Shown here one piece after another: positions 1-54,372 of a DNA stretch of 54,372 bases. Position 1 is the first letter of the stretch. Each line of letters starts with the position of its first letter. The notes beneath the pieces were generated by a model. That model was not told the DNA's origin and did not search any database. It was given only the letters and a program-made list of their open reading frames with translations. This DNA comes from Nitrospira sp. (GTDB lineage: Bacteria; Nitrospirota; Nitrospiria; Nitrospirales; Nitrospiraceae): NCBI GenBank assembly GCA_005116835.1, contig SWDM01000003.1, positions 121,303 through 175,674 of the forward strand, given 5' to 3'. Made by a program: the position numbers and the translations under genes.

Positions 1-317
1 CGCTGCTCTATGGCGCGACGATCAATCCGTTGGACCTGGTCCTCAGTCAACAGGCCAATAGCCTCCGGATTGCCATCCATGGGTCGACCGACAGAGTCAC
101 GATTCAGAATTGGTTCAGTGCGCCGACCACGGCGCAGGTGGAAACGATCCAGGCGGGCAATGGACAAACGTTGCTGAGCACCGAGGTGGATCAACTGATT
201 CAGGCAATGGCGGCCTTTACGAGCAATACTGGTCTGAGCTGGGACGCTGCGAGTGGTGGTGCTGGTACTGCAGGACAGCAGGCAGAATTCCAGGGGATCA
301 TCGCTGCGAGTTGGTAA
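1..317 (+). CDS. C-terminal part of an RTX/haemolysin-type secreted protein (5' end outside window)
   Basis: The reading frame is open from the left edge and ends with TAA at 315-317, so only about 104 residues are visible. The pattern of short beta-strand segments, with an NWFSAP motif followed by a line ending in a long acidic-aromatic tail, resembles the haemolysin-type calcium-binding-related domain found at the C-terminus of large type I-secreted RTX proteins. There is no in-window start; a TTG at 30 is unlikely to be the true start because the frame continues upstream. Function of the whole protein cannot be told from this fragment. A terminator-like hairpin follows 45 bases downstream. 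Confidence 0.6.
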   Translation, partial: LLYGATINPLDLVLSQQANSLRIAIHGSTDRVTIQNWFSAPTTAQVETIQAGNGQTLLSTEVDQLIQAMAAFTSNTGLSWDAASGGAGTAGQQAEFQGIIAASW

Positions 318-361
318 TAGGATCAGATTCTGCACGCCGTAAAATGCAAACGGCAAATGAG

Positions 362-394
362 AAACGGAGGATTGCCTGGGGCAATCCTCCGTTT
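362..394. terminator. bidirectional hairpin terminator
   Basis: A perfect 14-bp inverted repeat (362-375 with 381-394, loop CTGGG-like) lies between two convergent genes, the RTX-like gene and htpX. One arm begins with AAA and the other ends with TTT, which suits termination from both sides. Confidence 0.75.
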
Positions 395-518
395 CCCCTC
401 ACCTATCACTCCTGACGAATCGCTGGACAGTTCTCTGAACACCTGCAGGGCCGTTCTCACGATATCAAATGTAAAAAACCATAGTCCACCTCGCTTGAAA
501 CGGTTTTCCCGTGGCTGG

Positions 519-1406
519 TTAAAGTCGCTCTAGCGCCTCAATCCGAGCCTCAACTGGCGGATGGGTGGCAAAGAACTTCATGAATCCCGATGAATTACCG
601 GAGATCTTCATCGTCGCGAGAGCATCCTGAGTGGAATACTCGACCTGCGAACGACTGACCCATCGGTCGATCGCACGAAGGGCTGAGATCATCGAGTCCT
701 TGCCATACACCTTGGCGGAAAAGGCATCTGCCCCATATTCACGCTGCCGCGAAAACCAGCAGATCAGGACCGAGGCCATGATACTGACGACAATCTGGAT
801 CACGATCGACAACCCAAACCCGAGCATCGCCTGATCGCGCCCTGCAAAGAACCGGCGCACCCACATCGCGATATAGTACACGAAGGTATTCATCAGCCCT
901 GCCAACACGGTCGTTGCGAACATGTCTCCGTTATAGATATGTCCCATTTCGTGAGCGAGGACGGCTCGCACTTCCTGCTCCTGGAGATTGCTTAGTAATC
1001 CGGTCGAAACGGCCACCATCGAGTTGTTCTTGCTGGGGCCGGTCGCGAAGGCATTGGGATCGGGAGACTCATAGACCCACACCTCAGGCATCGTAATTTG
1101 AAGACGTTGTGCAATCTCCTGAACGGTGCCGTAAATAACCTGTTCGGCATGCGACCGGGGCTGGGTAATCTGGCGGCAATCCAACATGGCCCGAGCCATC
1201 TGCTTGGAGAAAGCCAAACTGATAAAGGCACCGCCAAAACCGAAGGCAAGGGCCCAGACTAATGAGCTGAGGTCGACCGATCCTCGCAGATCGACCCCGA
1301 ACATGGGAAGCACGACATTGATCAGCACCGGCACGGTGAGCGAGAGCGTCACCATGATGAGAACATTGGCGATCAACAGCAGGAACATGCCTTTCATCCA
1401 CTTCAT
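519..1406 (-). CDS. htpX: Membrane zinc metalloprotease HtpX (M48 family)
   Basis: This 295-residue protein is an integral membrane metalloprotease of the HtpX family that degrades damaged or misassembled membrane proteins. Two N-terminal hydrophobic segments (about residues 5-30 and 45-65) precede the zinc-binding motif HEMGH near residue 152, and two more hydrophobic segments follow near 165-215. A downstream EYGAD segment supplies the third, glutamate, zinc ligand typical of the family. Length agrees with E. coli HtpX (293 residues). It is a single gene, convergent with the RTX-like gene. Confidence 0.93.
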   Translation of the reverse strand: MKWMKGMFLLLIANVLIMVTLSLTVPVLINVVLPMFGVDLRGSVDLSSLVWALAFGFGGAFISLAFSKQMARAMLDCRQITQPRSHAEQVIYGTVQEIAQRLQITMPEVWVYESPDPNAFATGPSKNNSMVAVSTGLLSNLQEQEVRAVLAHEMGHIYNGDMFATTVLAGLMNTFVYYIAMWVRRFFAGRDQAMLGFGLSIVIQIVVSIMASVLICWFSRQREYGADAFSAKVYGKDSMISALRAIDRWVSRSQVEYSTQDALATMKISGNSSGFMKFFATHPPVEARIEALERL

Positions 1407-1561
1407 CGAGATCCTCCTTCACGACTATGTTCTCGCCGTATTATTCAGGCGAGTCACCAGTGAGAGTGATTATACTAACCGATTCAGTGAAATGCATCTC
1501 TGTTGAGAGTTTGATGACGATGTGTGTACGAAATAACTCCTTTACGTCCAAGGTCAAGGAG

Positions 1562-1584
1562 CCAGAAGTGTCTGAAACTTCTGG
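1562..1584. other. short hairpin in the htpX / squalene synthase intergenic region
   Basis: CCAGAAGT (1562-1569) pairs with ACTTCTGG (1577-1584) around a 7-base loop. It lies in the 270-base divergent region between htpX and the synthase gene. No T-tract follows, so it may be a regulatory or chance structure. Confidence 0.3.
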
Positions 1585-1676
1585 ACAAAGTTGACCCATT
1601 ACCTACCTTCCTGTTAGAAATGGCTCGTGCCGAAGATGGCAATACGAGCCTTCACATATCGGCAGCGGCCTAGTTG

Positions 1677-2762
1677 ATGATAGACGCGAACACCAGCATA
1701 ACAACCGCCATAGGTGTGGCTACGAGTATAGAGACATCCAAACAGGAACTGCTCCGAGACCTCCTCAAGCAAGTATCACGTCTCTTCTACACAACCTTGG
1801 TCGTGGTTCCTGCAGATGTGCGCGATCAAGTCAGCCTCGCCTACCTCTTTGCCAGAGCAGCGGACACGATAGCGGACACGGAGTTAATCGATCGTCCACG
1901 TCGTTTGGATTTGCTTGGCCAACTCAAGGCCCAGTTCGTGAGCGACCAAATTATCTGGCCTCAGGTGAGAGAGATACAGCAAGCGGTGGGACCAATCCAG
2001 CAGAATTCTGCCGAGCGAATCCTGCTTGAACGGCTGGAAGATTGCTTCAAGCTCTTCCAGACATTTACTGCAGACGATCGCCGCCGCATCCAACGGCTCA
2101 TGACCACATTGACGCAAGGCATGGAGATGGACCTCATTGTCTTTTCCGGCACGTCGGCGGAGGACCTTACGGTTTTGAAGACGCTCGAGGATCTAGACCG
2201 CTATACCTATTACGTGGCCGGCTGCGTAGGCGAGTTCTGGACGGATTTGATGTGTGCCCATCGGAGAGCCTTAGCCTCTTGGAAGGTGCTGGAGATGTCG
2301 GAGGTGGGCGTGAGATTCGGGAAAGGCCTCCAACTCACGAACATTGTAAAAGATATCGCGCACGACCTCCAGAAAGGCCGTTGCTATGTGCCTGCCCCCA
2401 TGCTGGCCGAAGCTGGACTTACAGGGCGGGACTTACTGGACCAGCGAAACCGTGCGCGCTTTCAACCGGTCCTGAACAAGCTCGTTCGAATGGCGGTGGA
2501 GCATCTCGATCAAGGCTGGCTCTACGCCATGTCGATTCCACGATATGAAACCCGGTTACGACTATCCTGCATGTGGCCAATCCTTTCAGCCGGCGAATCG
2601 CTGAAGCTCGTCATGAACTCGCCCGATCTCCTGAACCCCGCCATCAAAGTCAAAATCCCCCGCAGCAAGGTCTACCAAATCATGGCCCTCACTACCTCCA
2701 CCTACGCCTGCGGATATGTCGGAACCGCCTATTGGGGACGACTCAGGAAGCAGATCATATAG
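1677..2762 (+). CDS. Squalene/phytoene synthase family protein (head-to-head prenyl synthase)
   Basis: The 361-residue protein has the two aspartate-rich motifs of trans-isoprenyl head-to-head synthases: an AADTIADT segment near residues 60-67 and NIVKDIAHD near residue 223, the sites that bind the diphosphates through magnesium. These enzymes join two farnesyl- or geranylgeranyl-diphosphates into squalene or phytoene. The length (about 360) is closer to squalene synthases of the eukaryotic type than to HpnC/HpnD (about 280). ATG 1677 is preferred to TTG 1674. It stands alone, with no other hopanoid or carotenoid gene beside it, so the exact product is unknown. Confidence 0.8.
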   Translation: MIDANTSITTAIGVATSIETSKQELLRDLLKQVSRLFYTTLVVVPADVRDQVSLAYLFARAADTIADTELIDRPRRLDLLGQLKAQFVSDQIIWPQVREIQQAVGPIQQNSAERILLERLEDCFKLFQTFTADDRRRIQRLMTTLTQGMEMDLIVFSGTSAEDLTVLKTLEDLDRYTYYVAGCVGEFWTDLMCAHRRALASWKVLEMSEVGVRFGKGLQLTNIVKDIAHDLQKGRCYVPAPMLAEAGLTGRDLLDQRNRARFQPVLNKLVRMAVEHLDQGWLYAMSIPRYETRLRLSCMWPILSAGESLKLVMNSPDLLNPAIKVKIPRSKVYQIMALTTSTYACGYVGTAYWGRLRKQII

Positions 2763-3080
2763 CCGTTGGCACGAAGGGACTGTAGGCAGGCTCAAACCAG
2801 TTGATCTCAACTTGCCGAACAGATGCGATTCGATCCATCTTGCAAGAAGAGTTTCGAAGCGACTTTGCCGAAGGAGAGAAGAAGCTGAGATGGTGAGGGG
2901 AAGAAGGAAAGCGGAAACTGTCCGATTTCTTCTTCTAGGTCTCTCTCGGGGTATGTCAGGCCTGGGCGCTGACTTCCGCCGGAAGAGCGAGATTCGCACG
3001 CCTGCTCTGTGGGGAAGGAAAGCTGGAACTGACCGAGTTTTTCACTTCGGCTGTATTAAGGAGTGGGCTGGCTGATCCCC
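2763..3080. other. intergenic region without recognisable gene
   Basis: Between the synthase gene and the ferredoxin cluster I see no frame with coding character. Purine-rich stretches occur around 2870-2910. The dispersed repeat at 3081-3145 follows directly. Confidence 0.5.
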
Positions 3081-3145
3081 GACTGCGCGCGTCCAACGAG
3101 GGCCTTCTGAGGCCGCGCGTTGCGCGAGCAAAGGGGACGGCCAGG
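3081..3145. repeat. dispersed GC-rich intergenic repeat, copy 1
   Basis: A segment with the core GCCGCGCGTTGCGCGAGCA, which can fold on its own GCGCG arms, recurs in related form at 29652-29705. In both places it starts shortly after an ACTGCGCGCG motif and lies outside genes. Confidence 0.6.
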
Positions 3146-3451
3146 CTACCCCGTTTTCTTTTGCGGCTCCAGCAACTTCTCCCCCTTCTTGAACACCCCG
3201 TAGATCGCCTGAGAGGGACAGGCGTCCAGGCAAAGACGGCAGCTCTCCAGGCAACGGGACGCATCGAACTTATAGGGAGGAGTCGAGAGCCACGCGCCGG
3301 TCGGGCAGATCGGCACACAGATGGCTTGATGGGTGCAGCGGTCTGGGTGGCGGACAAGGTGATCGCGGATGACCATCATAGGTTTGACTCCTTCAAAGAG
3401 ACCCTGGGAAAAGATGTCGAACATGTTTCTATCGGGGAGGCTGTCACTCAC
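3146..3451 (-). CDS. Ferredoxin-like protein with two 4Fe-4S motifs
   Basis: About 101 residues with two cysteine clusters: C-x5-C-x3-CP in the middle and C-x3-C-x2-C-x3-CP about 20 residues on, the pattern of an 8-cysteine double-cluster ferredoxin. A cytoplasmic electron carrier is likely. I chose GTG at 3451 because it overlaps the TGA of the upstream gene as GTGA and has AAGGAG six bases before it; GTG 3457 and ATG 3424 are alternatives. It is the last of four leftward genes that include another iron-sulfur protein. Confidence 0.75.
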   Translation of the reverse strand: MSDSLPDRNMFDIFSQGLFEGVKPMMVIRDHLVRHPDRCTHQAICVPICPTGAWLSTPPYKFDASRCLESCRLCLDACPSQAIYGVFKKGEKLLEPQKKTG

Positions 3452-3861
3452 TTCCACTCCTTCACAAGTTCTTTCAATCGATCTTTTAATTCCGGATGCT
3501 GTTCCAGATTATTGTGAATCGCTCCAAGAATCTTGTCCACCCTGGCTGACTTGAGGGCATCCTTGTCCTTCTTGACCAATCGATCATACTCCTCATAGGC
3601 CGTCTGATGCCTCGGCTCAAGAAACGCGCGTGCCACAGCCAAGGCCTCGCCCAACTCATAGGGCTCCGGCCCCATCGTGGGCGCAATGGTAAAGGTGCCA
3701 TCGGCGCACACCAGCACAGCGGCTCCCTGCTTCCCCTTAAGCGGGATGACAGCCTGTACGGTTTTACCTGCCAAGCCTTCCCAGTTTCCGAGTAGTCCAG
3801 GAAACTGCTTCATGAAGGCCACCTTTTCCAGGTTGGCTTTCCATTTTTCTTCGACTGCCAT
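3448..3861 (-). CDS. Conserved protein of unknown function in ferredoxin operon
   Basis: This 137-residue soluble protein has no signal peptide or membrane segment. The N-terminal half contains an alternating beta-rich section with ADGTFTIAP; the C-terminal half is charged and helical. I do not recognise the family. ATG 3861 is preceded by AAAAAGGA, and the frame above it lacks coding character. Its stop overlaps the start of the downstream ferredoxin gene by four bases, so the two are probably translationally coupled and may work together. Confidence 0.65.
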   Translation of the reverse strand: MAVEEKWKANLEKVAFMKQFPGLLGNWEGLAGKTVQAVIPLKGKQGAAVLVCADGTFTIAPTMGPEPYELGEALAVARAFLEPRHQTAYEEYDRLVKKDKDALKSARVDKILGAIHNNLEQHPELKDRLKELVKEWK

Positions 3862-3881
3862 AAAAATCCTTTTTGAGCGCG

Positions 3882-4232
3882 CTACGATGTAAGAGGAGGG
3901 AGTTTCGTGGGAGCTGGGTGATCGGGCATGATGAGGCGGGTCACAACTTCGCCCTTGATGACGTGGCGCTCCATGATTTCCGTCACGTCGGCTTCGGATT
4001 TGACTTGATACCACACGCCTTCCGGATAGATCACCACACTCGGCCCCTCGGCGCAATGATCGAGGCATCCCGCCTTATTGGCACGGACGACGTCTTTCAG
4101 ATCCAGCCGTTTCGCTTCCTGCTTGAAGCGGGCGTGGAGCGCCTCAGACCCAAGCTTGGAGCAGCTCCCGCGAGGATCGTCGGCGCTCCGTTGGTTGGTA
4201 CAGACAAAAATATGACGAGCGAATGTCGACAT
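3882..4232 (-). CDS. (2Fe-2S) ferredoxin, thioredoxin-like fold
   Basis: A 116-residue protein of the thioredoxin-like 2Fe-2S ferredoxin family. The N-terminal segment has CTNQRS, followed by GSCSKLG and then GCLDHCAEGP, giving the four cysteines that hold the cluster. A VVIYPEGVWY strand and a helical tail follow, as in other family members. It acts as a small soluble electron carrier. It is second in a leftward cluster of four genes, separated by 20 bases from the next. Confidence 0.85.
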   Translation of the reverse strand: MSTFARHIFVCTNQRSADDPRGSCSKLGSEALHARFKQEAKRLDLKDVVRANKAGCLDHCAEGPSVVIYPEGVWYQVKSEADVTEIMERHVIKGEVVTRLIMPDHPAPTKLPPLTS

Positions 4233-4244
4233 AGGTGGTTCCTA

Positions 4245-4628
4245 CTAAACTTGTATCGTGGTGGTCTGCATCCGCCCCATCAGTTGTGTGACGTCGACGA
4301 TGGTCAGAAAGGGTGATTGGCTCTCCGCTCCTGTAAGTATCGCTACGATCTCCCGCAACCGTAGCGAGGCTCGTTGATACTCTTCCTGGCCGGAGAGCGT
4401 AGAGCCTTGGCCTGCCATAAGTTTGTCAAATTCTCCTCGGATGTCTCTAAAGTCTCGCTGGAGATTTTTCTGCATCGAACAGCTTTCGCAGTACCATTTA
4501 GGGCTTTGATCTGCCGATGGGGACAGTCGGTCATAAGTTCGACCAAAAAAGTCTTTCCCGAGCGATAATTTCATGAGCGAAGTGCCGGTAGCGCCACAAG
4601 CATTGCAAGACCCAGCGACGGAATCCAT
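4245..4628 (-). CDS. Small protein with putative zinc-binding cysteines
   Basis: A 127-residue protein with CNACG near the N-terminus and CESC about 40 residues on, a spacing that could bind one zinc or iron-sulfur centre. The rest is predicted helical and charged. I do not recognise the family. ATG 4628 has AGAGGAGG five bases upstream, better than the ATG at 4649. It heads the leftward ferredoxin cluster, 12 bases upstream of the 2Fe-2S ferredoxin gene. Confidence 0.65.
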   Translation of the reverse strand: MDSVAGSCNACGATGTSLMKLSLGKDFFGRTYDRLSPSADQSPKWYCESCSMQKNLQRDFRDIRGEFDKLMAGQGSTLSGQEEYQRASLRLREIVAILTGAESQSPFLTIVDVTQLMGRMQTTTIQV

Positions 4629-4808
4629 AGAGCCTCCTCTGTCGATCATAAGCTAATGAGCGGGCGAATCTTACACCAGGCTAGCCGCACTGTCCACATG
4701 GGGAGGACGTCCCTCGGAGTCATTCCGTACATTTTCAGAGCCGTTGTATATAATTGTGTGTGCCTGCGTGAAGAGATACAGGGTGGGTCGTTCAAGGAGG
4801 AAGAGAGC

Positions 4809-5912
4809 ATGGTCGTCGGGGTGCCTAAAGAAATCAAAGATCAGGAGTATCGTGTCAGCGTCACACCCGATGGAGTGCGGGCGTTGCGCCAGGCAGGCCA
4901 TGCTGTCTGGATTGAACAATCAGCCGGTATCGGTAGCGGCTACTCGGATGAGGACTACCGGGCTGCCGACGCTACCATAGCAGAATCGAAAGAGCAGCTG
5001 TTCCAAGAGGCAGCGATCATTGTAAAGGTCAAAGAACCGCTGCTTTCTGAGTGTCGTTTTTTCCGCCCTGGTCAGACATTATTCACCTATCTGCATTTGG
5101 CGTCCTTGCCGGACCTCACGAAGACCCTCCTAGAGGCCGCAATCACCGCGATTGCCTACGAGACGATCGAGGCAAAAAATGGCAGCTTGCCGATGCTCAG
5201 ACCGATGAGCGAAATCGCGGGACGCATGTCGGTACAGATCGGCGCGCACTATCTGGAAAAGACACAAGGAGGACGAGGGCTTCTCTTGTCCGGAGTGCCA
5301 GGCGTAGAGTCGGGAAAGGTCGTGGTGCTTGGGGCCGGCGTGGTAGGTACTGCAGCCACTCGAATTGCTGTGGGAATGGGTGCGCAAGTAACGGTAATCA
5401 ATCTCGACCTCGACCGACTCCAGGCACTCGATGAATTGTATGGTAGTCGAATTGTGACCCGTGCCTCCACACAAACTGCTATTGAGGAATCGGTGATGGA
5501 CGCCGATCTTGTTATTGGGGCAGTCCTCGTCCCTGGAGCTCGAGCGCCCAAGCTCGTCTCGCGTGAACTGGTAGCGCGCATGAAACCAGGAGCTGTGGTA
5601 GTGGATGTCGCGGTCGATCAAGGCGGCTGCTTCGAGACTACGAAACCCACCACCCATTCAGACCCGGTCTATCTGGTGAACGGAGTGCTCCATTATTGTG
5701 TTCCTAATATGCCAGGGATTGTTCCCCGTACATCGACCGCCGCATTGACGAATGTCACACTTCCATATCTCCTTCGTCTAGCTTCGCAGGGGGTGGAGGA
5801 GGCTGTGCGTGCAGACGCAGGATTGGCAAAAGGAGTGAACATTTTTGGTGGCAAGATTACCTGCCGAGGAGTGGCCGAAGCTCATGGCTTGCGTTTCGAC
5901 CCCCTATTGTAA
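4809..5912 (+). CDS. ald: Alanine dehydrogenase
   Basis: A 367-residue NAD-dependent enzyme that interconverts L-alanine and pyruvate plus ammonia. The N-terminus ([18 protein letters not shown]) is the family signature, with the substrate lysine and arginine. A Rossmann motif [18 protein letters not shown] lies near residues 175-192, and the [10 protein letters not shown] segment near the C-terminus is typical. ATG 4809 follows AAGGAGGAAGAG. In an ammonia oxidiser the enzyme may assimilate or release ammonium. The gene is transcribed away from the ferredoxin cluster and ends 38 bases before a tRNA gene. Confidence 0.95.
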
Positions 5913-5950
5913 GACAATCTCTTTTCGCTTCGGGGTTCTCCTGTTTTTGT

Positions 5951-6029
<79 letters not shown>

Positions 6030-6326
6030 CAATACTTTGTGCGCGCCGCCCGGTCATTTTCGTTTTATCGAACCTGACGCGGGTGATGATGCCCTTCAGT
6101 GTCTTCGTTTCCAATACCAAACAGACGTTGCTCGGCCTGGCCTCTATTCATGTATCGAGGCGACGGGATCAAACCCGATAGTATTATTTTTTCTACCCAA
6201 GTTTACTCTTGCCTCTTGTTCAATGTCGCGCGCACGGAATTGCAAAAGACGTGACGCTTCAATAGAGGTGTGAGAGTATCCGTTCGTTAGATAAACAGAC
6301 TGGTCATACACAGTCTGTTTGAGCCT

Positions 6327-6623
6327 ATGACAGAGCCAATTGAACCGACAACCCTCCGCGCAAAACTGTTGGTGACGGGAAAGGTCCAAGGAGTCGGGTA
6401 TCGAGCATTTGCGGCACGAATCGCGTCGCAACGAGGCCTTCGCGGAGGCGTCAGGAACATCGATGATGGGAGAGTTGATCTTGAAGTCGAAGGCCCCAAG
6501 GCCCGGATCCTTGATCTGATCAAAGAGCTAAAGATTGGGCCACCGGCATCGCGAGTGACAGCTGTTGAAGTGGAGTGGAGTCCTGCCACAGGGCGATTGG
6601 TAGACTTTAACGTGTGGTACTAA
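6327..6623 (+). CDS. acyP: Acylphosphatase
   Basis: A 98-residue acylphosphatase that hydrolyses carboxyl-phosphate bonds. The family motif [12 protein letters not shown] (catalytic arginine in GVGYR) lies at residues 18-29. The second motif, [17 protein letters not shown], keeps the catalytic asparagine. The N-terminus is about eight residues longer than usual. It is followed after 28 bases by the sigma factor gene. Confidence 0.92.
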
Positions 6624-6651
6624 AAGCAACCGGCTAGGAGTGACGGAGCGT

Positions 6652-7620
6652 ATGGCGCGAGGGGGCGAGGAGTTACACGATCTGAGTGAGGCGCGCAGAC
6701 ACGCCGTCGACCATGACGACGAGGACACTGCCACATCGTCACGAATGGATGAGACGTCCGTGGACGATGACAAATCAAGTCGCCGCTCTGAAGGGCTGGA
6801 TACTCTCAAATGCTACTTGCGAGAGATCCGTCATTCGACCTTGCTGACCTTTAAACAGGAACAACAGCTGGGCAAGAGGGTGATGGCGGGCGACGAGCAG
6901 GCGCGCCAAGAAATGATCGAGTCGAATCTACGCCTGGTAATCAGTATCGGCAAACGATACATGCATCGCGGGTTCCCCTTTTCCGATGTCATCGAAGAGG
7001 GCAACCTTGGGTTGATCAAGGCCGTTGAAAAATTCAACTATAAGCGCGGATTTCGCTTCAGCACCTATGCGTCCTGGTGGATCCGGCAATACATCGAACG
7101 AGCGATTATCAATCAAGGAAAGCTCGTGCGGTTGCCCGTGCATGTGGTGGAGCGGCTCAATCGTTATCTCGGAAAAGTAGAACGGCTTGTCCAGGAACTC
7201 GGACGAGAACCGACCGCAGCGGAAGTCGCAGCAAAGATGAAGACGACGGACGAAGAGGTCTTAGATCTCAAGCAAGTGGTCCGAACAGTCTGTTCATTGG
7301 ATAGTCCTATCAACGAAGGTGGGGATACCTTCTTGCGCGATGTGATCGAAGACCCTTCCTGCATCTCTCCAGCCGATACGACCGAAGGAGTCATGCGCCG
7401 GGCGGAGATGATGGAGTGGGTGCAGGAGTTGCCTGAAAAGGAGCAAACTGTTATCATGTCCCGGTTTGGGCTCGATGGAAGTGAGGCCAAAACTCTGGAA
7501 GAGATCGGACGTGAAATGGGCTTAACCCGTGAGCGGGTCCGACAAATTGAGATGGCCGCCTTAGCGCGATTACGCCATACCATCGAACGAAGAACCATGA
7601 CACAAGCCGACTTACTCTGA
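6652..7620 (+). CDS. RNA polymerase sigma-70 family factor, group 2 (RpoD/RpoS-like)
   Basis: About 322 residues with a short acidic N-terminus instead of region 1.1. Region 1.2 ([10 protein letters not shown]) is followed by region 2 with the -10 recognition helix around [17 protein letters not shown], region 3, and region 4 with the helix-turn-helix ending in [11 protein letters not shown]. The size and missing region 1.1 suit a stress or stationary phase sigma of the RpoS type rather than the primary sigma. ATG 6652 has GGAG upstream; GTG 6640 is possible. It sits in a run with acyP and apt. Confidence 0.9.
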
Positions 7621-7623
7621 TCG

Positions 7624-8148
7624 ATGTCCCCCCTCAACTATCACGCCCTCATTCGGGAAGTCCCCGATTTCCCAAAGCCAGGTATTCTCTTCTACGATAT
7701 CACTACGCTGCTCAAAGATGCCCGCGCCCTGTCAGCGATCGCCGATGAATTGACCGTCCACTATCAGGGTCACCGGATCGCTAAAGTTATTGGCATTGAA
7801 TCGCGTGGATTCATTTTTGGCGGAATATTGGCAGACCGGTTGAACGCCGGGTTCGTGCTAGTCCGGAAACCTGGGAAATTGCCCGCCGACAGTTTTGAGG
7901 TCAAGTACAGCCTTGAGTATGGATCGAACTCCCTTGCCATCCACCGCGATGCAATTGGGACGGGAGAACGAGTATTGATTGTGGACGACTTGTTGGCGAC
8001 AGGAGGCACCGCAGCTGCCACGGTGTCCCTGGTTCAACAGTTGGGAGGCGAGATCGCCGGGCTCGACTTCCTTGTGGAGCTCCAAGGCCTGAAGGGTCGC
8101 GAGAAACTCAGCGGCTACCCCATCCATTCAACAATCGTCTATCCCTAG
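7624..8148 (+). CDS. apt: Adenine phosphoribosyltransferase
   Basis: A 174-residue cytoplasmic purine salvage enzyme that converts adenine and PRPP to AMP. The N-terminal [21 protein letters not shown] is the Apt signature, [10 protein letters not shown] follows, and the PRPP-binding loop [16 protein letters not shown] lies near residues 118-133. It starts three bases after the stop of the sigma factor gene, so the two are likely cotranscribed. Confidence 0.96.
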
Positions 8149-8260
8149 TCCCTCGCATCGTCTTCCTCCACAACCCCTTGTCAAAGGCGGGAGCGCCGTG
8201 CTATGAATGCCACACTTTTTTCGGGCTGTTCGGACAATTACCCCAGGAGTAGAATCTGTC

Positions 8261-8827
8261 ATGGCAACGAAAACCCCCGCCAAGAAGAAACCAGTCGCAA
8301 AGGCTAAAGCCCCGTTGAAGATTGAAAAATCAGCGAGTAAGCCAAAGCGCACTCCTGATGTGATCCTCCCAAAGCCTATCAGCATGGCTGTCTCTCCCCT
8401 CGCTGCCAGACCGAAAGAATCGGCCAAAGAACGCGAAGACCGTGAGCGCCGCCGCCAAGTCCTTCATCAGATGTTGATGCGGAAGCGCCAGGAAATTATC
8501 AAAGAGATCGAGGGGAGCCTGGGCCAATCTCTCATTGAAGATAAGCAACGGCGGCTCGAGTCCGCGCGCGACGTCGGCGATCAAGCCCTTATGGATCTCG
8601 ATCGCGAGCTGGGCATTTCTCTGATGGAGATGCGTAATCGCCGCAGGCAGGCCATCGATGAAGCGCTGACAAGACTCAACGAAGGCACCTATGGGATTTG
8701 CGCGGAATGTGGCGTCGAGATCAGTGAGCGGAGATTGGAAGCAGTCCCATTTGCGAAGCTCTGCGTCGAGTGCCAGTCGAAAGAAGAGCTGCTGGAAAAA
8801 ATCGAGCGAGAGGAAGATCGCGACTAA
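8261..8827 (+). CDS. TraR/DksA-family zinc finger protein with basic N-terminal tail
   Basis: The 188-residue protein begins with a lysine/alanine/proline-rich tail (residues 1-45), continues with a long coiled-coil section (about 60-135), and ends with a C4 zinc finger, CAECG...CVECQ, near residues 147-170. That is the DksA/TraR architecture, which lets the coiled coil enter the secondary channel of RNA polymerase and modulate initiation. The basic tail is an addition seen in some relatives. ATG 8261 follows CAGGAG; the longer frame from 8207 has no good ribosome site. Confidence 0.85.
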   Translation: MATKTPAKKKPVAKAKAPLKIEKSASKPKRTPDVILPKPISMAVSPLAARPKESAKEREDRERRRQVLHQMLMRKRQEIIKEIEGSLGQSLIEDKQRRLESARDVGDQALMDLDRELGISLMEMRNRRRQAIDEALTRLNEGTYGICAECGVEISERRLEAVPFAKLCVECQSKEELLEKIEREEDRD

Positions 8828-8968
8828 TTGTTTCTCCTCGTAATCGGCCTTCGCCCTGCCTCACATGGCCCGCATCCCGTCGAATAACCTTGACTGCTCT
8901 CTCGTCAGGCAAAGCTCGCGCACTGTGACAACACTTGGTACCCTGCATTTTATGCGGAAGGGGGGGTG

Positions 8969-9673
8969 ATGGATCCAATAAGTCATCGCGCAGTCATCTT
9001 GGCGAGCGGAGGGCTGGATTCCACCGTCACGGCAGCCATCGCTAAACAAGATGGGTGCGAGCTCTTCTTTCTCACCATAGCCTACGGGCAGCGCCATGCA
9101 GTGGAAGTGGAGCGGGCTCGGCAGGTTGCAGCCGCCTTGGGGGCAGCAAACCATCTGGTGATGAATGTGGATCTTCGCGCCATCGGCGGGTCGGCGCTCA
9201 CGGGCCCGGCGGCTGTACCCAAGGGCCGAGAGGGCAAAGAGCGTAGCCGAACTATTCCTGTCACCTATGTGCCGGGGCGCAATCTCATCTTCCTCTCGAT
9301 TGCAGCAGCGCATGCGGAGGTCGTAGGAGCATCGTTGATCTACTTTGGCGCGAACGTGCTCGACTATTCAGGCTATCCGGACTGCCGGCCTGAATTCATT
9401 CGCGCATTTGAGGCGGCAGTGAAAGAAGGCACAAAAGCCGGCATGGAAGGACACACACTCCAAGTCAGAGCCCCCTTGCTGATGCTGACAAAATCAGAAA
9501 TCATTCGGCAAGGGATCGAACTGCATGTCCCGTTTCATTTAACCCATAGTTGTTACGACCCGGCAGGAGACCTGGCTTGTGGACTGTGCGACAGTTGTGT
9601 GATCAGGCGGGAAGGATTTGCGAAGGCTGGGGTTGTGGATCCCATTGCATATACGATAACCTCAGGATGTTGA
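8969..9673 (+). CDS. queC: 7-cyano-7-deazaguanine synthase QueC
   Basis: A 234-residue ATP-dependent enzyme that makes preQ0 from 7-carboxy-7-deazaguanine in queuosine synthesis. The PP-loop SGGLDST lies at residues 13-19. The C-terminal zinc site is CYDPAG..CGLCDSC, with four cysteines between about residues 190 and 210. ATG 8969 is preceded by GGAAGGGGGG; a GTG lies one codon upstream. No other queuosine gene is adjacent. Confidence 0.95.
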   Translation: MDPISHRAVILASGGLDSTVTAAIAKQDGCELFFLTIAYGQRHAVEVERARQVAAALGAANHLVMNVDLRAIGGSALTGPAAVPKGREGKERSRTIPVTYVPGRNLIFLSIAAAHAEVVGASLIYFGANVLDYSGYPDCRPEFIRAFEAAVKEGTKAGMEGHTLQVRAPLLMLTKSEIIRQGIELHVPFHLTHSCYDPAGDLACGLCDSCVIRREGFAKAGVVDPIAYTITSGC

Positions 9674-9826
9674 AACAGGCGGCCAGCGTCGTTCTCGGCT
9701 CATCGAAATCCTCAACGTACCTCCTAGAGTACGCCTCCGGTTTCGATTCGTCTGCGGCCTTGCCGGCCATCCTGTCTGAACATCCTGCTAATAAATTAAA
9801 TAAACAAGATCAGAGGTACTGATTCC

Positions 9827-10228
9827 ATGAAAATCACGAAGAAGATAAAACTTCAGATCGGAATGTTGCTCCTGGGGCTGGGTCTTCTTACCGCTTGCGA
9901 CTCCTCGCAGCCGCCCAAGGTAGCGACGACTGGGGGTGGTCCTGTGCCGGCTGAATTCCAAACGGGCGAAACCACATTCAATGCGAACTGTTCAGCCTGC
10001 CATGGGAAACAAGCGGCAGGTACCGACCACGGACCTCCATTAGTGCATAAGATCTATGAACCAAACCATCACGGGGATCCGGCCTTCCAACGGGCTGCGG
10101 CCGACGGCGTCAAGGCGCACCATTGGGAATTCGGCAACATGCCGAAGATCGCTGCCGTCACACCGGCAGATGTCGATCAGATCGTAAAATATGTGCGGTG
10201 GCTACAACGCCAGGCAGGTATTCAGTAG
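9827..10228 (+). CDS. c-type cytochrome lipoprotein (monoheme)
   Basis: A 133-residue class I cytochrome c exported as a lipoprotein. The signal peptide ends at the lipobox LLTAC (lipid-bearing Cys24). The heme motif CSACH is at residues 55-59 and the likely axial methionine is in GNMPK near 105. It would transfer electrons at the periplasmic face of a membrane. The gene stands alone; its redox partner is unknown. Confidence 0.85.
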   Translation: MKITKKIKLQIGMLLLGLGLLTACDSSQPPKVATTGGGPVPAEFQTGETTFNANCSACHGKQAAGTDHGPPLVHKIYEPNHHGDPAFQRAAADGVKAHHWEFGNMPKIAAVTPADVDQIVKYVRWLQRQAGIQ

Positions 10229-10464
10229 ATACAGGTGCCCTACGGGCGTGCCCGCTCCGTTCTCAACTCGCCAACATTCTCAATTGGCACTTGCAGTCCA
10301 TGGCCTGCGTGGCAGGCTTCTCTCTTCTCCTTACTTGCAAGTCACAGCAGCGCGCTATCCAAGCCATTGATTATGCTTGAAAATTAATCGTCATTTCCGT
10401 GAAATGTTCATGCTATGATTCGCGTGCTGATTTCTTCACGCTATGGGCTCTCCCTGGCGCAGAG

Positions 10465-10502
10465 AAAATGGGGAGGTGATGTGGCCATCATCTCCCCATT
10501 TT
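10465..10502. terminator. hairpin terminator
   Basis: The segment AAAATGGGGAGGTGATG (10465-10481) pairs with CATCATCTCCCCATTTT (10486-10502), with one G-T wobble and loop TGGC. The TTTT arm is followed by more T, so it can terminate rightward transcription. Confidence 0.7.
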
Positions 10503-10747
10503 TATGATTTCTTGTTTTGTCGACCTCAACCCGCCGTACATTTTCTACTCCGACTGCATTTAGACCTGTTCGCCCTCCCATAGCCGGCGAAAGTCTGGTC
10601 TTGGAATATAACTTCCACCACATACGAGATTTTTATTCAGGCACCAGATTCTGGAGAAAGTTCTGCCTAAATAAAAATGCCTTGATGGTCAGCCCGACGT
10701 GAGATGCAGTTTGAGCCTGAGAGAAATCGAGGAGGAGGAGGAAAGGT

Positions 10748-10775
10748 GAGGAGGCGACGTGACCGTCGCCTCCTC
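10748..10775 (-). terminator. hairpin terminator of the lysine-rich micro-gene
   Basis: A perfect 12-bp stem, GAGGAGGCGACG with CGTCGCCTCCTC and loop TGAC, sits 9 bases after the stop codon of the leftward small gene at 10785-10844. Confidence 0.65.
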
Positions 10776-10784
10776 ATAGTGCGA

Positions 10785-10844
10785 CTACTTCTTCTTGGCC
10801 GCCTTCTTTGCGGGCTTCTTCGCTGCTGGTTTCTTCGCTGCCAT
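10785..10844 (-). CDS. 19-residue lysine/alanine/proline-rich peptide
   Basis: The frame reads MAAKKPAAKKPAKKAAKKK and stops with TAG. An unusually strong ribosome site (AAGGGGGGTGGAG) lies about six bases before the ATG, and a 12-bp perfect hairpin follows the stop. The composition matches the tails of histone H1-like and HU-like proteins, so nucleic acid or polyanion binding is an inference. It could also be a leftover tail of a longer gene, but the ribosome site argues for a real small gene. Confidence 0.55.
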   Translation of the reverse strand: MAAKKPAAKKPAKKAAKKK

Positions 10845-11071
10845 GGAAACTCCACCCCCCTTCAATGTCAAAATGTGAATTGATGCCTGAATCAGTATGT
10901 GTTGTATAGCAGAGTTTACGCTGCGAGTAAAATTTTGTTTTCAGGATTCTTCCGGTAGGAGTGATCGAGAACTTCTTTCTCGCCGGCTACACCCGCTCGT
11001 CTTTCGCCTGTTTGATTAAATTGGCGATACAAACCAGATGGACCCAAAGAACCAGACAGACAATCGGCGAG

Positions 11072-11812
11072 TTATGATCGTCGAAGCGCCTTCCTTACAT
11101 CTTCGATTGGGATCTCGCGCCATGCGCCGGACGGAAGATCCTCCAGTTTGAAGGGGCCGTATTGAATGCGCCTAAGCCTGGTGACTTCATGCCCTAACGT
11201 TTTGAACAGTCTTCTGATCTCGCGGTTTTTCCCCTGGATCAGAACCACTTCCAGATGCGATTCGCGCCCGGAACTCTTTTGGATCTTCACGCTGTGGCAC
11301 TGAAGGCGCTCGTTGTCATCGAGCACTCCGACTGTAGCTTCTTTCGCTTGGGCCTCAGTAAATTCTCCTCGCACGGACACCAGATATGTCCTCATCACTT
11401 TATAGGCCGGATCGGTGAGAGCGCTCGACAGTGCGGAATCGTTGGTGAGCAGGAGGAGCCCACTAGTCGCCTGATCGAGTCTCCCGACGGCATGCATGTA
11501 TCCCAAGTCCGGCGGCAACACATCGAAAATCGTCTTGCGACCCTTTTCGTCACTGTGCGTCGTGATGACCCCTTTGGGTTTATGAAAGAGGACAAATCGT
11601 TTGGCTGAGTCTTGAATCGGACGGTCATCGATCGAGACAGAATCCTTCGGCCACAAGACCCATGTAGCCGGATCGCGCACGACTCGAGCATTGATGCGGA
11701 CTCGTCCCGCGCGGACCCATTCCTGGCTCGTGCCGCGAGAAGCAATACCCAGCTTCGAGAGCAGACGGTCCACGGTTAGCCGTTTAGAAGATATCGAGGC
11801 CTTCTGTGCCAT
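11072..11812 (-). CDS. rRNA pseudouridine synthase, RsuA/RluB family
   Basis: The 246-residue protein has an N-terminal S4 RNA-binding domain (about residues 13-60) and a catalytic domain with the family motif GRLDQATSGLLLLTND near residues 109-124, where the aspartate attacks the target uridine. A C-terminal GKNREIRRLF motif completes the RsuA/RluB/RluE/RluF pattern. Which rRNA position it modifies cannot be told from sequence. It is the last gene of the leftward ppdK-rib string, 59 bases after ribE. Confidence 0.9.
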   Translation of the reverse strand: MAQKASISSKRLTVDRLLSKLGIASRGTSQEWVRAGRVRINARVVRDPATWVLWPKDSVSIDDRPIQDSAKRFVLFHKPKGVITTHSDEKGRKTIFDVLPPDLGYMHAVGRLDQATSGLLLLTNDSALSSALTDPAYKVMRTYLVSVRGEFTEAQAKEATVGVLDDNERLQCHSVKIQKSSGRESHLEVVLIQGKNREIRRLFKTLGHEVTRLRRIQYGPFKLEDLPSGAWREIPIEDVRKALRRS

Positions 11813-11871
11813 CTTGAGCCATTTCGTCCATCGAAGCTGATCGCTGCATGCTGACAGCTGATGGCTATGAA

Positions 11872-12528
11872 TTAAAGGAGCCCGCGCTTTTGGAGATAAT
11901 CTTTGTCGATGACGGGAGTCGGTTTGGCAGGAAGTTGTCCCCGTTCCTGCAGCAATCGTTCGACGTATTTCCCAATGAGATCCGATTCGAGATTGACTTG
12001 ATCGCCGACTTGTTTGAGGCCCAGAGTGGTGACTTTCGCGGTGTGCGGAATAATGGAGACAGAGAACCCACGATCGGTCACCTGGTTGATCGTCAGGCTG
12101 ATACCGTCCACAGTGACCGACCCCTTCACGATGCAGTGGCGAAGAATCTCCGGCGAGGCTTCAATCATAAAGAGAATGGCATTCCCATCCTGTTGGCGAT
12201 TGCGAACCGTGCCAATGGCGTCCACATGACCAGCCACGAGATGTCCACCGAGCCGTTCGTTGAGCTTCATCGCCCGCTCCAGATTCAGCGGTGCACCGGC
12301 CATGAGCTGCCCGAGGGTGGTCACAGACAGGGTTTCGGGAGAGACTTCCACCGAAAAACTGTGCTCGCTCTTGTTCACCACCGTCAGGCAGGTGCCATTG
12401 ACGCTGATGCTGTCGCCAACCTTGAGGTCGCCCATGATAGCTGAGGCCAAAATCGTCATCCCTGTTCCTGCGAGGGTCTTGTCGATCGAGACGATGGCGC
12501 CCAGCTCTTCAACAATGCCTGTAAACAT
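11872..12528 (-). CDS. ribE: Riboflavin synthase alpha chain
   Basis: A 218-residue enzyme that dismutates two 6,7-dimethyl-8-ribityllumazine molecules to riboflavin. It starts with the signature MFTGIVEELG and contains two homologous lumazine-binding barrels, each with a GDS(I/V)-NGxCLT or GSVTVDGISLT type motif. It lies in the same leftward string as ribD, separated by an MFS transporter, two secreted proteins and a small membrane peptide. Confidence 0.95.
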   Translation of the reverse strand: MFTGIVEELGAIVSIDKTLAGTGMTILASAIMGDLKVGDSISVNGTCLTVVNKSEHSFSVEVSPETLSVTTLGQLMAGAPLNLERAMKLNERLGGHLVAGHVDAIGTVRNRQQDGNAILFMIEASPEILRHCIVKGSVTVDGISLTINQVTDRGFSVSIIPHTAKVTTLGLKQVGDQVNLESDLIGKYVERLLQERGQLPAKPTPVIDKDYLQKRGLL

Positions 12529-12563
12529 AGTCCAGCTTTCCGCTAACAGCAGTCCGTTCTCGG

Positions 12564-12683
12564 CTATGAATCGGTCTTGAACATATTACGGACCACATAG
12601 ACAACCATGACGAGCAGCACGAGCACGCCGATGCCAGCCAGTACGCCAATAACGAAATTCTCTGTTGCGATCGCGTTCATCAT
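12564..12683 (-). CDS. 39-residue single-span membrane peptide
   Basis: Between the MFS gene and ribE, on the same strand, a frame encodes 39 residues: a short polar N-terminus, one hydrophobic segment of about 23 residues (VIGVLAGIGVLVLLVMVVYV), then VRNMFKTDS. The start is ATGATG at 12683. The ribosome site is weak (GGTGGGAT). Position, strand and clean membrane topology suggest a real small gene in the string; no function is known. Confidence 0.5.
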   Translation of the reverse strand: MMNAIATENFVIGVLAGIGVLVLLVMVVYVVRNMFKTDS

Positions 12684-12706
12684 CGGCCCAGTATATCCCA
12701 CCGAAG

Positions 12707-13876
12707 CTACGCCCGTCTCATCGCCATCCAGAATACCGCTGCCGCGACGAGTTGCAGACCGGCAATGATAGCGAACGCGTTGGCATAATTCAGCTGCGCA
12801 ATGAGAATCCCTGCCAAAAGCGGCCCGCTTGCATGGCCGATATCTCCGATTGTCCCTTGCATGCCCATCCCAGCTCCGAGCCCCTTGAACTCGGAACTAT
12901 CAGCGACCAGCGCGGACGACGAGGAGGAGACGACGGCTTCGCCGAACCCGAAGCCCGCCGAAAGCAGCAATAACAGCCAGAACAGCGACACCTGCGGAAT
13001 GCACACAAAGGTCGCCGCGCAGATCACGAGGCCGATGACGATGAGCGGCTGACGGCCTATACTATCGGACACCCGACCCATAATCGGCTTGGAGACAAGC
13101 GACGTGAGCGCTTGGACAGTAAACAGCAGCCCGACTTCTCCCGGATTCAATCCCACCGAGACACCATACAATGGAAGGAAGGCCATCAAGGCCCCATTCG
13201 CAATCATCTTGGCTGCGTCGGTCGAGCTGGTAATGAGGACCTTGCGATTCTTAGCGACAACCCTGAAGCCCTTCCACATCTCCGCGAGCAGCGGGGCCAT
13301 CCCCTTCTCCTGAATACGCGGGGGAGGCGGCATGAGGTGTAGGCTATAGAAAATGGCAATGGCGATACAGCCGAAGAGGCCGGCCGTCACGAAGGCGGAG
13401 GAAAACCCCGACGCATAGATCAGATAGCCGCCGATAAACGGCCCCAGCAACGCGCCGGATTGCGTCGAAGCCGTGTAGGTGCCGAGTGCCGCGCCACGCC
13501 GTTCTCGGTAGAGATCGGCCACGGTCGCCAGCGCACTTGGCGCAAAGATGGCTGTAGCCAGCCCATGGAAGACACGCAATGCAGTCAGAGCATCCAAATC
13601 CGCTATCCAGGGGTAGAGAAACGGCGGAAGCCCGAAGGCAACCACGCCAATCTGCAGCAGATACCGCCGTCCGTAGATGTCCGACAACGCACCGGACGGC
13701 AGCTTGAGGAACACCCCGGTCAAGGTGGACACCGACACAATGAGTCCGATACGCTCAGGGCCAGCCCCCAGTGATTCTGCGAACAGCGCCAACACCGGCA
13801 TCCGAACCATGTTGTAACTGATAAAGCAGAATACTCCGACGGTACAGAGCAACGTAAAGCTGCGCGACGTCGTCAT
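12707..13876 (-). CDS. Major facilitator superfamily transporter
   Basis: A 389-residue protein with about twelve hydrophobic segments and the MFS motif GALSDIYGRRYLLQ between the second and third segments, with a related GRVSDSIGRQPL in the second half. It probably exports a small molecule by proton exchange. The start overlaps the stop of the upstream secreted-protein gene by four bases. Placement inside the riboflavin gene string does not by itself show the substrate. Confidence 0.88.
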   Translation of the reverse strand: MTTSRSFTLLCTVGVFCFISYNMVRMPVLALFAESLGAGPERIGLIVSVSTLTGVFLKLPSGALSDIYGRRYLLQIGVVAFGLPPFLYPWIADLDALTALRVFHGLATAIFAPSALATVADLYRERRGAALGTYTASTQSGALLGPFIGGYLIYASGFSSAFVTAGLFGCIAIAIFYSLHLMPPPPRIQEKGMAPLLAEMWKGFRVVAKNRKVLITSSTDAAKMIANGALMAFLPLYGVSVGLNPGEVGLLFTVQALTSLVSKPIMGRVSDSIGRQPLIVIGLVICAATFVCIPQVSLFWLLLLLSAGFGFGEAVVSSSSSALVADSSEFKGLGAGMGMQGTIGDIGHASGPLLAGILIAQLNYANAFAIIAGLQLVAAAVFWMAMRRA

Positions 13877-14691
13877 GGTGTAGTTGCCCTGGATGGGGTT
13901 GCGCCGCCAGGATACGACAAACTCTCCAGCGCCTGCTTCACAAAGTCCACGTCATCATCCGGTAAGGGAGGGGGATCCGTTGCTTTAAGCAAAACACGGT
14001 CGGGATATTGCCGCATAAGATGGCTCAATCGATTGACAGTCTCCACCCCTTTACTCAACTTCCTTTTAATCGCCCCCTCGATAAACGGGCGCAGCAAAGA
14101 AACCACTCCTGAGAGGAGGCGATTGTCCAATCTCAGGTAAGAGACCATGGTACTGTCCATTGCGTCCATCCCCTCGGCATCTTTCACTGGATCCATCTTC
14201 AGAAACACGACCGCTTTGCCAGAGATGTTCGGAAGCAACCGACTGTCGTGCGATCCTTCGAGATAGTAGATCCGAGCGGTGGGGTCTTGGTAGACCAGTT
14301 GCACAATCCCCTTTGTTCCTTCACCATCGTCGCCCCAGAATCGCCCTGGGCCTTTCGCCTCGGATTTATACAAACCAATGTTCAGGCGCTTGATCAAGGT
14401 TGCAGCCAGAGGTGGACGATCCAGCAGCCGATGATAGAGCGATTCTGGCAAACCGGCTCGAATGGGGCCGACCTGGCTAACTGTGGTGTAGTTGTCGATA
14501 ATTTCGTGCAGTCGACAGGCCCAAGCTGGATCGATCTTTTCAATTGGAAAGGTCACCCCTGCATGCTCGGATGGTACGGAGCAGGTCTCCGATTGAGCCG
14601 AGCCGGAATAGATGGCCGTGCTCAGCCCAATCACGCCAAGCAAAGCCAACGCGCCGGCACTCCGCAGGCCCAACGAGCTGGAAATCATCAC
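13873..14691 (-). CDS. Secreted or membrane-anchored protein of unknown function
   Basis: A 272-residue protein with an N-terminal hydrophobic segment (about residues 10-30) followed by AQSETCSV, a likely signal peptide or anchor. The mature part has no membrane segment and ends in a proline-rich tail. I do not recognise the family. It is coupled by four-base overlaps to the esterase gene upstream and the MFS gene downstream. Confidence 0.7.
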   Translation of the reverse strand: MMISSSLGLRSAGALALLGVIGLSTAIYSGSAQSETCSVPSEHAGVTFPIEKIDPAWACRLHEIIDNYTTVSQVGPIRAGLPESLYHRLLDRPPLAATLIKRLNIGLYKSEAKGPGRFWGDDGEGTKGIVQLVYQDPTARIYYLEGSHDSRLLPNISGKAVVFLKMDPVKDAEGMDAMDSTMVSYLRLDNRLLSGVVSLLRPFIEGAIKRKLSKGVETVNRLSHLMRQYPDRVLLKATDPPPLPDDDVDFVKQALESLSYPGGATPSRATTP

Positions 14692-15974
14692 GGCTGCATC
14701 CGAACCTGGATGGCGAGATGGATCGGAAAGAGTTGCCGGGAGTCTTGTCGCAACCGCGCCTGTCTCAACAAGGTCTCAAGCGACGGCGTCACGGGACCTT
14801 CGAAGGACACCTGCCCATTGGTAAGCACGACAAGCGGTTTGGAAGAATCGATGAGCTGTTCGTTCAGGAAAAGGCTGTAACGTTGGACTTTCTCAGTCCG
14901 GACCTCGATACGATTCGGAGCAGCGATGGAGGCATCCAGCTTTGCATATTCTCGGCGCTGAATCTTGTCGTCGCGCTTACTGACCAGATCGTCTGAAAAT
15001 GCGGCAATGGAATCTGTCGAGTCGATACGCACCCATCCAAACGGCTGAAAGTGACTGGCTTCTCGCACCACTGTGATACTCGTCGGCAAGGGATTGCGCC
15101 GCTGGGCGTTGAGCCAAGTCACCAACTCCGGTAACTCTTCCCTGGGGAAATAGTGCCCGCCCGCCATAGGATGTTCGCGGTCATGTTCTCGATACACATA
15201 GGGATAGCCCAGCCTGGTCAATTCTTCCGTAATCGTACGGCTAAGCTCCACCGGCATCACCTGGTCCTTGGCCCCATGAACGATATAGGCCGGTGTGGAG
15301 CGCAGGTTCGTCAAAAACGGCATCAGCGCGCGATCGAGGCCACTGGCCATAGGGGCAATACCGGCGAACAGAGGTGCATGGTGCATGCCGATCACCCAGG
15401 CGCCGATTCCCCCGTTAGACATGCCGGTGAGAAAGATCCGGTCAGGATCGATATGGTAGCGCCGTTGCACGGAACGGATAGTCGCCAACACCAACTCTTC
15501 TGCGCCTCTCGTAAACCAGGCGCCCATCGGAGTCGTGGGACAGGCCAAGACATAGTCCTCTCCCAATCGAGCTTGCCAACGTGCCAGATAGGCCTCACCG
15601 GTAAATCCCGCGCCATGCAGGCACAGGACCAGTCCATAACCCTTCGTCGGCTGGTAGGTTGGGGGAATAGAGAGCGCCAGGTCGTAGACCTGCCCCTTCA
15701 CATCGATCTGCTCGCCGAGAATAACCCCCGTCGGTTGAGGAACATAGATCCGCTCGGTTTGAATGATCTCAATCGTCTGGTCGATCGTAGCATTGGGATC
15801 GGAGAGTATCGACTGTAGAATTCCAGCTGCTTCGTTTCCATCCGGACTGTCTAGGTAGCGGAAGACCTGCGCCTTCATCTCAGCAGAAGAGGCGACCGCG
15901 GTCGCCTCCATTTCGCCGTCAGCAAAACCCGCAAGCATTGCGACAAGGATGCCTATGAGAAACCTGCGCATCAC
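14688..15974 (-). CDS. Secreted alpha/beta-hydrolase (esterase / PHB depolymerase-like)
   Basis: The 428-residue protein has a signal peptide (residues 1-20). The hydrolase fold begins near residue 105 with LVLCLHGAGFTGE (oxyanion region), then the nucleophile elbow GMSNGG near 188-193, an acid candidate in VHGAKDQVMP, and a histidine candidate in MAGGHYFP near 270. The last 130 residues form a separate domain of unknown type. The substrate is unknown. Four-base overlaps join it to ribD upstream and the secreted-protein gene downstream. Confidence 0.8.
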   Translation of the reverse strand: MMRRFLIGILVAMLAGFADGEMEATAVASSAEMKAQVFRYLDSPDGNEAAGILQSILSDPNATIDQTIEIIQTERIYVPQPTGVILGEQIDVKGQVYDLALSIPPTYQPTKGYGLVLCLHGAGFTGEAYLARWQARLGEDYVLACPTTPMGAWFTRGAEELVLATIRSVQRRYHIDPDRIFLTGMSNGGIGAWVIGMHHAPLFAGIAPMASGLDRALMPFLTNLRSTPAYIVHGAKDQVMPVELSRTITEELTRLGYPYVYREHDREHPMAGGHYFPREELPELVTWLNAQRRNPLPTSITVVREASHFQPFGWVRIDSTDSIAAFSDDLVSKRDDKIQRREYAKLDASIAAPNRIEVRTEKVQRYSLFLNEQLIDSSKPLVVLTNGQVSFEGPVTPSLETLLRQARLRQDSRQLFPIHLAIQVRMQP

Positions 15975-17089
15975 AGATCTCCCTCCACGAGCAAATCTTT
16001 CCCGATGCGGCGAACCGTGACATGACGTAATGCCAGCGCCTGGGCCAGCAGCTTCGGGCTCCGGTCGCCGATCACCGACTTGGCATCTTGTCCTCCCATT
16101 AACGTAGGGGCAATATAGAGCACGACGCGATTGACAAGTTTCTCGCGTAAGGCCGCGGCATTGACGGTACTGCCTCCCTCGATGAGCACAGAAGTGATCC
16201 CGCGCTTGCCCAGCGCTGTCATCAGCGCCGGAAGCGAGACTTGCCCATTTTTCGTCGGAAGAGACAGAACCCCCACTCCCGCCTGTTCAAAAAGGCGGCG
16301 GCGGGATTGGGATGCACGACCGGTGGTCGCGAGCAATGTCTTCGCTCGATCTTGCGCATCACAAATCGTCGCTCCCAACGGTGTCCTAAGACGGCTATCG
16401 AGCACGACACGCAACGGTTGCTTCGGCGACAGCTTGAGCGGTCGATCAGACAATCGAGCCGTCAGGGAGGGATCGTCGTGAAGGATGGTGCCGATACCGA
16501 CGACCACCGCATCCACCTGGCTTCGAAGTCGATGCGCGTCTTGCCGCGCTCGTGGGCCGGTAATCCATCGCGACTCCCCCTTCGCCGTGGCCACCTTTCC
16601 ATCCAAGGTCATCCCAGCTTTCATGATCACGTAGGGACGACCGGTCCTCACCCAATGGAGATACTCACGATTCAATTTCTCCGCTTCCTCTAGTGCCACA
16701 CCCGTCGTCACCGCAATCCCGGCCCGACGCAAGGCAGCGATCCCTCGTCCTTTGACCTTGGGATTGGGATCAGTCATGGCTACTACCACCTGCCGCACGC
16801 CAGATTGAATCACCCCTGGCACACAGGGCGGGGTTCGTTTGAGGAGGTGACAACAGGGTTCGAGTGTGACGTACAAGGTCGCGCCATTGGCGCGTGGCCC
16901 CGCTTCGTTGAGCGCAAGAACTTCTGCATGGGGCTGCCCTGGACCGTGATGGTATCCTCGACCCACGATGCGGCCGTTCTTCACTACGAGAGCGCCGACC
17001 ATGGGATTCGGGCTGGTTCTGCCCTGGCCCTTCGCCGCAAGACGAAGCGCCAGGGTCATGAAGGGGAGGTGCGGTGAGGAGGCGGTCAC
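15971..17089 (-). CDS. ribD: Bifunctional pyrimidine deaminase/reductase RibD
   Basis: A 372-residue cytoplasmic riboflavin enzyme with two domains. Residues 1-145 form the deaminase, with zinc motifs HAEV (about residue 54) and PCCHLLKRTPPC (about residues 78-89). Residues 150-372 form the NADPH-dependent reductase, with KAGMTLDGKVAT and LIEGGSTVNAA motifs. It catalyses the second and third steps from GTP. The start overlaps the ppdK stop by four bases. Confidence 0.95.
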   Translation of the reverse strand: MTASSPHLPFMTLALRLAAKGQGRTSPNPMVGALVVKNGRIVGRGYHHGPGQPHAEVLALNEAGPRANGATLYVTLEPCCHLLKRTPPCVPGVIQSGVRQVVVAMTDPNPKVKGRGIAALRRAGIAVTTGVALEEAEKLNREYLHWVRTGRPYVIMKAGMTLDGKVATAKGESRWITGPRARQDAHRLRSQVDAVVVGIGTILHDDPSLTARLSDRPLKLSPKQPLRVVLDSRLRTPLGATICDAQDRAKTLLATTGRASQSRRRLFEQAGVGVLSLPTKNGQVSLPALMTALGKRGITSVLIEGGSTVNAAALREKLVNRVVLYIAPTLMGGQDAKSVIGDRSPKLLAQALALRHVTVRRIGKDLLVEGDL

Positions 17090-19920
17090 CTTGTCGAGCG
17101 CGTTACGCGCGATCGGCGGCGCGGCTGCTGAGCAGACTTCGCCTTCGTGGTCTTCGCTATCGGCTTTTTCGCCTTCGTGCGAGATCCTGACACCTTACGG
17201 GTAGAAAGAGAGCCGCCCGATCCTGCTTCTGCTAAGGCTCCATGGGCCGCCGCAAGCCGCGCGATAGGAACGCGATAGGGTGAACAGCTCACATAATCCA
17301 ATCCGAGTTCATGACAAAACTCCACGGAGCTGGGATCGCCGCCGTGTTCACCGCAGATGCCGAGCTTAATTCCAGGACGGGTTTTCCTGCCTCCGGCAAT
17401 AGCCTGTTTCATCAAGGCCCCCACCCCTTCCCGATCGAGCACCGCAAAGGGATCGGATTCCAAGATGTTCGCAGTTCGATAAAAATCGATGAACTTCGCG
17501 GCATCGTCGCGGGAGAAACCGAAGGTGGTCTGGGTGAGGTCGTTCGTCCCGAATGAGAAAAATTCCGCCTCTGTCGCAATGCGATCGGCCGTCACCGCGG
17601 CGCGCGGCAGTTCGATCATCGTGCCTACGAGATAGGAGAGCTTCACGTTGTACCGTTTCATCGTCTCCTGCGCCACCTCGCGGACCAAATCTTTTTGCGC
17701 CTTCATCTCCGAAACCATCCCCACCAGCGGGATCATGATCTCCGGGACGATCTTCTTCCCCTCCTTGGCCAGCTCACACGCGGCTTCCATGATCGCCCGT
17801 GCCTGCATACGGGTAATCTCCGGCATCGTAATGCCGAGCCGGCATCCGCGCAATCCCAGCATGGGATTGAATTCATGGAGCTCTTCGACGCGAGTCAGCA
17901 ATCGGCGTTTTTCTTCGAGCCTGGATCCGTCCCGCCCGGTCAGCTCCAGCTGCGCAATTTCCACCATCAAGTCTTCGCGCTTCGGGAGAAATTCGTGCAA
18001 TGGGGGATCGAGCAGTCGAATGGTGACCGGGTAGCCGGCCATCTCGCGATAGAGCCCGATGAAGTCCTGCTTTTGCAGCGGCAGGAGTTGATCCAGGAAC
18101 TTCTCACGCTCTTCTTTGGTCCGAGCCAAAATCATCTTCTGCATAATCGGAATACGATCTTCGGCGAAGAACATGTGTTCCGTCCGACAAAGCCCGATCC
18201 CTTCCGCACCGAAACCACGCGCAATGTTGGCTTGGTCCGGCACGTCCGCATTGGCGCGGACACGGAGGGTCCGTATACGGTCGGCCCATGACAGGATCAA
18301 TGCGAAACGCTGGTACTTATCCGACTTCTTCGCGTCCAGCTTCCCTTGAATGACTTGAATGATTTCAGATTCGACGACAGGAAGATCCCCCTCGTAGACA
18401 TTACCAGTCGACCCGTTAATCGAAAGATAGTCCCCCTCACGGAATACTTTGGCTCCGATGCGAACGGACTGGCCGTCCAATACTTCCACCGCATCGCAGC
18501 CTGCCACGCAGACCTTGCCCATTTGCCGGGCGACTACCGCGGCGTGAGATGTCATTCCACCCCTAGCCGTCAAGAATCCTGCCGCGGCGTTCATCCCGTG
18601 AATGTCGTCCGGACTGGTTTCCTGTCGGACCAACACCACACGAGTACCGGCGGCTTTCATCGTCACGGCACGATCGGGGGTGAGGGCGATCTTCCCGGCT
18701 GCAGCGCCAGGACCGGCTGGAAGCCCTTTGCCAAGGGGATTGGATTTCGACTCTTCATTCGTATCGAAAATCGGATAGAGATATTGCGCCAATTGCTCCG
18801 CCCCAATACGCTGCACCGCCTCCCGTTTCGAGATAAGGCCCTCTCTGACCATATCGACCGCGATCTTTACAGCGGCAATGCCGGTCCGTTTGCCGACTCG
18901 GGTTTGCAGCATGTAGAGCTTGCCCTCTTGGATCGTAAATTCCAAATCGAGCATGTCCCGATAATGTTTTTCGAGCTTCTTGTACGTATGCTCCAGCTCC
19001 TTGTAGGCTTCCGGCACATTCTTGGCCAGCGCATTCACCGGAAGCGGCGTCCTGATGCCGGCCACGACATCCTCGCCTTGGGCATTCATCAAACACTCAC
19101 CGAAAAATTTCTTATCGCCGGAGGCCGGATCGCGCGTGAAGGCCACACCGGTACCGCTTGTCTCCCCCATATTGCCGAAGACCATCGCCACCACATTGAT
19201 CGCCGTTCCCCACGAGTCGGGAATCCCATAGAGACGCCGATAGGTGACCGCTCGCGCCCCGAACCAGGAGGAAAAGACTGCATTGACGGCCAATCGAAGC
19301 TGTTCGAGCGGCTCATCGGGGAACTCTTTCTTCGTCTCTTCCTTGATGAGCGCCTTGAAATTGGCGACCAATTCCCGGAGATGCCGCGCATCGAGATGGG
19401 TCTCGTGCGCCACACCTACCTCGGCTTTTTTGTGTTTGAGGATCGCTTCGAAATGTTCGCGCGGGACGCCCATGACAATACTGCCGTACATCGACACAAA
19501 GCGCCGATAGCTGTCTTGCGCAAATCGGTCGTTGCGTGTCTTGACAGCCAAACCTTCGACCGTCTTAGTCGTCAAACCGACATTCAGGACCGTATCCATC
19601 ATGCCGGGCATCGAAGCCCTCGCGCCGGATCGCACCGAGACCAGCAAGGGACGCTCAGGGTCGCCGAACCCCAGGCCCATCGACCGCTCGATCCGCTTGA
19701 GCGATTTCAAGGCGGCATCCCACATGCCGGGAGGATACTGTTTCCCATTCTTGTAATATTCGACGCAGGCTTCGGTGGAAATCGTGAAGCCCGGGGGAAC
19801 GGAGATGCCGAGATTCGTCATTTCGGCAAGCCCCGCGCCCTTCCCGCCAAGAAGCTCTTTCATATTGGAGGTTCCTTCGGCCTTACCGTCACCGAAGTAA
19901 TACACATATTTCTTTGCCAC
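17086..19920 (-). CDS. ppdK: Pyruvate, phosphate dikinase
   Basis: A 944-residue enzyme that interconverts pyruvate, ATP and phosphate with phosphoenolpyruvate, AMP and diphosphate. The N-terminal ATP-grasp domain begins with LLGGKGAGLAEM. The swivelling domain carries the catalytic histidine in GGMTSHAAVVARQMGK (about residue 455). The C-terminal PEP domain ends with LGICGEHGGDPSS. A lysine-rich tail of about 40 residues after the usual end is unusual. In autotrophs with a reductive TCA cycle it feeds gluconeogenesis; that role is inference here. Confidence 0.97.
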   Translation of the reverse strand: MAKKYVYYFGDGKAEGTSNMKELLGGKGAGLAEMTNLGISVPPGFTISTEACVEYYKNGKQYPPGMWDAALKSLKRIERSMGLGFGDPERPLLVSVRSGARASMPGMMDTVLNVGLTTKTVEGLAVKTRNDRFAQDSYRRFVSMYGSIVMGVPREHFEAILKHKKAEVGVAHETHLDARHLRELVANFKALIKEETKKEFPDEPLEQLRLAVNAVFSSWFGARAVTYRRLYGIPDSWGTAINVVAMVFGNMGETSGTGVAFTRDPASGDKKFFGECLMNAQGEDVVAGIRTPLPVNALAKNVPEAYKELEHTYKKLEKHYRDMLDLEFTIQEGKLYMLQTRVGKRTGIAAVKIAVDMVREGLISKREAVQRIGAEQLAQYLYPIFDTNEESKSNPLGKGLPAGPGAAAGKIALTPDRAVTMKAAGTRVVLVRQETSPDDIHGMNAAAGFLTARGGMTSHAAVVARQMGKVCVAGCDAVEVLDGQSVRIGAKVFREGDYLSINGSTGNVYEGDLPVVESEIIQVIQGKLDAKKSDKYQRFALILSWADRIRTLRVRANADVPDQANIARGFGAEGIGLCRTEHMFFAEDRIPIMQKMILARTKEEREKFLDQLLPLQKQDFIGLYREMAGYPVTIRLLDPPLHEFLPKREDLMVEIAQLELTGRDGSRLEEKRRLLTRVEELHEFNPMLGLRGCRLGITMPEITRMQARAIMEAACELAKEGKKIVPEIMIPLVGMVSEMKAQKDLVREVAQETMKRYNVKLSYLVGTMIELPRAAVTADRIATEAEFFSFGTNDLTQTTFGFSRDDAAKFIDFYRTANILESDPFAVLDREGVGALMKQAIAGGRKTRPGIKLGICGEHGGDPSSVEFCHELGLDYVSCSPYRVPIARLAAAHGALAEAGSGGSLSTRKVSGSRTKAKKPIAKTTKAKSAQQPRRRSRVTRSTR

Positions 19921-19954
19921 GCTGCCCCCTCTACGGCGTTGACTTCAGTTCAAT

Positions 19955-20479
19955 TCAATGAACTAGCGATGCCCCATGGCCGGCGGCAGACTCGAGACGC
20001 AGCCGGTACCAGCCGACCAAATACCATTTCGCCACCAGCCCGAACACGATGATTGCCACGACAACCAACACGAGGATAAGTAACCGATAGTCTGCGCGTT
20101 CGCTCCGATCGATGTAATACTGCCCGTCCGGCCCTTGCCGAAACTTGAGTTCCCGTTGTAACTGATGAGTTTTTCCGGAAGGGTCCGACAGATTGATCCA
20201 TTCCGAACAGAGGGGCACCGGTTCCGCTGCTTCCGTGACAGGCTGCCAGCCAAGCCGCAGACAAATATCTTGCTTGGAGTCAAACACATCGGGGGGCGCT
20301 GCCAGTTCATCGAGGTTAATCCCGCTGGCCCATAACCCAATCAACACAATCGAATTACAGAGAATAATCATGGCAAGAGACACCACCCTGGCAAACCGTC
20401 GAACCAGCGCCTGACGCGACTCAATATCACCAATCGCCGGGGTCTCGACATCCGTGAGGGGATGTTGTGCCATGATCAC
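19955..20479 (-). CDS. Membrane protein of unknown function
   Basis: A 174-residue protein with two hydrophobic segments, about residues 32-55 and 130-155, and a hydrophilic loop between them with two cysteines (CLRLGW and CSEW), probably periplasmic. I do not recognise the family. It lies between glyS (9 bases upstream) and ppdK (34 bases downstream) on the same strand and is likely cotranscribed with them. Confidence 0.65.
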   Translation of the reverse strand: MIMAQHPLTDVETPAIGDIESRQALVRRFARVVSLAMIILCNSIVLIGLWASGINLDELAAPPDVFDSKQDICLRLGWQPVTEAAEPVPLCSEWINLSDPSGKTHQLQRELKFRQGPDGQYYIDRSERADYRLLILVLVVVAIIVFGLVAKWYLVGWYRLRLESAAGHGASLVH

Positions 20480-20488
20480 ATATCCTGC

Positions 20489-22684
20489 CTAACTCCCTTG
20501 TACCACAATCTGCGAAAAGTCCGCGAATGAGTTGAAGAAGTCAGCCACTTCCTGGAGCAACGACAATCGGTTGCTGCGGATGGCCGGATCCTCTGCATTT
20601 ACCATGACCGCGGCGAAGAAGGCATCGATCGCCGGTTTCAGACGCACCAGCGCGTCCAGAGCCTGTCCATACTCCCCATGATTCATCGCTGACAACATTT
20701 TCTTCCGCTCTTCCACTATCGCCTGATGCAACGCCGATTCCGTTGGATGTTCGAACTTCGCCTTATCGACCGGTTTGCGGTCCCATTGCTCTTTTCCGAC
20801 AAGCCTATGAGCTCGTTTGAACCCCACGATCAACGGATCGAACTCCGGCTTCGTGGTCACGGACTCCAATGCCTTCATTCTCAGAACGAGATCGACGAGG
20901 TCAAGCGGCTTGTCATGAGCTTGCTTGAGCACTGCTTCGATGACATCGTCCCGCAACGCATGGACGACCCTGCCATAGTGCCGAACCCGCTCAAAAATGA
21001 ATTCAACGATGCGGCGGTTTCCTTCTTGTTCAGAGCCTGCCACTCCCTTGAATCCATCGTTGATTACGATCGTTCTTGCATGACGGATACACTCACCTAA
21101 GTCTAACCTGAAACCGCTCTCAAGAATAATTCGGACAATCGCCGTAGCATGCCGGCGGAGCGCAAAGGGATCTTCGGATCCGGTTGGCACAAGCCCGACG
21201 TGAAAAAATGCCGCGATCGCATCTAACCGATCGGTCAACGACAGCGCCTGACCTACCAACGTCTTGGGTAGCGCTCCATCAATCGAGCGCGGGAGATACT
21301 GTTCTCTGATCCCTGCACTCACCGCATCGGGCTCTGTATCATGCGCAGCATATTCGCCGCCCATAATCCCCTGCAACTCAGGAAATTCGCCCACCACACC
21401 GGTAAGGAGGTCTGCCTTGCACAGCATCGCAGCCCTACGGCATTGGTTGATGGTCTCATTATTTTCTGCGCTGGGACTGAGAAGCGGCGCGATGATGACG
21501 ATCAGTTTTTCAAGCCTCTCCTGCTTCTGCGCCATCGTGCCGAGTTTTTGATGGAACGTGACGCCCGCAAGTTTTTTGACGCGATCTTCGAGCCTGACCT
21601 TTCGATCCTCGTCGAAGAAAAATTTCGCATCGGCCAGACGCGCGGCCAGAACCCGTTCGTTGCCTTCGCGAATCAGCCCCATATCTTTCGCTCTATTGTT
21701 CGCCACTGCGATGAAATGAGGGACGAGCTTTCCAGTCTCTTGATGCATCAAGGAAAAGAACCCCTGATGTTCTTTCATGGAGGTGATTAAGATCTCTTGC
21801 GGAACCTCCAAGTAGGCCGGCTTGAAAGCGCCGATAATGGCATTGGGGCATTCGGTCGTATAAACCGCCTGATCGAGCAGGTCGGCATCGATGTTCAATC
21901 GGAAGCCGGTGCTCTTGCAAATCACGGCGATCTGTTCTTCGATCATGTGACGGCGGCGCTGCGGATCAACTGTAACTCCCTGCCGTTCCAGCCCCTTCAC
22001 ATACGACTCCGCGTCTCGAACCACCAACCCCTTCGCGCTCCCTAACACTCGATGCCCTTCTGTCCGATTACCGGCGGTAATTCCCGCTGCTTCAATGGGA
22101 AGCGCTTCTCCTCCATACACAGCGACCAGCCATCGTACAGGTCGAGCGAACCGCGCGCCGGTACTATTCCACTTCATTGCTTTTGGAAAAGAGAGTTTCG
22201 CGATCAACTGTGGAAGCAGTTCTTTCAGAACCACATTGGTGGGCCGCCCCAGTTCCTGTTTCACGGCAAAAAGATACTCCCCCTTCGGAGTCTGGCGAAT
22301 TTGCAGCTCTTGAACAGAGACTCCCTGCCCTGCGGCGAATCCCGTTGCTGCTCTGGTCGGCTGGCCCGCAGAATCGAACGCCACCGCTTTGGAAGGCCCC
22401 ATCGCTTCCTTATTGATAGAAACTTGCTGGGTTGCGAGGCCTTCGACCACCAGAGTCAACCGGCGTGGAGTACCCATCGTACGGGCCGACTGAAACGCAA
22501 TACGGTGGTCCTTCAACATCTGCTCAGCCGAACCTTTAAGCGTCACCAAGGCAGGAGCGATGAACTGGTAGGGAAGTTCTTCGACGCCGATCTCCAGCAA
22601 CAACTCTGCAACGGTCGCTGGGGAAGGGCGCCTCCCTTTCATTGTAGAAGGAGTGGCAGGGCGAGATTTCTGATTCTTTTTCAT
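20489..22684 (-). CDS. glyS: Glycyl-tRNA synthetase beta subunit
   Basis: A 731-residue subunit of the alpha2beta2 glycyl-tRNA synthetase. The LLLEIGVEELPYQFI segment (about residue 27) is the family start, followed by the long central region and a C-terminal anticodon-binding-like domain with FFAAVMVNAEDPAIR. It is somewhat longer than the E. coli protein (689) because of an N-terminal basic extension of about 20 residues. It follows glyQ by 15 bases. Confidence 0.96.
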   Translation of the reverse strand: MKKNQKSRPATPSTMKGRRPSPATVAELLLEIGVEELPYQFIAPALVTLKGSAEQMLKDHRIAFQSARTMGTPRRLTLVVEGLATQQVSINKEAMGPSKAVAFDSAGQPTRAATGFAAGQGVSVQELQIRQTPKGEYLFAVKQELGRPTNVVLKELLPQLIAKLSFPKAMKWNSTGARFARPVRWLVAVYGGEALPIEAAGITAGNRTEGHRVLGSAKGLVVRDAESYVKGLERQGVTVDPQRRRHMIEEQIAVICKSTGFRLNIDADLLDQAVYTTECPNAIIGAFKPAYLEVPQEILITSMKEHQGFFSLMHQETGKLVPHFIAVANNRAKDMGLIREGNERVLAARLADAKFFFDEDRKVRLEDRVKKLAGVTFHQKLGTMAQKQERLEKLIVIIAPLLSPSAENNETINQCRRAAMLCKADLLTGVVGEFPELQGIMGGEYAAHDTEPDAVSAGIREQYLPRSIDGALPKTLVGQALSLTDRLDAIAAFFHVGLVPTGSEDPFALRRHATAIVRIILESGFRLDLGECIRHARTIVINDGFKGVAGSEQEGNRRIVEFIFERVRHYGRVVHALRDDVIEAVLKQAHDKPLDLVDLVLRMKALESVTTKPEFDPLIVGFKRAHRLVGKEQWDRKPVDKAKFEHPTESALHQAIVEERKKMLSAMNHGEYGQALDALVRLKPAIDAFFAAVMVNAEDPAIRSNRLSLLQEVADFFNSFADFSQIVVQGS

Positions 22685-22699
22685 GAATCTCTTTGCGCT

Positions 22700-23641
22700 C
22701 TATGAACGGCGAGCCAGGGGTTTGGACCGAGAGCCCGACACCTTTACTCCACGATGTCCCGTCCCAGGATTGAGCAACGGATGCCCCATCGCCGCCCGAT
22801 CTTCGATGTAGCGTTCCGCACATTGACGGGCAAGGGCACGGACCCTGGCGATATAGCCCGTGCGCTCCGCCACGCTGATCGCCCCGCGCGCATCGAGCAG
22901 ATTGAAGAGATGCGACGATTTGATACAAAACTCGTAAGCTGGAAGCGTCAGCCGCTTGTCGCGATTCGCCAGCAGCCGCTTGCATTCTCCTTCGAACGAT
23001 TGAAACGTGGCCATGAGCATCGCCACATCGCCTTCTTCAAAATTATAGGTAGAGAATTGCACTTCCGTTTCGTGATGGATATCTCCGTACGACACAGAAT
23101 CGTTCCAGGCGAGGTCGAACACGTTATTGACTTGCTGCAAGTACATGGCAATACGCTCAGTCCCATACGTGATTTCAACGGTAATGGGATTCAGCTCGAT
23201 CCCGCCAATTTCTTGGAAATAGGTGAACTGTGTGATTTCCATTCCATCGAGACGCACCTCCCACCCCAAGCCCCAGGCGCCCAACGTAGGGGACTCCCAG
23301 TCGTCTTGGATGAACCGAATATCGTGCTGTTTTGGGTCAATCCCCAATCGAACCAAACTGTCCAAATACAACGTTTGAATATTGTCCGGCGCCGGTTTCA
23401 ACACGACCTGGTACTGGTAGTAATGCTGCATGCGATTGGGGTTTTCCCCATATCGCCCGTCGGTGGGACGCCGACAGGGTTGAGGATAGGCAGCCCTCCA
23501 TGGCTCAGGGCCAAGAGATCTCAGAAATGTAGCAGGATGAAAGGTGCCGGCCCCCATCTCCAAATCATAGGGCTGATGGATGACGCAGCCTTGGTCCGCC
23601 CAATAATGATGCAATGTGAGAATGAGATCCTGGAAGTTCAC
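22700..23641 (-). CDS. glyQ: Glycyl-tRNA synthetase alpha subunit
   Basis: A 313-residue class II synthetase subunit that activates glycine. The sequence [33 protein letters not shown], of which only the first part is quoted as signature ([13 protein letters not shown]), is highly conserved; [12 protein letters not shown] and the class II motif 3 region follow. It heads a leftward string of up to eleven genes. I looked for a T-box leader in the 260 bases upstream and saw none. Confidence 0.97.
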
Positions 23642-23842
23642 AACAGTCCAGTCGTTGTTAGGGAGGTCTGAACACTCGAAATAGACGCAACAAAATGAGC
23701 GAGAAAGCTAACAGGAATCTGTAGAGCCTGTCAAGGAACAACCCCTCTATGATCAATGAGTTGTAACAAAATATCATTATGAATTTGAGAGAGGATTAGT
23801 AATACCCTACTGAACTGTTCGCAAAATTTTCCAGATCGACTC

Positions 23843-23871
23843 TTGACATGAGTTGCTTGGCACTCTATTGT
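23843..23871 (+). promoter_or_regulatory. sigma-70-type promoter of the Rrf2/TauE operon
   Basis: TTGACA (23843-23848) is followed after 17 bases by TATTGT (23866-23871), 42 bases before the regulator's ATG. Rrf2 regulators often bind their own promoter, so this is also the likely operator region. Confidence 0.55.
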
Positions 23872-23913
23872 AATCATTCTTGACCAACTCACTCATGTTT
23901 AGGTGTGCATGCG

Positions 23914-24348
23914 ATGAAACTTTCAAAGAAAAGCGAGTACGGACTCCGCGCGCTACTCGAGCTCACCCTTGCGCATGGCAAGCTAACTCTTCAACGCCAC
24001 GAGATTGCAACACGTCAACATATCCCAGTCGAATTTCTTGAACAGATTCTCCTGACACTGAAGCGAGCCGGCCTCCTCTCTAGCCGTCGAGGGGTAAAGG
24101 GCGGTTATGCTCTCATTAAATCTCCTCAAGAAATCACCCTCGGTCAAGTGATTCGTACCTTGGACGGGCCACTCGCCCCAATCGGGTGTGTAAGCAAGAC
24201 GGCCTACCAAAAATGCGAAGACTGCCCATATGCCAAACATGCTCAATGTCCGGTACAGCATGTGATGGGTTCGGTGCGCGATGCCATTGCCGGGATCCTG
24301 GACCACTATACCCTAGACGACTTTGTCTCCGGGCATCACAAAGGATAA
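23914..24348 (+). CDS. Rrf2-family transcriptional regulator
   Basis: A 144-residue winged-helix regulator. MKLSKKSEYGLRALLEL is the standard family start, so ATG 23914 is preferred over GTG 23905. The wing has RGVKGGYAL. Cysteines in GCVSK, KCEDCPY and QCPV near residues 91-112 resemble the Fe-S cluster loop of IscR/RsrR-type members, so it may sense iron-sulfur, redox or nitrosative stress. It is followed two bases on by a TauE/SafE permease gene, its likely target. Confidence 0.88.
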   Translation: MKLSKKSEYGLRALLELTLAHGKLTLQRHEIATRQHIPVEFLEQILLTLKRAGLLSSRRGVKGGYALIKSPQEITLGQVIRTLDGPLAPIGCVSKTAYQKCEDCPYAKHAQCPVQHVMGSVRDAIAGILDHYTLDDFVSGHHKG

Positions 24349-24350
24349 TC

Positions 24351-25184
24351 ATGGATCTTGCCGTCCTCGCCCTGATCACTCTTGTAGCGTCCACCGTCAA
24401 CGGCGCCTTGGGATACGGCTTCTCTTCGATTACAGTTCCCGTCGCGCTGATTTTTTATACCAATCGCATTTTAAATCCGGCGTTGGTGCTCGTGGAATTG
24501 GTGATCAATGGCTATGTCCTCTTTATCAATCGCAAGAGCATTCCAACCATTTGGTGGCGCGTGGCGCCCATTTTGATCGGCCTCGTGATCGGTGTAGCAA
24601 TCGGCAGCTATATTCTCTCTCTCGTTCATCCGGCCTGGGTCAAATTTGTGACCTACATCATGCTGTTGCCGTTAATTCTGCTCCAGGCTGCCGGTATCAG
24701 AAAGCCCATCCAAGCTGAAAAATCCATTGCGATACCGTTCGGAGTGGGCATTGGAACCCTGTACTCCGTCACGACCATCTCAGGCCCTCCCCTTGCGGTA
24801 CTTTTCAACAATCAGGGATATGCGAAACAGGATTTTCGTGCTGCGCTCGGCGTCATCCGAGTGGCGGAAGGAATATTTACGGGAATTGCCTACTATTTTA
24901 TTGGACTCTATAGCTACGAAAGCATGGCGATCATTCCCTATATCATTCCCAGCGTCCTGGTGGGCATTCCTCTTGGGAGCTATCTGATCCGTTTGATGGA
25001 CCATGAAACATTCAGACGGATCTGCATGGCCTTCGATGCCTTGATCGTCACATTCGGACTGTCTCGGGTTCTGACCGAGTTACAGCTGACTACCACATTC
25101 ACCACCTACAGCATCTTCGCAATTGTCATGATACTCAATGCCTACTTACTGTATCGATTTTTTCGAGACAGAACCGTCCCGTAA
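24351..25184 (+). CDS. TauE/SafE-family sulfite/sulfonate-type permease
   Basis: A 277-residue inner membrane protein with about eight hydrophobic segments. The opening NGALGYGFSSITVPVAL and the internal SGPPLAVLFNNQG repeat-like motif are typical of TauE/SafE (DUF81) anion permeases. It starts two bases after the stop of the Rrf2 regulator, so the regulator probably controls it. Members move sulfite, sulfonates or related sulfur anions; the substrate here is unknown. Confidence 0.88.
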   Translation: MDLAVLALITLVASTVNGALGYGFSSITVPVALIFYTNRILNPALVLVELVINGYVLFINRKSIPTIWWRVAPILIGLVIGVAIGSYILSLVHPAWVKFVTYIMLLPLILLQAAGIRKPIQAEKSIAIPFGVGIGTLYSVTTISGPPLAVLFNNQGYAKQDFRAALGVIRVAEGIFTGIAYYFIGLYSYESMAIIPYIIPSVLVGIPLGSYLIRLMDHETFRRICMAFDALIVTFGLSRVLTELQLTTTFTTYSIFAIVMILNAYLLYRFFRDRTVP

Positions 25185-25616
25185 AATTAAGTCGTACGAT
25201 ACCGGCCTGACCACCGGCAACTCCCTGCGAACAAGGGCAATCGACCCTTTCCCCTCTCTCCTCTCCACCGACAAGCGCCTCGGGCTCAGCTCCGTTAACT
25301 CAAAGCACATTCTTCTATCGTCCGTCGATTCCCTACTTACCTGAATGCCCTAACACCCATACAAGAGGCCGCTGGAGGAGCACTCATCTTCCGGCAAAAC
25401 AGATTTTGTATGGGAATACCTCCAGGTTCTACAAAACCAATATTTCACCGTCCCAGGCATTCATATATTTACTCAACTAAATTAACAGGTTGCGAAGCAC
25501 CGCCATGGCACACGGCTTGCTCAACCCTCAATTACATTGATCATCCATCCCCGCATCCCACATGAGGTAATCGGCGGGGCATTCATACAACAAGACCTGT
25601 TTCCCTGGAGGGGCCA
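25185..25616. other. intergenic region without recognisable gene
   Basis: 432 bases between the permease and the lipoprotein gene. I see no convincing frame, tRNA or repeat. The last bases carry the ribosome site GGAGGGG of the next gene. Confidence 0.45.
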
Positions 25617-26111
25617 ATGAGCAATTTAACCACCGGACGACGGTTCTCACATCGTGCCAGGGTTGCAGAGACTGCTCACATGCCGAAACAGCTGACCGCT
25701 GTCATTGCAGGCCTTCTTCTTTCGATCCTGTCATTGCTAACTGCATGCGGTGGCGCCGGCGAGTCTGGCAGCAACGGAGCGGTCCCGACACCACCGGTAG
25801 CAGCCACCGCATCTCTCGCATGGGATCCAGTCACAGACCCCTCAGTCTCTGCCTATTTCGTCCATTACGGTCAGCAATCACCAAGTCAGGCAGGTAGCTG
25901 CACATACGAACACTCCATGATTGTCGACTCGTCGGCTGCAACGGTCACAGACCTCGATCCTAATACCCTTTATTACTTTGCTGTCAGCGCCTATAACGGC
26001 CTAGAAAGCGCCTGCTCAAATGAAGTGTCTCTCCTCACAGCTCCGCCTTCTGCTAGGACCGTCGCAAGCGAAGAGGCGAGACTCGCTCTATTCCATACGG
26101 GAAGCCTGTGA
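25617..26111 (+). CDS. Small lipoprotein with a fibronectin type III-like domain
   Basis: A 164-residue protein. A long basic N-terminus leads to a hydrophobic stretch and the lipobox LLTAC (about residue 44). The mature part, from ASLAWDPVTDPSVSAYFVHYG to YYFAVSAYNGLESACSNE, has the strand pattern and terminal tyrosine motif of a fibronectin type III domain, with two cysteines that could form a disulfide. ATG 25617 follows GGAGGGG; the internal ATG at 25680 gives a more usual signal length but has no ribosome site. Function unknown. Confidence 0.7.
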   Translation: MSNLTTGRRFSHRARVAETAHMPKQLTAVIAGLLLSILSLLTACGGAGESGSNGAVPTPPVAATASLAWDPVTDPSVSAYFVHYGQQSPSQAGSCTYEHSMIVDSSAATVTDLDPNTLYYFAVSAYNGLESACSNEVSLLTAPPSARTVASEEARLALFHTGSL

Positions 26112-26445
26112 GCGAAGTGAGAGCAGAGCGGTAGACTCTCCTAATAATCCGCAGCATGATGCAAGAAGCCCTTCCCATGCCCCACGCTGAAGACTGCTAC
26201 TAACGCCGTTGAGAGCAGCCGAGTGATTTACCCGTGATCCGAGGGGACTATATTACGGCAATCTTTCGGTACTGGCCCTTTTACCCCTCAGTTCAAGCTA
26301 CAATGCAACACTTGGCCGATCGTGAGGTCATCTGGTGCATTTGGAGTGAACCTATCCCTCTATTCCCCAGTAACTACCTGATCGATACATTGACCATGAC
26401 CAAACCCCTTCCTATACTGACAGCGGCTCCCAAGGAGGCGCACCC
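26112..26445. other. intergenic region without recognisable gene
   Basis: 334 bases with no frame of coding character. The end carries AAGGAGG, the ribosome site of the AsmA-family gene. Confidence 0.45.
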
Positions 26446-28095
26446 ATGAGGATCGTCGTAGGTTCGCTTATTATCGTAGCCCTAGTGGTCGGAATAGTCC
26501 TGGCGCTTCCATTCCTGATCGACCTCAACAAGTATCAAGACCAATACAAGCCTCTGATCGAGGATTCGCTCAATCGCAAGATTCATATACAGAATATCCG
26601 TTTGACTATCTGGCCACGGCTCGGCGCCCAAGTGGCCGGGTTTACGGTGCTGGACGACCCTGCGTTCGGCTCAAGCCCCTTTGCCTCTCTCACCTCTCTG
26701 GATGTCGGGGTTAAACTCATACCATTATTCAGCGGCAAGGTAGAGATAGAAGACATCGCACTTCGCAATCCGGTTATTACCGTCCTTAAGAACAAAGACG
26801 GAGTCCTGAATGTCTCGACCATCGGCCGCACAGGCGTTGAGTTGCCTAAAGCTCCGTCACGGGCGCCCATTCCATCAACCGAAGGCCCGCTCAAGATTCT
26901 GGCGCTGCTGGCAGTAGATCGAGTCTCCATCACAGACGGGAAACTGACCTATCGGGATCTGTCAGCTCCCAAACCAACCGAGTATATCTTGCAAGACATG
27001 GAGATTCTCCTCCAATCGGTTCGGCTTGGCCAATCCCCAAGCCTCCATGTTGGAACGCTCGTCCAACCGATGAACCTCCCTGTAAAGCTCGATGGCACCT
27101 TTGGCCCTTTGAAAGCATCCACAGACATCGATTCAATCAATCTCCAACTCGCGTTGGGAAAAACTGACTTTACCATCACCGGGAAAACGACCGGGCAAAA
27201 CGCCAGCCTGAACATCAGTGCGCCGCTCATTCACACAGCGAATCTGCCAATCGATCTGCCATTCCAAAAACCCGTTGATATAAAAAATCTCCACATTACA
27301 GCGCACGTGCAAGGCCAAAACCTCTTGTTACAAAACCTCTCCTTTCAGCTCTTCGATGGGCAGGTGGCAGCAGAGGGACGGGTCACGTCCGGCTCCGAGA
27401 CACCACCCTTCGCTGGAAAGATCACGCTTCAAGGGATGCAACTCGCTCCAGCGATCAACGCCATGGCCACCACACAGGTGTCGATCAGCGGAACGGCAGG
27501 GGCCGACCTCGGCGTGCAAGGCCGTGGATGGTCCATGCCGGATCTCACGAAATCTTTGGAAGGCACGGGGCACGTAGCGGTAAAAGACGGCAAGATCGAA
27601 GGTGTGAATTTACTTCAGGAGGCTATCTCCATCCTCAAAGTTGCCGACATCTCGCTTGATAGCGCCAAGGCAACGGTTTTTTCCACAATCGAGACCGATC
27701 TCGCCATTAAGCAAGGGACCATCCATGTCCAACGACTCTTGATGGATAGCCATGATTTTCAGGCCACAGGAGGAGGCACCATCGGATTCGATCAGACACT
27801 GAACCTCACCGTGAACCTGAACCTGTCGCAGGACTTAAGCCGGAAGATCGCAGGTTCATCGCCCGCAGCCAAGCTCGCGATGAAAGAAGACCGTTTGAGT
27901 CTTCCATTGGTGATTACCGGGTCAGCCCAGGCGCCATCATATGGGTTAGACATGAAGGGGCTAACCGGAAGAGTTCAGGAACAGGTGCAGAAGAAAGTTG
28001 AGGAAGCGGTTGGTGGACTGCTGAAAGGTACAACGAAACCAGAAGACTTCAAGCGACAGGGCCGAGACCTGCTCAAAGGACTATTAGGCCGCTAA
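26446..28095 (+). CDS. AsmA-family periplasmic protein
   Basis: A 549-residue protein with an N-terminal membrane anchor (residues 3-25) followed by a long periplasmic beta-rich region. The DLNKYQDQYKPLIEDSLNRKI segment and the C-terminal GTIGFDQTLNLTVNLNLSQDL repeat-like strands match AsmA. Such proteins form hydrophobic grooves that carry phospholipids between membranes. It is bounded by intergenic DNA on both sides, so likely monocistronic. Downstream DNA is the start of the accessory island. Confidence 0.85.
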   Translation: MRIVVGSLIIVALVVGIVLALPFLIDLNKYQDQYKPLIEDSLNRKIHIQNIRLTIWPRLGAQVAGFTVLDDPAFGSSPFASLTSLDVGVKLIPLFSGKVEIEDIALRNPVITVLKNKDGVLNVSTIGRTGVELPKAPSRAPIPSTEGPLKILALLAVDRVSITDGKLTYRDLSAPKPTEYILQDMEILLQSVRLGQSPSLHVGTLVQPMNLPVKLDGTFGPLKASTDIDSINLQLALGKTDFTITGKTTGQNASLNISAPLIHTANLPIDLPFQKPVDIKNLHITAHVQGQNLLLQNLSFQLFDGQVAAEGRVTSGSETPPFAGKITLQGMQLAPAINAMATTQVSISGTAGADLGVQGRGWSMPDLTKSLEGTGHVAVKDGKIEGVNLLQEAISILKVADISLDSAKATVFSTIETDLAIKQGTIHVQRLLMDSHDFQATGGGTIGFDQTLNLTVNLNLSQDLSRKIAGSSPAAKLAMKEDRLSLPLVITGSAQAPSYGLDMKGLTGRVQEQVQKKVEEAVGGLLKGTTKPEDFKRQGRDLLKGLLGR

Positions 28096-28159
28096 CCGGA
28101 TTGCTATCCATGGCCCAACATATACTCATATACTATGGAGCAGAAACCAGGGCCAGGTA

Positions 28160-28346
28160 TTATCGAGGCTCAACAGCAAGATCAGGATTCTTCAATGACG
28201 TGCTTTTGGCCTGCGAGGTAAGACGTATCTGTGATTCGAGATCCTCACATACATGGCTCTAAAGCCTGACAGTCTCCCCACTCGTTCGTGAGAACAGCCC
28301 CGATGTAAGCCATCCACTGGCATTCTTCAGGCCGCGCGATAAAAGA
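28160..28346 (-). pseudogene. broken copy of the 3' end of the membrane-protein gene at 33773-34687
   Basis: Read leftward, the sequence encodes LLSRGLKNASGWLTS, then diverges through a frameshift and stop, then SLKNPDLAVEPR followed by TAA. The same stretches form the C-terminus of the intact gene (LLSRGLKNASGWLTSKGYYPERV ... SLKNPDLAVDPLDKS). Plus-strand identity is obvious, for example CAGTCTCCCCACTCG in both. Only about 60 codons remain, and the homology stops where a transposase remnant begins. Confidence 0.85.
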
Positions 28347-28347
28347 G

Positions 28348-28661
28348 ATGCGGCTCGCGAATGTCTCCACGCTGGACGCAGCGAATCAGTTCCTGAATGA
28401 CAATCTGCCGATCTACAACCGGCGGTTCGCCGTTCAGCAAACCCAAATCGCCGATCTGCATCGCCCCCGTCCGGCGCACAGGGAGTTGGACTGCATCCTG
28501 TGCCTTAACCCGCATTATTCATGACGGTTCGTCGCAAAATCGCTGAGCCGCGTCGCGAGAGCGGTGCGCGGAGCCCGAAGGACCTGAGGCCGGAGCGACG
28601 AACAGAGGCGACGGTGGCGAGACCCTAAAGCGGACATTTCGATTTGGGCTGGACAGGCTGA
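28348..28661 (+). mobile_element. remnant of an ISNCY-type insertion sequence (transposase 3' fragment plus IS end)
   Basis: A 58-codon open stretch (28348-28524) encodes FLNDNLPIYNRRFAVQ, IADLHRP and ELDCILCL, the characteristic C-terminal part of ISNCY/IS1202-type integrase-like transposases. It ends at a premature stop. At 28627-28661 there is a 35-base segment containing CGGACATTTCGATTTG that recurs at the second remnant (29998-30033) and probably marks the element's right end. The intervening transposase segment is deleted. Confidence 0.7.
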
Positions 28662-28762
28662 CAAATTTATCTTGATCCCCATACGCAACATCGCATAACG
28701 TACGGGGCTTCAGTCCTTGCGATATGGACCCATCGCCGTCACACACAAAGAAAGGACAGCTC

Positions 28763-29455
28763 ATGCGTTTCGTTGTATCCTGTTTGGTGACCCTGCTCTG
28801 CCTTGGGACCACTGCATCATTCGCGGCAGCCCCAGAGCTCACCACCGATGAACAAAAAACCCTCTATGCCTTGGGATTGGCCATCAACCAATCGCTCAGC
28901 AACTTCAGCTTGAGCGAGACTGAGTTTGAGATCGTGAAGTCCGGCATCACCGACGGGTTCCTCAAACAGCCCCCCAAAGTGGACCCTAAGGCGTTCGGCC
29001 AGAAGATTTCACAACTGCAAGAGGCTCGTGCCTTGGTCATCGCAGAAGCGGAGAAGAAGGCGGGAGCCACGTTCCTCGCGAAAGTCGCGGCAGAATCCGG
29101 CGCCAAGAAAACCGAGTCTGGCGCGATCCTCAAGACCATCAAGGAAGGGAATGGCGCCACCCCGAAAATCACAGATAAGGTAAAGGTACAGTATCAAGGA
29201 GCTCTGATCGATGGAACCGTGTTCGACAATACCACCAAGCCAGGCGAACCTGCTGAGCTGAGAGTGAATGAAATGAGTAAGTGTTGGGTGGAAGGGATCC
29301 AGCAAATAAAAGTCGGCGGCAAGAGCAAGTTGGTCTGCCCGTCGAATCTTGCCTTCCGCGACAAAGGCATGCCTCCCCTCATCAAGCCCGGCGCAACATT
29401 AGTCTTCGAGATCGAACTCCTCGAAATTATCGCAAACCAAGTAGTTCCGCACTGA
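28763..29455 (+). CDS. FKBP-type peptidyl-prolyl isomerase, exported (FkpA/Mip type)
   Basis: A 230-residue protein with a signal peptide (residues 1-23, ending FAAAP). Residues 25-125 are a helical dimerisation region as in Mip/FkpA, and residues 130-225 form the FKBP domain with VQYQGALIDGTVFDNT and the C-terminal VFEIELLEI strand. It assists folding of periplasmic proteins. ATG 28763 follows AAAGGACAG. Two cysteines flank the active-site loop. The gene is bracketed by two IS remnants in the same orientation. Confidence 0.9.
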   Translation: MRFVVSCLVTLLCLGTTASFAAAPELTTDEQKTLYALGLAINQSLSNFSLSETEFEIVKSGITDGFLKQPPKVDPKAFGQKISQLQEARALVIAEAEKKAGATFLAKVAAESGAKKTESGAILKTIKEGNGATPKITDKVKVQYQGALIDGTVFDNTTKPGEPAELRVNEMSKCWVEGIQQIKVGGKSKLVCPSNLAFRDKGMPPLIKPGATLVFEIELLEIIANQVVPH

Positions 29456-29465
29456 GTCCACGGCA

Positions 29466-29497
29466 AGCTCGAGCGGGAATGGTCTCCCGCTCGAGCT
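29466..29497 (+). terminator. hairpin terminator after the FKBP gene
   Basis: AGCTCGAGCGGGA pairs perfectly with TCCCGCTCGAGCT around a six-base loop, 11 bases after the stop codon. There is no clear T-tract. Confidence 0.65.
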
Positions 29498-29651
29498 CGT
29501 GGCCTTCACCGCGTGTATCGAACGAAGCTACGGATGATCCCTGCAAGCTCGCTCTTTCTCTCTTCAGGGATGGAGGCTGATTGATCTTCCACTGCGCGCG
29601 ACTTTCTCACCCGCCCACCCACTGGCACGCCGAGACGTGCCATTAACCCGA

Positions 29652-29705
29652 GCGAGGGCTTTCTTAAGCCGCGCGTTGCGCGAGCACAGAAGATCATCAG
29701 GCGCC
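29652..29705. repeat. dispersed GC-rich intergenic repeat, copy 2
   Basis: Contains GCCGCGCGTTGCGCGAGCA, identical over that stretch to copy 1 at 3081-3145, with GAGGGCTTTCTTAAG in place of GAGGGCCTTCTGAGG just before it. An ACTGCGCGCG motif lies upstream in both copies. Confidence 0.6.
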
Positions 29706-29748
29706 ATCTCCTCCCCCCTCTGTAATCCCAACATGTGCGCAGCAGGGA

Positions 29749-30033
29749 GGACTCTATCAGATTCATGCGGCGGTCCAAGCCCCACGTGTGCTGGTGGAAG
29801 AGCCTGGGGACGGGATGATGCAGATCACGCACCAGAGCCGGCCGCTCGGCTTTCATGCGATCACGTCTCGGTCCATGAAGACGGCTAAGGCCAAGACGGT
29901 GTATCAACCCCGGTGCCGGTCACATCGAGGCCGGATCATCCGTGGCGCCAGCGCCTGTGGCCAGAACGCACACGCTCTGCTGCGGCGGTCGGAACATAAA
30001 ACCGGACATTTCTATTTGAACTTGACAGTTTGA
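29749..30033 (+). mobile_element. second ISNCY-type remnant (transposase C-terminal tail plus right end)
   Basis: The frame from 29749 reads GLYQIHAAVQAPRVLVEE and then ITHQSRPLGFHAITSR, the last part of an ISNCY-type transposase, and becomes degenerate near 29930. The end segment at 29998-30033 (CCGGACATTTCTATTTG core) matches the end of the first remnant. It contributes the portion missing from the first remnant, so both may derive from one family, or from one element that was split around the FKBP gene. Confidence 0.65.
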
Positions 30034-30182
30034 TTTTTTAGGTCAATTTTGTTTTTAGGTCTTGACAAGAAGACACATTTTCAGCGATTCTGCCGAGCCT
30101 TTACCAGAGTCAAAAACAGTGTTCGCTCAGTGGATCTGCGCGAACCTATTTGTTATCATTTTTTGAGCCCCATGAGGTAAGA

Positions 30183-30200
30183 TATCGTCGAAAGACGATA
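30183..30200 (+). promoter_or_regulatory. 5' leader hairpin of the nirK cassette
   Basis: TATCGTC and GACGATA form a perfect 7-bp stem closed by a GAAA tetraloop. It lies 12 bases before the AAAAGGAGG ribosome site of the cytochrome gene and could stabilise the message or control its translation. Confidence 0.45.
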
Positions 30201-30225
30201 ATCACCATCAGAAAAGGAGGTGCGA

Positions 30226-30651
30226 ATGTCGAAGCGGAAGGTCGGAACATCGGTCGTAATGATGGTGTCTATCCTGATCCTTTCAGGAGGGATGGCGTAC
30301 TCTGAGGAACCAGCGCCATTGCCTGAAGTCCCAGCTGAATATGCCGACAAAAAAATGCCGGCTGGCTTTTTGACTGATCCTAAGGTCCTCGCAGAGGGAG
30401 CGCTGATTTACACCGGCGAGGTTAATCCGCAGGTCAACTGTGCCAGCTGCCATGGCAAGGATGGTAAACCAGTAAAAAAAGGCGCTCGGGATTTTCGGGA
30501 CAAAGCTCAAATGGGCCGTATGTCTGACGCCTTCTGGTTCTGGCGAGTGTCTGAAGGGGTTCCAAAAACAAAAATGAAAGCCTGGAAGTCGCAGCTGTCA
30601 GAAGAGCAGATCTGGCAGGTTATTGCGTATGAGCGTCAGTTTTCGAAGTGA
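30226..30651 (+). CDS. Periplasmic monoheme cytochrome c of the nirK cassette
   Basis: A 141-residue cytochrome c with a signal peptide (residues 1-26). The heme motif CASCH is at 72-76 and a likely axial methionine is in KTKMKAW near 117. ATG 30226 lies after a full AAAAGGAGG. It is first in a four-gene cassette, 45 bases before NirK copy 1, and is the obvious candidate to donate electrons to the nitrite reductase pair. Location between an IS end and the nirK genes suggests it moved with them. Confidence 0.88.
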   Translation: MSKRKVGTSVVMMVSILILSGGMAYSEEPAPLPEVPAEYADKKMPAGFLTDPKVLAEGALIYTGEVNPQVNCASCHGKDGKPVKKGARDFRDKAQMGRMSDAFWFWRVSEGVPKTKMKAWKSQLSEEQIWQVIAYERQFSK

Positions 30652-30696
30652 TGTTCGAAGAAAACGTCAGAGTAATTAAAATTCAAAGGAGGCCCC

Positions 30697-31677
30697 ATGC
30701 CTATCAGTTTTTCGCGTAGCGTACGCACTGTCGCATTACTCAGTGCAGTGATCGCTGCTCCGAGCCTTGCTATCAGTGCAGGGTCTGTGTCGGCGGCAGA
30801 GACCATCAAAGCCCAACTAGCGACCGCACCCAATGTTCCCCCTCCCATCACACGAACCCAGCCAGCCACCGTCGTGGTCAACCTGGAAGCGAACGAGTGG
30901 GTCGGTCCGCTTAGCGACGATAACAACTATGAGTTCTGGGGTTTTAATAAGAGCGTGCCAGGGCCCATGATCCGCGTCATGGTGGGCGATACGGTTGAAA
31001 TCCGTTTGAAGAACCATAAAGACAGCAAGGAAGCTCACAATATCGACTTCCACGCAATCACGGGACCAGGCGGCGGGGCTAGCCTGCTCAATAGCGAGCC
31101 AGGGCAGGAGAGCGGGGGAAAGTTTAAGATGATCATTCCTGGCATCTTCTTGTATCACTGCGCCACCGCATCGCCATCCATTCCCGAGCACATTGCGAAT
31201 GGCATGTACGGCACGATCGTAGTTGAGCCAGTGGGTGGGCTGAAGCCAGTCGATAAAGAATTCCAGATCATGCAAAGCGAGTTTTACACGAAAGATGGCG
31301 AGAAGGGCGAGACCTTGGAGTTTTCATTCGAAAATGGGTTAGACGAGCGCCCCTCCCATGTTGTATATAACGGCAATGCGAGCTCGCTGGTCAAAAAACC
31401 TCTTCGAGCCAAGGCCGGAGACACCGTTCGGATTTTCTTAACCAACGCAGGGCCCAACTTTGTCGACTCTTTGCAGATCCTCGAACAGCCGTTCGACAGG
31501 GTGTACCCCGAGGGTTCTTTGACCTCACCGCCTGCGGAGAATGTCAAGGTTACCAGGATTCCTGCAGGTGGCGCTGTCATGGCAGAGTTTAAAGTTAAGG
31601 CGGGCACCTATACCATTGTTGACCCAGTAAAGGATCGTAAGGACAAAGGCGCCCTTGGCCTGCTGAAGGTAGACTGA
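30697..31677 (+). CDS. nirK: NirK paralogue 1: copper nitrite reductase-like, half active site (type 1 copper complete)
   Basis: A 326-residue two-cupredoxin protein with a signal peptide, similar to NirK of ammonia oxidisers. Using A. faecalis numbering, it keeps type 1 copper ligands His95 (here H114), Cys136 (C155), His145 (H165) and Met150 (M170), plus Asp98 (D117) and type 2 ligands His100 (H119) and His135 (H154). It lacks catalytic His255 (Q260, in DSLQILEQ) and the third type 2 ligand His306 (P310, in IVDPVK). It cannot build a normal homotrimer site. AAAGGAGG precedes the ATG. Its C-terminal tail is lost (see vestige). Confidence 0.92.
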   Translation: MPISFSRSVRTVALLSAVIAAPSLAISAGSVSAAETIKAQLATAPNVPPPITRTQPATVVVNLEANEWVGPLSDDNNYEFWGFNKSVPGPMIRVMVGDTVEIRLKNHKDSKEAHNIDFHAITGPGGGASLLNSEPGQESGGKFKMIIPGIFLYHCATASPSIPEHIANGMYGTIVVEPVGGLKPVDKEFQIMQSEFYTKDGEKGETLEFSFENGLDERPSHVVYNGNASSLVKKPLRAKAGDTVRIFLTNAGPNFVDSLQILEQPFDRVYPEGSLTSPPAENVKVTRIPAGGAVMAEFKVKAGTYTIVDPVKDRKDKGALGLLKVD

Positions 31678-31743
31678 AGGTAGCCTAGAGAATCCGCCAA
31701 CTAGGCCATCTACAAAGGCCTGAAGTACTCTGCAGGCAGGTGA
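31678..31743 (+). pseudogene. vestigial C-terminal tail of NirK paralogue 1
   Basis: Reading on in frame after the TGA at 31675-31677 gives two further stops but also N-stop-AIYKGLKYSAGR and a final TGA. The second paralogue ends NPALFKGL at the same place. The tail was therefore once coded and has been cut off by nonsense changes. Confidence 0.65.
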
Positions 31744-31790
31744 TCAGGATGATGACCGTCACAGAGTAATCCAAAATTAAAGGAGGCGTC

Positions 31791-32795
31791 ATGTCCAAGA
31801 GTTTTGTGCGTAGCGTGCGTCATGCCGGATTGATCAGCGCATTGGTCATGGCTCCGTGTCTTGCCATCAATGCAGGCCTGGTGTCGGCGGAGACCATCCA
31901 AGCCCAACTGGCGAAGGCACCCAATGTTCCCGCTCCCATCACACGAACCCAACCCGCCACCGTTGTGGTCAACCTGGAATCGTCCGAGTGGGTCGGTCCG
32001 ATTAGCGACGATAACAATTATGAGTTCTGGGGTCTTAATGGATCCGTGCCAGGGCCCATGATCCGCGTCATGGTGGGCGATACGGTTGAAGTCCATTTGA
32101 AGAACAAGAACAGCAGCAAGCGCAGTCACAACCTTGACTTCCAAGCGGTCAGTGGCGGAGCCGCCCTGGTCAATGCGGAGCCCGGGAAGGAAGCCCAGAT
32201 ACAGTTTAAGGCCACCAAGCAGGGCCTCTTTGTCTATCGCTCCTCCACTGCAGCGCCAGCCGATATCCAACACATTGCGAGTGGCATGTACGGCTTGATC
32301 TTAGTTGAGCCGGTTGGTGGGCTGAAGCCTGTCGAAAAAGAATTCCAGGTCGTGCAAAGCGAATTTTACATGAAAGATGGCAAGAAGAACGATACACTGG
32401 TTTTTTCGAGTCAAAAGGTGACAGACGCGGATGCTTCCTATGTCGTACATAACGGCCATATGACCGCGCTGGTCAAAATTCCACTCCGATCTAAAGTGGG
32501 AGAGACCGATCGATGGTTCTTTGGCAATGCTGGAATCAACTTTGACTCTTCGTGGCATGTCATCGGCGAGATGTTAGATCGGGTGTGGCCAAACGGTGAC
32601 GTATCAAAAGCGCCAATTGAGAGTATCCAAAGCACCTTGGTGCCGCCAGGTGAAGCGACCATAGGAGAATTTAAAGGCGAAATGCCCGGCACGTTTGTTT
32701 CGGTTGACCACTCAATCTTCCGCATCGAGAAAGGCGCCCTTGGCCTGCTCAAGATAGATGGTCCAACTAATCCTGCCCTCTTCAAAGGGCTGTAG
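31791..32795 (+). CDS. nirK: NirK paralogue 2: copper nitrite reductase-like, complementary half active site (type 1 copper lost)
   Basis: A 334-residue paralogue, about half to two-thirds identical to copy 1 and with the same signal-peptide style. It keeps His255 (H256, in SSWHVIGE) and His306 (H307, in SVDHSIF), the residues that a NirK subunit gives to its neighbour's type 2 copper. It has lost His100 (Q118), His135 (R150) and the type 1 Cys136 (S151), while His95 (H113), His145 (H161) and Met150 (M166) remain. Alone it should bind no type 1 copper. AAAGGAGG precedes the ATG, and the frame is intact, arguing against a pseudogene. Confidence 0.92.
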   Translation: MSKSFVRSVRHAGLISALVMAPCLAINAGLVSAETIQAQLAKAPNVPAPITRTQPATVVVNLESSEWVGPISDDNNYEFWGLNGSVPGPMIRVMVGDTVEVHLKNKNSSKRSHNLDFQAVSGGAALVNAEPGKEAQIQFKATKQGLFVYRSSTAAPADIQHIASGMYGLILVEPVGGLKPVEKEFQVVQSEFYMKDGKKNDTLVFSSQKVTDADASYVVHNGHMTALVKIPLRSKVGETDRWFFGNAGINFDSSWHVIGEMLDRVWPNGDVSKAPIESIQSTLVPPGEATIGEFKGEMPGTFVSVDHSIFRIEKGALGLLKIDGPTNPALFKGL

Positions 32796-32913
32796 TCTCT
32801 GCAGGGAAATGATTGGGATGATGGCAAGACACAGCGGCCTCAATCGCAGTGGTGCTCATGGCATCACGGTCGTAATGGTCGCACCAGAGTAACATTAGAC
32901 GGGGAGGGTCGAC

Positions 32914-33444
32914 ATGAAAAGCAGAAGAAGCAAATGGGTGAGCCGCATCGGGGCTGTGGGGCTGGCTGTCGGATGCCTGGCGCTGGCTGGTTTGGGCTCA
33001 GGAGCCACGCCTGCCGAAGCGTCTGACTCACCGACGGGTAAGCAGGATGCGTCTCGGTTTGTCGTGCTGCAAGCCTTGAACAATGAGGCGGCGCAGGACA
33101 ATGAGACGGGGCTGGTGTGGGAAACAATTCCGGCGAGATCGAGGACGGTTTGGAAAAATGCCGCCGGTATCTGTGCGAAAAAGACCGTCGGTGGCAAAAA
33201 GGGCTGGCGCTTGCCCACAGTTAAAGAGTTGGCGACCCTGGCGGATCACAACATATATCCTCCCCCAGCCCTCCCGACTGGCCATCCTTTTTCCAACATC
33301 GAGTTTTTTGGCTATTGGACGGCGACGGAGCACGAAGACTATTCGATGGTCGCGTGGGACGTCAACTTCGACTATGGCATCGTGGGCAACGATTTTAAGA
33401 CCAACACGAACTTTGTCTGGTGTGTGCGCGATGACGCGAAGTAG
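32914..33444 (+). CDS. Exported DUF1566 (Lcl C-terminal domain) protein
   Basis: A 176-residue protein with a signal peptide (residues 1-37). The mature part holds the DUF1566/Lcl pattern: TGLVWE, then CAKK...GWRLPTVKELATL, YWTATEHE and a final FVWCVRD. Two cysteines probably form a disulfide. These domains occur in surface or envelope proteins of unclear function. It follows NirK copy 2 by 118 bases and closes the cassette. ATG 32914 follows GGGGAGGG. Confidence 0.85.
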   Translation: MKSRRSKWVSRIGAVGLAVGCLALAGLGSGATPAEASDSPTGKQDASRFVVLQALNNEAAQDNETGLVWETIPARSRTVWKNAAGICAKKTVGGKKGWRLPTVKELATLADHNIYPPPALPTGHPFSNIEFFGYWTATEHEDYSMVAWDVNFDYGIVGNDFKTNTNFVWCVRDDAK

Positions 33445-33480
33445 ATTCAGAAATAAGTCTTAGGTCATTCGGTGGTTTAG

Positions 33481-33502
33481 GGGGGGGGCGCAAGCCCCCC
33501 CC
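33481..33502 (+). terminator. GC hairpin closing the nirK cassette
   Basis: GGGGGGGGC pairs with GCCCCCCCC around a GCAA tetraloop, 36 bases after the DUF1566 stop codon. It lacks a T-tract but should stall polymerase and protect the 3' end. Confidence 0.6.
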
Positions 33503-33539
33503 TGCTCGTTCCACGGTGATTCATAGATAGCTTCACGCT

Positions 33540-33765
33540 GACAGCTGAACACTTTCTACTCCTGGCCCGTTACGGGCATCACTACTGAAAATCAATTTGT
33601 GAAGGGGCTTCTCGCGCAGGTCACCCCAGCGCTGCTCGACTGGGTTGAGCCCTGATGAGCAGGGCGGGAATTTTGGCAAACGGAGGGTGTCGGCCAGCAC
33701 TCTTGAGCGCCGTCACGATGTAGCCCTGTGATCGGAGAATTGGGATGAGCCTCGCCCAGATATGG
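33540..33765 (-). mobile_element. IS630-type transposase remnant
   Basis: Read leftward, one frame gives RLPKFPPCSSGLNPVEQRW followed by GDLREKPLHKLIF, the last catalytic block of IS630/Tc1-type DDE transposases (usual form PPYSPELNPIE). Earlier parts are frameshifted and no start or terminal repeats remain. Confidence 0.65.
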
Positions 33766-33772
33766 CGTGGAA

Positions 33773-34687
33773 TTAGGATTTGTCGAGAGGATCAACGGCA
33801 AGATCGGGGTTCTTTAACGATGTAGTGATGGCCTGCGAGGTACGGTGTATCTGCGTTTGAATATCCTCACGTACATGGTCTCGGAAACCTAGAAGATCTG
33901 ACAGTCTCCCCACTCGCTCAGGATAATAGCCCTTAGATGTAAGCCATCCGCTGGCATTCTTCAGGCCGCGCGATAATAGAGGCCCTCCAGTGAGGGCCAC
34001 TGCATCAACAAGGCAATACCAGACAGCAACCCCACTTGGAGGGTTTCCCTGGGTCAAACCAAACACAGGATCGACTGATGCCCACTTCCAAGCCCCAGCT
34101 GCTGTGCCGAGTATCTCCAACCAAGTTGTAATAAAGAACGCCGCGAGATACACCAACGGCGAGCGACCTCTAAACAGGCAGATCAAAAACGCGGTGAAGA
34201 GCACCGCCCCTCCTACATCACCCTGTTCTGGAATCCCGCTGATCCCCCAAATCGACCATGCCCCGCACACCACAATCACTGTTGTGGTAATAACTCTTGC
34301 ATATTTTATAAATAGCCCCGATCGAGCCAACGCAATGGAAGTTAAATACACCATTCCGTGACCGAGAGGCACATAGGCCGGCACATTGTCGAAGCGATAG
34401 GTGTAGCCACCCATACAGACAGACGCCACATATTCACCAATTGTTGTAAACGCGACTGCCACTGCAACCTGCAATCGTACATCTCTCGTCTCACCCCGCA
34501 AGAACCCAATCAAACATATGAACGCGATACACCCGAGGGCATATTGTTTCCACACACTCCCGTTTACTTCAAACACCATACAGATTGCGACAGAGGCAAA
34601 CGTGACTGCCGCGATGATGTAATCCCGTTTCCTATGCGTATAGGCGGCTTCGATCTCCGGGAAATGGCGTAGCAAACTCGACATCAT
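33773..34687 (-). CDS. Polytopic membrane protein of unknown function
   Basis: A 304-residue protein with about seven hydrophobic segments between residues 22 and 235 and a hydrophilic C-terminal tail. Motifs GHGMVYL, TTWLEILGTAAGAWKW and QGNPPSGVA are notable and recall membrane proteins near carotenoid genes, but I cannot assign the family. The last 65 codons recur as a broken copy at 28160-28346. An IS630 remnant abuts its 3' end. Confidence 0.7.
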   Translation of the reverse strand: MMSSLLRHFPEIEAAYTHRKRDYIIAAVTFASVAICMVFEVNGSVWKQYALGCIAFICLIGFLRGETRDVRLQVAVAVAFTTIGEYVASVCMGGYTYRFDNVPAYVPLGHGMVYLTSIALARSGLFIKYARVITTTVIVVCGAWSIWGISGIPEQGDVGGAVLFTAFLICLFRGRSPLVYLAAFFITTWLEILGTAAGAWKWASVDPVFGLTQGNPPSGVAVWYCLVDAVALTGGPLLSRGLKNASGWLTSKGYYPERVGRLSDLLGFRDHVREDIQTQIHRTSQAITTSLKNPDLAVDPLDKS

Positions 34688-34983
34688 TGAATGTCAGCCC
34701 TTCATGAGCCTGTTACTTACGCTCTATTGTAGAGCACTTGAATACGCGATAGGAAACAAGGGGCCATCATAATGTACGTCTGACGCGACACGAATAGGCT
34801 GCAGATTCTCCTGTGGTCGAAATCTAACCTGTGCCCGACCTCACGTCAACCGACTGTGATCAGTCGGAATCATAGGTTACTCGACTACGGTGGTGTTATG
34901 CGTGCAAGGGTACCGATTCAAGATCAATCATCAGAACGAGCCAAGTGTCTTACAGAACATACCGGGCTGTTTGCAAAAAAAAC
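34688..34983. other. intergenic region between island and hao cluster
   Basis: No gene seen. It separates two leftward units and ends in the terminator of the cyc genes. Confidence 0.45.
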
Positions 34984-35017
34984 GGCGGGAGAACTGCTGT
35001 TGCGGCAGTCTCCCGCC
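34984..35017 (-). terminator. Rho-independent terminator of the hao/cyc operon
   Basis: GGCGGGAGAACTGC and GGCAGTCTCCCGCC form a GC-rich stem with one bulge. On the leftward strand the stem is followed by a run of T (A-tract at about 34975-34982 on the given strand). Confidence 0.8.
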
Positions 35018-35067
35018 AAGGGTGACGAAGTAGGATACCTGTTCGACCAGTACCGTGTTGATCAGTC

Positions 35068-35670
35068 TTACTCTTCCTTCTCTTTCTTGTCCACCTTCAA
35101 CACCGCCTTGCCTTGCGCCAAACTGGCATTGAGATCATGCTCCGGCACTTTCTTATGAACCAGGTTTTGATGGCAATCGATACAGGTTGCCCCCTCTGTT
35201 TGCATCTTCTGGTGAGCTGCCTTCGCCGACGCCCCCGGGGGCTTCGTATTCTTGTGGCAGGCCCGGCACGTCATGCTGTCCCAACCCTTCAGCTTCATGC
35301 GCGCTCTGTAGGCTGCCTCCGGCCGTCGCTCATTGAACTTTTCAATCGTAGAATAGTCGACGGTGAACTCCTCTATCAGGAACGGCACTCCATCTACAAC
35401 GTGGGTCCATACCGCCAGAGGAAAGTTTGCCAAGCCTTGGGGCACATGACAATCCTTACAGCCTGGGTCGGCGCCGAGCGCTCCCCAATGCGAGGACTTT
35501 TTCAGTTCCTCATACGGATAGGTCTCTGAATGGCAACTTACACAGAATTCGGTCCTGGATATTGCAGCCTCGCCGCCGAATACGACGACGATCGATCCGA
35601 CCGTAAGAACTGCGCCGAGAAGCAAGGCGCCACCAGACACACTTAGGTAATTCCTTAGCCCCCCCGCCAT
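35068..35670 (-). CDS. cycB: Membrane tetraheme cytochrome c, NapC/NrfH family (cytochrome cM552)
   Basis: A 200-residue quinone-interacting cytochrome with one N-terminal membrane anchor (about residues 13-33) and four heme motifs: CVSCH (43), CKDCH (71), CRACH (135) and CIDCH (163). In ammonia oxidisers this protein takes electrons from cytochrome c554 and reduces quinone. It overlaps the stop of cycA and ends the hao operon. The C-terminal tail is lysine/glutamate-rich. Confidence 0.92.
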   Translation of the reverse strand: MAGGLRNYLSVSGGALLLGAVLTVGSIVVVFGGEAAISRTEFCVSCHSETYPYEELKKSSHWGALGADPGCKDCHVPQGLANFPLAVWTHVVDGVPFLIEEFTVDYSTIEKFNERRPEAAYRARMKLKGWDSMTCRACHKNTKPPGASAKAAHQKMQTEGATCIDCHQNLVHKKVPEHDLNASLAQGKAVLKVDKKEKEE

Positions 35671-36389
35671 TACTCCTCCTTGCCGATCTCAGCCGGCTTG
35701 GCATCCTTTTGGAACTCTTCATGGAACTTTGGGGTAGGCGGACCTTCAAACGTACCCGCTAGCTTGAAGTGTTCATGCATAGCCTTGTTGTTACGCACCA
35801 TCTTCTCAAAGTCGAACGTATACTTCTTGTCTACAGTGGGGGTGAAAGGCGTGTAGGGTTTCTTAGTCCCTTTCCACCCAGAGCCCTCGTAGTTCAGGTG
35901 GCACGAACTGCACTTCTCAATGAACTCAAACTCTTGTCCGGCTTCCGCGAGAGACTCACGTGGCGTAACCTTTTTCGACTTTTCAAAGGCCTCGCCTGCC
36001 TTACGGTGAATCTTTCGGTAATCTGGACCGGCCCCATGACAAGACTCGCAGCCTACACCGATCAAGAACTTGTCCGGCTCAGAAATTTCATATCCACCCT
36101 CTACACCGAATCCAGTTACGTGGCAGCCGATGCAATCCTTGTCTTTGGAAAAGTCTTTCTTAGGGTCAAGTTTTGCTTTGACCATGGCTGCATTCTTTTC
36201 TTTATTCCTGTCGGCTTTGAGCGAGTCAACCGCTTTGGCATGGGCGGTCTTGAGCCAGGAGTCGGCCTCACTTTTATGGCAATTACTGCATTTCTTTCGA
36301 CCCTCGAATGGCGTCTCAGCAGAAGCGCTTCCGGCCATAGTTGCGAATACGACTACAGCTGCTAGTGCAAATACCATAGGATACTTCAC
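35670..36389 (-). CDS. cycA: Tetraheme cytochrome c554
   Basis: A 239-residue periplasmic cytochrome with a signal peptide (residues 1-24, ending SASA) and four heme motifs: CSNCH (34), CIGCH (86), CESCH (114) and CSSCH (160). It accepts electrons from hydroxylamine dehydrogenase. The start is a GTG at 36389, placed four bases after AAAGGAGG; the ATG at 36404 would lie inside the ribosome site. Upstream is a 121-base gap to haoB, room for a second promoter or a processing site. Confidence 0.93.
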   Translation of the reverse strand: MKYPMVFALAAVVVFATMAGSASAETPFEGRKKCSNCHKSEADSWLKTAHAKAVDSLKADRNKEKNAAMVKAKLDPKKDFSKDKDCIGCHVTGFGVEGGYEISEPDKFLIGVGCESCHGAGPDYRKIHRKAGEAFEKSKKVTPRESLAEAGQEFEFIEKCSSCHLNYEGSGWKGTKKPYTPFTPTVDKKYTFDFEKMVRNNKAMHEHFKLAGTFEGPPTPKFHEEFQKDAKPAEIGKEE

Positions 36390-36510
36390 GGGGCCTCCTT
36401 TCATCAGAAAAACTATGCGTGGTTGTACTTTGAAAATCGATTATGCGTTACTCTATCGAGAATGTGTAAGATTTACAATAACGGTTCATCCACCTCGGCA
36501 ACTCAATGAA

Positions 36511-37560
36511 TCAGGTATTCGATGACTGCGCAGACGGAATCTTATACACCCAATAGCCGCCCTCTTTATGGACCAGTTTGACGGCTTTGAAATCGAGAGG
36601 TACCGAGGTCGTCATGGGCAGCATCTGTGCAAGCAGCGTGTCCTTGCTCTTATCATCGGTCAGGAAGTAGGCGCGCGCGTTCTCCTCCGAGAGTCCGTGC
36701 ACCGTTTGAGAGGTGTAGTTGTTGTCCAATAGCCAACGCTTCACCATCGCGCTTAGTCCATGCACATCACCGCCCTTCAAGGGAAAATCCTTGTAGGCGA
36801 CACCGATGCGATCAGGGCTCATCAGCCCGAGTTTATAGAGGTCCGAGACGTGAACCACGACGTAGGCTTCGCGCCCGCCAGTCAGTTCACGCAGTATCGC
36901 TGCACCCTCTGTTGGTTCTGACGACAACGCAACAGCAAAGCGTTGGAATTTTCCCTTCTCTTCTGCGCTTGCCGTAGAGCCCCAGAACTCGCGTTCATAT
37001 TTGTCGATCGCCTCGATTCGTGGCCGCCAGAGCGACGGTGCAACAAGCGGTCCACTGAGATGGGAGGTGAACACCGTCTCTAACCCCGTCAATAGCTGAA
37101 TCTGACGTGAAGTGTCCCACCAGGCGAGTATGACAGCGTCTTTCGGCACATGCTTCGCAATCGCTGGTGCCAACAGGGTCAGCTCGGAGAGCTTATTGTT
37201 GACGAAAACCACTGGTTCGCCGGTGTAATTTTCCCAGGCGAGCATAACGGGCTTTGTATTTCCGCGTCGGGCAAGATAGCCTACAGCTACCGGTTCGTCC
37301 ACACCGTCTACGATAATCTCTTGCTTGCTGATGCCAAGGTCAGGCCACGCGTCTAGTCCGAGCTTGCTGAACTTATCAATACCGCCCTCTTCCACCAAGC
37401 GGTAATGATACGGCGCTGGACCTGGACTGAACCATAAAAACGCAAACCAACCGAGCATAAGTAGTCCTCCCGCCACTAGGACTATTCCTAGCGACGGGAG
37501 GACTTTACTACTTGGTCGCGTCAGCGCTGCTTCCATCGTTTGCGCTGCGCCCGTTGTCAC
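36511..37560 (-). CDS. haoB: HaoB, membrane-anchored protein of the hydroxylamine dehydrogenase cluster
   Basis: A 349-residue protein with one N-terminal membrane segment (about residues 22-45) and a long periplasmic domain without heme motifs. Its position directly after haoA, with an ATGA overlap, and before cycA identifies it as HaoB, a conserved companion of haoA whose role is not settled (assembly or anchoring is suspected). The periplasmic part begins [13 protein letters not shown]. Confidence 0.85.
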
Positions 37561-39266
37561 CGCTGGTTCTTCTTACGTCTGCTCCATCCGGCGAGCGCGA
37601 GGGTGCCGGTCAGCAACAATCCGCCGCCCACGCTGCCGAGCGTAATCTTCCCGTCCGTGCTATCGAAATCCAGCAGGCCACTGGTCTTGCTCTGCTCGAG
37701 CTTGGCCACCCGCTCCATCAGCATCAACCTATCCTTAAGCTTGGTGTCCTCGTCCATGATTTCGACATAAGCTCGGTTCATCGCTGCCCAGCCGACAGTA
37801 TAGGTGTAGCCTGGGTATTGATGCGCGAGACTGACGTGCAGTTGCACAAGATGGTCCTCAGCCATTTCGAAGAGCTTGAGCTCGATCGCTGTAGGGCTGT
37901 TGCCCTTCGACCAGTAAATCTGCCAAAACTGTTCGAATTGAGCCTTAGCCGGCGCTGGAGGGGCCGGCCGGTTGTTCTTCTGACCGGTCAGGAGTCTCGC
38001 ATCATACTGCTTACGGACGACGTTGTGCGCCTCATCGTATTTATCGAGTCCTGAAGAGGTGCCGTTGTCCATAAACTCCAAGTATGCGCGCGCGAAACGT
38101 TCAGAGTGGCACGTTGTGCAGGTCTTGACCCACGCATCCAGACGCTTCTGGCCCCATTCACCAAATACAGGTTCTCTAATGCCAGGCACGAAGGGATAGT
38201 TCGCCCAGCGGACCTTACGCACCGTGTTGTGGCTGAATTTGCCCTGGTACTCCATATGACAGCTCTGGCAGGTAGGGAAGCGCTGCCCGCCCTTGACCAC
38301 TGCATCCTTGAGCTGGATATCCCAGTTCCATTGATTTTTAGAGGCCTGGTATCCCAACCCATGCTGTGACCCGTTGTAGGCTTCCCAGTTGTTGTGATCG
38401 GCGCCGCTGTGGCAGGTACCGCAGGCTTCAGGCTTGCGGGCGTTAGCTACAGAGAATTCATGCCTGGTATGGCAGTTGTCGCACTTGTTCTGGTTGGTGT
38501 GGCACATTGTGCAGCCGTCAGCGATCTCGCGCTGCGACATTCCGGCGTAGATATCCGTCTCAACGTTGGCCCTGTAATCAAGCGCGTGCGACGGCCGGCC
38601 CCTCGGCCACTGGTTCTTCGGCCATAAGATCGTGTCGCGCTCGGACTGCTGCTCAGCGTATTCTTGTAGATGGCAGTTGCCACAGACGTCAGCAGTTGGC
38701 ATCTTGATGTCTTTGCGATGGTCAGCCTTATTCTTGGTATTGATGTCCACATGGCAATCGATGCAGCCGACTTCCTTCAGCGATTCGGTGGCGCCGAGCT
38801 TGCCCAGGGAACGGAGGTTCTTCTCGACGTCATCCAGCTTCGCTTTCTTATAATAGGTGTCATCCTTGGGGGTGAGCTTGCGAATCTTGTCAAGATTGGA
38901 GTGGACACTCTTTTTCCAAAGTGCCACCCACCCAGGCGACTCATCGGTGTGGCATTTCACGCACTGCTCGCGTGTCGCGATATCTTTGACCGATGTTGGT
39001 GGCGTGTAGAACGACATTGGATCGAAATACTTGCTCATTGGGATCGGCTCCCAATACTGGCCGTACTGCCCTTTCCCTGCGCCTCTGCCTGGATCCATGT
39101 AGCGCTTCGTCAACGCCTCATGCAAGTCCTTGGGGCTGGCGGACCGATCAAGGTTCAACGCCTGGTAGGTTTCAGTGGGGACGCTGGGAAAGTCTGCTTG
39201 AGCTGTTGCCGCAAGCAACACCCCGCAAACTACCAGGCCGCATCTCACCCAGAATTTTTTGGTCAT
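37557..39266 (-). CDS. haoA: Hydroxylamine dehydrogenase (octaheme HAO)
   Basis: A 569-residue precursor that oxidises hydroxylamine (to NO or nitrite) in the periplasm. The signal peptide ends TAQA (24). Eight heme motifs are at Cys102, 168, 195, 252, 262, 282, 333 and 383; the fourth (CTMCH) falls where the P460 heme lies in Nitrosomonas. Tyrosines at 484, 487 and 489 ([12 protein letters not shown]) lie where the cross-linking tyrosine is expected. A C-terminal membrane segment (about 545-561) anchors it. ATG 39266 follows GGGAGG; the longer start at 39281 is less likely. Confidence 0.97.
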
Positions 39267-39397
39267 ACTAAAGCCTCCCACAAATTGATAATCGCCCTAT
39301 TTATAAGTCAAACCACTCTAATGATCGTACGTGCGTATGTGCCGGTATTCATATCTGCTATCGTTTACATTAGCGGTCATAATTAGTGTGCCGCGCT

Positions 39398-39426
39398 TTT
39401 ATATCGCAGCATATATTCGATGTCAA
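39398..39426 (-). promoter_or_regulatory. strong sigma-70-type promoter of haoA
   Basis: On the leftward strand TTGACA (39426-39421) and TATAAA (39403-39398) are separated by exactly 17 bases, 132 bases before the haoA start. This leaves a long 5' leader. Confidence 0.65.
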
Positions 39427-39563
39427 TATATTAAGTGGGTTTGGTGTAAAAAAGTCTCATGATTCTGAATTTGGCAAGTCCAGCGCAATCAGTATTCCTG
39501 TATGGTCAGAGGCAAGCCATCACGCGTTATCGTAATGAGAGAGAGCTCTCTTGGTTCTTGAGA

Positions 39564-40019
39564 CTACGGTCTTTCACGATCGATGACGACGGTGACCCCA
39601 TCTACACCAGGCTTCACTGGTTGACTTATCCCCTCCAAGTCTCCACTTTGCGGCATAGCCTGGCCGGACTTCGACAGACGAGCCACAATCACCACCATTG
39701 CGACGTCGGAAAGTGTTCTGGACGGCATCATGCTGTTCGAGTCATCGAGCCGGAACGTAAAGGGCAAGTCTTTCTTCGTCGCCCGCATGATCGCCACCGG
39801 CATCGGTGGGCCATTCGTCTCACGGGCAAACACAAATAACGTGTCTGTTGCGGACCCCTTGCCTGCAAGGCTCGGCGCAATACTGACCTTGCCGCTGATC
39901 GCAAGCGACTGTCCAGACGACTTCGCCGGCGCTGCCGGATCCGCATATCCAGTTCCCATTGAAATAAGCAGCACGCCGCAGACCAGCAGACTACACCTCA
40001 GCCAAAATTTATTGACCAT
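39564..40019 (-). CDS. Secreted stand-alone Ig_CycH-like domain protein
   Basis: A 151-residue protein made of a signal peptide (MVNKFWLRCSLLVCGVLL, about 27 residues to GYAD) and one domain that closely matches the C-terminal domain of CcmI (motifs TDTLFVFARE, PMPVAI, KDLPFTFRLDD, SKSGQAMPQSGDLEG). The signal peptide resembles that of HaoA ([18 protein letters not shown]). CcmI's C-terminal domain binds apocytochromes during heme attachment, so a role as soluble chaperone, perhaps for HaoA, is inferred. ATG 40019 has GGGGAG seven bases upstream. Confidence 0.82.
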   Translation of the reverse strand: MVNKFWLRCSLLVCGVLLISMGTGYADPAAPAKSSGQSLAISGKVSIAPSLAGKGSATDTLFVFARETNGPPMPVAIMRATKKDLPFTFRLDDSNSMMPSRTLSDVAMVVIVARLSKSGQAMPQSGDLEGISQPVKPGVDGVTVVIDRERP

Positions 40020-40093
40020 GTTCATACTCCCCGTTTGTGAAAACACATCCCTACGCTCTTGAGTTAACTTATCGCTTAGCGAACAGCGCGAAT

Positions 40094-40122
40094 ATATCTC
40101 AACTTACATCTGAAAATGTCAA
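40094..40122 (-). promoter_or_regulatory. possible promoter of the stand-alone Ig_CycH gene
   Basis: Leftward TTGACA (40122-40117) is followed after 17 bases by AGATAT; the overlapping GATATA with an 18-base spacer is an alternative. The -10 box is weak, so this is tentative. Confidence 0.35.
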
Positions 40123-40273
40123 GACAATAGGGCGCACATCTTGCCACTGCTTACATTAAGTGAGTTCGATGCGATTTCTCGACAAGCCATCGCTAGATGC
40201 GGGCTAAAGCCTCTCTGAAGGGTCGACGATTATTGTGTGGCTTTAAATGATGGTCCTGTTGGACTTCCAGGCA

Positions 40274-41950
40274 CTACGGACGTTCACGATCGATGACAAT
40301 GGAGATTCCATCCACTCCAGATTGTATCGGCTGACTCGTCCCCTCTAGATCTCCACTCTGGGGCATGGCCTGGCCAGACTTCGAGAGACGGGCGACAATC
40401 ACCACAGGCCCTGCACTGGAAAGTTTTCTGGAGGGCATCGGGCTAGTCGAGTCATCGAGCTGAAACGTAAAGGGCAAATCTTTTCTCGTCGCCCGCACGA
40501 TCGCCACCGGCATCGGTGGCCCGCTCATCTCGCGGGCAAAGACAAACAATGTATCGGTCGCGGATGCTTTGCCGGCTAAGCTCGGCGCCACAGTCACCGT
40601 ACCTCTGATCGCACGTGGTTGTCCCGTCTGGCTGGCTAGCGGAGCCGGCGCTGCCGATTCTTTATTCATTCTCTCATGATCGATGACGACGGTGATCCCC
40701 TCCCCCCCAGACTGTATCGGCTGACTCGTCCCCTCCAGATCTCCACTTTGCGGCATTGCCTGACCGGACTTCGAGAGACGAGCCACAATCACGACTGGCC
40801 CGGCACTGGAGAGTTTCCTGGACGGCATCGGGCTGGTTGAGTCATCGAGCTGAAACGTAAAGGGCAAATCTTTCCTCGTCGCCCGCACGATCGACACCGG
40901 CATGGGTGGGCCGCTCGTCTCGCGGGCAAACACAAATAATGTGTCCGTGGGAGAGGCTTTACCCGCCAAGTCCGGCGCCATTGTCACCGTGCCCCGGATC
41001 GTACGCGGCTGCCCGGCTTGCCCAGTTGGCTTGACAGGAGCCTGCGCTTCTGCAAATGCCGGCATCGCCTTTTGACCGCCGCCAAGCTGACTCTGAGCTT
41101 CGGCAATGGCCGCCATCAGCTGCTGCGTCATCTCCGGATCTACGTCCGCAGGAAGGTTTGCACGAGCTTGCTCCCAGTCCTTCGCTGCACGAGCAAAGTT
41201 TTTTCGGTTGAACGCCACGGTCCCAGACAGCATCAGCGCTTTCACATTACGCGGATCGAGCTTCAATGCCTGCTGAATCAAGACTTCGGGTTTCCCCTCC
41301 AACTTGCGACCATTCACAACCCCCAAGGTATCCGCATAGTCCGCGAGTAACTGGGCGTCATCAGGAATCAGTGTCACAGCTCTCTCGTAAATCGAAGCGG
41401 CCTCGGCGTAGCGCCCCAGCCCCACGTATGAGCGCGCGAGCAACCCCCATCCCACACCATCATTCGGATTCTGCTCCATTTTCTGCTTGAGCCGCTCAAC
41501 CAATCCTTCCAGCGCGTCAGCGGACGAATGCGCATCTTCTGGCCCCCCTTGCGCAGACAGCGAGCCAGCGGGTGGCTGCGTCATGGCGAGCGGATTCCCA
41601 AGCTGCCAGTAGAGCGCCACACTGAAGGCCGGCACAATAATGGCCAGGGCGAACGCTACCGGGCGACTATGAACCTGCCGCGGGGTCTTTGTAGGCGTCG
41701 TCTCAGTCGTGCCCGTTTCTTCCAGGAGACGGCGTTCGAGCTCACGCCGTGCCTGCTGATACAATTCGTCCGTGAGCACACCGTTTGCCCGATCCTGCTC
41801 GAGTTCTGCAAATTGCTGTCGGAAAATAGATAAGGTCTTCTCCTGCTCTCCCGTTACAACCTTGCTGGTACGCCTGACCAACGGCCACAACAAAAGACCA
41901 AGAATGAGAAGAGTCATACCCGAGGCGATACACCAGAATAGGATGGTCAC
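40274..41950 (-). CDS. ccmI: Cytochrome c maturation protein CcmI with two tandem C-terminal Ig_CycH-like domains
   Basis: A 558-residue membrane protein of the heme lyase complex. Two membrane segments (about residues 3-22 and 98-118) bracket a cytoplasmic loop, TPR-type repeats lie at about 160-290, and two copies of an Ig_CycH-like domain follow at about 315-425 and 445-558. The usual protein has one such domain. The two copies are nearly identical in DNA, which points to a recent tandem duplication. It is the last gene of the ccm operon, overlapping ccmH by four bases. Confidence 0.92.
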   Translation of the reverse strand: MTILFWCIASGMTLLILGLLLWPLVRRTSKVVTGEQEKTLSIFRQQFAELEQDRANGVLTDELYQQARRELERRLLEETGTTETTPTKTPRQVHSRPVAFALAIIVPAFSVALYWQLGNPLAMTQPPAGSLSAQGGPEDAHSSADALEGLVERLKQKMEQNPNDGVGWGLLARSYVGLGRYAEAASIYERAVTLIPDDAQLLADYADTLGVVNGRKLEGKPEVLIQQALKLDPRNVKALMLSGTVAFNRKNFARAAKDWEQARANLPADVDPEMTQQLMAAIAEAQSQLGGGQKAMPAFAEAQAPVKPTGQAGQPRTIRGTVTMAPDLAGKASPTDTLFVFARETSGPPMPVSIVRATRKDLPFTFQLDDSTSPMPSRKLSSAGPVVIVARLSKSGQAMPQSGDLEGTSQPIQSGGEGITVVIDHERMNKESAAPAPLASQTGQPRAIRGTVTVAPSLAGKASATDTLFVFAREMSGPPMPVAIVRATRKDLPFTFQLDDSTSPMPSRKLSSAGPVVIVARLSKSGQAMPQSGDLEGTSQPIQSGVDGISIVIDRERP

Positions 41951-42408
41951 GGACGACGAGCTCCTTCGGAAAGTAGTTGCGTCACACGATTGTGCTCGGC
42001 TTCCGATAACGTCACATCAGTCATTTTCTTCTGTCTCCGACGCAGCGCAAATACGAGTCCTATGGCGCCGACTCCTAACAAGAGGAACGGCCCAACCCAG
42101 AGCAATGTTGTCGTGAGTTTCCAGGGCGGCCGGTATAACACAAAGTCCCCATACCGCGAGACGAGAAAGTCGATGATCTCCTTGTCGGTCAAATCTTTGG
42201 CGATCATTTCCCGCACTTCGCGGCGCAAGTCTTCCGCCAACGGCGCGTTCGAATCGGCCAACGTCTGATTCTGACAGACCAGGCAACGCAGCTCGACCGC
42301 AAGCGCTTTCAATCGCGCCTCCGCCTGAGGATTCGCCGCAAGCGGCGAGGCCTCGTACGCCGTCGCAAAACTGGGAATGAGCAGTAGGAGTACCCAGAGC
42401 CACCTCAT
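41947..42408 (-). CDS. ccmH: Cytochrome c maturation thiol reductase CcmH (CcmH/CcmL)
   Basis: A 153-residue membrane-anchored periplasmic protein. A signal-like segment (1-17) precedes LRCLVCQNQ, whose two cysteines (42 and 45) keep apocytochrome thiols reduced. A C-terminal membrane segment is at about 103-125. It overlaps ccmG and ccmI by four bases on each side. Confidence 0.95.
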   Translation of the reverse strand: MRWLWVLLLLIPSFATAYEASPLAANPQAEARLKALAVELRCLVCQNQTLADSNAPLAEDLRREVREMIAKDLTDKEIIDFLVSRYGDFVLYRPPWKLTTTLLWVGPFLLLGVGAIGLVFALRRRQKKMTDVTLSEAEHNRVTQLLSEGARRP

Positions 42409-42932
42409 TGGTTTTGCAACTCCCTAACCAGAGGCATGATCTTTTTATCCAAGATGTCCTCGCGTAGCGGGCCAATCTGCTTGTAGCGGATGACCCCGGC
42501 CTTATCGATCACGTAGGTTTCCGGCACACCGTAGACCCCGTAATTAATACCGATACGCCCCGGCTCATCTACTGCGACGATCTGATAGGGATTGCCCCAC
42601 TCCTTCAACCATGCCAAGGCCTCGCTCCGTTGATCCTTATAGTCCATACCGTAGATGGGCACCTCACCGGATTGCGCGAGGTGGATGAGTACCGGGTGCT
42701 CGTCCTTGCAGCCCCCGCACCATGAGGCCCAGAAGTTGAGTAGCCAGACCTTGCCCTTCAGGTCGTTCGATGAAATCACTTTTCCTGGGTCATGGAGCTG
42801 CGGCAGCGAAAACTCAGGCGCCGCCTTCCCAACTAATGGAGACGGCAATTCACGCGGGTTGAGCGTCAGCCCGACCGCAAGAAATCCGACCACGACAATG
42901 AAGAGCCCGAACGGGATGAGAAATCGGTTCAT
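42405..42932 (-). CDS. ccmG: Thioredoxin-like CcmG/DsbE
   Basis: A 175-residue membrane-anchored thioredoxin fold protein that reduces apocytochrome disulfides. The anchor is at residues 5-24, the active site is WCGGC (cysteines 72 and 75), and the acidic GMDYKDQRSEALAWL segment and cis-proline region GVPETYVID are typical. It overlaps ccmF by four bases. Confidence 0.94.
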   Translation of the reverse strand: MNRFLIPFGLFIVVVGFLAVGLTLNPRELPSPLVGKAAPEFSLPQLHDPGKVISSNDLKGKVWLLNFWASWCGGCKDEHPVLIHLAQSGEVPIYGMDYKDQRSEALAWLKEWGNPYQIVAVDEPGRIGINYGVYGVPETYVIDKAGVIRYKQIGPLREDILDKKIMPLVRELQNQ

Positions 42933-44923
42933 GTGACGGTCGGGCGCGCCAACTGTGCCTCAACTGGCACCGTGGCCTCTTTCCGTCGCCAGGCCAGCCG
43001 ATAGCGCCGATCGCTGATGGCCAGAATGCCACCCGCGGCCATGACCAAACAGCCCCCCCAGATCCAATCGATGAATGGCTTGTGGTAGAGCCGCACACTC
43101 CAGGCTCCGCCCTCAAGAGGTTCGCCTAACGACACATACAAATCTCGCAATAACCCCGTCGCAATCGCCGCTTCAGTCATTGTCTGGTTCTGCACGAAGT
43201 AGCGGCGTTTCTCCGGATACATGACCGTTACCTCTTTGCCGTCCTGACTCACGTGAATCGTCCCCCGCGCAGCGACATAGTTCGGGCCGTTCACTTGCTG
43301 GGTTCCGTCAAAACGGAATGTGTAGCCACCGAGTGTCGCAGTCTCGCCAACATTCATTCGGACGTCCTGCTCCGCTTCGAAACCCTTCACCATGGTCACG
43401 CCCACGATAAATAGCGCCACACCCGCATGGGCCACGACCATACCCCAATAGGCGCGCGGCAGCAGAGCCACCCGGCCGCCGATGCTGCCACCGCCCTCCG
43501 CCTGAAGCAGCCGTTCCCGTAAGTCCACGACGATCGTCGCCAGAATCCAGAAAGCCATCAGGAGGCCAAGAGTGACGAGGGGCGTCCATTGGCCCATGAG
43601 CCACGGCACCACTACGGCAGTCACCAGACTGACGCCGAAAGCCCAGCGCAGGCGAATGGCCAAGGCCGGCAGGCTTGCTTGCTTCCATTGAGCCAGTGGC
43701 CCGATCCCCATCAAAAAGATGGCGGGAGTCATCAGAGGAAGAAACACGGTGTCGAAGTACGGCGGGCCAACCGAAATTTTGCCGAGGTCCAAGGCATCCA
43801 AGAACAGCGGATACAAGGTGCCCAAGAGCACAGAACCCAAGGCTGCCACCAGCAACACATTGTTTGCCAGCAACATCCCCTCGCGTGAGATCAGGGCGAA
43901 GCCCCCGCCTAGTCCGACGCGGGGGGCTCTCCAGGCATATAAGACCAGAGAGCCGCCAATCACAATGGCCAAAAAGACGAGAATGAACAGTCCACGTTTC
44001 GGGTCAGTGGCAAACGCATGGACTGAGGTCAGGACACCCGAGCGCACCAAGAAGGTTCCGAGTAGACTGAGCGAAAACGCCATAATGGCAAGCAGCACGC
44101 TCCAGGCTTTAAAGCCGCCACGTTTGTCAGTCACTGCCAGCGAGTGCATTAATGCGGTGCCGGCCAGCCAGGGCATGAACGAGGCATTTTCAACCGGATC
44201 CCAGAACCACCAGCCACCCCATCCCAATTCATAATAGGCCCAGCCGCTCCCCATCGCGACACCCACGGTCATAAAGCACCAGGCCACCGTCGTCCAGGGG
44301 CGTGACCAGCGCGCCCAAGCCGCATCCAGCGTGCCGCCCAGGAGTGCAGCGATGGCAAAAGAAAATGCGACGGAGAATCCTACGTATCCCATGTAGAGCA
44401 TGGGCGGATGGATGACCATTCCTGGATCCTGTAAGAGCGGATTCAAATCCCGCCCGTCGAGGGCCGCCGGGATCAACCGCTCAAACGGATTGGAGACGGT
44501 CAACATGAATAGAAGAAATCCCACACTGACGAGACCCATGACACCCAAGATGCGCGCGCGCATCGCTTCGGGTAGATGCGTGGAGAAAAACGAAACTGCG
44601 ACCATCCAGATGCTGAGGATGAACATCCAGAGCAGCAGTGAGCCCTCATGCGCGCCCCAGATGGCTGCGAGCCGATAGTGCAATGGAAGCTGGGAGTTCG
44701 ACGTGGCCGCAACGTAGAGCACGGAAAAATCTTTGACCGCGAAGGCATACCCCAGACAACAGAAAGCTGTCAGGACTAAGAGGAATTGCCCTCGTGCCGC
44801 CGGCTTGGCGACGGCCATCAGCGAGGAGTTTCGTACTGCGGCGCCATAGATGGGCAGGACTCCCTGCACCACCGCCACGCAGAGCGCAAGAATTAAAGCG
44901 TAATGACCGATTTCTGGAATCAT
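42929..44923 (-). CDS. ccmF: Heme lyase subunit CcmF
   Basis: A 664-residue membrane protein with about fifteen hydrophobic segments that attaches heme to apocytochromes. The tryptophan-rich WWD domain reads WGGWWFWDPVENASFMPW, near residues 231-248. GAHEGSLLLW near residue 90 and the large periplasmic region near the C-terminus are also typical. It sits between ccmE and ccmG. Confidence 0.96.
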   Translation of the reverse strand: MIPEIGHYALILALCVAVVQGVLPIYGAAVRNSSLMAVAKPAARGQFLLVLTAFCCLGYAFAVKDFSVLYVAATSNSQLPLHYRLAAIWGAHEGSLLLWMFILSIWMVAVSFFSTHLPEAMRARILGVMGLVSVGFLLFMLTVSNPFERLIPAALDGRDLNPLLQDPGMVIHPPMLYMGYVGFSVAFSFAIAALLGGTLDAAWARWSRPWTTVAWCFMTVGVAMGSGWAYYELGWGGWWFWDPVENASFMPWLAGTALMHSLAVTDKRGGFKAWSVLLAIMAFSLSLLGTFLVRSGVLTSVHAFATDPKRGLFILVFLAIVIGGSLVLYAWRAPRVGLGGGFALISREGMLLANNVLLVAALGSVLLGTLYPLFLDALDLGKISVGPPYFDTVFLPLMTPAIFLMGIGPLAQWKQASLPALAIRLRWAFGVSLVTAVVVPWLMGQWTPLVTLGLLMAFWILATIVVDLRERLLQAEGGGSIGGRVALLPRAYWGMVVAHAGVALFIVGVTMVKGFEAEQDVRMNVGETATLGGYTFRFDGTQQVNGPNYVAARGTIHVSQDGKEVTVMYPEKRRYFVQNQTMTEAAIATGLLRDLYVSLGEPLEGGAWSVRLYHKPFIDWIWGGCLVMAAGGILAISDRRYRLAWRRKEATVPVEAQLARPTVT

Positions 44924-44931
44924 GTAGGCTC

Positions 44932-45399
44932 CTAGCGTGGATTGACAACCAGTGTGCTGCTGCTCTGCGTCCCTGCGGTCTTGGCCTTGGCGAGGGCGTC
45001 AGCCGCTTCCGGCGGCATGTAGTTTTCATCGTGCTTGGCCAGCACTTCGCTCGCGAAGAAACCGCCATCAGCCCTAAGTTGCCCTTGCGCTACGACACCT
45101 TTGCCCTCTTTAAAAAGGTCCGGCAAGATCCCCTTGAATGTCACCGGCACGCGTTTCGCCATATCCGTTACGACGAAGTGCACAGTCAACCCATCGCCCT
45201 CGCGCGTAAGGCTGCCGGCCTCTACCATCCCGCCGATACGGAAACTGCGGCCCTGGGGCACATCGCCATTGGCGGCTTGCGTCGGCGTATAAAAGAACAC
45301 AAGATTGCTTTGGAATGCATTCAATACCAAGGCCGCCGCCACAGCCAGTGCCACGAGCCCCAGTCCGATGAGGACAAACCGTTTCTGTCGAGGTTTCAT
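44932..45399 (-). CDS. ccmE: Heme chaperone CcmE
   Basis: A 155-residue membrane-anchored periplasmic protein that carries heme covalently. One N-terminal segment (7-28) is followed by an OB-fold. The heme-binding histidine is H123 in [12 protein letters not shown], with the conserved tyrosine four residues on. The HxxxY form, not CxxxY, is the usual bacterial type. It lies 8 bases upstream of ccmF. Confidence 0.96.
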
Positions 45400-45414
45400 C
45401 GTCTCCGTTTCCTC

Positions 45415-45570
45415 CTACTCCCCATCATGGTTCCCGGCCGCAGCCGCAGACCGCCGCCACAACAGAAGGACTTCCCCCCCCATGCACAAAGCCGCGGCCC
45501 CAAACGAAGTCCACACATATAGGCCATATCCGCCCATCGCGAAAAAATCAGACAGACTCCCCCACTGCAT
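45415..45570 (-). CDS. ccmD: Small membrane protein CcmD
   Basis: A 51-residue protein with one membrane segment (MGGYGLYVWTSFGAAALCMG) and a basic C-terminus, the normal CcmD pattern; it helps release holo-CcmE from CcmABC. The ATG overlaps the TGA of ccmC (TGATG-type), and ccmE begins 15 bases downstream. Confidence 0.85.
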   Translation of the reverse strand: MQWGSLSDFFAMGGYGLYVWTSFGAAALCMGGEVLLLWRRSAAAAGNHDGE

Positions 45571-46331
45571 CAGCGCGCCTCCGCGACATCTGCCATCGAA
45601 GCCTGCTTGCCCCACGACGGTAGTCGTTCTCGATCGGCAATCACGCAGCGTACCCGAGCCAGCGTCACCGCGATGCTGTACATCCAGAAGCCGAACATCA
45701 TCACCAACATGGCCGTCACCATCGTTCCCGCCATCGTCGGCGCCGCCGTAATGCTGACAGAGGCCCCTTGGTGCAACGTATTCCACCACTTCACAGAAAA
45801 GTAGATGATCGGCACATTGACCACTCCCACGAGCGCCAAAACGGCGCTGGCGCGATCGGCGCGTCGCAGGTCATCGATCGACGAGCGAAGCAAAATGATT
45901 CCGATATATTGAAACAGCAAAATCAGTTCCGACGTCAGCCGGGCATCCCACACCCACCAGGCCCCCCACGTCGGTTTACCCCACATCGACCCGGTGAACA
46001 GAGCGAGGAAAGTAAACATCGCCCCGGTAGGAGCGATGGCCTGTGCCATCATGAAGGAGGGCCGCGCATTAAGCCCCAGTCCGATACCGGCCCAGATTGC
46101 CATAATGACGTACAGAAACATGGACATCCAGGCAGCCGGCACATGGACGAAAATAATTCGGTACGCGTCGCCTTGCGTCGCATCGGTCGGCGCCACAAAA
46201 AACCCGATGTAGAGGCCAATTAGAATTAACCCGATCGACACAACGGAAAACCATGGAATCATCCGCCCAGCCAGAAGATGAAAGGCTTGCGGCGACGAGT
46301 ACTTGAACCAATTGATCCCCGTGTTGCTCAT
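45570..46331 (-). CDS. ccmC: Heme handling protein CcmC
   Basis: A 253-residue membrane protein with six hydrophobic segments that loads heme on CcmE. The WWD domain is WGKPTWGAWWVWDARLTSE near residue 120. The start ATG 46331 gives the usual length; the frame extends 21 codons upstream without a ribosome site. It follows ccmB by 10 bases. Confidence 0.95.
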   Translation of the reverse strand: MSNTGINWFKYSSPQAFHLLAGRMIPWFSVVSIGLILIGLYIGFFVAPTDATQGDAYRIIFVHVPAAWMSMFLYVIMAIWAGIGLGLNARPSFMMAQAIAPTGAMFTFLALFTGSMWGKPTWGAWWVWDARLTSELILLFQYIGIILLRSSIDDLRRADRASAVLALVGVVNVPIIYFSVKWWNTLHQGASVSITAAPTMAGTMVTAMLVMMFGFWMYSIAVTLARVRCVIADRERLPSWGKQASMADVAEAR

Positions 46332-46341
46332 AAAGATTGTC

Positions 46342-47025
46342 TTATTCCAATGCAATGCGCAATGCAACAGCTGTGGCCCAGGGCGCAAACGCAAGCGAGA
46401 GCAGAAAACAGGCCCCGAGCAACGACAGATTCGCTTCGCTGCCGACTCCGGCCAAACTATTCGTGACGGCGCCGGCTCCGAAGATCAGCACCGGAATAAA
46501 AAGTGGAAGCACGAGGAGTGCAACCAGCAAACCGCTCCCCCGCAACCCGAGAGTCAACGCTGCCCCGATAGCCCCAATCATACTCAACGTCGGCGTACCA
46601 AGCAAGAGCGATAACGTCAACACCACCAAGGAGTCCCCACTCAAGCCGAACTGCAAACCCAGGAGAGGCGAGAGGAGAACCACCGGCAAGCCAGAGATTA
46701 CCCAGTGGGAGAATACCTTCCCAACGACCAACACTGCCAGAGGTTGAGGTATCAAGAGCGTCTGTTCCAGCACACCATCGAGATAGTCAGCCGTAAAGAG
46801 GCGCCCAAGCGACAAGAGGCACGCCAGCAAAGCCGTGACCCAAAGCACCCCGGAGGCAATCATCCTCAGAACCGCCGGCTCCGGTCCGACTCCTAACGGA
46901 AAGAGGCTTGCGACGATGACGACGAAAAACACCGACATCGCCACATCCGAACGATGTCGCATGGCCAGCAGAAGATCGCGCCGGACAACACCCCGCAATG
47001 CCTCGCTCATGCTGGGCTGGCTCAT
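46342..47025 (-). CDS. ccmB: Heme exporter subunit CcmB
   Basis: A 227-residue ABC-2-type permease with six hydrophobic segments, working with CcmA and CcmC in release of heme-loaded CcmE. The opening VVRRDLLLAMRHRSDVAMSVFFV and the DGVLEQTLLIPQPL motif are typical. ATG 47025 overlaps the ccmA stop as ATGA; the long frame above it is the shadow of ccmA. Confidence 0.93.
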   Translation of the reverse strand: MSQPSMSEALRGVVRRDLLLAMRHRSDVAMSVFFVVIVASLFPLGVGPEPAVLRMIASGVLWVTALLACLLSLGRLFTADYLDGVLEQTLLIPQPLAVLVVGKVFSHWVISGLPVVLLSPLLGLQFGLSGDSLVVLTLSLLLGTPTLSMIGAIGAALTLGLRGSGLLVALLVLPLFIPVLIFGAGAVTNSLAGVGSEANLSLLGACFLLSLAFAPWATAVALRIALE

Positions 47026-47642
47026 CGAGTCAGCCTCAGTTGTTGGACAAAATCGGGAGGGATGGCAATGTCCTGGTGCGTAGCAACAACCACCATGCCG
47101 CCGTGACTCAGATGCGCATGCAGACGCTGGGTCAAATAGTTTGTGGCCGTTACATCGAGCGAAGCGAACGGCTCGTCTAACAGCCATAACGGACGGGTTG
47201 AAAGCCAGAGACGCGCCAGAGCCACGCGGCGCTTTTGTCCTTGCGACAACACCCTCGTCGGCAGACGATGGACCGGTCGCGCAAGGCCGACGGCCTCCAA
47301 CGCCTTGGGCACAGCTCCACCGGCGCATTCATCGCCGGCCAGGCAGGCGGAAACCGTAAGGTTTTCAACCGGAGTTAGCTCGTCCTTGATTCCGTTGAGG
47401 TGCCCGACATAGGTCAGTTGGGCGCTATAGAGTTCCTTGAGCTGGCGGATGTCCTTCCCTTCCCAGAGGATTGTGCCTCGATCTGGGGACAACAGACCGC
47501 AGAGCATACGAAGAAAGCTGGTTTTCCCGCTGCCGTTCTCCCCGACCACAGCCAGCAAGGTTCCAGGCTTGACCGTCACACTGACGTCGGAGAACAGCTG
47601 CCGTTCCCCGCGACTACCGCTCAGTGCAACGGTTTGAAACAT
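47022..47642 (-). CDS. ccmA: Heme exporter ATP-binding subunit CcmA
   Basis: A 206-residue ABC ATPase with Walker A GENGSGKTS, signature LSQGQKRRVALARL and Walker B LWLLDEPFASLD. It is the first gene of the leftward ccm operon. ATG 47642 gives the normal family length; upstream starts up to 47783 add 47 residues without similarity. Confidence 0.93.
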   Translation of the reverse strand: MFQTVALSGSRGERQLFSDVSVTVKPGTLLAVVGENGSGKTSFLRMLCGLLSPDRGTILWEGKDIRQLKELYSAQLTYVGHLNGIKDELTPVENLTVSACLAGDECAGGAVPKALEAVGLARPVHRLPTRVLSQGQKRRVALARLWLSTRPLWLLDEPFASLDVTATNYLTQRLHAHLSHGGMVVVATHQDIAIPPDFVQQLRLTR

Positions 47643-48267
47643 ATTGGGAGAGATCCTACCGGAACGGAAGTAAATGAATTGCCGTAATGTCGAATAGTAC
47701 AGAAACCTGCTGTCTCCTGGGGTAATTTCGACATCGCTCGGCACATTGACAGACATGTCGGTTGGTGACGCAGCAATCCACACGCACGATCGATGTCACG
47801 GTATGTCAACTTGAGGCCTCACGAAAGGGAGCAACCGTCTGTTCCGCAATTGTCGCCCATCCGATACCGTCAAGTCAAAGACGGTTTGTCCCGGTTCGGC
47901 ATGAACCTCTAGTGACGAACCTTCTTTGAAGCCCTGCTAGGCACTTAAGACTCATTTACCCTGGTCGTTCCTGCTGCAAACAAGGCCGCCACACTTGGCA
48001 GCTATACCCGAGTCACAAACACAATGCGAAGAATGCCCGTTGCCGCACCGCTATGATGCCGATAACTACAGCTCGTACCTAATAGCCGGGACAGACCAAC
48101 CAGCAGGAAACATGGTCCATTTTTTTTTGCTTGCCTTGCACCAGGGGAAGGGGGGTAGAATCTTGCCCCGTCTTAGTGGCATCATGGTGGCATGCCTCAT
48201 GTGGCATGTCGTAACTCACGTCATCCAAAATGGGATCGCTGAGCTGAACGAAACAGCGAGGCGTCGC
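47643..48267. other. divergent regulatory region between ccm and the copper/amo block
   Basis: About 625 bases between the leftward ccm operon and the rightward paralogue genes. Promoters in both directions must lie here. A frame is open rightward from 47995 but its part before 48268 has no recognisable content. A T8-9 run lies at 48120-48130 and TAGAAT at 48157. I see no clear complete promoter. Confidence 0.4.
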
Positions 48268-48888
48268 ATGGTCAAAAACAGGAGGTTCCGGCACACTATG
48301 ACGATAAGGCAAGTGATAGGGGCAGGCTTTATGGTGCTCATTCTTCTTGCCGCACTGTATCATCCTGAAATCGCTGCTGCGCATGGAGCAGCGACTGGAG
48401 AAGACGACCCGTGCTTGCGCAAGGTAGGTGAGCGCGTAGTGCATTTCAGCGCTTATCAGCCCCAGTACGAGCTAAAAGGACAGTACTGCACCGACATTCC
48501 TAAGGAAGGAGACACCTTCCTCGTCATAGACCTCGTGGACCCGGCGTTACGCACCGAGCCGGTCGGCATGCGAGTCATGAAGGGGAACGGCTCCAACGAC
48601 AAGGAAGATCAGATCGTGGCAGACATTCGTCCGAGCACCCACCCGGACGGAGTGCTCAGGGGCGAAGCCAGGCTGGATGAGGGCATCTACACCGTCACCA
48701 TTTCGTCGGAGAATCAGAATCTGATGCGGCACCCGCAGTATCTGTTGCGGGTACATATGGTCGATTACCAGAAGCTAGTGCGTACCGTGGGGGTACCTTT
48801 GCTGGGAGTGCTATTCGTGGCCTTCCTCGTGTACAAGCTCATACGGTCGAAGTGGTTGCGGAATCGATTGGCAGCCCGACGTGCGTAA
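48268..48888 (+). CDS. Membrane-anchored periplasmic protein, paralogue 1 of 3
   Basis: About 206 residues: signal peptide or anchor (about residues 14-33, ending AAAHG), a periplasmic domain, and a C-terminal membrane segment (about 178-197) with a basic tail. The domain starts DDPCLRKVGERVVHFSAYQP and has YCTDIP about 15 residues on, the Cys-His-Cys pattern shared with the next two genes. ATG 48268 and ATG 48298 are both possible. The family is unknown to me; placement with copCD next to amoC suggests copper handling or AMO assembly. Confidence 0.75.
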   Translation: MVKNRRFRHTMTIRQVIGAGFMVLILLAALYHPEIAAAHGAATGEDDPCLRKVGERVVHFSAYQPQYELKGQYCTDIPKEGDTFLVIDLVDPALRTEPVGMRVMKGNGSNDKEDQIVADIRPSTHPDGVLRGEARLDEGIYTVTISSENQNLMRHPQYLLRVHMVDYQKLVRTVGVPLLGVLFVAFLVYKLIRSKWLRNRLAARRA

Positions 48889-48946
48889 AACGCCGGGCGA
48901 TCCGACCCGCTAACACATGGTTTTATATTCGAGAGGGAGGATACTG

Positions 48947-49531
48947 ATGATGGCTGTGCAAATGCTGAAATCTGTCGGCTTGTGCGTTTTGATGATAGCA
49001 ATCGGGATGCCGCTCTTCTCAACACAAGCCCAGGCTCACGGAGGGCTGGCTCTGGCAGAGGACATGTGCAGACTCACGATCGGCCCGTATAACATGCACT
49101 TTACCGGCTATCAGCCTGATGCCACACGCAATAAGGAGTTCTGCGAGGACATCCCCGCGACCGGTCGCACGGTCGTGGTGCTTGACTATATGGAAGACGC
49201 CCTCCGCCCGTTGCCCACCGAGGTTCGGATCATCAAAGATACGGGGTCGGAGCAAGATCTTCAGGCCGTCACGGTGCTTCACCTGCCGCCCAAAGTCTAC
49301 CCTGCCGGCTCGGTTAATTTTGAATATAACTTTGACCAGCCCGGCAAATTTATCGGTCTGGTTACCGTGGGTGATAAGCATGTATCTCGATTCCCTTTCT
49401 CTGTCGGGGAAACGAAAATATGGCTGCCGCCCACCTACTTTTTAATCGCGTTTGCAGGGGTTGCTGTCGTCGGACTGGTCTTCTTTGCCATGCGCGGGCG
49501 TGGCAAAAATACTAGCAACACTGTTTCGTAG
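48947..49531 (+). CDS. Membrane-anchored periplasmic protein, paralogue 2 of 3
   Basis: A 194-residue protein with signal peptide (ending AQAHG near 28), periplasmic domain and C-terminal membrane segment (about 164-184). The start of the domain, MCRLTIGPYNMHFTGYQP, and FCEDIPATGRTVVVLDYMED match the third paralogue closely (VVVLD, VIKDTGSEQDLQAVT are almost the same). Histidines follow the signal cleavage site directly, as in CopC. ATG 48947 has GGGAGG six bases upstream. No family name can be given. Confidence 0.8.
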   Translation: MMAVQMLKSVGLCVLMIAIGMPLFSTQAQAHGGLALAEDMCRLTIGPYNMHFTGYQPDATRNKEFCEDIPATGRTVVVLDYMEDALRPLPTEVRIIKDTGSEQDLQAVTVLHLPPKVYPAGSVNFEYNFDQPGKFIGLVTVGDKHVSRFPFSVGETKIWLPPTYFLIAFAGVAVVGLVFFAMRGRGKNTSNTVS

Positions 49532-49629
49532 ACGGCTGGCCATCGATCCAAGGTGCCGGCGCAGGTGGATGTCCAGCTCGACGAAAACATTGAGACAACT
49601 TCGGAAAATTAACGCAAGAAGGATACTAG

Positions 49630-50223
49630 ATGATGTCGTTGCGATCACTACTGAAACCAGTGGTTATGTGTTGCTGGATCCTGGCGATCGGGATTCCACT
49701 CAGCGCGCAAGCCCAGCACTTTCACGAATTGGACAAAAATTTCTGCATACTGAAGTTCGGGCCCTACGGTATGCACCTTACTGAATATCAGCCCGACATC
49801 TCGGACCGGCAGGAACTTTGCGGAGACATTCCATCGATCGGCCGCACGGTGGTAGTGCTCGACTTTATCGAGGGAGACCTCCGCTCGTTGCCCGTCGAGG
49901 TCCGGGTCATCAAGGATACGGGTTCGGAGCAGGATCTTCAGGCCATTACGATCATTCATATACCGGCCAAGGTCTACCCCGGGGGGTTCATTAATTTCGA
50001 ACATAACTTCGAACAGCCTGGCAAATTCATCGGTGTAGTCACGGTTAACGGCAAGGAGATACATGTCGCCCGGTTTCCGATCTCAGTTGAAGAAGGCGGA
50101 GTGGTTTCGCACCTCATGCATTACATGATGGTCATAGTCCCACTCGCAGTAATTGGCGGCGGCGCGGCGATTTTCTTTTTACTGCGCGGCCGGCGTAAGC
50201 CCTCGGCTAGCGCCGTTTCGTAA
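49630..50223 (+). CDS. Membrane-anchored periplasmic protein, paralogue 3 of 3
   Basis: A 197-residue protein with the same plan: signal peptide (ending AQAQH near 29), domain with FCILKFGPYGMHLTEYQP and LCGDIPSIGRTVVVLDF, then a C-terminal membrane segment (about 163-184) and a basic tail. The mature N-terminus HFHEL is histidine-rich and could bind copper. It lies 53 bases before copC. Paralogues 2 and 3 are closer to each other than to paralogue 1. Confidence 0.8.
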   Translation: MMSLRSLLKPVVMCCWILAIGIPLSAQAQHFHELDKNFCILKFGPYGMHLTEYQPDISDRQELCGDIPSIGRTVVVLDFIEGDLRSLPVEVRVIKDTGSEQDLQAITIIHIPAKVYPGGFINFEHNFEQPGKFIGVVTVNGKEIHVARFPISVEEGGVVSHLMHYMMVIVPLAVIGGGAAIFFLLRGRRKPSASAVS

Positions 50224-50276
50224 GCACATCGGTTGCCGGATGTCCGCGCAGTAGTCAATGATGAAAAGGAGATCCG

Positions 50277-50681
50277 ATGAAATCGTGGGCGGCTCTCACA
50301 TTGAAGAACGCAGCAGTGGGCGCAGCGATGGTGATGGCATTGTGCGCCAGCGCCGGGGCAGCGTTGGCGCATTCGATGCTGGTCAAGGCAGAGCCGCCGC
50401 GCCGGGCTGTCCTCGCCCAAGCGCCACCACAAGTACAACTCTGGTTCAACGAGGAGATTGAAGGCGACTATGCATCGCTGGTGGTGCTCGACGCCGAGAA
50501 ACATCCCGTAACCGAAATCAAACCCACACTGGCTCCCGATGACCGGAAATCCATCGTTCTACCGTTGCCGGAGTTGATGCCTGGAAAGTATTCAGTGAAG
50601 TTTCGGGTGCTATCGGTGGACGGCCATGTGGTGGAATCGTACTTCGACTTCACTGTAAAGGGTAAAGCGCAAAAGAAATGA
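50277..50681 (+). CDS. copC: Periplasmic copper-binding protein CopC
   Basis: A 134-residue protein with signal peptide (about 30 residues, ending AALAHS). The mature protein begins with histidine, the amino-terminal copper(II) ligand, and DGHVVES near 117 supplies the second histidine. The beta-barrel pattern is normal and the Met-rich copper(I) motif is absent. ATG 50277 follows AAGGAG. It overlaps copD by four bases. Confidence 0.93.
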   Translation: MKSWAALTLKNAAVGAAMVMALCASAGAALAHSMLVKAEPPRRAVLAQAPPQVQLWFNEEIEGDYASLVVLDAEKHPVTEIKPTLAPDDRKSIVLPLPELMPGKYSVKFRVLSVDGHVVESYFDFTVKGKAQKK

Positions 50682-52699
50682 TCGAGGTCATCGGCGCGCT
50701 GTTCCGCTGGCTGCAGCTTGCGTCCAACATGATCCTGATCGGCGGCTGCGTCTTTCTTGCGATCGCTTGGCGCGCACGAACTACGTTCAATGCCCCATGG
50801 TTTGCCCGCTTGGAGCGGGCCTTGCCATGGCTGGCGGTCACGCTTCTGTTGGGATTACTCGGTTTGCTGGCCACGACTACAGCGCAGGCCACGGGTGTGG
50901 CCGAAAATGCCTGGCGGCCGGGATCCTGGCTGGAACTCCTACAAAAAACCCGAATAGGCCTCATCTGGAAAGTGCGCGCGGCCCTTGCACTTCTCGTGTT
51001 CGGGGTGGCCCTTTATATCCGGTTCTCACATCGAGCCCGCTGGCAGTATGCACTGTATGCGACGGCCGCAGCACTCACGCTGGCTGCCGGATCGCTCGCA
51101 AGCCATGCCTCAGCTGATGAACTGTCCGTAACATCGGTACTGCCTTACGCGCTGCACACCGTTCTGGCGAGCGTCTGGTTCGGCGGCCTGCCGGCTTTTC
51201 TCACAGTGTTGTTTGCCGCCACGGGAAAACAAACAGGCGAGGCAACGGATCAGCTCGGTATCCAGCCCCTAAAACATTTCTCGAAAATGGCATTGCCCGT
51301 GATGATCGCGGTGGTGGCCACGGGCATCATCGTCGCCGATCGCATGGTGGACACGAGTTATGCCTCGCTGTTCGCGACAAGCTACGGCTGGTTTCTCAAT
51401 ACAAAGCTCGTGCTGCTTACAGCGATTCTCATAATCGCCGCGCGCGCGCGCTTCGTCTGGCTGCCAGCGCTCAGCCAAAATGAGGCTGTGGCTGCAGATG
51501 GCGGGCGCAAGCTTCGAAAATGGGTCACACTCGAAGTCCTGCTCGCATCAGCGTTGGTATTGGCGGCAACCCTATTGGCGAATGCCGTGCCGGCCAAGCA
51601 TACCGTCATTGAAGATTGGCCCTTTCCGTTCCGCTTCTCCATCGACGCCACATGGGGTGACATGAGCGTAATGGTCCGTACAGGGATCGGGGTGATACTG
51701 CTGATCCTGGCGGGCGGATCAATCCTGCTCGGTCGGCGGAAACACTGGGGAACAAGATGGCGCATTGCCATCCCGATCGCGCTGGCTACCTGTGCCCTGG
51801 CCATCGCGTTGCCCTCCCTTGCCACTCAAGCTTTTCCGGAAACCTACCGCAAGACGCCTGTTCCATTCGATTCAATTTCCGTCTCCAACGGCGCGGCTCT
51901 ATTCACCTCAAACTGTGTGCCCTGCCACGGCCCCCAAGCCAAGGGCAATGGTGTACTGGCCAAAACCTTCACCATACAGCCAGTAGACCTGCTCACGGAG
52001 CCACACACGGCCAAGCACACCGCAGGGGATTTCTTCCACTGGCTGAGCTACGGTATTCCCGGTACCGGCATGCCGGCGTTTGCAGATAAACTCTCGGAAG
52101 AGGATCGTTGGGATCTGGTGAACTTTCTCCATGCCACTTCCCGCGGCTATCAAGCTCGCCTCATTAACCCTTATGTCGCCACCAATCAGCCCTACATGGC
52201 TCCGCAGAACTTCTCTTACTCCGCGCATGATGGCACGAGTGGTACGTTGAAGGACTTTCGCCGGCAGAAAACGTTACTGCTGGTCCTGTTTTCGTGGCCT
52301 GAGTCGCGCGCAAGGCTCGATCAGTTGCGGCTGGCGCACTCCACACTAAGCGGCGGCAACACGGTAGTTCTCGCCGCATCGGTGAATGATCTCAACCCCG
52401 AAGATCTTGCGGCGATCACAGCCGATATGCCGTTCCTAGTGGCGACGCAGGGCGCTCAGGAGATCACGCGTAGCTACGCCCTGTTTCGTAGAACCCTCAG
52501 CAATCCCGATCTGGCAGGCGAGGGAACCTCACCGAAGCACATGGAATTCCTGATCGACCGTTACGGCTATCTGCGGGCACGCTGGATTCCTGCCGTGGAC
52601 GGTCCAGGATGGACGGACATCGGAGAATTAACGCGGCAGATCGAGCAACTTAACCGGGAGAAGGAGATCAAACCTCCGCCAGACGACCATGTCCATTGA
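50678..52699 (+). CDS. copD: CopD-type copper membrane protein fused to cytochrome c and thioredoxin-like domains
   Basis: A 673-residue fusion. Residues 1-300 are CopD with about eight membrane segments; two more follow at about 330-390. A cytochrome c domain comes next, with CVPCH at 413-417 and a methionine ligand candidate in GTGMPAF near 465. Residues about 515-660 have a thioredoxin/SCO-like pattern (TLLLVLFSWPESRARLDQL, FLIDRYGYLRARW) without the CxxC. The tail DDHVH could bind metal. CopD normally ends near 300. The fusion suggests redox-coupled copper import or delivery to AMO. Confidence 0.88.
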   Translation: MIEVIGALFRWLQLASNMILIGGCVFLAIAWRARTTFNAPWFARLERALPWLAVTLLLGLLGLLATTTAQATGVAENAWRPGSWLELLQKTRIGLIWKVRAALALLVFGVALYIRFSHRARWQYALYATAAALTLAAGSLASHASADELSVTSVLPYALHTVLASVWFGGLPAFLTVLFAATGKQTGEATDQLGIQPLKHFSKMALPVMIAVVATGIIVADRMVDTSYASLFATSYGWFLNTKLVLLTAILIIAARARFVWLPALSQNEAVAADGGRKLRKWVTLEVLLASALVLAATLLANAVPAKHTVIEDWPFPFRFSIDATWGDMSVMVRTGIGVILLILAGGSILLGRRKHWGTRWRIAIPIALATCALAIALPSLATQAFPETYRKTPVPFDSISVSNGAALFTSNCVPCHGPQAKGNGVLAKTFTIQPVDLLTEPHTAKHTAGDFFHWLSYGIPGTGMPAFADKLSEEDRWDLVNFLHATSRGYQARLINPYVATNQPYMAPQNFSYSAHDGTSGTLKDFRRQKTLLLVLFSWPESRARLDQLRLAHSTLSGGNTVVLAASVNDLNPEDLAAITADMPFLVATQGAQEITRSYALFRRTLSNPDLAGEGTSPKHMEFLIDRYGYLRARWIPAVDGPGWTDIGELTRQIEQLNREKEIKPPPDDHVH

Positions 52700-52922
52700 G
52701 CCTCCACAGTAAAAGCCATGACATATGGGCACGGAGTGGCCATACGTGCTCCTGTGAGCGAGAGGGGCACACTGATGAAGGATGACATTACGCTACTCGT
52801 TGTCCTGCTCAACAAGAGACCGTTTACGGAAATGAGACTTCCCAGGACATGGAGTCGCTGCACAAACATGCAGGTGAGCTTGACATTTCATGTCTTCTGG
52901 CATATTTTTACCAACGTTTGAC

Positions 52923-53934
52923 TATGTATTTAACTCCAGTACACAGTGGATCTCGTGACGCAGGGTGATGGAGAACTTTGTGCAAGCCCTAACCCAATTC
53001 GAACAGCGTTTTCCCACAGAAGATGCGTGCCGTGCCTACCTGGCTCGGCTGCGATGGCCAACCGGATTTCGTTGCCCCCAGTGCAAGACCAACGGCAGTT
53101 GGACAACCACTCGAAACCTCATGATGTGCCGTAGCTGCGGACACCAAGCTTCGGTCACTGCTGGAACGATTTTCCATCGAACACGTATTCCTTTACAGGA
53201 CTGGTTCCGTGCCATATGGTGGATGACCGATCAGAAGCATAGACTCAGCGCTTTAGGACTGCAGCGCCTGCTAGGCCTTGGAAGCTATAGGACGGCATGG
53301 TTGTGGCTACAGAAACTCCGGCGTGCAATGATCCGGCCTAGTTATGACCGATTGGGGGGCCAAGTAGAAGTAGATAGGACATACTTGGGCGCCGTTGATT
53401 CGAGAGGGGGCCGTCGAAAGCTGGGGGACAAGATCCTCGTTGCCATCGCAGCACAAATTGACGGGAAGGGCATTGGACGCATCCATCTGCGTCGAATCCC
53501 AGCCGCATCCGCAAGCCCGCTCGTCGCCTTCGTGGAGCAAGCAGTTAAACCGGGATCGGTGGTCATTACTGACGGATGTGACGTCCATACTGGCTTGACA
53601 CAAAAAGGGTTCAATTACCGGCCGCGAGTGATCAACGCCGGTGGCAAACCGTCGCCGATTATTCTACCCCGTGTATACCGCGTGGCCTCCCTGTTCAAAC
53701 GTTGGCTGATCAGTACCCATCAGGGCGCGCTATCTCGTGAGCAATTGGACACCTATCTTGAAGAGTTCTCATTTCTGTTCAATCGACGGACATCCAAGTA
53801 CCGATGGAAGCAATTCTCCAGACTCATGGCACAAGCTGTCTCGATCGAGCCTGTCCAATTCCCCAAATTAATTGCTGGATCCAGCTAATGTTCCCTCTAA
53901 TCCTGCAGGTTGTGGAACTGGAGTTAAGTGCATA
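52923..53934 (+). mobile_element. IS1595-type insertion sequence between copD and amoC
   Basis: About 1.0 kb with one transposase gene. Imperfect terminal inverted repeats share TTAACTCCAGT: left from 52923 (TATGTATTTAACTCCAGT), right ending at 53934 (in reverse complement TATGCACTTAACTCCAGT). No target duplication of 8 bases is visible at these borders, so the insertion may be old or the borders slightly different. It separates amoC from the copCD block. Confidence 0.7.
52968..53888 (+). CDS. IS1595-family transposase (ISXO2-like DDE domain)
   Basis: A 306-residue transposase with an N-terminal zinc ribbon (CPQC...CRSCGHQAS, about residues 35-60) and an ISXO2-like catalytic domain. VEVDRTYLGAV holds the first aspartate, VITDGCDVHTGL the second, and the last block is PRVYRVASLFKRWLISTHQGA; the usual histidine of VHRV is tyrosine here, and the residue after the first Asp is Arg instead of the common Glu. 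The reading frame is intact. ATG 52968 is preferred; GTG 52965 precedes it. Confidence 0.9.
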   Translation: MENFVQALTQFEQRFPTEDACRAYLARLRWPTGFRCPQCKTNGSWTTTRNLMMCRSCGHQASVTAGTIFHRTRIPLQDWFRAIWWMTDQKHRLSALGLQRLLGLGSYRTAWLWLQKLRRAMIRPSYDRLGGQVEVDRTYLGAVDSRGGRRKLGDKILVAIAAQIDGKGIGRIHLRRIPAASASPLVAFVEQAVKPGSVVITDGCDVHTGLTQKGFNYRPRVINAGGKPSPIILPRVYRVASLFKRWLISTHQGALSREQLDTYLEEFSFLFNRRTSKYRWKQFSRLMAQAVSIEPVQFPKLIAGSS

Positions 53935-53988
53935 AATCTTCGCACGTATTTTGCACATGTTACAGAGCATACTTCTCCGATATTATGC

Positions 53989-54018
53989 TTGACATAGAGA
54001 AACTGCATCCGCTAATCT
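53989..54018 (+). promoter_or_regulatory. sigma-70-type promoter of the amo operon
   Basis: TTGACA (53989-53994) is followed after 18 bases by TAATCT (54013-54018). It lies downstream of the IS element and 138 bases before amoC, so the element need not block amo transcription. Confidence 0.55.
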
Positions 54019-54155
54019 CCGCCACGAAAACATATGGTGGCCACGTTTCGCCGGGGAATGTTTCTCCGGATTAAAAAATCGGGGGGTGGGTATCATCACT
54101 CAGTGGGTTTCAATTTCCTTTAACTGGTTCTCATTATTTAAAAGGAGGTCAGTGT

Positions 54156-54372
54156 ATGGCTAGTACAACGTTCGGCGGTAGCGACCGGGGCTATGACATG
54201 TCGCTATGGTACGATTCTCGACCCCTGAAGATCGGCTGGTTCGCCATGCTGGCGGCGGTCGGGTCCGAGGTCGTCTTTCAGCGTGTATTCGGGTATTCCC
54301 ACGGCTTGGACTCCATGACGCCGGAGTTCGAGAATGTGTGGATGGGCCTGTGGCGGTTTAACGTGATCTCCA
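54156..54372 (+). CDS. amoC: Ammonia monooxygenase subunit C (3' end outside window)
   Basis: Only the first 72 residues are present. They contain RGYDMSLWYDSRPLKIGWF, one membrane segment with VVFQRVFGYSHGLDSM, and TPEFENVWMGLWRFN, all standard AmoC motifs. AmoC is one of three subunits of the copper membrane monooxygenase that oxidises ammonia to hydroxylamine. AAAAGGAGG lies 8 bases before the ATG. amoA and amoB presumably follow outside the window. Confidence 0.95.
   Translation, partial: MASTTFGGSDRGYDMSLWYDSRPLKIGWFAMLAAVGSEVVFQRVFGYSHGLDSMTPEFENVWMGLWRFNVIS

Follow-up and report, generated by a model that had tools for sequence, protein, structure and literature searches.

Two tandem nirK genes beside a hydroxylamine dehydrogenase cluster raise the question of whether one copper enzyme can be divided between two paralogues, neither of which holds a complete active site of its own. 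They lie in the window (the whole 54,372-nucleotide stretch of Nitrospira DNA analysed here), and the genome to which it belongs, 3.94 Mb in size and 99% complete, contains amoA/amoB together with haoA, haoB, cycA and cycB, which marks it as a comammox Nitrospira. On the plus strand, a small c-type cytochrome gene, nirK copy 1 and nirK copy 2 follow one another and adjoin the hao cluster, which in the window is encoded on the opposite strand:

30220..30651, plus strand: c-type cytochrome, exported, mono-haem (CASCH), 143 aa, Pfam Cytochrome_CBB3/Cytochrom_C, directly upstream of the pair
30697..31677, plus strand: nirK copy 1, NirK paralogue with two cupredoxin domains, 326 aa, open frame, AF2 pLDDT 72
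31791..32795, plus strand: nirK copy 2, NirK paralogue with a C-terminal tail, 334 aa, open frame, AF2 pLDDT 73
35068..39281, minus strand: cycB, cycA, haoB and haoA (hydroxylamine dehydrogenase cluster), NCBIfam haoB_nitrify, Cyt554 CycA

The two nirK genes are separated by 113 bp on the same strand, with no terminator-like site seen between them, and the coordinates together with a AAAGGAGG motif 5' of the ATG of each copy bear out the preliminary description of both frames as open and preceded by strong ribosome sites. The hao cluster adjoins the pair in most pair-bearing loci, and the upstream position of the cytochrome gene is conserved both in pair loci and ahead of intact lone nirK genes (L099, L116, L118, L119); the encoded cytochrome probably serves as redox partner to the type 1 copper in copy 1. 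Downstream of copy 2, in the window (32914-33444) as in most pair-bearing loci, lies a gene for an exported Lcl_C-domain protein (PF07603), which possibly belongs to the same unit as the pair. Elsewhere in the window (39564-41950), a ccmI-like gene encodes a domain in two tandem copies (repeat APSLAGKASATDTLFVFARE), and this duplicated domain is also encoded singly at 39564-40046. A third, more distant NirK-type gene (L162:3878-4825, G000:C16; 32% identical, ligands all intact) is located in the same genome directly downstream of amoAB (amoA L162:6874-7767, amoB 5612-6877) and is followed by a small globin-like gene.

Single-chain AF2 models of the two copies, resting on shallow alignments (21-23 sequences, pLDDT 72-73), were compared with solved structures using VIA-align, which gave Z 35.0 for copy 1 with AniA (5tb7_B) and Z 34.8 for copy 2 with 1kbv_A. 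The AniA structural alignments span 288-294 residues and take in two cupredoxin domains in each copy; as modelled, both copies carry the full two-cupredoxin NirK fold. The TIGR02376 profile scored 236.9 bits for copy 1 and 245.5 bits for copy 2, both below the equivalog cut-off of 296.3, in a scoring that covered these two copies only, without intact lone relatives as a yardstick. The best solved relatives of both are class II NirK enzymes, namely AniA of Neisseria gonorrhoeae, the core domain of the Ralstonia pickettii enzyme and that of Bradyrhizobium ORS375 (6the), which have the same fold over the mature chain (Z about 35, 43-48% identity) and share the ligand positions, the type 1 site of copy 1 being canonical. 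The known enzymes are nevertheless homotrimers with three identical sites, whereas here no chain has a full type 2 set.

This difference becomes apparent at the individual residues, which are numbered as in A. faecalis through alignment to the solved NirK 6the. In NirK, His306 and His255 are supplied by the neighbouring subunit, and Cys136-His135 wires the type 1 to the type 2 copper. In the homotrimer, the ligands of the type 2 copper are His100, His135 and His306 at about 2.0 Å, with His255 some 4 Å off (PMC4937782). The alignment gave H95, D98, H100, H135, C136, H145 and M150 followed by Q255, L257 and P306 for copy 1, and H95, D98, Q100, R135, S136, H145 and M150 followed by H255, I257 and H306 for copy 2. 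Hence, the residues earlier read as kept and lost were recovered in both chains: the type 1 ligands, D98, H100 and H135 present in copy 1 with Gln and Pro at 255 and 306, and His255 and His306 present in copy 2 with Gln, Arg and Ser at 100, 135 and 136. The motifs are encoded as follows, all on the plus strand:

31036..31053, plus strand: copy 1 H95-N-I-D98-F-H100, protein 114-119, conserved intact in every copy 1 sequence
31156..31206, plus strand: copy 1 H135-C136...H145...M150, protein 154-170, conserved intact in every copy 1 sequence
31474..31482, plus strand: copy 1 Q255-I-L257, protein 260-262, in place of H-x-I, with Q and L fixed in 17/17
31624..31626, plus strand: copy 1 P306, protein 310, replacing the type 2 ligand His, fixed in 17/17
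32142..32144, plus strand: copy 2 Q100, protein 118, replacing His (relatives: Q/G/S/T), followed by a 3-residue loop deletion
32238..32243, plus strand: copy 2 R135-S136, protein 150-151, replacing His-Cys (relatives: Q/R and S/P)
32556..32564, plus strand: copy 2 H255-V-I257, protein 256-258, with H and I invariant in 18/18
32709..32711, plus strand: copy 2 H306, protein 307, invariant in 18/18

The type 1 ligand set His-Cys-His-Met is complete in copy 1 and incomplete in copy 2, and the full type 2 set (three His with D98/H255) is found in neither chain alone; the copies complete it jointly. Frameshifts or misread codons in the motifs were ruled out, as the identical substitutions occur in independently assembled MAGs. 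The preliminary description was silent on the Leu at 257 and the missing C-terminal tail of copy 1, on the loop deletion of copy 2, and on a further feature of copy 2, which keeps every type 1 ligand except C136, namely H95, H145 and M150, as well as D98. The kept residues (H113, H161 and M166 in protein numbering, with Asp98) are invariant despite the loss of the cysteine, and may represent a residual metal site or have a structural role.

Extending the comparison to relatives, a family search of 175 genomes located the tandem arrangement in two genus-level groups, with both copies readable in 17 genomes and 18 copy 2 proteins in all, one genome having copy 2 only. The pair genes always share one strand, with a gap of 55-113 bp (17 genomes). 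Every copy 1 reads H-D-H-H-C-H-M / Q-L-P (17/17) and every copy 2 reads H-D-[QGST]-[QR]-[SP]-H-M / H-I-H (18/18), position 136 being Ser except for Pro in one relative. The residue pairing that had been proposed for a search of other Nitrospira genomes was thus recovered in all 17 complete pairs and in both groups, each pair consisting of paralogues that lack opposite halves of the interface site (17/17). By comparison, close lone NirK relatives are intact at all ten positions in 7/7 cases, and lone homologues across the phylum, mostly from outside the family, in 39/40. As judged from these alignments, the residue split exceeds chance, because the pattern holds in 17/17 pairs against 7/7 and 39/40 intact lone genes. 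The one exception, L159 (G451:C92), keeps the type 1 ligands and carries D98A, H100Q, I257L and H306N; this is probably a protein with type 1 copper only, and it illustrates how a lone gene looks once the type 2 site is gone. Parts of both half-sites are lost in it, which sets it apart from copy 1 and copy 2 alike. In a search with P0002 of 396 genomes of the phylum, only single nirK genes were found outside the family, except in G182, which has two intact genes on separate contigs. The same losses in a lone gene had been named in advance as evidence against a shared site: 7/7 and 39/40 lone homologues are intact and L159 shows a different set, but one genome (G096), a MAG with a deletion scar at the locus, has copy 2 alone.

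The distribution of losses over the core of the protein was examined at 85 positions that do not vary among lone relatives and outgroups. Of the 46 core positions in domain 1, eight are lost in all copy 2 sequences and two in copy 1, the copy 2 losses including H118, H150, C151, A152 and N164 together with the partial deletion of the loop after position 100. The fixed domain 2 losses of copy 1 are mostly at the active site (H260Q, I262L, G263E, E264Q/K, P302A and H310P in P0001 numbering), and the domain 2 core losses of copy 2, likewise seven in number, are remote from the ligands. At the C-terminus, every copy 1 ends in LLKV(D/E) and lacks a tail of about 11 residues, which is present in copy 2 and in every lone relative. 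Counting lost sites alone gives p of about 0.01-0.02, and the argument for the split therefore does not rest on counting. Because the clade is young (copies within it are 81-96% identical, and in domain 2 of copy 2 no variation is seen at 72% of positions), a single invariant residue counts for little as evidence, and the residue losses amount to one evolutionary event per copy, unreplicated.

Both copies are under purifying selection, with pooled dN/dS of about 0.23 for copy 1 and 0.22 for copy 2. A split-site model makes an independent prediction here, namely that each copy conserves the half that it contributes, so that constraint crosses over between the domains. The values by domain were 0.19 (domain 1) and 0.345 (domain 2) in copy 1, against 0.293 and 0.236 in copy 2, with little difference in lone genes (0.215 and 0.238). 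The copy-by-domain interaction was significant by permutation (p = 0.0012 for dN, 0.011 for dN/dS) and the corresponding ratio of ratios had a bootstrap interval of 1.18-4.74, while the domain 2/domain 1 ratio of copy 2 taken by itself had an interval of 0.48-1.31, which spans 1.

On the strength of these residue patterns, it is likely that the two nirK genes encode an obligate hetero-oligomer that has a single wired type 1/type 2 site, formed at the junction of copy 1 with copy 2, and the two proteins probably function only as a mixed complex. In the proposed course of events, a NirK homotrimer would have undergone gene duplication and then reciprocal loss, yielding one hetero-oligomeric copper enzyme. 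By homology with NirK geometry, the assembly would be a trimer with the copies present as 2+1 or 1+2; the residues examined offered no basis for choosing between 2:1 and 1:2 stoichiometry. The sole complete interface would be that between domain 1 of copy 1 and domain 2 of copy 2, which would unite the full set of type 2 ligands with the Cys136-His135 wire, while the reverse copy 2/copy 1 interface would have no type 2 ligands. From this geometry, a 1+1+2 or 1+2+2 trimer would contain one catalytic site, the remaining interfaces being structural. Electrons would be relayed among the neighbouring c-type cytochrome, the type 1 centre of copy 1 and the single type 2 copper, and the reaction would be the interconversion of nitrite and NO. 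A catalytic shared site predicts that each partner keeps its full half-site, D98, H255 and I257 included. The claim that neither copy works alone and that one wired interface site is restored is borne out in part, with good comparative support: the 17/17 pattern in two genus-level groups, co-inheritance, purifying selection and the domain crossover agree with it, but copy 2 without copy 1 in G096 counts against obligate pairing, and the H95, H145, M150 and D98 of copy 2, superfluous to the simple model, count against the heteromer and are left unexplained by it.

The strongest competing account takes copy 1 as a type 1-only carrier or a homotrimer with an altered (2-His) copper site and copy 2 as a separate non-redox scaffold or binding protein, with the complementarity incidental. 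The complete type 1 site of copy 1, the existence in the phylum of a lone type 1-only homologue (L159) and the set of residues in copy 2 that a heteromer does not need all speak for it. Nonetheless, a type 1-only copy 1 would have no need of the D98 and H100 that it keeps, L159 having lost D98, H100 and H306 together; copy 2 preserves its H255/I257/H306 half whole while positions 100, 135 and 136 drift; selection crosses over by domain; and the genes are co-inherited and co-transferred. We therefore regard two separate proteins as improbable. Joint assembly for regulation or for new binding (NO, hydroxylamine or electron storage at HAO) without a catalytic shared type 2 site would agree with a position beside haoAB-cycAB, with co-transfer with that cluster as described in PMC9714041 and with the conserved three-ligand type 1 remnant of copy 2, but we consider it very unlikely, as each partner holds exactly one half-site including second-sphere D98, H255 and I257, which is what catalysis at a shared site predicts.

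The history of the genes bears on whether the two copies act as a unit. Copy 1 and copy 2 each form a clade with support of 100/100 and the lone genes one with 93/84, and the tree leaves unsettled which two of these three clades are sisters. Between the two copies, the distance matrices are correlated (r 0.90), and G019 clusters with the other genus in both copy trees, from which it follows that the copies travel together. Intact lone nirK genes (L099 Baikal-deep-G158, G003, G005, G010, G015, G021, G023) are 57-70% identical to the two copies and have the same upstream cytochrome and all ligands; they differ in being single genes with a full site, with hao located elsewhere in G015 and not found in L099/G033, G003 and G021, and probably resemble the ancestral state. 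In L099, a genome of a sister genus that itself has no hao, the order is cytochrome, single intact nirK and ccm genes, and in the pair-bearing genomes of the window's group a second nirK and the hao cluster stand between the cytochrome and ccm.

The pair is also subject to loss. Its presence in every hao-bearing relative was ruled out, as G099, G124 and G017 have none, and in four further hao-bearing genomes (G005, G010, G015, G023) nirK is lone and intact; since some hao-bearing genomes do without it, the pair is not essential to comammox. In G096 (CG24B), where only copy 2 is present, a stretch of about 3 kb with the cytochrome gene and copy 1 has given way to an insertion-sequence-like end of about 110 bp (L091, 9822-10000), which resembles the start of a transposase, presumably of IS1182 type; the absence of copy 1 could be a real loss, recent decay or an assembly effect in a MAG. 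In CG24C (G002, L103, 9745-13517), one deletion fuses the cytochrome gene with the final third of copy 2 and a second removes haoA, haoB, cycA and most of cycB, so that either ammonia oxidation was lost together with the nirK pair or the deletions are an assembly artefact. In G099 (L114, 10429-11554, on a 488 kb contig), a peptidase gene directly follows haoB, and cycA, cycB, the cytochrome gene and both nirK genes are missing. These deletions point either to instability of the locus or to difficulty in assembling it. Decay of both copies into pseudogenes that persist through linkage to hao, with another intact NirK-type gene present beside amoAB (L003/L162), would fit the hao-bearing genomes without the pair, the missing copy 1 of G096 and the loss of most of both copies in CG24C, but is highly improbable given frames open in 17 genomes, dN/dS of about 0.2, retained signal peptides and ribosome sites, and invariant ligands in the retained half-sites.

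By gene content and synteny, this is the locus described by Palomo et al. 2022 (PMC9714041), who found nirK in duplicate next to hao in comammox genomes of clade A2 and in several of clade B, treated the duplication, synteny and transfer with hao, inferred horizontal transfer of the nirK pair with hao and called this co-transfer intriguing. The searched text of that paper makes no mention of missing ligands, complementarity or a heteromer; the nirK duplication beside hao is already known and the residue split is apparently unreported. The openly searchable literature yielded no NirK heteromer and no residue loss in comammox NirK, in line with the initial view that no NirK with this split had been described. 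A precedent for the principle is found in yeast PPCDC (Hal3/Vhs3 and Cab3), where a homotrimer with interface sites has given rise to a heterotrimer whose paralogous subunits are individually inactive and share one site (PMC4626798). That single site in a heterotrimer is proven biochemically, in a eukaryotic flavoprotein of unrelated fold.

What the complex would do beside hao can be addressed through the setting of the genes. NirK has been proposed as the oxidiser of HAO-derived NO (discussed in PMC8115096). Because the pair stands beside hao and a further intact NirK-type gene stands beside amoAB, a dedicated role in the hydroxylamine pathway, such as NO to nitrite, is plausible, and nitrite reduction is a putative physiological direction of the pair. 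The presence of that further gene would free the pair for a specialised function. The more specific reading, in which a heteromeric NirK with one site per trimer, co-transferred with hao between comammox clades, would be a dedicated NO-to-nitrite oxidase and the missing third enzyme, is an unlikely one that we put forward tentatively.

Should the heteromer be real, it would be the first known NirK with such a division and a bacterial counterpart of yeast PPCDC; to our knowledge, no other NirK has its active site divided between two obligate paralogues. It would also offer a living case of a symmetric metalloenzyme turning asymmetric, a route that has been proposed for ceruloplasmin-type multicopper oxidases. 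As the pair lies beside hao and, according to PMC9714041, is inferred to move with hao by horizontal transfer, the finding would bear on which enzyme, if any, converts HAO-derived NO to nitrite. Finally, because each copy alone is predicted to be inactive, counts of nirK genes would be unsafe as a measure of nitrite reductase capacity in these genomes.
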